This document shows, piece by piece, positions 1 to 23,636 of a stretch of DNA of 23,636 bases; position 1 is the stretch's first letter, and every line of letters begins with the position of its first letter. This stretch comes from a virus. The notes under the pieces were generated by a model. That model did not search any database. It worked only from the letters and a program-made list of their open reading frames with translations, and was not told where the DNA came from. Both the position numbers and the translations under genes were made by a program. The stretch spans positions 1-23,636 of IMG/VR virus record IMGVR_UViG_3300032088_000088; one strand, 5' to 3'.

Positions 1-23
1 ACAATATCAAACACTTATGAGGC

Positions 24-125
24 ATAATAATAATTACAATTATTATCGGGTAACCTAAATAATAATAATAATATATACCTATAGGTATATTATATTATTA
101 TATTATTATTCGGGAATAGTATGAT
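24..125. repeat. AT-rich leader with two inverted repeats
   Basis: Gene-free leader. The first inverted repeat pairs 27-35 with 38-46 (nine A/T pairs, two-base loop) and is followed by CGGG at 47-50. The second has a core palindrome at 73-90 centred on ACCTATAGGT and can extend by pairing 65-72 with 94-101 around a three-base bulge. It is followed by CGGG at 111-114, and a third TCGGG occurs near 134. A TATGAT at 120-125 could be a -10 box, but no convincing -35 is seen. The stretch could be an operator, an origin or a terminator-like element; which one cannot be decided from sequence alone. Confidence 0.45.
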
Positions 126-233
126 AGGTAAAATCGGGGTTAAGTAAAAAGGAACAAAGGTATGGCGAAGTGGGTCTTGCAGGCAAGCGAGGAGACGAGC
201 GAAGGTAACGATGTCAAAACAGGAGATAGACAT

Positions 234-515
234 ATGGGTGATAAGAGTATGACGAGATCAGAGGTGCTTGGCAGAGCTGATCAACTGATCAATGGTGATA
301 GGGCGAGGCAGTACGGAAGTGCGACTGATAACTTTGGATGTATAGCGCAAATGTGGAGCGCTTATCTTGGCAGGGATGTCACAGCGTTTGATGTGGCAAA
401 CATGATGGCGCTGTTAAAGGTTGCGAGGTTACGCAACGGATCTCACGCTGATAGCTCGATTGATGGGTGCGGATACCTTGCGCTGGCTCACGAGCTGGGA
501 AATGAGGCTGTATAG
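234..515 (+). CDS. DUF6378-like small phage protein
   Basis: About 93 residues from this start. The arrangement resembles the DUF6378 family of small phage proteins: an N-terminal block with GDRARQYGS, an aromatic middle with IAQMWSAYLG, then a helix with DVANMMALLKVARL and a C-terminal block with DSSIDGCGYLALAHEL. Its biochemical function is unknown to me. The start at 234 is preceded by AGGAG at 221-225 with eight-base spacing. Other in-frame starts are 162 (AAGGA at 149-153), which adds 24 residues that do not look like the family, and 249, where the usual family N-terminus would begin. A 13-codon ORF at 211-252 ends on the ATGA at 249. Family assignment is from memory of the motif pattern; start choice is uncertain. 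Confidence 0.75.
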   Translation: MGDKSMTRSEVLGRADQLINGDRARQYGSATDNFGCIAQMWSAYLGRDVTAFDVANMMALLKVARLRNGSHADSSIDGCGYLALAHELGNEAV

Positions 516-550
516 GCTTGAAACAACGCCTCTCATAAGGCATACTATAT

Positions 551-653
551 CTAGTGGGTTCTCCTCCCTCCAAACGTGCTGTTTTTGCATTTATAGCATG
601 TTTCCCACTAGACTAGACCGCGTAGCAAATCTCCTCTTCCTAGCTACGCGGTC
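551..653 (+). ncRNA. Two-hairpin element with CU-rich anti-SD segments
   Basis: Hairpin A pairs 551-558 (CTAGTGGG) perfectly with 604-611. Inside it 572-580 pairs with 595-603 (nine pairs, one G-U). Between the two left-hand arms lies an unpaired pyrimidine bulge at 559-571 containing CTCCTCCCTCC. Hairpin B pairs 616-626 (GACCGCGTAGC) perfectly with 643-653, with a 16-base loop containing TCTCCTC. Both structures expose the same TCTCCTC, complementary to a Shine-Dalgarno sequence. There is no U-run after hairpin B, so this is not a standard intrinsic terminator. It may be an sRNA or the structured 5' leader of the gene at 674. The pairing is visible; the RNA function is inference. Confidence 0.35.
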
Positions 654-673
654 ACATTACAAGGTTAATTGAC

Positions 674-877
674 GTGACAGATTTTAACATCAAACTAACA
701 TTAGATCTTCATTGCAGGAATACTGACGAGAATGATCAAGAGCTGGATATGTTATGCGACTTCATAACAGATAGATTGCATGTAGTTGGGGCTGAGGTTG
801 TCATACAGTCATTAGCAGAGGCTCTCATTGAATTACATGATCAACACGCTGAGGAGACAAGCAAATTACTACATTAA
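674..877 (+). CDS. Small acidic protein of unknown function
   Basis: 67 residues, GTG start with AAGG at 661-664 about nine bases upstream. The N-terminal third is beta-like (alternating FNIKLTLDL) and the rest is helical and acidic, with LAEALIELHDQHAEETSKLL at the C-terminus. It has two cysteines and no signal peptide or membrane segment. I do not recognise the family. It follows directly on the two-hairpin element at 551-653 and precedes a gene-free region of about 370 bases, so its expression may be tied to those structures. The periodicity is coding-like, but the length and the GTG start keep confidence moderate. Confidence 0.6.
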   Translation: MTDFNIKLTLDLHCRNTDENDQELDMLCDFITDRLHVVGAEVVIQSLAEALIELHDQHAEETSKLLH

Positions 878-1002
878 TATTGGTAGCATTAATTAAGGAA
901 AAGCATATCGATGCGTCGTCGCAGGCGCGTGAGCGCGTAACAAATAGCAAATCTTATGTCAACAGTTTCGACTATCATGAAAGTTAACATAATATACATT
1001 AT

Positions 1003-1078
1003 CGGATATTATAGGCTAAATCCGCAGTATATCTAATGATATCAATAGGTTAGCCTATTTTGCAGTAAAATAAGGCTA
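1003..1078 (+). promoter_or_regulatory. Overlapping, mutually exclusive hairpins
   Basis: CGGAT at 1003-1007 can pair with ATCCG at 1020-1024. ATAGGCTAA at 1011-1019 is a perfect inverted repeat of TTAGCCTAT at 1050-1058. AATAGG at 1044-1049 pairs with CCTATT at 1054-1059 around a TTAG loop. TAGCCTATTTT at 1051-1061 pairs with 1067-1078 with one bulged A. The segment 1051-1059 therefore has three alternative partners. As RNA this could switch between folds, as in attenuators. As DNA the alternating TAGGCTA motifs could be operator or origin repeats. No consensus riboswitch was recognised. Confidence 0.4.
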
Positions 1079-1201
1079 TTATAAGCTATGCGTTGTTCCA
1101 ATTATATGAAACTAGATAATTTATGACCCCCCCCTCGCTTGGATTTTTATGGGGGGTATGTGTGTATAATTTCACGCACACAAATGACCCCTTAGACCCC
1201 C

Positions 1202-1231
1202 TTGCAATATAACGCTTACCTATTGTAAAAT
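1202..1231 (+). promoter_or_regulatory. Sigma70-like promoter candidate for the terminase operon
   Basis: TTGCAA at 1202-1207, an 18-base spacer, and TAAAAT at 1226-1231. It lies 22 bases before the terminase small subunit start, whose ribosome site GGAGA is at 1243-1247. A second near-consensus TATAAT sits at 1165-1170 but lacks a good -35 at standard spacing. Assignment is by consensus match only. Confidence 0.45.
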
Positions 1232-1253
1232 TTAAAAAAATTGGAGAATATTA

Positions 1254-1754
1254 ATGGCTGGCAAGGCATTACGCAGGAAGATCCTTTCAGATGTCGAGAA
1301 GAAAGGTGGAGTTGAATACCTGTTTGAGCAAATCGCATCAGGCAATACTTTGACGAAAATGGCTGTAGAATATGGATGTTCCAGACAATACCTTGGCTCG
1401 TCACTGAATAAAGTGCCAGAATATGAGAAGGCCATGAACGAAGCCAGACGCCACGCCGCAGATGCTTTAGTCGAACAGGGCTTAACAATGGTGGATGATT
1501 TGGATGGTGGCTCGACAAGCAGTGAAATAGCCGCCACGAGAGAGAAGGTGCAATGGCGTAAATTTATGGCAAGCTCATACAACCAAGATAGATATGGCAC
1601 GAGGCCACAGACAAACGTGAATATCTCAGTTGGCGATATGCACCTAGACGCCCTACGCAAAGTTAATTCTGACTTGGCGGCTATCCATAAGGAAGATCTG
1701 GAACGCGAAGCCAAGACGATTGACGCAGATTATGAGGATGTATCAGATGAGTGA
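1254..1754 (+). CDS. terS: Terminase small subunit
   Basis: 166 residues. It would bind the packaging site on phage DNA and deliver it to the large subunit. Residues about 30-55 form a helix-turn-helix-like stretch (TLTKMAVEYGCSRQYLGSSL), followed by a helical central part rich in Ala and Glu and an acidic tail ending DADYEDVSDE. This matches the usual domain order of phage small terminases (DNA-binding domain, oligomerisation helices, C-terminal tail for the large subunit). The ATG has GGAGA six bases upstream and a promoter candidate just before it. It overlaps the large-subunit gene by eight bases (ATGAGTGA), typical of a coupled terminase pair. Call rests on position, the helix-turn-helix and size. 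Confidence 0.82.
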   Translation: MAGKALRRKILSDVEKKGGVEYLFEQIASGNTLTKMAVEYGCSRQYLGSSLNKVPEYEKAMNEARRHAADALVEQGLTMVDDLDGGSTSSEIAATREKVQWRKFMASSYNQDRYGTRPQTNVNISVGDMHLDALRKVNSDLAAIHKEDLEREAKTIDADYEDVSDE

Positions 1755-3144
1755 TAACCCATTAACAGAATTTGTTTTACGCTATCGAGATGACCCAGTG
1801 CTATTTGTTAAAGAGGTGCTAGGCGCAGACCCATACGATTATCAATCAGAATTTCTGGAGGCCATATCAAGTGGCGAGCGTAAAATGTCTGTCAGATCTG
1901 GGCATGGTACAGGAAAATCAACGTCGGCATCTTGGGCGATGCTTTGGTTTCTCCTACTGCGTTTCCCAAATAAGGTTGTTGTCACAGCGCCCACGTCCAG
2001 CCAATTGTTTGACGCATTGTTTGCCGAGCTAAAACGATGGATTAATGAGTTGCCACCCCATCTACAGCAATTGCTAACTGTTAAGTCAGATCGTGTAGAA
2101 CTAACGTCAGCCGCTTCCGAGGCATTTATATCAGCTAGAACGTCACGCGCAGAAACGCCAGAGGCATTAGCTGGTGTACACTCAGAGAATGTTTTATTGG
2201 TAGTTGATGAGGCATCTGGTGTGCCTGAGAAAGTTTTTGAAGCGGCGGCTGGGTCAATGTCTGGTCACAGCGCAACCACATTACTGCTATCAAACCCGAC
2301 GAGATCCTCTGGCACATTTTATGAAAGCCAAACCAGAATGGCAAAGAGCTGGTGGACGAGGCGCTGGTCGTGCGTCGATAGCCCACTTGTGTCTGATGAG
2401 TTTGTCGAGGAAATGCGCGAGCGATATGGCGAAGAAAGCAATGCATTCCGAATACGTGTGCTTGGTGAATTTCCTATGGCAGACGATGACACGATTATAC
2501 CATTTCATTTAGCTCACAGCGCCACACAACGAGATATTGAGATGACGCCAGAGATAAGGCCAATATGGGGCTTAGACGTGGCAAGATTTGGTACTGACAA
2601 AACTGCGCTTTGCAAAAGGTATGGCAACGTCGTCACAGATATTGAGGCGTGGCAGGGATTAGACTTAATGCAAACTGTGGGTCGAGTTATGGCAGAATAT
2701 GAGGGGCTACCTAGCAGTCAAAGACCTAAAGAAATACTGGTTGATAGTATTGGTGTTGGCGGCGGTGTAGTTGATAGATTACGTGAGCTGGGTGTGCCAG
2801 TGCGTGGGATTAATGTTGGCGAAGCCCCAGCAATGGGTAAAACTTATATGAATTTACGAAGTGAGTTGTGGTTTAAGACAAAAGGCTGGTTAGAAGATAG
2901 ATCCTGCAAAATACCTAAAGATGACCAGCTTGTTGCGGAATTAACTGGCATACGATACGCATTTACATCGTCGGGCAAGATGAAGGCCGAAAGTAAGGAC
3001 GCAATGCGAAAACGTGGCCTAAAGTCGCCAGATCTTGCAGATGCACTTTGCCTAACAATGGCATCAGACGCTGTGACTGCTTTGTCTGGCAATAACAATA
3101 ATTGGAATAAATCTATCAAGCGCAATTTAAAGGGAATTGCATGA
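1747..3144 (+). CDS. terL: Terminase large subunit (packaging ATPase and nuclease)
   Basis: 465 residues from the ATG at 1747. It is the motor that pumps DNA into the prohead and cuts the concatemer. Walker A is SGHGTGKST at 51-59, and Walker B is LLVVDEAS with D154 and catalytic E155. A coupling motif LLLSNPTRSSGTFY follows near 179-192. The RNase H-like nuclease domain shows GLDVARFG with D277, LVDSIGVGGG with D333, and a C-terminal SPDLADALCL with D429 and D432. Start choice: in-frame TTG at 1720 and ATGs at 1732 and 1738 exist, but 1747 overlaps the small-subunit stop and has AGG nine bases upstream. All motifs needed for activity appear intact. It ends in an ATGA overlap with the next gene. 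Confidence 0.96.
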   Translation: MSDNPLTEFVLRYRDDPVLFVKEVLGADPYDYQSEFLEAISSGERKMSVRSGHGTGKSTSASWAMLWFLLLRFPNKVVVTAPTSSQLFDALFAELKRWINELPPHLQQLLTVKSDRVELTSAASEAFISARTSRAETPEALAGVHSENVLLVVDEASGVPEKVFEAAAGSMSGHSATTLLLSNPTRSSGTFYESQTRMAKSWWTRRWSCVDSPLVSDEFVEEMRERYGEESNAFRIRVLGEFPMADDDTIIPFHLAHSATQRDIEMTPEIRPIWGLDVARFGTDKTALCKRYGNVVTDIEAWQGLDLMQTVGRVMAEYEGLPSSQRPKEILVDSIGVGGGVVDRLRELGVPVRGINVGEAPAMGKTYMNLRSELWFKTKGWLEDRSCKIPKDDQLVAELTGIRYAFTSSGKMKAESKDAMRKRGLKSPDLADALCLTMASDAVTALSGNNNNWNKSIKRNLKGIA

Positions 3145-3326
3145 AAAAAAAATTTTTAAATTTGTCACCTAAGATGAAAAATTTATTGATGGCTAAGTGG
3201 ATAAGGCAGTATGTGCAACGCGGTTTATCTTTGCAGGATGCACAGCACGCCGCGAGGTGGAAAGCTGGCGAGTGGAAGCTCTCAGAAAGAATGCGTAACA
3301 TACTGGCGTCAATAGATGAATTGTGA
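3141..3326 (+). CDS. Small basic protein of unknown function
   Basis: 61 residues, starting inside an ATGA overlap with the terminase large subunit stop and with AAAGGGA upstream, so translation is probably coupled. The protein is basic and helical: a lysine-rich N-terminus, then a stretch with AKWIRQYVQRGLSLQDAQHAA, then WKLSERMRNILASI. The pattern suggests a small helical nucleic-acid or protein-binding module, but I recognise no family. There is no signal peptide or membrane segment. The overlap and ribosome site support it as a real gene. Confidence 0.72.
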   Translation: MKKKFLNLSPKMKNLLMAKWIRQYVQRGLSLQDAQHAARWKAGEWKLSERMRNILASIDEL

Positions 3327-3361
3327 TATGGTCGCATAATATATAGCAAAAAGGTTTTACC

Positions 3362-3448
3362 ATGAAAACATGCAAGGGTTGCGCCACGCCATCAGGATGT
3401 TCTGCTAAAGGTGTATGCACTAAGGGTAAGTATGGCAAATATAAATAG
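3362..3448 (+). CDS. 28-residue cysteine-rich peptide (putative zinc knuckle)
   Basis: Reads MKTCKGCATPSGC followed by SAKGVCTKGKYGKYK and stops at TAG 3446-3448. Four cysteines at 4, 7, 13 and 19 (C-x2-C-x5-C-x5-C) and a lysine-rich tail are what one expects of a small metal-binding or disulphide peptide. The ATG has AAAAAGG about eight bases upstream. The next gene starts inside it at 3432 in another frame, an overlap of 17 bases. I recall similar MKTCKGC-type micro-proteins in marine phages, though no function is known to me. Short length limits certainty, but the ribosome site, spacing and cysteine pattern together are unlikely by chance. Confidence 0.68.
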   Translation: MKTCKGCATPSGCSAKGVCTKGKYGKYK

Positions 3449-3998
3449 GGGCATACTAAACTTTCTCAACCAAATTGATGAGGGTAAGCGTAACAGGCGC
3501 AATAGCTTTGCGGAGCGTGTGGCTAATTTCCTGACGCCTAATGACCAGTTTGAATATCGCGGCGGATTATTAAGCAATATGGATGGCACATCCGCAATGG
3601 ATCGTATCGGCGAAAAGACAAGCTACGGCACGTTAGGCCAAGCCAATTTTGCTGGCAATGATCCCATCACGTCGTTCCCTAATCAGATGCCACAAGGCAC
3701 AACAGCTAGACGCGCAGATGGTACAGGTGGCGAAATAGTGCGTAGCATGATTTTACCAGCAGAAGTAATTCGCATAATCCAAGGATCTAATCTTGCAAAT
3801 AAGCAGGGGTTTATAGAGCTACTGGAATATAAGATGAATAACGAGCCAGAAGATTATAAGAGAATTATGCTTAACCCAGATGGCCTGTCTGAATTAATGG
3901 CGCTGTATAACGCAACAAATGAAGCAAGCACGCCTAGCAGGGAAATGTCACCTAGAATACAACAAATGCTAGATGGAATTTTTAATGGGACTGCTTGA
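3432..3998 (+). CDS. Hypothetical protein, unknown function
   Basis: 188 residues from the ATG at 3432; an upstream in-frame GTG at 3411 would add seven residues. AAGGGTAAGT immediately precedes 3432, favouring that start. The first 40 residues are basic (DEGKRNRRNSFAERV), the middle is Gly, Ala and Thr rich and probably extended, and the last 80 residues are helical with GEIVRSMILPAEVIRIIQGS and a segment with LLEYKMNNEPEDYKRIM. No membrane segment or catalytic motif is evident, and I do not recognise it. It overlaps the cysteine peptide upstream and the 455-residue gene downstream, so it belongs to the same transcript. A minor virion or assembly factor is possible from position only. Confidence 0.75.
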   Translation: MANINRGILNFLNQIDEGKRNRRNSFAERVANFLTPNDQFEYRGGLLSNMDGTSAMDRIGEKTSYGTLGQANFAGNDPITSFPNQMPQGTTARRADGTGGEIVRSMILPAEVIRIIQGSNLANKQGFIELLEYKMNNEPEDYKRIMLNPDGLSELMALYNATNEASTPSREMSPRIQQMLDGIFNGTA

Positions 3999-5340
3999 TC
4001 AACAAAGGCCAATGAGTTTCTCTGGAAAGAGGACAGCTACACCATACCAAGGCATTACGGCAATGGACGCCGCAAAGTTTGTGGCTGAAGCCACGCCTAT
4101 CATTGGTGATGCTATGGCGGCTAAGGAAATTTACGACGAGCTACAAAAGCCAAAGCCTAACTATGGATTAGTTATAGCTTTAGGAGGCGCATCTTTAGTT
4201 GGTTTAGTACCCGGGCTTGGTGACGCATTAGCGTCTGGCATTAAAAAAGGCGCAAGAGGTTTACTTGATGTAGCTGACCGCATTGAGGTTGATCCAAGCG
4301 CAATGGGATCTACATTTGCTAATGTTAAATTAAGACCAAAAGCTACAAAAAAAGAATTAGATCCAGCAAAACTTTCTAATGTTAAGCTCCCAGATTATGT
4401 AGAAAATTTGGAAAGAACATTTGTTCCCACCAAAGGTTTGTTAGAGCCAGAAAAAATTGTAGATATATCTGATTTCCAAGGAAGAGTTGCTATACCAGCT
4501 TATTGGGACAGAACTTATGGTGGCGGTCTTTTAACTGGTGTGGGAGACATGAAATTTGAGCGTCCTGTAGATATGATGGGTGGCGGTGATTTTATGAGAC
4601 AAACAAATACTGGTTTAGGGGCATCTGAATATAGCGCAATTAAAGATAAAAATACACTTATTAATGAAATTATTGAAAAAGAAGGCACGAAGCCATTAAA
4701 AATATTTACATCAATGGGTGGTCAATCTGGTGACTTTTCACACCACATGGCTGACACAATGATGAATATGATTGATTTTTCTAAAATTACAAAAGCTGGT
4801 GCTAAGAAATATGATGATTTTGTAAAAGATAAAATTGATCCTAAGTGGCCGGGCATTTTAAACCCTAAAACTCGCGAATATTTATACACAGATATGTCAG
4901 GGACAAAACGCCGAGAACTTTGGCAAAATATTGATAAGGACTTTCTTGTCCAAGAAGGTTTCCCAATGGCTGGAATAGCTAGGGCGGCAATAACAGATAA
5001 GAGATTGCAAAAGGCAGACCCATTTGCATCAGGTTTGTATATAGGGGAAGCCACTGGCGGAGATTTAATTACACCCGATAAATTGGGCAACAGAGTACAG
5101 CACAAATCATATGACACTCAAGTTGAAGGAAACTATCTTGGCGGACTAGGAGATAGTATCCCGGGTGAAATGTTATGGACTGAGTTTTTTGATAAGAGGC
5201 GACAGTTAGGAATAGCACCAGCAGGAGATCAAAGGTCGTTTATGCTGTCTCCATACATCAGGACAGAAATTGACCAGAAAAAAGTTGACGACATTAGTAC
5301 ATATTTAGAAAACAAAAGACGTGGGCTACTATCTTACTAA
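3973..5340 (+). CDS. 455-residue unknown protein with Gly-rich hydrophobic N-terminal segment
   Basis: Residues 30-104 contain ATPIIGDAMAAKEIYDEL followed by a hydrophobic Gly-rich segment at 64-94 (IALGGASLVGLVPGLGDAL). This resembles the helical Gly-Ala stretches that precede effector parts in large polyvalent phage proteins and polymorphic toxins. The C-terminal two thirds include TSMGGQSGDFSHHMADTMMN, DPKWPGILNPKTREYLYTD and GFPMAGIARAAITDKRL, vaguely like accessory domains of such polyvalent proteins. From about 4300 to 4900 the DNA is visibly more AT-rich than its neighbours, which suggests an acquired or mosaic C-terminal part. It starts 26 bases inside the previous gene; ATG 3985 is an alternative. 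It might be injected with the DNA or be a minor head protein. The function is not established. Confidence 0.8.
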   Translation: MEFLMGLLDQQRPMSFSGKRTATPYQGITAMDAAKFVAEATPIIGDAMAAKEIYDELQKPKPNYGLVIALGGASLVGLVPGLGDALASGIKKGARGLLDVADRIEVDPSAMGSTFANVKLRPKATKKELDPAKLSNVKLPDYVENLERTFVPTKGLLEPEKIVDISDFQGRVAIPAYWDRTYGGGLLTGVGDMKFERPVDMMGGGDFMRQTNTGLGASEYSAIKDKNTLINEIIEKEGTKPLKIFTSMGGQSGDFSHHMADTMMNMIDFSKITKAGAKKYDDFVKDKIDPKWPGILNPKTREYLYTDMSGTKRRELWQNIDKDFLVQEGFPMAGIARAAITDKRLQKADPFASGLYIGEATGGDLITPDKLGNRVQHKSYDTQVEGNYLGGLGDSIPGEMLWTEFFDKRRQLGIAPAGDQRSFMLSPYIRTEIDQKKVDDISTYLENKRRGLLSY

Positions 5341-5346
5341 TAAATA

Positions 5347-5355
5347 TGATATATA
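5347..5355 (+). promoter_or_regulatory. Extended -10 element candidate
   Basis: TGATATATA reads as an extended -10 box in the short gap before the adaptor gene at 5379. No matching -35 is found at 16-18 bases. A similar ATATGTTATAGT lies in the gap before 8563 and TAATATATAGC before 3362, so a weak shared promoter motif in this phage is possible. Confidence 0.25.
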
Positions 5356-5378
5356 GAAATAAAACTAGGGGCTAACCA

Positions 5379-5999
5379 ATGCCAATAACAACATACTCAG
5401 AGTTAAAGACGACACTCGCAGATTTTTTAAATCGCGATGATCTTGCTTCTGTGTCTAGCACATTTATAACTTTGGCTGAAACTGACTTAAACCGCAAGTT
5501 GCGCCACTGGAAAATGGAAACTAGATCCACTGCTGAGATTGACACAAAATACAGCGCGATCCCAGCCGATATGTTAGAGCCTATCCGCTTTCATGTTACG
5601 AGTGGAAATACAAACCCATTAGAATTAATATCGCAGGCAGAATTACTAGACAGGCAACAAAGAGGTGGCAACGTGTCAGGCCATCCAAGATACTACGCAA
5701 TGACTGCTGGCGAGTTACAAGTGCATCCAGCGCCAGATGGCGTTTACGATGCGGAATTATATTACTATCAGAAGATCCCAGCATTATCTGACAGTAATAC
5801 AACTAATTGGCTTCTGGGAGAATATCCAGATGCTTATTTGTATGGAGCTTTGGTACACTCAGCCCCATATTTAAAAGAAGACGCTCGAATTACGACTTGG
5901 GCGGCTTTGTATCAAAGCGCTGTTGACGCAATTAATGCAGTCAGCGATCAAACTAAATATGGCGGCTCTGGTCGTCGCATGAAAATAAGGGCATATTAA
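5379..5999 (+). CDS. Head-tail adaptor protein (SU10-type)
   Basis: 206 residues. The adaptor ring would sit beneath the portal and connect it to the tail nozzle. The order of motifs matches the common phage adaptor family of podoviruses such as SU10: an N-terminal helix (ITTYSELKTTLADFLNRDDL), a helix with FITLAETDLNRKLRHWKMETR, IPADMLEPIRFHV, a beta section with GHPRYYAMTAGELQVHPAPDG, then YYQKIPALSDSNTTNWLL and EYPDAYLYGALVHSAPYL, and a C-terminal helix. Size is normal for the family. AGGGG precedes the ATG. The gene is far from the portal gene at 16414, which is unusual, since adaptor and portal often lie close together. Assignment is from recalled family patterns and I am confident of it. 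Confidence 0.88.
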   Translation: MPITTYSELKTTLADFLNRDDLASVSSTFITLAETDLNRKLRHWKMETRSTAEIDTKYSAIPADMLEPIRFHVTSGNTNPLELISQAELLDRQQRGGNVSGHPRYYAMTAGELQVHPAPDGVYDAELYYYQKIPALSDSNTTNWLLGEYPDAYLYGALVHSAPYLKEDARITTWAALYQSAVDAINAVSDQTKYGGSGRRMKIRAY

Positions 6000-6000
6000 A

Positions 6001-6381
6001 ATGAGTTTTTCAAACGATTTCGAAACAAGAGTATTAAACTATGTGTTTACTACATCATCAGTGACACGCCCTACTGCGTGGCACATTGCATTATACACAG
6101 CCGCACCAAGTGATACTGGTGGTGGTACTGAAGTAACAGGTGGTGCATATGCACGTCAGTCGGTTGCATTTACTGTATCTGGCAACACTGCATCAAATTC
6201 TGCATCTGTCGAATATCCCACAGCTACAGCAGGCTATGGAACAGTTACGCATGTTGGCGTATTTGATGCGGCTTCTGGCGGTAATTTAATAGCATACGCG
6301 GCTCTAACGACAAGCAAAGCAATTGATACTGGTGATGTATTTAGATTACCAGCAGGCGATCTTGATATTACGTTAGATTAA
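6001..6381 (+). CDS. Small tail fibre-like virion protein
   Basis: 126 residues. The N-terminal ETRVLNYVFTTSSVTRPTAW leads to HIALYTAAPSDTGGGTEVTGG, then an all-beta body with YPTATAGYGTVTHVGVFDAASGG, and ends FRLPAGDLDITLD. This pattern (a short helix, LYTA-P, GG-YARQ, then THVGVFDA) belongs to a widespread small phage beta-sandwich family usually annotated as tail fibre-like. It follows the adaptor by one base (TAA, then ATG) with AAGGG upstream. It is probably a decoration or fibre-connecting protein of the short tail. No catalytic residues are seen. The family pattern is established; the precise place in the virion is inferred. Confidence 0.75.
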   Translation: MSFSNDFETRVLNYVFTTSSVTRPTAWHIALYTAAPSDTGGGTEVTGGAYARQSVAFTVSGNTASNSASVEYPTATAGYGTVTHVGVFDAASGGNLIAYAALTTSKAIDTGDVFRLPAGDLDITLD

Positions 6382-6384
6382 TAG

Positions 6385-6984
6385 ATGGCTGAATATCGTG
6401 GTGGATTTGGACAAAGCACATACGGCTCATATAATTTTGGGCTAGATGGATTTGTCACTGATGGAGCTGGTGCAGTTGTTTCTGTATCAGCTACAGCCTC
6501 TTCTGCTATACGCGCTAGGCTAAGTGGATCAATTGTAATCACAGCGTCAGGCACGACTGCATCTGCTGGGCGTGATAGAAATGCAAGCGCAACGTCGTCA
6601 TCAACATTATCTGGCGGAGCTACATTTGTATTTGACGTTGTTGGCTCGTCAACCATTGCGATGGCATCAAGTGCTACTGCCACATCTAATAGAGTGCAAA
6701 GCACTGGATCGACAATAGCCACATCTGCAACAAGCACGTCAGGCATGGAACGTGTGCGTGAAGTTGCGTCAAACAATGTTGTTGGCGTATCAAGTACGGC
6801 GTCTATTGGGTCTGATGTTAATCAGTCTGGCGCAACAATAACTACAACCTCATCTGTCACTGCGACGTGCAATAAAGTTATGTCATTCGCTGGGGCAACA
6901 TCTGCGTCAACGACAGTAACTTGCAATGCAATTGAGAAGTGGGAAACAATACCAAAAGTAACAGAAATATGGACAGCCGCATGA
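6385..6984 (+). CDS. Ser/Thr/Ala-rich repetitive fibre protein
   Basis: 199 residues. The N-terminus (EYRGGFGQSTYGSYNFGLDG) is a Gly-Tyr-rich opening often seen in phage tail proteins. Residues 28-185 are built from about seven imperfect repeats of about 20 residues, for example STIAMASSATATSNRVQSTG and ATITTTSSVTATCNKVMSFA, each with an alternating Thr/Ser/Val beta strand and a polar turn. The protein ends KWETIPKVTEIWTAA. This looks like a beta-solenoid or fibrous shaft. There is no clear Shine-Dalgarno before the ATG, only three bases after the previous stop, so translation probably relies on coupling. It overlaps the next small ORF by ATGA. It is probably a virion surface protein; ligand unknown. 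Confidence 0.72.
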   Translation: MAEYRGGFGQSTYGSYNFGLDGFVTDGAGAVVSVSATASSAIRARLSGSIVITASGTTASAGRDRNASATSSSTLSGGATFVFDVVGSSTIAMASSATATSNRVQSTGSTIATSATSTSGMERVREVASNNVVGVSSTASIGSDVNQSGATITTTSSVTATCNKVMSFAGATSASTTVTCNAIEKWETIPKVTEIWTAA

Positions 6985-7085
6985 TGTTGCAATTAAAGCA
7001 TTTTTGTGGCACTATTCAGACAGCGCCTAACTTGCGTCTTTCACATACATCGCTGAATGATATTAGGTCGCAAGGCCAACTATAG
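6981..7085 (+). CDS. Putative 34-residue coupled micro-protein
   Basis: A 34-codon ORF beginning MMLQLKHFCGTIQTAPNLRL and ending NDIRSQGQL. Its first ATG shares ATGA with the stop of the fibre-like gene, and its TAG at 7083-7085 overlaps the AGGAG ribosome site of the next gene at 7095. It therefore fills the only sizeable gap in this gene string exactly, with coupling geometry at both ends. There is no recognisable domain. It may simply let ribosomes traverse the gap to the fibre gene. Length makes this tentative. Confidence 0.42.
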   Translation: MMLQLKHFCGTIQTAPNLRLSHTSLNDIRSQGQL

Positions 7086-7094
7086 GAGTTTAAC

Positions 7095-8291
7095 ATGGCA
7101 GATACTACAACAACTACATATGGTCTGGTAAAGCCAGAAGTCGGTGCATCCGAGGATACTTGGGGTACAAAGATAAATACCAACTTAGATAACGTCGATA
7201 ATCTTTTAGATGGTACGACGCCTGTCACTGGTATTGATATTAATTCTGGATCGATTGATGGTACGCCAATTGGTGCAAACTCTGCGTCTACAGGCGCATT
7301 TACAACAGTGGGCGCAACTGGCAATATTACAGTGGGCGGTACAGTTGATGGTCGTGATGTTGCGGCTGATGGCACTAAGCTAGATGGCATTGAAGCTAAC
7401 GCTAAAAATGACCAAACAATTACTGCTGGCTCTGGTTTGTCAGGCGGCGGTACTGGCGACGTAACGCTAAGTCACAGTGATACAAGCAGTGTTAGTAACA
7501 GTGACAATAGTGGTAATACATTCATTCAAGATATTAACTTTGACACATATGGACACGTTACATCTGTAGGTACTGGAACTGTGTCAGTTAATAATGGCAC
7601 ACTAACAGTACAAGGTACAGGCGCACTTGGTGGTAGTGGTACATTCACAGCAAACCAAAGTGGAAACGCTACAATTAGCATTAGTCACGACGACACATCT
7701 TCACAAGGCTCTGTAAATAACTCTGGCTCAAACTTTATACAAGATATTACTTTAGATACATATGGTCATATTACTGGTATTACTTCTGCATCGGCTGGCG
7801 GTGGGACGATAAACTTTTCGCCTGTGGTTCATCGAAATTCAAGCACTTGGACTAAACCTAGTGATGGGTATAATGTAAGCACAGCCATTTTTGGCAATGC
7901 ATTGAACAAAGAAGTAACTGGTACTCCCTCATCAATTTATGAAATAGTTACAACGCCTGCGGTTACTGCGGCTGGCGTAGTAGAAATTATTTATAATCTA
8001 CCCAGTCCTAACACCTTCAGTATGAGACAAGGCTATTGGGGTGATTTGTTACTATTTGGTGTGAAAAATACTTCTACTAATAAATCTACAGCTTTCTTTC
8101 AGCCAAGTGCGCCTTGGAATACACAAACGACACTACCAGCATCAGGTAAAACTTTTTTAATGTCTGTAAGTCCAAACGACAGATTTGTTATATGGGGTTC
8201 AGATGTTTACAGTTGGAATATGGGTAATTCCCATATGGTTTATAGCGCCAATACGGCAAGTATTACAATTAATACTATGACAATTTCATAG
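7095..8291 (+). CDS. Tail fibre protein
   Basis: 398 residues with AGGAG before the ATG. The N-terminus ([21 protein letters not shown] and [13 protein letters not shown]) is the common phage tail-fibre opening found in many podoviruses and siphoviruses. It is followed by Gly/Thr/Ser-rich shaft repeats, including [41 protein letters not shown] and two related units each with FIQDI...DTYGHVT or DTYGHIT. The C-terminal 130 residues from about 265 ([19 protein letters not shown]) form a distinct beta-rich head, probably the receptor-binding tip. No peptidase, lyase or intramolecular chaperone motif is visible. The next gene encodes a tail assembly chaperone-like protein, a usual companion of fibre genes. 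Confidence 0.88.
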
Positions 8292-8305
8292 AAGGGATAA
8301 AATTT

Positions 8306-8497
8306 ATGACAACACAAGCAGAAGCCGAAGCGCAAATTCGTAAATATAGAGATGCCTTTTTAGCAGAAACGGATTGGTGGGCGGCATCAGACCGCACAAT
8401 GACAGAAGCGCAAAGAACATATCGTCAAGCATTAAGAGACTTGCCAGACCACGAAGATTTTCCAAATGGTGATATTTGGCCTACTAAACCAACATAA
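8306..8497 (+). CDS. Tail fibre assembly chaperone-like protein
   Basis: 63 residues. The motifs AQIRKYRDAFLAETDWWAAS, DRTMTEAQRTYRQALRDLP and WPTKP are the hallmark of the C-terminal segment of phage tail assembly chaperone proteins. Here the protein consists of this segment alone, shorter than full-length members. The role would be to assist folding or attachment of the fibre encoded immediately upstream. AGGGAT lies upstream of the ATG. The fibre-then-chaperone order is conserved in many phages, supporting the call. Whether it is a chaperone or a structural appendage of the fibre is not resolved by sequence. Confidence 0.82.
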   Translation: MTTQAEAEAQIRKYRDAFLAETDWWAASDRTMTEAQRTYRQALRDLPDHEDFPNGDIWPTKPT

Positions 8498-8504
8498 AGG
8501 TATA

Positions 8505-8534
8505 TTGTTAATAAGTGTAAAAATATGTTATAGT
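8505..8534 (+). promoter_or_regulatory. Sigma70-like promoter with extended -10
   Basis: TTGTTA at 8505-8510, an 18-base spacer, and TATAGT at 8529-8534 with TGT directly before it (extended -10). It lies in one of the few intergenic gaps (8498-8562) and would start transcription just before the nozzle gene at 8563, whose ribosome site GAGG is at 8554-8557. Supported only by consensus match. Confidence 0.5.
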
Positions 8535-8562
8535 CACAGTAACTTAGACCAATGAGGTAAAC

Positions 8563-10044
8563 ATGCCACTAATACCATTAGACATCCCTGCTGGCATTTA
8601 CCGCAACGGCACTGAATTACAAGCGTCAGGTCGATGGCGTGACGCTAACTTAATCCGCTGGGTTGATGGCACAATGCGCCCGATGGGTGGCTGGCGTACT
8701 AGATCAGACACGGCGGCTAATGCTAAAATTCGTGGATTAATTACTTGGATCGCAAATGACCAAGATCGCTACATTGTTGGTGGTACATATAATAAACTTT
8801 ATAGCTGGACATCCCAAGGTGTTCGTCACGATATAACGCCAACTGGTTTAGTAAGTGGTCGTGAAGACGCCGAGGCATTTACAGGATATGGGGGTAGTTA
8901 CTTTGGGCAGTATGCCTACGGCGTGGCTCGCCCAGATACAGCGCGAATACAGCCTGCAACAACTTGGTCGCTAGATACATGGGGCGAATACCTTGTCGCC
9001 TGCAATGAAGATGATGGAAAAATTTACGAGTGGCAAATAAATAACTCTACACCAGCCGCAGTATTGTCAAATGCTCCAATTAACAATGAAAGTATAGTTG
9101 TAACTGAAGAAAGATTTTTGTTCGCATTAGGTGCAGGCGGAAATCAACGTAAGGTGCAATGGTGTGACAGGGAAGATAGCTCCACATGGACGCCAGCCGC
9201 AACAAATGAAGCTGGTGATTTAGAATTAAACACAAGTGGCAGAATTATGGCTGGCATACGAGTGCAAGGCCAAACTTTAATATTAACAAGCATGGACGCC
9301 CATGTAGCCAATTACATTGGAGCGCCATATGTTTATGGTATTGAGCGTGTGGGGGCTAGTTGCGGATTAATTGCGAACAAAGCCATAGCATCAGTTGATA
9401 GGGGCGCGTTTTGGATGGGCAATCACTCATTCTATGCATATGCAGGCGGCGCAGTGCAACAAATTGAAAGCGAAATATCAGATTATGTCTTCTCAGATAT
9501 AAACCGAGCGCAAATATCAAAAACTTTTGCAGTGACTAACAGCACATACGGCGAGATATTCTGGTTCTATCCTTCTGGCTCATCTACAGAAAATGACAGA
9601 TATTGCGTTTATAATTACGTTGAGAATACTTGGTATATTGGTGAACTAGGCAGAACTGCTGGTTATGATATGGGTACATATCGACAGCCAATATGGGCAA
9701 GCGCAGAAAACAACAAGTTATACGAGCATGAGGTCGGATTTGATTATGGCTCACTTACACCATTTGCTGAAAGCGGATCAATTGCGCTAGGCACTGGCGA
9801 AAGTGTAATGTCTGTCACTGAAATGATCCCAGACGAGAAGACGCAGGGCGACGTGACAGTCACATTTAAGACAAGGTTCTATCCAAATGGAACTGAACGA
9901 TCCTATGGCGCATTCTCTATGTCCAATCCAACATCTCTGCGATTTACGGGCAGGCAAGTTAAATTAAGAATAGACGCAAATTCATTAGGTGATTGGCGTG
10001 TCGGTATAAATAGACTTAATGTTACGGCTGGTGGGGCGAGATGA
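8563..10044 (+). CDS. Tail nozzle / DNA stabilisation protein, beta-propeller type (P22 gp10-like)
   Basis: 493 residues. It opens with PLIPLDIPAGIYRNGTELQA and GRWRDANLIRWVDGTMRPMGG, then shows blade-like repeats rich in Trp, Tyr and Gly (RDRYIVGGTYNKLYSW-like, YLVACNEDDGKIYEWQ, RFLFALGAGGNQRKVQW, GAFWMGNHSFYAYAGG, YCVYNYVENTWYIGEL). The C-terminal part (TVTFKTRFYPNGTERSYG and VKLRIDA) is a separate beta domain. This is how P22 gp10-type proteins look; they plug the tail below the adaptor and hold packaged DNA. Length is close to P22 gp10. It is preceded by its own promoter candidate and overlaps the next gene by ATGA. Family placement is from recalled pattern. Confidence 0.78.
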   Translation: MPLIPLDIPAGIYRNGTELQASGRWRDANLIRWVDGTMRPMGGWRTRSDTAANAKIRGLITWIANDQDRYIVGGTYNKLYSWTSQGVRHDITPTGLVSGREDAEAFTGYGGSYFGQYAYGVARPDTARIQPATTWSLDTWGEYLVACNEDDGKIYEWQINNSTPAAVLSNAPINNESIVVTEERFLFALGAGGNQRKVQWCDREDSSTWTPAATNEAGDLELNTSGRIMAGIRVQGQTLILTSMDAHVANYIGAPYVYGIERVGASCGLIANKAIASVDRGAFWMGNHSFYAYAGGAVQQIESEISDYVFSDINRAQISKTFAVTNSTYGEIFWFYPSGSSTENDRYCVYNYVENTWYIGELGRTAGYDMGTYRQPIWASAENNKLYEHEVGFDYGSLTPFAESGSIALGTGESVMSVTEMIPDEKTQGDVTVTFKTRFYPNGTERSYGAFSMSNPTSLRFTGRQVKLRIDANSLGDWRVGINRLNVTAGGAR

Positions 10045-10406
10045 GCGAGCAACAACAAAAAGCCCCAGACGTTATCGGCAACGATTGGCGTACGTGGGGT
10101 CGAAGGCTTGTTCAGCATTTATCACAAACTCGGTCTACATTGGTTCAGCAGAACGGCGAGGAAAGTGCATCCGAAAATGGCACAATGATGTGGGACAGGG
10201 TAAACCTATATCCAGTTATAAGTAGATCAGGCGCTTTTCGTGAAATTATATTAAAGAATGCAATCCCTGCATCTAGTGTGGGTGTAGCTGGCGATAAGGC
10301 TGGATTAATATCTTGGGATGCATCATATATTTATGTATGCACTGCGGCTCACGATGGGTCAGCTCACATTTGGAAGCGCGTAACATTGACAGGTGGTTCA
10401 TGGTAA
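10041..10406 (+). CDS. Small tail-associated protein
   Basis: 121 residues, starting in an ATGA overlap with the nozzle gene. Residues 1-50 are helical (IGNDWRTWGRRLVQHLSQTR), suggesting a short coiled-coil stem. The C-terminus has a compact beta motif with GDKAGLISWDASYIYVC and DGSAHIWKRVTL, a unit I recognise from the ends of many phage tail fibre and hypothetical structural proteins. This architecture would suit a trimeric tail needle or spike connector. No catalytic motif is seen. It overlaps the GNAT-like gene by seven bases. The role as a virion protein is likely from context; the exact position is unknown. Confidence 0.7.
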   Translation: MSEQQQKAPDVIGNDWRTWGRRLVQHLSQTRSTLVQQNGEESASENGTMMWDRVNLYPVISRSGAFREIILKNAIPASSVGVAGDKAGLISWDASYIYVCTAAHDGSAHIWKRVTLTGGSW

Positions 10407-10768
10407 TTGATGAATTAATCGAAAATTGCAGGGAATGGATCGAGGCCGCATTAGAGTATTCTGGCGGTACTCACGATTTTATTCATGTAGTTGAAGGGAT
10501 TAAGTCTGGCACAATGCAACTTTGGCCTACACCGAGGGGGTGCATCGTGTCAGAAATTGTGTTATATCCTAATTTGAAGCATTTAAATATTTTTCTTGGG
10601 GGCGGCGAGTTGGATCAAATAATGGATATGCACACTGACGTAATTAATTGGGCAAAAGCTCAAGGGTGTTCTGCATTGACGATGACTGGTCGTGCTGGAT
10701 GGAAAAAACCACTATCGGATCATGGCTGGGATCAGCTTCATTCGTCGTATATTAAGGAGCTAACATAA
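10400..10768 (+). CDS. GNAT-like fold protein of the tail/ejection module
   Basis: 122 residues from the ATG at 10400, which overlaps the previous stop and has AGGTGG upstream; longer in-frame starts lie inside the upstream gene. The order WIEAALEYSGGTHDFIHVV, GTMQLWPTPRGCIVSEIVL, HLNIFLGGGELDQIM, INWAKAQGCSALTMTGR and GWKKPLSDHGW matches a phage family that resembles GNAT acetyltransferases. The usual acetyl-CoA loop (Q/R-x-x-G-x-G/A) is not visible; GRAGW occupies a similar place. It may thus be a structural relative rather than an enzyme. Such genes recur beside ejection genes in podoviruses. It is followed by a one-base TAATG overlap. Confidence 0.78.
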   Translation: MVIDELIENCREWIEAALEYSGGTHDFIHVVEGIKSGTMQLWPTPRGCIVSEIVLYPNLKHLNIFLGGGELDQIMDMHTDVINWAKAQGCSALTMTGRAGWKKPLSDHGWDQLHSSYIKELT

Positions 10769-12276
10769 TGTCAGGCGGCAAAGGTGGTTCAACCACTTCA
10801 CAAATTACAATACCAGATTATATTGAAAATGCGGCTAGGGCAAACTTAGCAAAAGCTGACGATATATCTCGCGTAGGCTACACGCCATATTATGGCGCTG
10901 ATGTTGCGGCATTTAACCCAATGCAACAGGCATCCTTCCAAAATACGGCAGATACTGCAAATGCTTTTGGTATGGCTACGCCCACAAGTGGCACTGACAT
11001 TATGGGTAATATGGGAAGGCCGAATGTATATGCGGATGGCATAACTGGCTATTCTTCAGCTCCAATGTTTCAAGATAGCGTTGACACGCTAAATTATTTA
11101 AGACCAGCTCAGGCTGGTTTAATCGATAGCTTTTTTGTTAACCCAAATGCTGGGTTTGATGCCACAGCAGAATTTCAAGGTAGACCCGGTGGATCTTTAA
11201 TGGGTCGTGGTATGCTGGATGCGCCACTAGTTAATACTACAGATTATGGCGTAGACAGCGCATATTACAACCAGCCGATGTCAGCACCAGCAGGCGGAAT
11301 TGCAGGACAATACCAGCCAACTTATGGAGATTATGGATCAAACTCTGGTTATGGTACTAATTATAATCCCACAGCTCCTGCGCCTGCACCAGTTTCTGGT
11401 GATTTAGGTGGAATAAACAGAAATGATAATGAAGATGGTATTGGTGGACAAGGCTTTGTAGCACCTACTGCGGCTGAATATGAGGACATGGCAAATTCTT
11501 ATGGTAGGAGAATACCATCGTTTATCCCCGGAGCTGGTTTAATAAATACTGTAGTTGCTGGAAGTGCGACAACGCCAGAAGAGATTGCGTATATAAGAGC
11601 AAACCCCGGACAAGACGACAGTTTAGTTAGTAAGGTATTCGGAACTGGTAAGTATGAGCCATATGACGTTAAGGATGCGGTTAGCAATCAGGTTTATGCG
11701 TCTGGGGTTTCTGGTGGGAAAACAGGCGGCGATGGGTATGGCGACTTCAACGAAAGTGGTTTGGGTCGCAATATGAACTATGATAGATTTGGCAATGAAA
11801 GAACAGAAATACCAACTGGCACTGATATGACTGACACATATTGGAACAGTACCAGTGGAAATTGGACATCTAAATCAAGTGGAATGCCTGTTGGCAGTGT
11901 GGATGTTGATGACGCAAAAGCAAATGCTACCTCAAATTCAAGCAGTAAAAGTGCAAATAGCTCAGATCGTGGCTCATGTGTAATTGCAACTCACGCTGTA
12001 AATTCTGGAGGGTTCTCTACCAAAGATAAGCGCGAGGCAATTGTGTGGTGTGTAAATGCACTGCATGGAAAATGGTGGGGCGAAGCTATCAGACGTGGCT
12101 ACAGGTATTTAGGTCAAAAGAAGATTGAGCAGGGCAAGGCTCGCGAGCATTACGGCGAGTTTAAAGATTACATCGCATTTGCCAATGGCAAGAAACGCAC
12201 AGTAAAAGGCGCAATACATTTTGCGGCGAGAACAGCGCAATTCTTTGCAATTGGCTTAGTAAAGAAGGATATATAA
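10768..12276 (+). CDS. Internal virion protein candidate with C-terminal CFI-box-like domain
   Basis: 502 residues, with AAGGAG before an ATG overlapping the prior stop. The N-terminus (SGGKGGSTTSQITIPDYIENAA, then DDISRVGYTPYYGADVAAFNPMQQ) is typical of phage structural proteins in this position. Residues about 100-400 are low complexity, Gly, Tyr, Asn and Ser rich. Residues about 400-502 form a distinct basic, helical domain starting CVIATHAVNSGGF, with KREAIVWCVNALHGKWWGEAI, RRGYRYLGQKKI and a hydrophobic end ARTAQFFAIGLVKKD, like the CFI-box C-terminal domain. It probably belongs to the proteins ejected or packed near the portal. No lytic transglycosylase motif was found. The ejection role is inferred from neighbours. 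Confidence 0.75.
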   Translation: MSGGKGGSTTSQITIPDYIENAARANLAKADDISRVGYTPYYGADVAAFNPMQQASFQNTADTANAFGMATPTSGTDIMGNMGRPNVYADGITGYSSAPMFQDSVDTLNYLRPAQAGLIDSFFVNPNAGFDATAEFQGRPGGSLMGRGMLDAPLVNTTDYGVDSAYYNQPMSAPAGGIAGQYQPTYGDYGSNSGYGTNYNPTAPAPAPVSGDLGGINRNDNEDGIGGQGFVAPTAAEYEDMANSYGRRIPSFIPGAGLINTVVAGSATTPEEIAYIRANPGQDDSLVSKVFGTGKYEPYDVKDAVSNQVYASGVSGGKTGGDGYGDFNESGLGRNMNYDRFGNERTEIPTGTDMTDTYWNSTSGNWTSKSSGMPVGSVDVDDAKANATSNSSSKSANSSDRGSCVIATHAVNSGGFSTKDKREAIVWCVNALHGKWWGEAIRRGYRYLGQKKIEQGKAREHYGEFKDYIAFANGKKRTVKGAIHFAARTAQFFAIGLVKKDI

Positions 12277-12277
12277 T

Positions 12278-13342
12278 ATGGCTGGTGGTGGACAAGTGAG
12301 GCCGATGGGTTCGGCATTAGAGACAAGCGTGATGAATACTATGTCTGGCAATAACCCAGCGCCTAGCGTTTCGCCACCCATGCCAGCACAGGCCGTAAAT
12401 AATACTGCCCCTCAAGGCGGTTTTAATGTAAATCAAGCGGCGGCTGGTGGGCTACAACAGGCCATGCAAGGCACTCAGGCGGCATACAGTTACCAACCAG
12501 CACAAATACAGGCAACTGGATACAACCCAGCTATGCAGTCATCTGTGGGTAATCAGCAGGGCTTCGGATACAACGCAGGGCAAATTGCAGGATCAGATTT
12601 ATCTGCATATCAAAACCCATACGAAAACCAAGTCGTGCAGAATACATTAACCGATATTGGTAAGGCTCAGGAGATGTCACTTAACCAGATGGGCGCTCAG
12701 GCGACACAAGCTAATGCGTTTGGTGGATCTCGACATGGAATAGCTGAAGCAGAAACACGCAAAAACTTTGCAAATCAGGCGTTAAACTCAGTTGCTGGAT
12801 TAAGGCAACAGGGCTTTAATCAGGCACTGCAAAATAGACAATTTGACATAGGTCAGCAAACGGCGGCTTCTCAGTTTGGTGCAACATCAGCTCAGGCGGC
12901 ACAGGCGGCAAACATTGCTAGATTGCAAAACATACAAGCTCAAAATGCGGCGGCTAGAACTGGTGCTAATCAATATTTATCTAATAATTTAATGGCGGCA
13001 CAACAGCAAAATGTTTCTAACCAAATGGCAAATAGAAATGCACAATTGAGCGCGGCAAACCAAATGGGTCAATTGGGTCAGCAGGCGTTTAATACTGGTC
13101 AAACAATACAGCAACAACAGGCACAGCAAGGTATTCTCCAACAGGGGATGCAACAGGCGCTTATTGATGCGGCTAAGGCACAATATGCAGGGTATTCTGG
13201 TTCACCTACTGCGGCTCTTTCTGCGCCACTGGCGGCTCTAGGTGCAACACCTAATCAATCCACTACAACAAACTCGATGCAACCCGGATTATTTAATTAT
13301 CTACAACTAGGCGCATCAATGTTCCCCGGAGGTAATAAGTAA
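12278..13342 (+). CDS. Gln/Ala-rich internal virion (ejection) protein
   Basis: 354 residues with very high Gln, Ala and Asn content. The N-terminal 100 residues are Pro/Gly/Gln rich and disordered-looking. Around 108-165 lies a recognisable core: AYQNPYENQVVQNTLTDIGK, MGAQATQANAFGGSRHGIAE and LRQQGFNQAL, which recurs in podovirus internal core or DNA-ejection proteins. Residues 165-300 are long helices able to form coiled coils. This composition resembles P22 gp7- or gp20-like proteins that leave the capsid ahead of the DNA and build a trans-envelope channel. There is no signal peptide. It ends in a TAATG overlap. The family role is inferred from composition and order. Confidence 0.8.
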   Translation: MAGGGQVRPMGSALETSVMNTMSGNNPAPSVSPPMPAQAVNNTAPQGGFNVNQAAAGGLQQAMQGTQAAYSYQPAQIQATGYNPAMQSSVGNQQGFGYNAGQIAGSDLSAYQNPYENQVVQNTLTDIGKAQEMSLNQMGAQATQANAFGGSRHGIAEAETRKNFANQALNSVAGLRQQGFNQALQNRQFDIGQQTAASQFGATSAQAAQAANIARLQNIQAQNAAARTGANQYLSNNLMAAQQQNVSNQMANRNAQLSAANQMGQLGQQAFNTGQTIQQQQAQQGILQQGMQQALIDAAKAQYAGYSGSPTAALSAPLAALGATPNQSTTTNSMQPGLFNYLQLGASMFPGGNK

Positions 13343-14481
13343 TGATTGGCTTTCCAAAAATAAAAACAGCTCAAGAATTATCAATGGAACAAAAATATCC
13401 AATGCTAAAACAACAAGCTCAAGTTGACCCACGAATGCAAATGCAGGCGCAACAGCAAATGCAACAGCCTAAATCTGGGTTAGCTGGTATACTTGATCGT
13501 ATGAACACAAGATCTAGCTCTACTGGATTATCTGGGTACGAAAATTTTGCACAAGCATTAGACGCATTAATTTTACCTGAGTTAAGATCTGGAGATGCAA
13601 TTAGGGCGCGTGGAGCGCAACGAATTAAAGATGGCAATAAAAACAAAACTGTGGAAATGCTTATAAAGGCTGGCAGGCAAGATATAGCTGATATGTTGCT
13701 TTCTGGAGCTATTACGCCAGCTCAGGCGGCTAATGTTTTACTTACAAAGCCTAAAGATACTAGAACTACCCAAATGAAAAATTATGAGTATTTCAAATCA
13801 TTAGGTTTAAGCCACGAAGAGGCATTGGCTCAAGTGCAGTCTGGAACAAATGTTAACTTAAACACTGGCGGAGATAGTGGCACTTTTGCTAAAGTCGATG
13901 CGACTACGTTAGGGGAAGTTGCAGATGCTGGATTAAAGGCTAGAGGAAATTTAAACAAAATAAACAGATTAGAAACTTTACTTGCAAATGCAGATACAGG
14001 CGCTGTGGGATATTTTAAAAACTTAGCTGGTAGTTTTGGAATTAAAACTGAAGGTTCAGGAGATATAGAGGCGGCGGTAGCTCTGATAAACAGTATGGTT
14101 CCGGAGCAAAGGCAAGCTGGCTCCGGCCCGATGTCTGATGCTGATTTGGCATTATTTAAGCAGTCATTGCCTAGACTTATAAATACAAGAGCTGGTAATG
14201 CATTAATTATACAAACAATGCGTGGTATTGCGGAATATGACGCAATGGCAACAGAAGTTATACAAAAGCATAGAAGAAACCCAACGGAATTTACAATTGC
14301 AGATGTTTATGATGCACTTTATGCTAGACCATCCCCATTTGAAAACTTTAATCAAAAAGTTGGCGTTGCAAGTGGTGAAGTCGTTCCACCAATGCCAGAA
14401 AACTTTACACAAGAAACAGGTATGACCCAGAGTGATTGGAACAGTATGACACCAACGCAACGCGCTCCATTTATGCAATAG
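13342..14481 (+). CDS. Internal virion (ejection) protein
   Basis: 379 residues. A strong ribosome site (GGAGG at 13328-13332, ten bases from the ATG) lies inside the previous gene. The N-terminus is Gln/Met rich, then SGLAGILDRMNTRSSSTGLSG and a helical segment with YENFAQALDALILPEL. The C-terminal half has a domain common in podovirus ejection proteins: AVALINSMVPEQRQAGSG, PMSDADLALFKQSLPRL, INTRAGNALIIQTMRGIAEY and FTIADVYDALYA. No catalytic motif for peptidoglycan cleavage is seen. It is probably one of three or four proteins that make the DNA translocation tube across the periplasm. The assignment rests on recalled motifs and on lying between two similar genes. Confidence 0.78.
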   Translation: MIGFPKIKTAQELSMEQKYPMLKQQAQVDPRMQMQAQQQMQQPKSGLAGILDRMNTRSSSTGLSGYENFAQALDALILPELRSGDAIRARGAQRIKDGNKNKTVEMLIKAGRQDIADMLLSGAITPAQAANVLLTKPKDTRTTQMKNYEYFKSLGLSHEEALAQVQSGTNVNLNTGGDSGTFAKVDATTLGEVADAGLKARGNLNKINRLETLLANADTGAVGYFKNLAGSFGIKTEGSGDIEAAVALINSMVPEQRQAGSGPMSDADLALFKQSLPRLINTRAGNALIIQTMRGIAEYDAMATEVIQKHRRNPTEFTIADVYDALYARPSPFENFNQKVGVASGEVVPPMPENFTQETGMTQSDWNSMTPTQRAPFMQ

Positions 14482-14490
14482 GATAATTTT

Positions 14491-16404
14491 ATGACACCAG
14501 ATCAGTTAAAAGCGATTGAAGATTACAAGGCTATGATGGCGGCTGGAGAGCCTAAAGAGAGAATTAGGACTATGGCTCAAGGTGTTACTCTTGGCGGCGC
14601 TGATGAAATGGAGGCCGCGTTAAGGTCGTTACTACCCGGTCAAGATTACGATACAGCTCTAATGCAAATAAGAAAGTCACTCGATGAATACAATAAGGCG
14701 TACCCTAAATCGTCACTTGGGTATGAAATGGCTGGTGCATCTATACCAGCTATACTAACAGCGATTGCCACAAAGGGTAAGGGTAACGCTGGTATGAAAA
14801 ATTATGTTGCCGCTAGTTTACAGCCAAAATACAGGCAGGCGATAGCAAGTGTAATAGGCACAACCACGCCACAAACTTACAAAGGCGCGGCTGGTGCAGG
14901 CGTAGGAGCTGGTGCAGTTTATGGTTTCAATACTGGTGAAGGTGGATTTAACGAGCGCATGTTTAACGCCGCCCCAGCGTCTATTGGCGGTGGCATTGCC
15001 GCCCCAGCTCTAAAGTTTGCTAGTGGTGTAATTGGTGGAATTGCCAATAAAGTTATTGATAAAATTAGACAGAAAAAAGGCCAGAGCGTCGGATCTTTGG
15101 CGGAGATGGAATTACAAAGACTTGTTAGATCGACAGGTAAATCGGTAGATGAAGTTTTAGAAGACATTGCGTCTGGTAGAATTATGGCTGAAAACGCTGA
15201 TTTAGTTATGGAAGTCAGGGGTTATTATGGGCAGGGTGGTAAGCCTGCAAAGGACATAAGTGATATACTAGGGGATAGGCCAACAACATTGCGTAATAAA
15301 GCTATCAAGGAATTGCAGGCCAACACATCTCAATTTGATGATCCTAATATAACTAGAGCTATGAAAGAAACTGTTGATGAAGGTAAAATCACAGAAGCTA
15401 AGGCATATAAGCAATTTGAAACTGTGGACGCAACTGCTGGGCTAATGAGGGAAGTTGAAGATGTCATTAAACTTGTGCCTAGCGCGGCTGACAGCTTGAA
15501 GCAAATATTGAACATAAGCGGAAATAAACTTACAGTTAAAAAAGATGGCAGTGTTAGTTTTGCCTCGCCACTTACTATATCTCAAGTGGAAGGTATTAGA
15601 AGGCAGATAAGAGACACAGTTGGGCAAAACTTTAGATCTGGCGAAAACGAATTAGCAATCGCACAAAAATCTGTACAGCAAAAGCTCACTGATGCAATTG
15701 ACCTAGATGCGCCTGATTTGCCAGAGGTTAGACTTGGAGCAAAAAATCGCAGAGTGATTAGAGATGCATATAGTGAAGGTATAGACATTATCGGAAAACG
15801 TGCTGATGAAGTGCCAGTAATATTTGGCGACATAAAGAAAAAAGGTGACGATGCTGTTAAGGCATTTAGGTCTGGCTATATGTCTAGTTTGAGAAATGCA
15901 GTTACCAGCACTCAAAGAAATACATTAATGAATAAATTAAGAGATGAAACAACTAAGGAAGGCATGATACTTCGAGCCTTATATCCAGAAGAGGACTTAG
16001 ACGAAATCTTAAACAAAATAGGGATTGCGGCTGACAGTCAGTATGCATCTGGTAAAGTCTTATCTGGTAGCCCAACTGCTGGAACTGACGCGGCTATGAG
16101 TAGACAAGGTGGAGATACAGCACTATTTGGCCTTGTAATGAGTGGACTTGCAGGGCAGTTTTCTCCACGCGGATTTGCAAACGCATTACAGACTTACATG
16201 AAAAAATCTGCACCAGCGCTAAGTGAAGCTGATCGCGGTAAGGTTGTTGATGTACTTCTATCTAATGACGCCGCGTATGTAAAATCTATACTAAAAGATG
16301 AACGTGGTTTAGCTAATCTAAAAACTTTCATAGACACGAATTTAGCTAGAATATCAAATGTGGCAGGCGCTCGCGCTGTGCCTGCTGGAATTGAAAGATA
16401 TTAA
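14491..16404 (+). CDS. Large internal virion protein (P22 gp16-like candidate)
   Basis: 637 residues. The N-terminal module has GVTLGGADEMEAALRSLL, YDTALMQIRKSLDEYNKAYP and SSLGYEMAGASIPAI, the pattern of phage internal proteins that carry a helical bundle before a Gly/Ala-rich hydrophobic stretch. That stretch runs about 125-190 (GAAGAGVGAGAVYGFNTGEG and ASGVIGGIANKVIDKI) and could insert in the inner membrane. The rest is long and helical, with LTISQVEGIRRQIRDTVGQN and KLTDAIDLDAPDLPEVRLGA. It would be ejected with the genome, like P22 gp16. No lysozyme or transglycosylase active site is recognisable. AGGAT lies eight bases before the ATG. The gp16 analogy is inference from layout. Confidence 0.75.
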   Translation: MTPDQLKAIEDYKAMMAAGEPKERIRTMAQGVTLGGADEMEAALRSLLPGQDYDTALMQIRKSLDEYNKAYPKSSLGYEMAGASIPAILTAIATKGKGNAGMKNYVAASLQPKYRQAIASVIGTTTPQTYKGAAGAGVGAGAVYGFNTGEGGFNERMFNAAPASIGGGIAAPALKFASGVIGGIANKVIDKIRQKKGQSVGSLAEMELQRLVRSTGKSVDEVLEDIASGRIMAENADLVMEVRGYYGQGGKPAKDISDILGDRPTTLRNKAIKELQANTSQFDDPNITRAMKETVDEGKITEAKAYKQFETVDATAGLMREVEDVIKLVPSAADSLKQILNISGNKLTVKKDGSVSFASPLTISQVEGIRRQIRDTVGQNFRSGENELAIAQKSVQQKLTDAIDLDAPDLPEVRLGAKNRRVIRDAYSEGIDIIGKRADEVPVIFGDIKKKGDDAVKAFRSGYMSSLRNAVTSTQRNTLMNKLRDETTKEGMILRALYPEEDLDEILNKIGIAADSQYASGKVLSGSPTAGTDAAMSRQGGDTALFGLVMSGLAGQFSPRGFANALQTYMKKSAPALSEADRGKVVDVLLSNDAAYVKSILKDERGLANLKTFIDTNLARISNVAGARAVPAGIERY

Positions 16405-16413
16405 GGAAAAGAC

Positions 16414-18492
16414 ATGGAACTAAAACCTAAAACAATGACTGAAATTGAAGGCATAGTTTCTAATGCTGTTGATGACGCTGTATCTTTTGTCGAAGGGGAG
16501 ATAATGGATGAAAGGATCAGGGCGCAAGAATACTACGATGGCGAAGTTGATTTAGGTCACGAAGATGGCAGGAGCAAAGTTGTTGCAACAAAAGTGCGTG
16601 ACACAATAAGGGCTGTAAAGCCAAGTTTAATGCGTATATTCCTAAGCACTGCAAAACCAGTTGAATACATACCACGAGGCGCAGAAGACGTGCCTATGGC
16701 AGACCAAGCTACAGAATTTATGCACCACGAATTTACCAGACTAAATGGTTATCGCGTAATTAATGATGCGTTCCAAGATGCCCTTGTAAAGAAGCAAGGT
16801 ATTGTGAAGGCATATTGGATGACATATCCAGAGGCTGAAATACATACATATACTGATTTGTCTGATGAGGAATACACATACCTAATTGATGATGAAAATG
16901 TGCAAGTGCTGGAACATTCGATGGAAATGAGCATTGAGATAGATCCAATGGGTACGGAAGTCGAAATGCCTATTCACAGCGCAAAGATCAGCCGACAAAG
17001 TGAAAAAGGCGAATTGTGTATACAGAGTGTTCCACCAGAGGAATTTTTCATCAGCAGAGATGCTAGGACAATTGAGGACGCATATGTGGTAGCTCACAGA
17101 ACAGAGATGAGAGCTGGCGATGTGATTGCGATGGGCTTTGACAAAGATATAGTAATGGATCTTAACAGCCTAGAAGGTGGTGGCGTTGTCTCATCTGAGG
17201 AAGATTATACAAGGCGTGGATACGATGCAGATTTTAAAGAAGAAAGTGCATCAGACCCATCAATGAAGAATGTTACCATTACTGAAGCATATATGAGAAT
17301 TGATGTTGAAGGCACTGGTATACCTATATTACACAAGATAACTTGTGGCGGCACAAAGTATAAAGTTTTGGACTTTGAGCCATGTGATGAAACACCATTT
17401 GCTAAATTTGAAATAGATCCTGAGCCACATGCATTTTATGGCAGATCACTAGCTGAGATTGTTATGGACGATCAGGACGCGGCAACATCAATTTTACGTG
17501 GTATTTTAGATAACGTAGCAATGACAAATAACCCACGTATGGCAGTGACACCGGGGGTTAATATTGATGACCTACTTAACAATGAAATTGGGTCAATCGT
17601 TAGAATGCAACAAATGGGTCAAGTGCAGGATTTATCAGTACCATTTGTTGCAGGCCAGACATTAAGCGCATTAACTTACTTAGATAGCCTTGTAGAGACG
17701 AAAACAGGCGTATCCAGAGCCTCTATGGGGTTAGACCCAGATGCAATGCAGTCAACAACTAAAGCGGCTGTACAGGCCACAATACAGGCTGGAGCTGGTC
17801 AAACTGAAGTGATGGTAAGAAACCTCGCAGATGGTATGCGTGACCTGTTTGGGTTAATGTTGAGAATTACCCACAAGAATGTTGATGAAGAGCAAATGAT
17901 GCGTATGAACGGCAGATTTGTTCCTGTAGATCCTCGCGTTTGGGATGGCTCAATGGATGTTATGATTAATGTTGGATTAGGCACTGGTAGAGAGGAAGAA
18001 AAAGCAATCGCACTTAACCAAGCCCTACAAATGCAACAGCTCGTATATCAAACATACGGCGCACAAAACGGCTTAGTGTCGATGACAAACATCAGAAACA
18101 CATTGGCTGACCAGTTGGCTGTTGCCGGAATACGCAACGCTGACAGGTATTTTGCTCCAATTACTGAAGAGATCGAGATGCAAATGCTACAACAACAGCA
18201 GGCGGCTCAAGAGGCACAAGGTCAAGCGCCAGATCCAAACGCCGCGTTCTTGCAGGCAGAACAAATGAAAGTGCAAGCTAAGATGCAGGCGGATGCCGCC
18301 AAGTTGCAAATGGATATGATGAAAAATGCTCAGGCTGACGATTTAAAGCGTGACCAGATGGCGCAAGATTTACTTGTAGACGCCGCCAAGATTTACGGCG
18401 AATATGGTACAAAAGTTGACGTCGCCAGAGTAAAAGCCGAGCAAGATAAAAATCGTATGATTGGTGGCATAGCACAAGGAAATATGTCATAA
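16414..18492 (+). CDS. Portal protein (P22-like)
   Basis: 692 residues, close to the P22 portal (725). The portal is the dodecameric DNA gate at the capsid vertex. Diagnostic stretches are RIRAQEYYDGEVDLGHEDGR, KVVATKVRDTIRAVKPSLM, RIFLSTAKPVEYIPRG, the DALVKKQGIVKAYW helix, VPPEEFFISRDARTIEDAY, and DEAYMRID-like and YGRSLAEIVMDDQDAATS segments leading to the stem and crown. Residues about 585-640 are Gln/Ala/Met rich coiled coil, which could form an extended barrel like that of P22. AAGGA precedes the ATG. It is followed directly (TAATG) by a small protein, then scaffold and coat. The call is secure at the family level. Confidence 0.93.
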   Translation: MELKPKTMTEIEGIVSNAVDDAVSFVEGEIMDERIRAQEYYDGEVDLGHEDGRSKVVATKVRDTIRAVKPSLMRIFLSTAKPVEYIPRGAEDVPMADQATEFMHHEFTRLNGYRVINDAFQDALVKKQGIVKAYWMTYPEAEIHTYTDLSDEEYTYLIDDENVQVLEHSMEMSIEIDPMGTEVEMPIHSAKISRQSEKGELCIQSVPPEEFFISRDARTIEDAYVVAHRTEMRAGDVIAMGFDKDIVMDLNSLEGGGVVSSEEDYTRRGYDADFKEESASDPSMKNVTITEAYMRIDVEGTGIPILHKITCGGTKYKVLDFEPCDETPFAKFEIDPEPHAFYGRSLAEIVMDDQDAATSILRGILDNVAMTNNPRMAVTPGVNIDDLLNNEIGSIVRMQQMGQVQDLSVPFVAGQTLSALTYLDSLVETKTGVSRASMGLDPDAMQSTTKAAVQATIQAGAGQTEVMVRNLADGMRDLFGLMLRITHKNVDEEQMMRMNGRFVPVDPRVWDGSMDVMINVGLGTGREEEKAIALNQALQMQQLVYQTYGAQNGLVSMTNIRNTLADQLAVAGIRNADRYFAPITEEIEMQMLQQQQAAQEAQGQAPDPNAAFLQAEQMKVQAKMQADAAKLQMDMMKNAQADDLKRDQMAQDLLVDAAKIYGEYGTKVDVARVKAEQDKNRMIGGIAQGNMS

Positions 18493-18731
18493 TGGCTCAA
18501 GTAATTAGATTAGAAGCTGAGGAAGCCAAGCGTTTAAAAAACGATACGGCTTTCAAAAAGTTTGTAGAGAATGTTCGCGAAGATCAAATGAGGATTTTTG
18601 CGGAGAGTAGTGCATCAGACGTCGATGCGCGTGAGGAAGCTCATTCAATAGTGAGGGCTTTAAACGAAATCGAAATTACACTCGACGCCGCAATATCGGC
18701 AGAGGTAATTCTTGATAAACAAAGGAAGTAG
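18492..18731 (+). CDS. Small helical protein between portal and scaffold
   Basis: 79 residues, almost wholly helical and charged, with EEAKRLKNDTAFKKFVENVR and a second helix ALNEIEITLDAAISAEVIL. The ATG overlaps the portal stop by one base, so translation is coupled. Small genes in this place between portal and scaffold are common in podoviruses and are thought to be assembly cofactors, though none has a known activity that I can assign here. No membrane or signal segment is visible. I do not recognise a named family. Confidence 0.75.
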   Translation: MAQVIRLEAEEAKRLKNDTAFKKFVENVREDQMRIFAESSASDVDAREEAHSIVRALNEIEITLDAAISAEVILDKQRK

Positions 18732-18736
18732 CACCG

Positions 18737-19717
18737 ATGGAATCGACTACACTTGAACAGGCTGTAGAAAGCATAATTGAAAATCCAGAAGCACAAGCTG
18801 AGGAACAAAATTTAGACGAAGCTGAAGGGCAGGAAGTCAGTGATGACGAAGCTGTTATTGAAGCCGAGGGTTTAGATGACACTGAAGAGCTATCCAGTGA
18901 AGATGATAGCGAAATCGACTACGAAGAACCAGAGGCGGAAGATGCCGAGCCAGACCAAGAAATGCTTTACACTGTCAAGATTGATGGTGTTGAAGAAAAA
19001 TGGACACTGGAAGAGCTAAAACGTGATGCTTCGGGGCAGAAGGCGATTAACAATAGGTTTCAAGAAATTGCGAAAATACGAAAAGAATTTGAGCAAAAAG
19101 AAGCTGAAGTAGCAAAGCAAATACAATCTTCTTTAGATTTAGCTGACAGGTTACAAAAGAATGGTATGACACCACCTACGCAACCAAACTCGGAACATTA
19201 TTCTGACGATCCCATAGGTTATATGCAGGCCAAAATAATCTACGATGAAGCGAAGAGTGAATATGATCAAACTATGTATCAGGTTCAAGTGCAACGGCAA
19301 CAACAGGAACTACAACAACAGCAGGCTCAGGCGCAAGCGGAACAAACGTATTTGCAAGAGCAGGCCGCAATACTTATAGAACGTATTCCAGAAATAGCAG
19401 ATCCAGAGAAAGGCGATGCAATAAAGAAAGCATTATCTGACACTGGTGTAGCTTATGGATTTTCCGAACAAGAGATGTCTATGGTAGTAGATGCCAGATA
19501 CATTGACGCATTGAATGATGCTAGGAAATGGCGGAACTTAGTTTCTAAACGTAAGGCCACGCAATCAAAGGGCGGTAAGGCACGCCCAGTAGTTAAGGCT
19601 GGCACAAAAAAGCAAAAATCTAGCGGTGTAGAAGTGGCGCGAAATAAGGCGCAACAGCGTCTTGCAAAAACAGGCTCAATCGAAGATGCGATTAGTCTGA
19701 TGTTAAACAATGATTAA
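18737..19717 (+). CDS. Capsid scaffolding protein
   Basis: 326 residues. Residues 1-76 are highly acidic (blocks such as EELSSEDDSEIDYEEPEAED), followed by a short beta segment MLYTVKIDGVEEKWTLEEL that is typical of phage scaffold proteins. Residues 105-210 form a long coiled coil rich in Glu, Gln and Ala (QRQQQELQQQQAQAQAEQ). The C-terminus is basic (KRKATQSKGGKARPVVKAG and a final helix), as expected for the part that binds the coat protein. The scaffold guides coat assembly and then leaves the prohead. The order portal, scaffold, coat supports this. Its second to fourth codons hold the only GANTC site seen in the window (18740-18744). Confidence 0.9.
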   Translation: MESTTLEQAVESIIENPEAQAEEQNLDEAEGQEVSDDEAVIEAEGLDDTEELSSEDDSEIDYEEPEAEDAEPDQEMLYTVKIDGVEEKWTLEELKRDASGQKAINNRFQEIAKIRKEFEQKEAEVAKQIQSSLDLADRLQKNGMTPPTQPNSEHYSDDPIGYMQAKIIYDEAKSEYDQTMYQVQVQRQQQELQQQQAQAQAEQTYLQEQAAILIERIPEIADPEKGDAIKKALSDTGVAYGFSEQEMSMVVDARYIDALNDARKWRNLVSKRKATQSKGGKARPVVKAGTKKQKSSGVEVARNKAQQRLAKTGSIEDAISLMLNND

Positions 19718-19756
19718 CATTAAGTTAGTCTTCTAAGTCTCTGAAAGGACACAAAA

Positions 19757-20713
19757 ATGGCACAAGCGGCGAATACTTTTGATAGTTATGATGCAGTGGG
19801 CATCAAGGAGCAGTTGAGTGATATTATTACTTCCATTGCTCCGGAAGAAACACCCTTTTACACCAAGTGTAAAAAAACAACAGCTAGAAATACTCTAGTC
19901 GAATGGCAAACAGATGCACTTCGTGCAAGCGCAGGGAATTCGCACATCGAAGGTGATGTGACTACTGCTGAAGCGAGATCTGCAACAACGAGACTTGGAA
20001 ATTATACAAACATTTTCAAAAATGCCGTTGTAGTACCTGACACAGATGAAGGTCTGGATAAGGCCGGCCGGAACTCAGAAATTGCGTATCAAGTCCTCAA
20101 GGTCGCGAAAGAGCAGAAGCTCGATATAGAAAAGGCTTTATTTGCCAATAATGCGCGTGTAGCTGGTAATTCTACTACTGCCAGAGAACTTGCTGGTCTA
20201 CCAGCTTGGATGCTTACAAACGTAAATTTTGTATCTGCATCTTCTGGCGCAAACCCAACTGGTGATGGTACAGATGCACGTACTGACAGTGGCGCTCCAA
20301 CTGCTTTCACGCAAGCTAAATTTGACGACGTTATGCAGTCAATTTGGGAAGAAGGCGGAAAGCCAGACACAGTTTACTTGTCTGCGTTCCAAATGAACAA
20401 AGCGTTAGCATTCACTGGTAACAACAACCAGCGTAGTGCAGTACAAGCTGGCGATGAGCGTGTTATAAAAAGTTTAGCGGTGTACGTAACCCCTTGGGGA
20501 TCTGTAGAATTTCTACCCAGCCGGGAGAACAGATCACGTGATGTATTCATTACTCAAGACAATATGTTTGAGGTTGCGGTACTTCGTGGAACTAAAAATG
20601 TTGCGTTAGCTAAAACCGGTGACGCAAGCGTCCGGCAAGTTGTGACAGAACTAACGCTCTGCGTTAAAAATGAGAAATCATCTGGTATGATTGCTGATAA
20701 CACAACATCATAA
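19757..20713 (+). CDS. Major capsid protein (SU10/DUF5309 family)
   Basis: 318 residues, with AAGGA before the ATG. The HK97-fold coat protein of the SU10 type is recognised by FDSYDAVGIKEQLSDIITSI, APEETPFYTKCKKTTARNTL, VEWQTDALRASAGNSHIEGD, TRLGNYTNIFKNAVVVPDTD and the end VTELTLCVKNEKSSGMI. A spine-helix stretch with EIAYQVLKVAKEQKLDIEKALF and a P-domain part with GKPDTVYLSAFQMNKALAF fit the fold. It would form the icosahedral shell. No protease gene is visible and the N-terminus looks mature, so cleavage is not expected. It sits directly after the scaffold and is followed by a GC-rich hairpin, as is usual for this highly expressed gene. Confidence 0.94.
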   Translation: MAQAANTFDSYDAVGIKEQLSDIITSIAPEETPFYTKCKKTTARNTLVEWQTDALRASAGNSHIEGDVTTAEARSATTRLGNYTNIFKNAVVVPDTDEGLDKAGRNSEIAYQVLKVAKEQKLDIEKALFANNARVAGNSTTARELAGLPAWMLTNVNFVSASSGANPTGDGTDARTDSGAPTAFTQAKFDDVMQSIWEEGGKPDTVYLSAFQMNKALAFTGNNNQRSAVQAGDERVIKSLAVYVTPWGSVEFLPSRENRSRDVFITQDNMFEVAVLRGTKNVALAKTGDASVRQVVTELTLCVKNEKSSGMIADNTTS

Positions 20714-20724
20714 TCTAACAATTT

Positions 20725-20744
20725 GGGGCGGCTCTGGTCGCCCC
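20725..20744 (+). terminator. GC-rich hairpin after the capsid gene
   Basis: GGGGCG at 20725-20730 pairs perfectly with CGCCCC at 20739-20744 around an eight-base loop, eleven bases after the coat stop. The expected U-run is missing (ATAATCC follows), so it may be a weak terminator, an RNA-stability element or a processing site that sets coat mRNA levels against the downstream genes. Confidence 0.5.
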
Positions 20745-20768
20745 ATAATCCATTAATGGGAGAATAAA

Positions 20769-21035
20769 ATGAAAAAAGTTAAAGTTAACTCTATTAAATT
20801 AAATTGCAGTAATGGTCGCATTGAAAAAGGCGAGGTTACAACCTTACCTGACGATGAAGTTGCAAAGATCATTAAACTTAGGCCGCACGTAATTACAATT
20901 TTGGATAGTGTTGAGGAAAAGCCAAAAAAAGTCGCTAAAAAATCAATTTTAAAACGCGCAAGAAATTCCAATGGGACATTAAAAGCTGATGATCCAAGTA
21001 CCCCTGATATTAACGAGGCATGGGAAAAGAAATAA
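20769..21035 (+). CDS. Small protein downstream of capsid gene
   Basis: 88 residues, with GGGAG before the ATG. The N-terminal half is beta-like (KKVKVNSIKLNCSNGRIEKG, then EVTTLPDDEVAKIIKLRP), a pattern common to small phage proteins that follow the coat gene. The middle is lysine rich and the C-terminus has ADDPSTPDINEAWEKK, a short motif I recall at the ends of small structural proteins in marine phages. No enzyme motif is seen. It may be a head decoration or completion factor. It ends in a TAATG overlap with the next gene. The call is limited to description. Confidence 0.72.
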   Translation: MKKVKVNSIKLNCSNGRIEKGEVTTLPDDEVAKIIKLRPHVITILDSVEEKPKKVAKKSILKRARNSNGTLKADDPSTPDINEAWEKK

Positions 21036-21286
21036 TGGCAAAACCAAGAGCAGGCAAAGCGAAAGTAAAAGTAGTTAATGGAAGAAAAATTAGCTACGGA
21101 CAAGCTGGCCTTGCAAGTGATGGTAAGCCGAGAGTAAGAGCTGGCACAAAAAAAGGTGACGCCTATTGTGCTAGATCTGCTGGTCAAAAGAAAAGATCAC
21201 CAAAGGCGGCTAAAAATCCAAATAGCCCATTAAATTTATCACGTAAGCGCTGGAAGTGCGTAGGCAAGAAATCTAAGAGAGCATAA
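21035..21286 (+). CDS. Very basic small protein (DUF6321-like)
   Basis: 83 residues from the ATG at 21035, which shares its A with the previous TAA; an in-frame start at 21020 would add five residues. It is extremely rich in Lys, Arg, Gly and Ala. The C-terminal half carries GDAYCARSAGQKK and NLSRKRWKCVGKKSKR, a pattern of two spaced cysteines and basic residues known from small marine phage proteins, which I place tentatively in DUF6321. Such a charge suggests binding to DNA, packaged inside the head or as a condensing factor. The function is not established. Confidence 0.75.
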   Translation: MAKPRAGKAKVKVVNGRKISYGQAGLASDGKPRVRAGTKKGDAYCARSAGQKKRSPKAAKNPNSPLNLSRKRWKCVGKKSKRA

Positions 21287-21287
21287 A

Positions 21288-21590
21288 ATGTCTGGTTTAT
21301 CAAATAAAATTAATGAAAATATGTACGTTGATGATGATAAGTTAATTATCAAGAGAACACATAATGCAAATCAAATGCTAGAAGACGCCGCACATGCGCG
21401 AGAAGTCACTGATAATAGCTTTGGCACAGATTACAAACACGTTGGTAATGTCGATATGGCACTGCTTGGCGTCTGGTTAAAAGAGGCTGGCGTTGAATGG
21501 ACTGATACACATGCAGTTAAAGAAGTGCTGAAGAAAAAATTAATGAGCAATGAGTTTAAGTCATTGCGCGTTTGGGAAGGTGCGTATTGA
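21288..21590 (+). CDS. Conserved-looking phage protein of unknown function
   Basis: 100 residues. After a polar N-terminus it shows KLIIKRTHNANQMLEDAAHA, SFGTDYKHVGNVDMALLGVW, LKEAGVEWTDTHAVKEVLKK and SNEFKSLRVWEGAY. I recall related small proteins in T7-like and marine podoviruses (ANxxLxDA, then a helix ending LRVWEG or LRTxxG), with no known function. It begins one base after the previous stop and ends in a TGATG overlap with the membrane protein gene, so it belongs to the same coupled string. Possibly a head or early-infection protein; unresolved. Confidence 0.75.
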   Translation: MSGLSNKINENMYVDDDKLIIKRTHNANQMLEDAAHAREVTDNSFGTDYKHVGNVDMALLGVWLKEAGVEWTDTHAVKEVLKKKLMSNEFKSLRVWEGAY

Positions 21591-21814
21591 TGGAAATGGC
21601 AGACCTATGGAGTGGCACGCTCACATTCGCATTGGCGTTTGTGGGTTTTGTTTTACGCGGATATGTTTTAGAGTTGAACAGATTACAAATTCTGTTGAAC
21701 AGAACGCGAGAGGAATATGTGACGAAATCTGACAATAGTGCGTCAATGAATAGATTGTTCGGCAGGCTAGATTTGATCGACGCAAAGATGGATCGCATAC
21801 TAGAACGGAAGTAA
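21590..21814 (+). CDS. One-TM coiled-coil membrane protein (holin- or spanin-like candidate)
   Basis: 74 residues from the ATG that overlaps the preceding TGA (an in-frame start at 21572 is less likely). Residues 7-23 form one hydrophobic helix (LWSGTLTFALAFVGFVL) followed by RG and then a charged helix (YVLELNRLQILLNRTREEY, and MNRLFGRLDLIDAKMDRILE). A short N-terminus, one membrane helix and a coiled-coil tail fit small holin-like or inner-membrane spanin-like proteins, but no diagnostic motif separates them. The next genes encode exported proteins, so an envelope role is likely. No endolysin is seen nearby. Confidence 0.7.
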   Translation: MEMADLWSGTLTFALAFVGFVLRGYVLELNRLQILLNRTREEYVTKSDNSASMNRLFGRLDLIDAKMDRILERK

Positions 21815-21815
21815 A

Positions 21816-22367
21816 ATGCTACGTTTACTAATAATTGGATTTTTCATTGTTTTTGGCAGTTTTGCTTATGCTGAAGATGACACAATAAATACGAATACCA
21901 ATATAAATTCCAGTGGGTCTATGGATACAACAATTAATAGCCCACCACCATCTGCAATTTCACCACAAGTTAGCACAAGCGGATCTGATTTATGTGTCGT
22001 GGGGATCTCAGGCGCAGTACAAACGCAGATATTAGGTATCTCTGCTGGCAAAACTGTAAAAGACTTAAATTGTGAACGCCTCCGAGCCGCCCGGTTATTA
22101 TATGACACCGGCATGAAGGTAGCTTCAGTCGCCTTGCTCTGCGGCGATGATCGGGTCAAATTGGCAATGAAAAACGCCGGCACTTATTGCCCGGTGGATG
22201 GAAAAATAGGGGATGAGGCTAGGCTTGAATGGGAGATGAGGGCAGTAGAAGCTAGAATAAGTGAAGACCAAAAAAATCTAGTAGAAAGAATGTTTGATGA
22301 AGACGCAGAAACAAAAGTTGGGCTTGGTGTTATCATTAGCACTTTGTTCCTACTACTCTTACTCTAA
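21816..22367 (+). CDS. Exported protein with signal peptide and C-terminal membrane anchor
   Basis: 183 residues. A clear Sec signal peptide covers 1-19 (LRLLIIGFFIVFGSFAYA, cleavage after AYA). A polar Asn/Thr/Ser/Pro linker extends to about 58. A compact domain has cysteines at 60, 86, 109 and 125, a number suited to two disulphides in the periplasm, with NCERLRAARLLYDTGMKVAS and a helix at 132-160. Residues 168-183 are wholly hydrophobic (VGLGVIISTLFLLLLL) with the stop directly after, a tail anchor with nothing beyond it. It starts two bases after the previous stop. The last 71 bases also encode the signal peptide of the next gene. The family is not named; a periplasmic or envelope-modifying role is inferred. 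Confidence 0.82.
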   Translation: MLRLLIIGFFIVFGSFAYAEDDTINTNTNINSSGSMDTTINSPPPSAISPQVSTSGSDLCVVGISGAVQTQILGISAGKTVKDLNCERLRAARLLYDTGMKVASVALLCGDDRVKLAMKNAGTYCPVDGKIGDEARLEWEMRAVEARISEDQKNLVERMFDEDAETKVGLGVIISTLFLLLLL

Positions 22368-23172
22368 CGCCGACCCATACAGCTATTGGGCGAGTACAAA
22401 TGCCGCCAAAAATGGTTTAAGCTGGGGTATGTCATCTGTTTTGCCATCAATTGGTGGTGTAGATATAAATGGCCTAATCTACAGATACACTACAGAAAAA
22501 GAAACAGACGCAGATATGAAAGTCACAGTGGGTAATCTAAACTTTGGCGGCGATGGTTACTTATTTAAGGAGACTGACGATTGGTCAGGCGTTCCATCAA
22601 ATACAATCACGAAGTCATTTCCATTAAATAATATTCCATTGGAAAATTGGGGCGATGGGTCTATCACAGTGGAAGGCGAGGGAACTGTTAAGAATGCCAC
22701 AGTTGTATATACATTTCGCGTTGACGAATGTTATGATCCACAGCTTAACCCAAGTTGCGCTGGGTACAAGAAGCCAATACCAAAAGTGCCTGTAGTTGAA
22801 GTTTATAACGCGCTAGAAGATGATGCGGTAATTGGCACAATTGAGGCTGAGGAATACGAATACCCAGATGAAGCCGAAATATCTGAGGACGACGAAAATG
22901 ATGATAAGCCAACAAAAATAGAATTAGGCTTAATGTCTTCTCAAAATGCTTTAACTATGTTCCAAGAATACCAGCAGGGCGAAATGATAAATATTATAAA
23001 TTTGCAAACTAATATTCAGCCCTACTATAATTCTACTATTAATGGTGGTATATATGAGGACAAATATAAATTGAGTGAAAAACAAATGCCAGATAACAAA
23101 AGAGCATTAAGGGCTAATTTGGCACAACAACTGAAGCATGAAAAAATGGTAGACATGCAGTACAACAAGTGA
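22297..23172 (+). CDS. Secreted protein, unknown function
   Basis: 291 residues from the ATG at 22297; an in-frame TTG at 22294 is possible. The N-terminus is a signal peptide (KTQKQKLGLVLSLALCSYY) with likely cleavage after SNA at 25. LALC is not a good lipobox, because the residue before Cys is Leu. The mature part is beta-rich (MKVTVGNLNFGGDGYLF, GSITVEGEGTVKNATVVYTF) with two cysteines about ten residues apart (ECYDPQLNPSC). An acidic low-complexity stretch follows (AEEYEYPDEAEISEDDEND), then a helical C-terminus with KRALRANLAQQLKHEKMV. I do not recognise the family. Its first 71 bases lie inside the preceding gene and its ribosome site is weak, so coupling is likely. Confidence 0.82.
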   Translation: MKTQKQKLGLVLSLALCSYYSYSNADPYSYWASTNAAKNGLSWGMSSVLPSIGGVDINGLIYRYTTEKETDADMKVTVGNLNFGGDGYLFKETDDWSGVPSNTITKSFPLNNIPLENWGDGSITVEGEGTVKNATVVYTFRVDECYDPQLNPSCAGYKKPIPKVPVVEVYNALEDDAVIGTIEAEEYEYPDEAEISEDDENDDKPTKIELGLMSSQNALTMFQEYQQGEMINIINLQTNIQPYYNSTINGGIYEDKYKLSEKQMPDNKRALRANLAQQLKHEKMVDMQYNK

Positions 23173-23179
23173 GGTTAAT

Positions 23180-23636
23180 ATGAAATATTTAATACCGATC
23201 CTAGCACTGGCTTCACCAGCTCTTGCAAATAATGTGGATATCGTCGGAAATGTGGCGGCAAAGTGTGTAATTCAGACAACGAAAACTGGCGCATACGGAA
23301 ACCCAACACCCAGCAAATTATCAACAGCCGTTTCTGATGGTGGGATACTTCCAGAGATCCGCATAGATGTGGCTATTGCAAACAGCTACACAGCCAACAT
23401 CACATACCCAACAAGTTTTACGTCATCACCATCTCTAAATGACGTTGTAACGTGGACAGGATCTGTTGCAGTGAGCAATACGAGCGACGCTGGTATGTCA
23501 GGTTATGACAGCGCTAAAACTGTTTCTGGGTCTACTACATCGTACTCATTAACAACTGCTGGTTCTACATGGTTTGCCATATCAAGTGTTGCTGAGTATG
23601 GCGGCGGAAGTAACAAGCCGTTTACAGGTGGGACTT
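23180..23636 (+). CDS. Secreted beta-rich protein, truncated by window end
   Basis: At least 152 residues with no stop before the window ends. GAGG at 23171-23174 lies upstream of the ATG. A signal peptide is plain (KYLIPILALASPALA, cleavage before NNVD). The mature part starts VDIVGNVAAKCVIQ with one Cys, then ILPEIRIDVAIANSYTANIT, PTSFTSSPSLNDVVTWTGSV and SNTSDAGMSGYDSAKTVSG, an all-beta repetitive layout. I recall related secreted proteins with PSLNDVVxWTGS in marine phages, with no known function. It is the third exported protein in a row. It could decorate the host envelope, act in superinfection exclusion or be a virion surface protein. Confidence 0.85.
   Translation, partial: MKYLIPILALASPALANNVDIVGNVAAKCVIQTTKTGAYGNPTPSKLSTAVSDGGILPEIRIDVAIANSYTANITYPTSFTSSPSLNDVVTWTGSVAVSNTSDAGMSGYDSAKTVSGSTTSYSLTTAGSTWFAISSVAEYGGGSNKPFTGGT

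Follow-up and report, generated by a model that had tools for sequence, protein, structure and literature searches.

Does a phage encode its own RNA of the cuckoo type, a class of common regulators in Alphaproteobacteria? The question is raised by two CU-rich hairpins in a 23.6-kb IMG/VR virus record, here called the window (the whole 23,636-nucleotide stretch analysed). The original prediction held that these tandem hairpins expose anti-Shine-Dalgarno (anti-SD) motifs in a gene-free gap and could mimic a small RNA (sRNA) of the host, binding ribosome sites or titrating that RNA's partners. Folding energies were compared with those of 200 shuffles, and word counts with those in 300 first-order Markov copies.

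Hairpin A (551-611, plus strand) is closed by an outer stem of eight perfect pairs, CTAGTGGG at 551-558 with CCCACTAG at 604-611, enclosing an 11-bp inner stem (572-582/593-603) and an apical loop, UUUUGCAUUU, at 583-592. Its CU motif occupies a 5'-side bulge of 13 nt rather than the end loop; this anti-SD segment, UUCUCCUCCCUCC at 559-571, has an unpaired probability near 1. Hairpin B (616-653, plus strand) consists of an 11-bp stem, GACCGCGTAGC at 616-626 with GCTACGCGGTC at 643-653, and a 16-nt loop (627-642) carrying UCUCCUC at 630-636. The perfect 8-base and 11-base outer stems described previously can be read directly from the sequence, as can TCTCCTC at 560-566 and 630-636, and both copies fall within segments left unpaired by folding (559-571 and 627-642). 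The stretch TCTCCTCCC at 560-568 does match the cuckoo motif CCTCCTCCC at eight of nine positions, as had been claimed. Folding energies were -21.9 kcal/mol for A (z -6.0), -19.6 kcal/mol for B (z -7.5) and -45.5 kcal/mol for both together (z -9.3), and in each case 0 of 200 shuffles folded as low. The word CTCCTC inside a perfect 8-bp stem occurs twice in the window versus a mean of 0.09 and a maximum of 1 in the 300 Markov copies. The two hairpins are real, with a stability far beyond chance.

Conservation was assessed in a near clade of 30 aligned sequences, 24 of them distinct (alignment A2). Among these 24 relatives, 98.7% of stem cells are paired, and compensatory two-sided changes affect 14 of 26 pairs, with 91 double-change cells versus 0-2 in control structures slid by 1-3 columns. 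RNAalifold recovered the same helices unaided. Stem sequences drift with compensation while the loops are fixed, the anti-SD segment GGUUCUCCUCC and the UUUUGCAUUU loop being invariant across the clade. Loss of the stems in related phages was to have counted against the original prediction; they are instead retained through compensatory changes, with the loops kept by sequence, and fold and conservation together support its tandem hairpins with an exposed anti-SD motif. The plus strand has 31 G-U cells and only 2 A-C cells, which would be G-U on the minus strand, and the selected molecule is therefore the plus-strand RNA. The minus strand also folds more poorly (z -5.5 versus -9.3) and loses the inner stem. 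These sequence comparisons give the structure good evolutionary support and show it to be conserved as RNA of the plus strand. A sequence resembling the apical loop of A, GUUUUUGCAU, sits in the second-hairpin loop of the L080 clade.

The hairpins lie between a DUF6378 protein gene (162-515, plus strand; Pfam PF19905, E 3.2e-30) and ORF67 (674-877, plus strand, GTG start), which encodes a small acidic protein of 67 aa. The gap from 515 to 674 is free of genes, as predicted, and its length among relatives (158, 159, 160 and 150 nt) varies by amounts that are not multiples of three. PHROGs and several phage records label DUF6378 proteins phosphofructokinase, which looks like a propagated misannotation because the protein is only about 117 aa long. 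The 59 distinct homologues of ORF67 are acidic proteins of 62-69 aa with an invariant C-terminal His and always directly follow the RNA; the window's own protein has no PHROG match, and its model of two helices (mean pLDDT 84.7) is of an uninformative fold. Further downstream, genes for the small (1254-1754) and large (1720-3144) terminase subunits, TerS and TerL (both plus strand, assigned by PHROG/Pfam), open a packaging and structural module, and the window also encodes portal, scaffold and SU10-type major capsid proteins. Replication genes are seen in the 40-kb relative G002 (RuvC-like resolvase, exonuclease, SSB and primase-helicase). Two other repeats, an AT-rich palindrome upstream of DUF6378 (58-115) and an inverted repeat of the form C8...G6 that precedes TerS (1126-1157), are possible origin, terminator or packaging signals.

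This arrangement extends well beyond the near clade. TerL relatives in IMG/VR, together with a pattern scan, yielded 117 DUF6378-to-ORF67 regions, 63 of them distinct, and an exact-motif scan placed the element in 73 IMG/VR stretches. The order of DUF6378 gene, hairpins and 67-aa ORF is kept in the 63 distinct intergenic regions. DUF6378, anti-SD hairpin, second hairpin and ORF67 remain in this order where DUF6378 identity is 42-60% and TerL identity 84-90%, distances at which the RNA is alignable mainly within the motif. Upstream of ORF67, UCCUCCC is present in 65 of 71 distinct regions, CCUCC in 67, CTCC in all 71, the exact cuckoo motif CCUCCUCCC in 12, and GGAGG in one. CTCC is mostly unpaired with a probability of 0.9-1.0, versus 0.35-0.5 over whole regions; exceptions include L080, L167, L172 (about 0.01), L175 and parts of L025, L054 and L041. 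Several distant clades carry the motif on the first hairpin only, and in G002 plus-strand CCTCC occurs solely in these two loops. The element had no blastn match in 50,697 phage records. Fold scans of stretches of MW202711, MW202879, MW202496 and C72C1, of all of phiM5, and of the surroundings of DUF6378 genes in Octadecabacter DB virus 2, CRP-811 and CRP-810 gave generic CCTCC/CTCCC hairpins only, none of them built like this element. One 61,867-bp contig holds two diverged TerL/RNA regions (L028 and L056), possibly through a genuine duplication, assembly as a dimer or the joining of two phages.

Kinship to known families was examined with Rfam, which gave no match in the window at gathering threshold. 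The covariance search suggested in the original prediction returned the cuckoo family ar14 (RF02344) as the best relevant match, but its 23.2 bits (E 0.027 over 501 bases) fall short of the 58.8-bit gathering score. Relatives matched ar14 at E 1.9e-5, 1.6e-4, 2.0e-4, 6.8e-4, 0.0014 and 0.005, all under the cut-off, with L187 weak (E 1.9); some control genomes matched at an E limit of 10 and none at E <= 0.001. There was no ar14 match in the isolated or assembled relatives MW202711, MW202879, MW202496, phiM5 and C72C1. Formal membership was rejected, since even the best score in the phage clade was 27.5 bits. A minus-strand match to HIV_GSL3 (E 0.31) was discarded as chance. The definition of ar14/NfeR1 RNAs calls for three hairpins that each carry CCUCCUCCC (PMC10746234), and cuckoo RNAs also exist in two-, three- and four-hairpin versions, SmelC201 having two (PMC3927594). 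Like them, the phage RNA leaves the motif unpaired in successive hairpins with stems of variable sequence. It has two hairpins, plus a 5-bp repeat further upstream, and in place of an exact CCUCCUCCC in every hairpin there is an eight-of-nine match in A and UCUCCUCUU in B. The phage RNA is thus anatomically like ar14/cuckoo RNAs but not a formal ar14 member.

Upstream of hairpin A lies a putative sigma70 promoter (518-546, plus strand), with TTGAAA at 518-523, a 17-nt spacer and CATACT at 541-546; the predicted transcription start, at about 552, coincides with the foot of the hairpin. Its consensus match of 9/12 is alone not above chance in a scan. The TTGA and GGCATA.T.T columns are invariant in 30 relatives, and a TTG.../17-nt layout recurs, with drifting sequence, in most of the 63 distinct intergenic regions (among distant ones, for example, TTGCGC-N17-CTATAC in L077 and TTGATC-N17-CTATTA in L203); no promoter was assigned in the L080/L171 clade. 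That TTGAAA-N17-CATACT acts as a promoter is thus suggested by the recurrence of the 17-nt spacing, not by the scan score. The promoter spacer contains a small 5-bp inverted repeat, GCCTC-TCAT-AAGGC (528-541, plus strand), putatively an operator or an upstream hairpin; 2 of its 5 pairs have changed on both sides, and in some relatives it is broken. At the other end, hairpin B occupies the alignment position of a terminator hairpin in other clades, and a terminator-like U-run follows the second hairpin in several distant ones (L187, GGGCGUCUUUUUU; L215, GGGGCAUUUUUUU). The window's clade reads CACAUUAC at this position, with the U-run absent and the loops kept; a defined 3' end is therefore not predicted for the window.

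We consider that the locus probably encodes a cuckoo-like anti-SD sRNA of the phage that would cover ribosome-binding sites. As a small RNA gene between replication and packaging/structural genes, it would have a promoter of its own for plus-strand transcription, starting at about 552, and the RNA would fold into two hairpins that keep the CU-rich segments open. The exposed UCUCCUCC(C) could then pair with GGAG/GGAGG of mRNA ribosome-binding sites and block translation initiation, in the manner of NfeR1 (ar14), which silences ntrB in Sinorhizobium by covering its ribosome site (PMC10746234); the motif's known action is described there and in PMC3927594. Judged by anatomy and the NfeR1 precedent, repression in trans by the CU loops is the most likely action. 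Targets would be host and/or phage mRNAs with a strong SD, and the phage may benefit from their repression. Pairing with an SD is open to any CU-rich loop, and duplex energies with the window's ribosome sites reflect how strong the SD is in general; no special partner is conserved. TerS was rejected as a specific target, because loop changes are not mirrored in its GGAGAA/GGAGTT site.

A leader RNA for the operon that follows is the chief alternative, and we regard it as unlikely as the sole account. In phage lambda, the pR'/6S region offers such a layout. By analogy, a constitutive promoter would yield a short structured transcript ending at B as a (weak) terminator, with read-through into ORF67 and the terminase and structural genes, and the CU loops would bind an antiterminator or serve some other leader function. 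The position between replication and packaging genes and the terminator U-runs of several clades fit such a leader, as does the start of ORF67, which lies about 18-25 nt past hairpin B, so that ORF67 can be expressed only through it. Yet a leader leaves unexplained both the likeness to ar14 and the conservation of UCCUCCC rather than of the stems (65 of 71 regions); moreover, no antiterminator was identified, and the window's clade has lost the U-run and kept the loops. An sRNA and a leader can both hold.

The same short distance to ORF67, about 20 nt, would also suit a switch in cis, in which the CU loops repress ORF67 (or TerS) by pairing with its ribosome-binding site on the same mRNA; GGAG precedes ORF67 in several clades, and TerS sites have GGAG throughout. 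However, the invariant CUCCUCC would have a poor partner in the ORF67 site, which reads AAGG within the window's clade and resembles GGGCC in L077, the duplex with the window's ORF67 site reaches only -2.5 kcal/mol, and no covariation between loop and site was seen. Because of this poor pairing in the window's clade, we hold control of ORF67 in cis to be very improbable. Least credible of all, and disfavoured, is an element that acts as DNA (protein binding, packaging or replication repeats) or as a GGAGG-rich minus-strand RNA titrating CsrA-like proteins. Inverted repeats do adjoin the terminase genes, and the minus strand would display GGA motifs, but the G-U bias and the poorer minus-strand fold given above, together with promoter and terminators that point to the plus strand, argue against it, as do stems that drift with compensation around fixed loops.

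Returning to the proposed sRNA, its host may be sought in the Rhodobacteraceae. A genome-collection contig of Rhodobacteraceae bacterium Water_Bin34 encodes a TerL relative (96%), and this bin also contains, on a 4-kb contig, a sequence that matches the phage RNA at 135 bits and, on a 195-kb contig, an ar14-like RNA of its own (46.9 bits). In a search of 198 Rhodobacteraceae genomes (R1), only the phage-contig bin matched. ar14 is found at E <= 0.001 in 33 of 41 Rhodobacteraceae genomes, and by portal protein the best phage-record match is an Octadecabacter virus (46.5%). These sequence matches are suggestive only of a Rhodobacteraceae host, because binning can err. In a further search (R2), the best Rhodobacteraceae match was a two-hairpin anti-SD RNA, L253 (G064:C1:93188-93264). 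It has a CUCCUCCUCCC loop as well as a CU-loop terminator, is the closest cellular look-alike in layout, and adjoins a gene that, read by eye, resembles one for a small heat-shock protein. Two other R2 matches in this family, L254 and L255, form ordinary terminator folds and were rejected; L256 showed no such element within the part viewed.

Viral contigs were also scanned for pairs of exact CCTCCTCCC words separated by 22-52 nt, followed by a simple unpaired-motif filter. At least 120 viral stretches contained such pairs, and at least 67 passed the filter, some of them repetitive coding sequence. Three of 16 checked exceeded the ar14 cut-off: L259 (999-1119, minus strand; 81.2 bits), L263 (8583-8702, minus strand; 80.5 bits) and L275 (2958-3076, plus strand; 73.3 bits). 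The L259 RNA lies between Gam-like and helicase genes and that of L263 adjoins a phage-type helicase gene; these three IMG/VR contigs may be prophages. Phage or prophage cuckoo RNAs may thus be common. We tentatively suggest, as a somewhat doubtful generalization, that alphaproteobacterial phages have repeatedly acquired or evolved cuckoo-type anti-SD RNAs that, on infection, drive host translation control, the marine clade having a divergent two-hairpin version and other phage contigs having true ar14 RNAs amid replication genes. The papers searched contain no report of a phage-borne cuckoo RNA, although they cover the literature in part and an earlier mention is possible. If confirmed, the RNA would be a natural tool for studying how translation initiation in abundant marine bacteria is contested or reprogrammed by phages, and would let one ask whether phages spread the cuckoo family. 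Its fixed loops and freely varying stems permit exact mutants.

Set beside known systems, the phage RNA resembles ar14/NfeR1/SmelA075 in its consecutive hairpins, variable stems and fixed unpaired anti-SD motif. It differs in its score under the cut-off, in the bulge plus inner hairpin of A, in its two hairpins, in the lesser motif match of B, and in its genomic setting, a phage locus flanked by DUF6378 and ORF67. A mimic of a host sRNA, as originally proposed, is a plausible candidate, and this family of uncultured marine phages may be exploiting a type of RNA switch that its hosts themselves use. CcsR1-4/CcaF1 (CIN1 locus, Rhodobacter) offer another parallel: CcsR-like RNAs belong to the likely host's family, where arrays of CUCCUCCUCCC hairpins occur (L246-L251). 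Unlike these, the phage RNA has its own putative promoter and no DUF1127 gene nearby; searching 13 phage records at E <= 0.01 turned up no gene of this CcaF type. AbcR1/2 (ar15) and SisA-D (ar8) are alphaproteobacterial anti-SD sRNAs that repress many mRNAs (PMC7143759, PMC12559287); anti-SD motifs are common to them and the phage RNA, which does not match their Rfam models. Among phage RNAs that base-pair or precede late genes (c4 of P1/P7, AgvB, AsxR, DicF and the lambda 6S/pR' leader), Rfam revealed no sequence relation to ours. Whereas phage sponges carry mRNA-like or sRNA-complementary sequence, the phage RNA described here carries the anti-SD motif itself.
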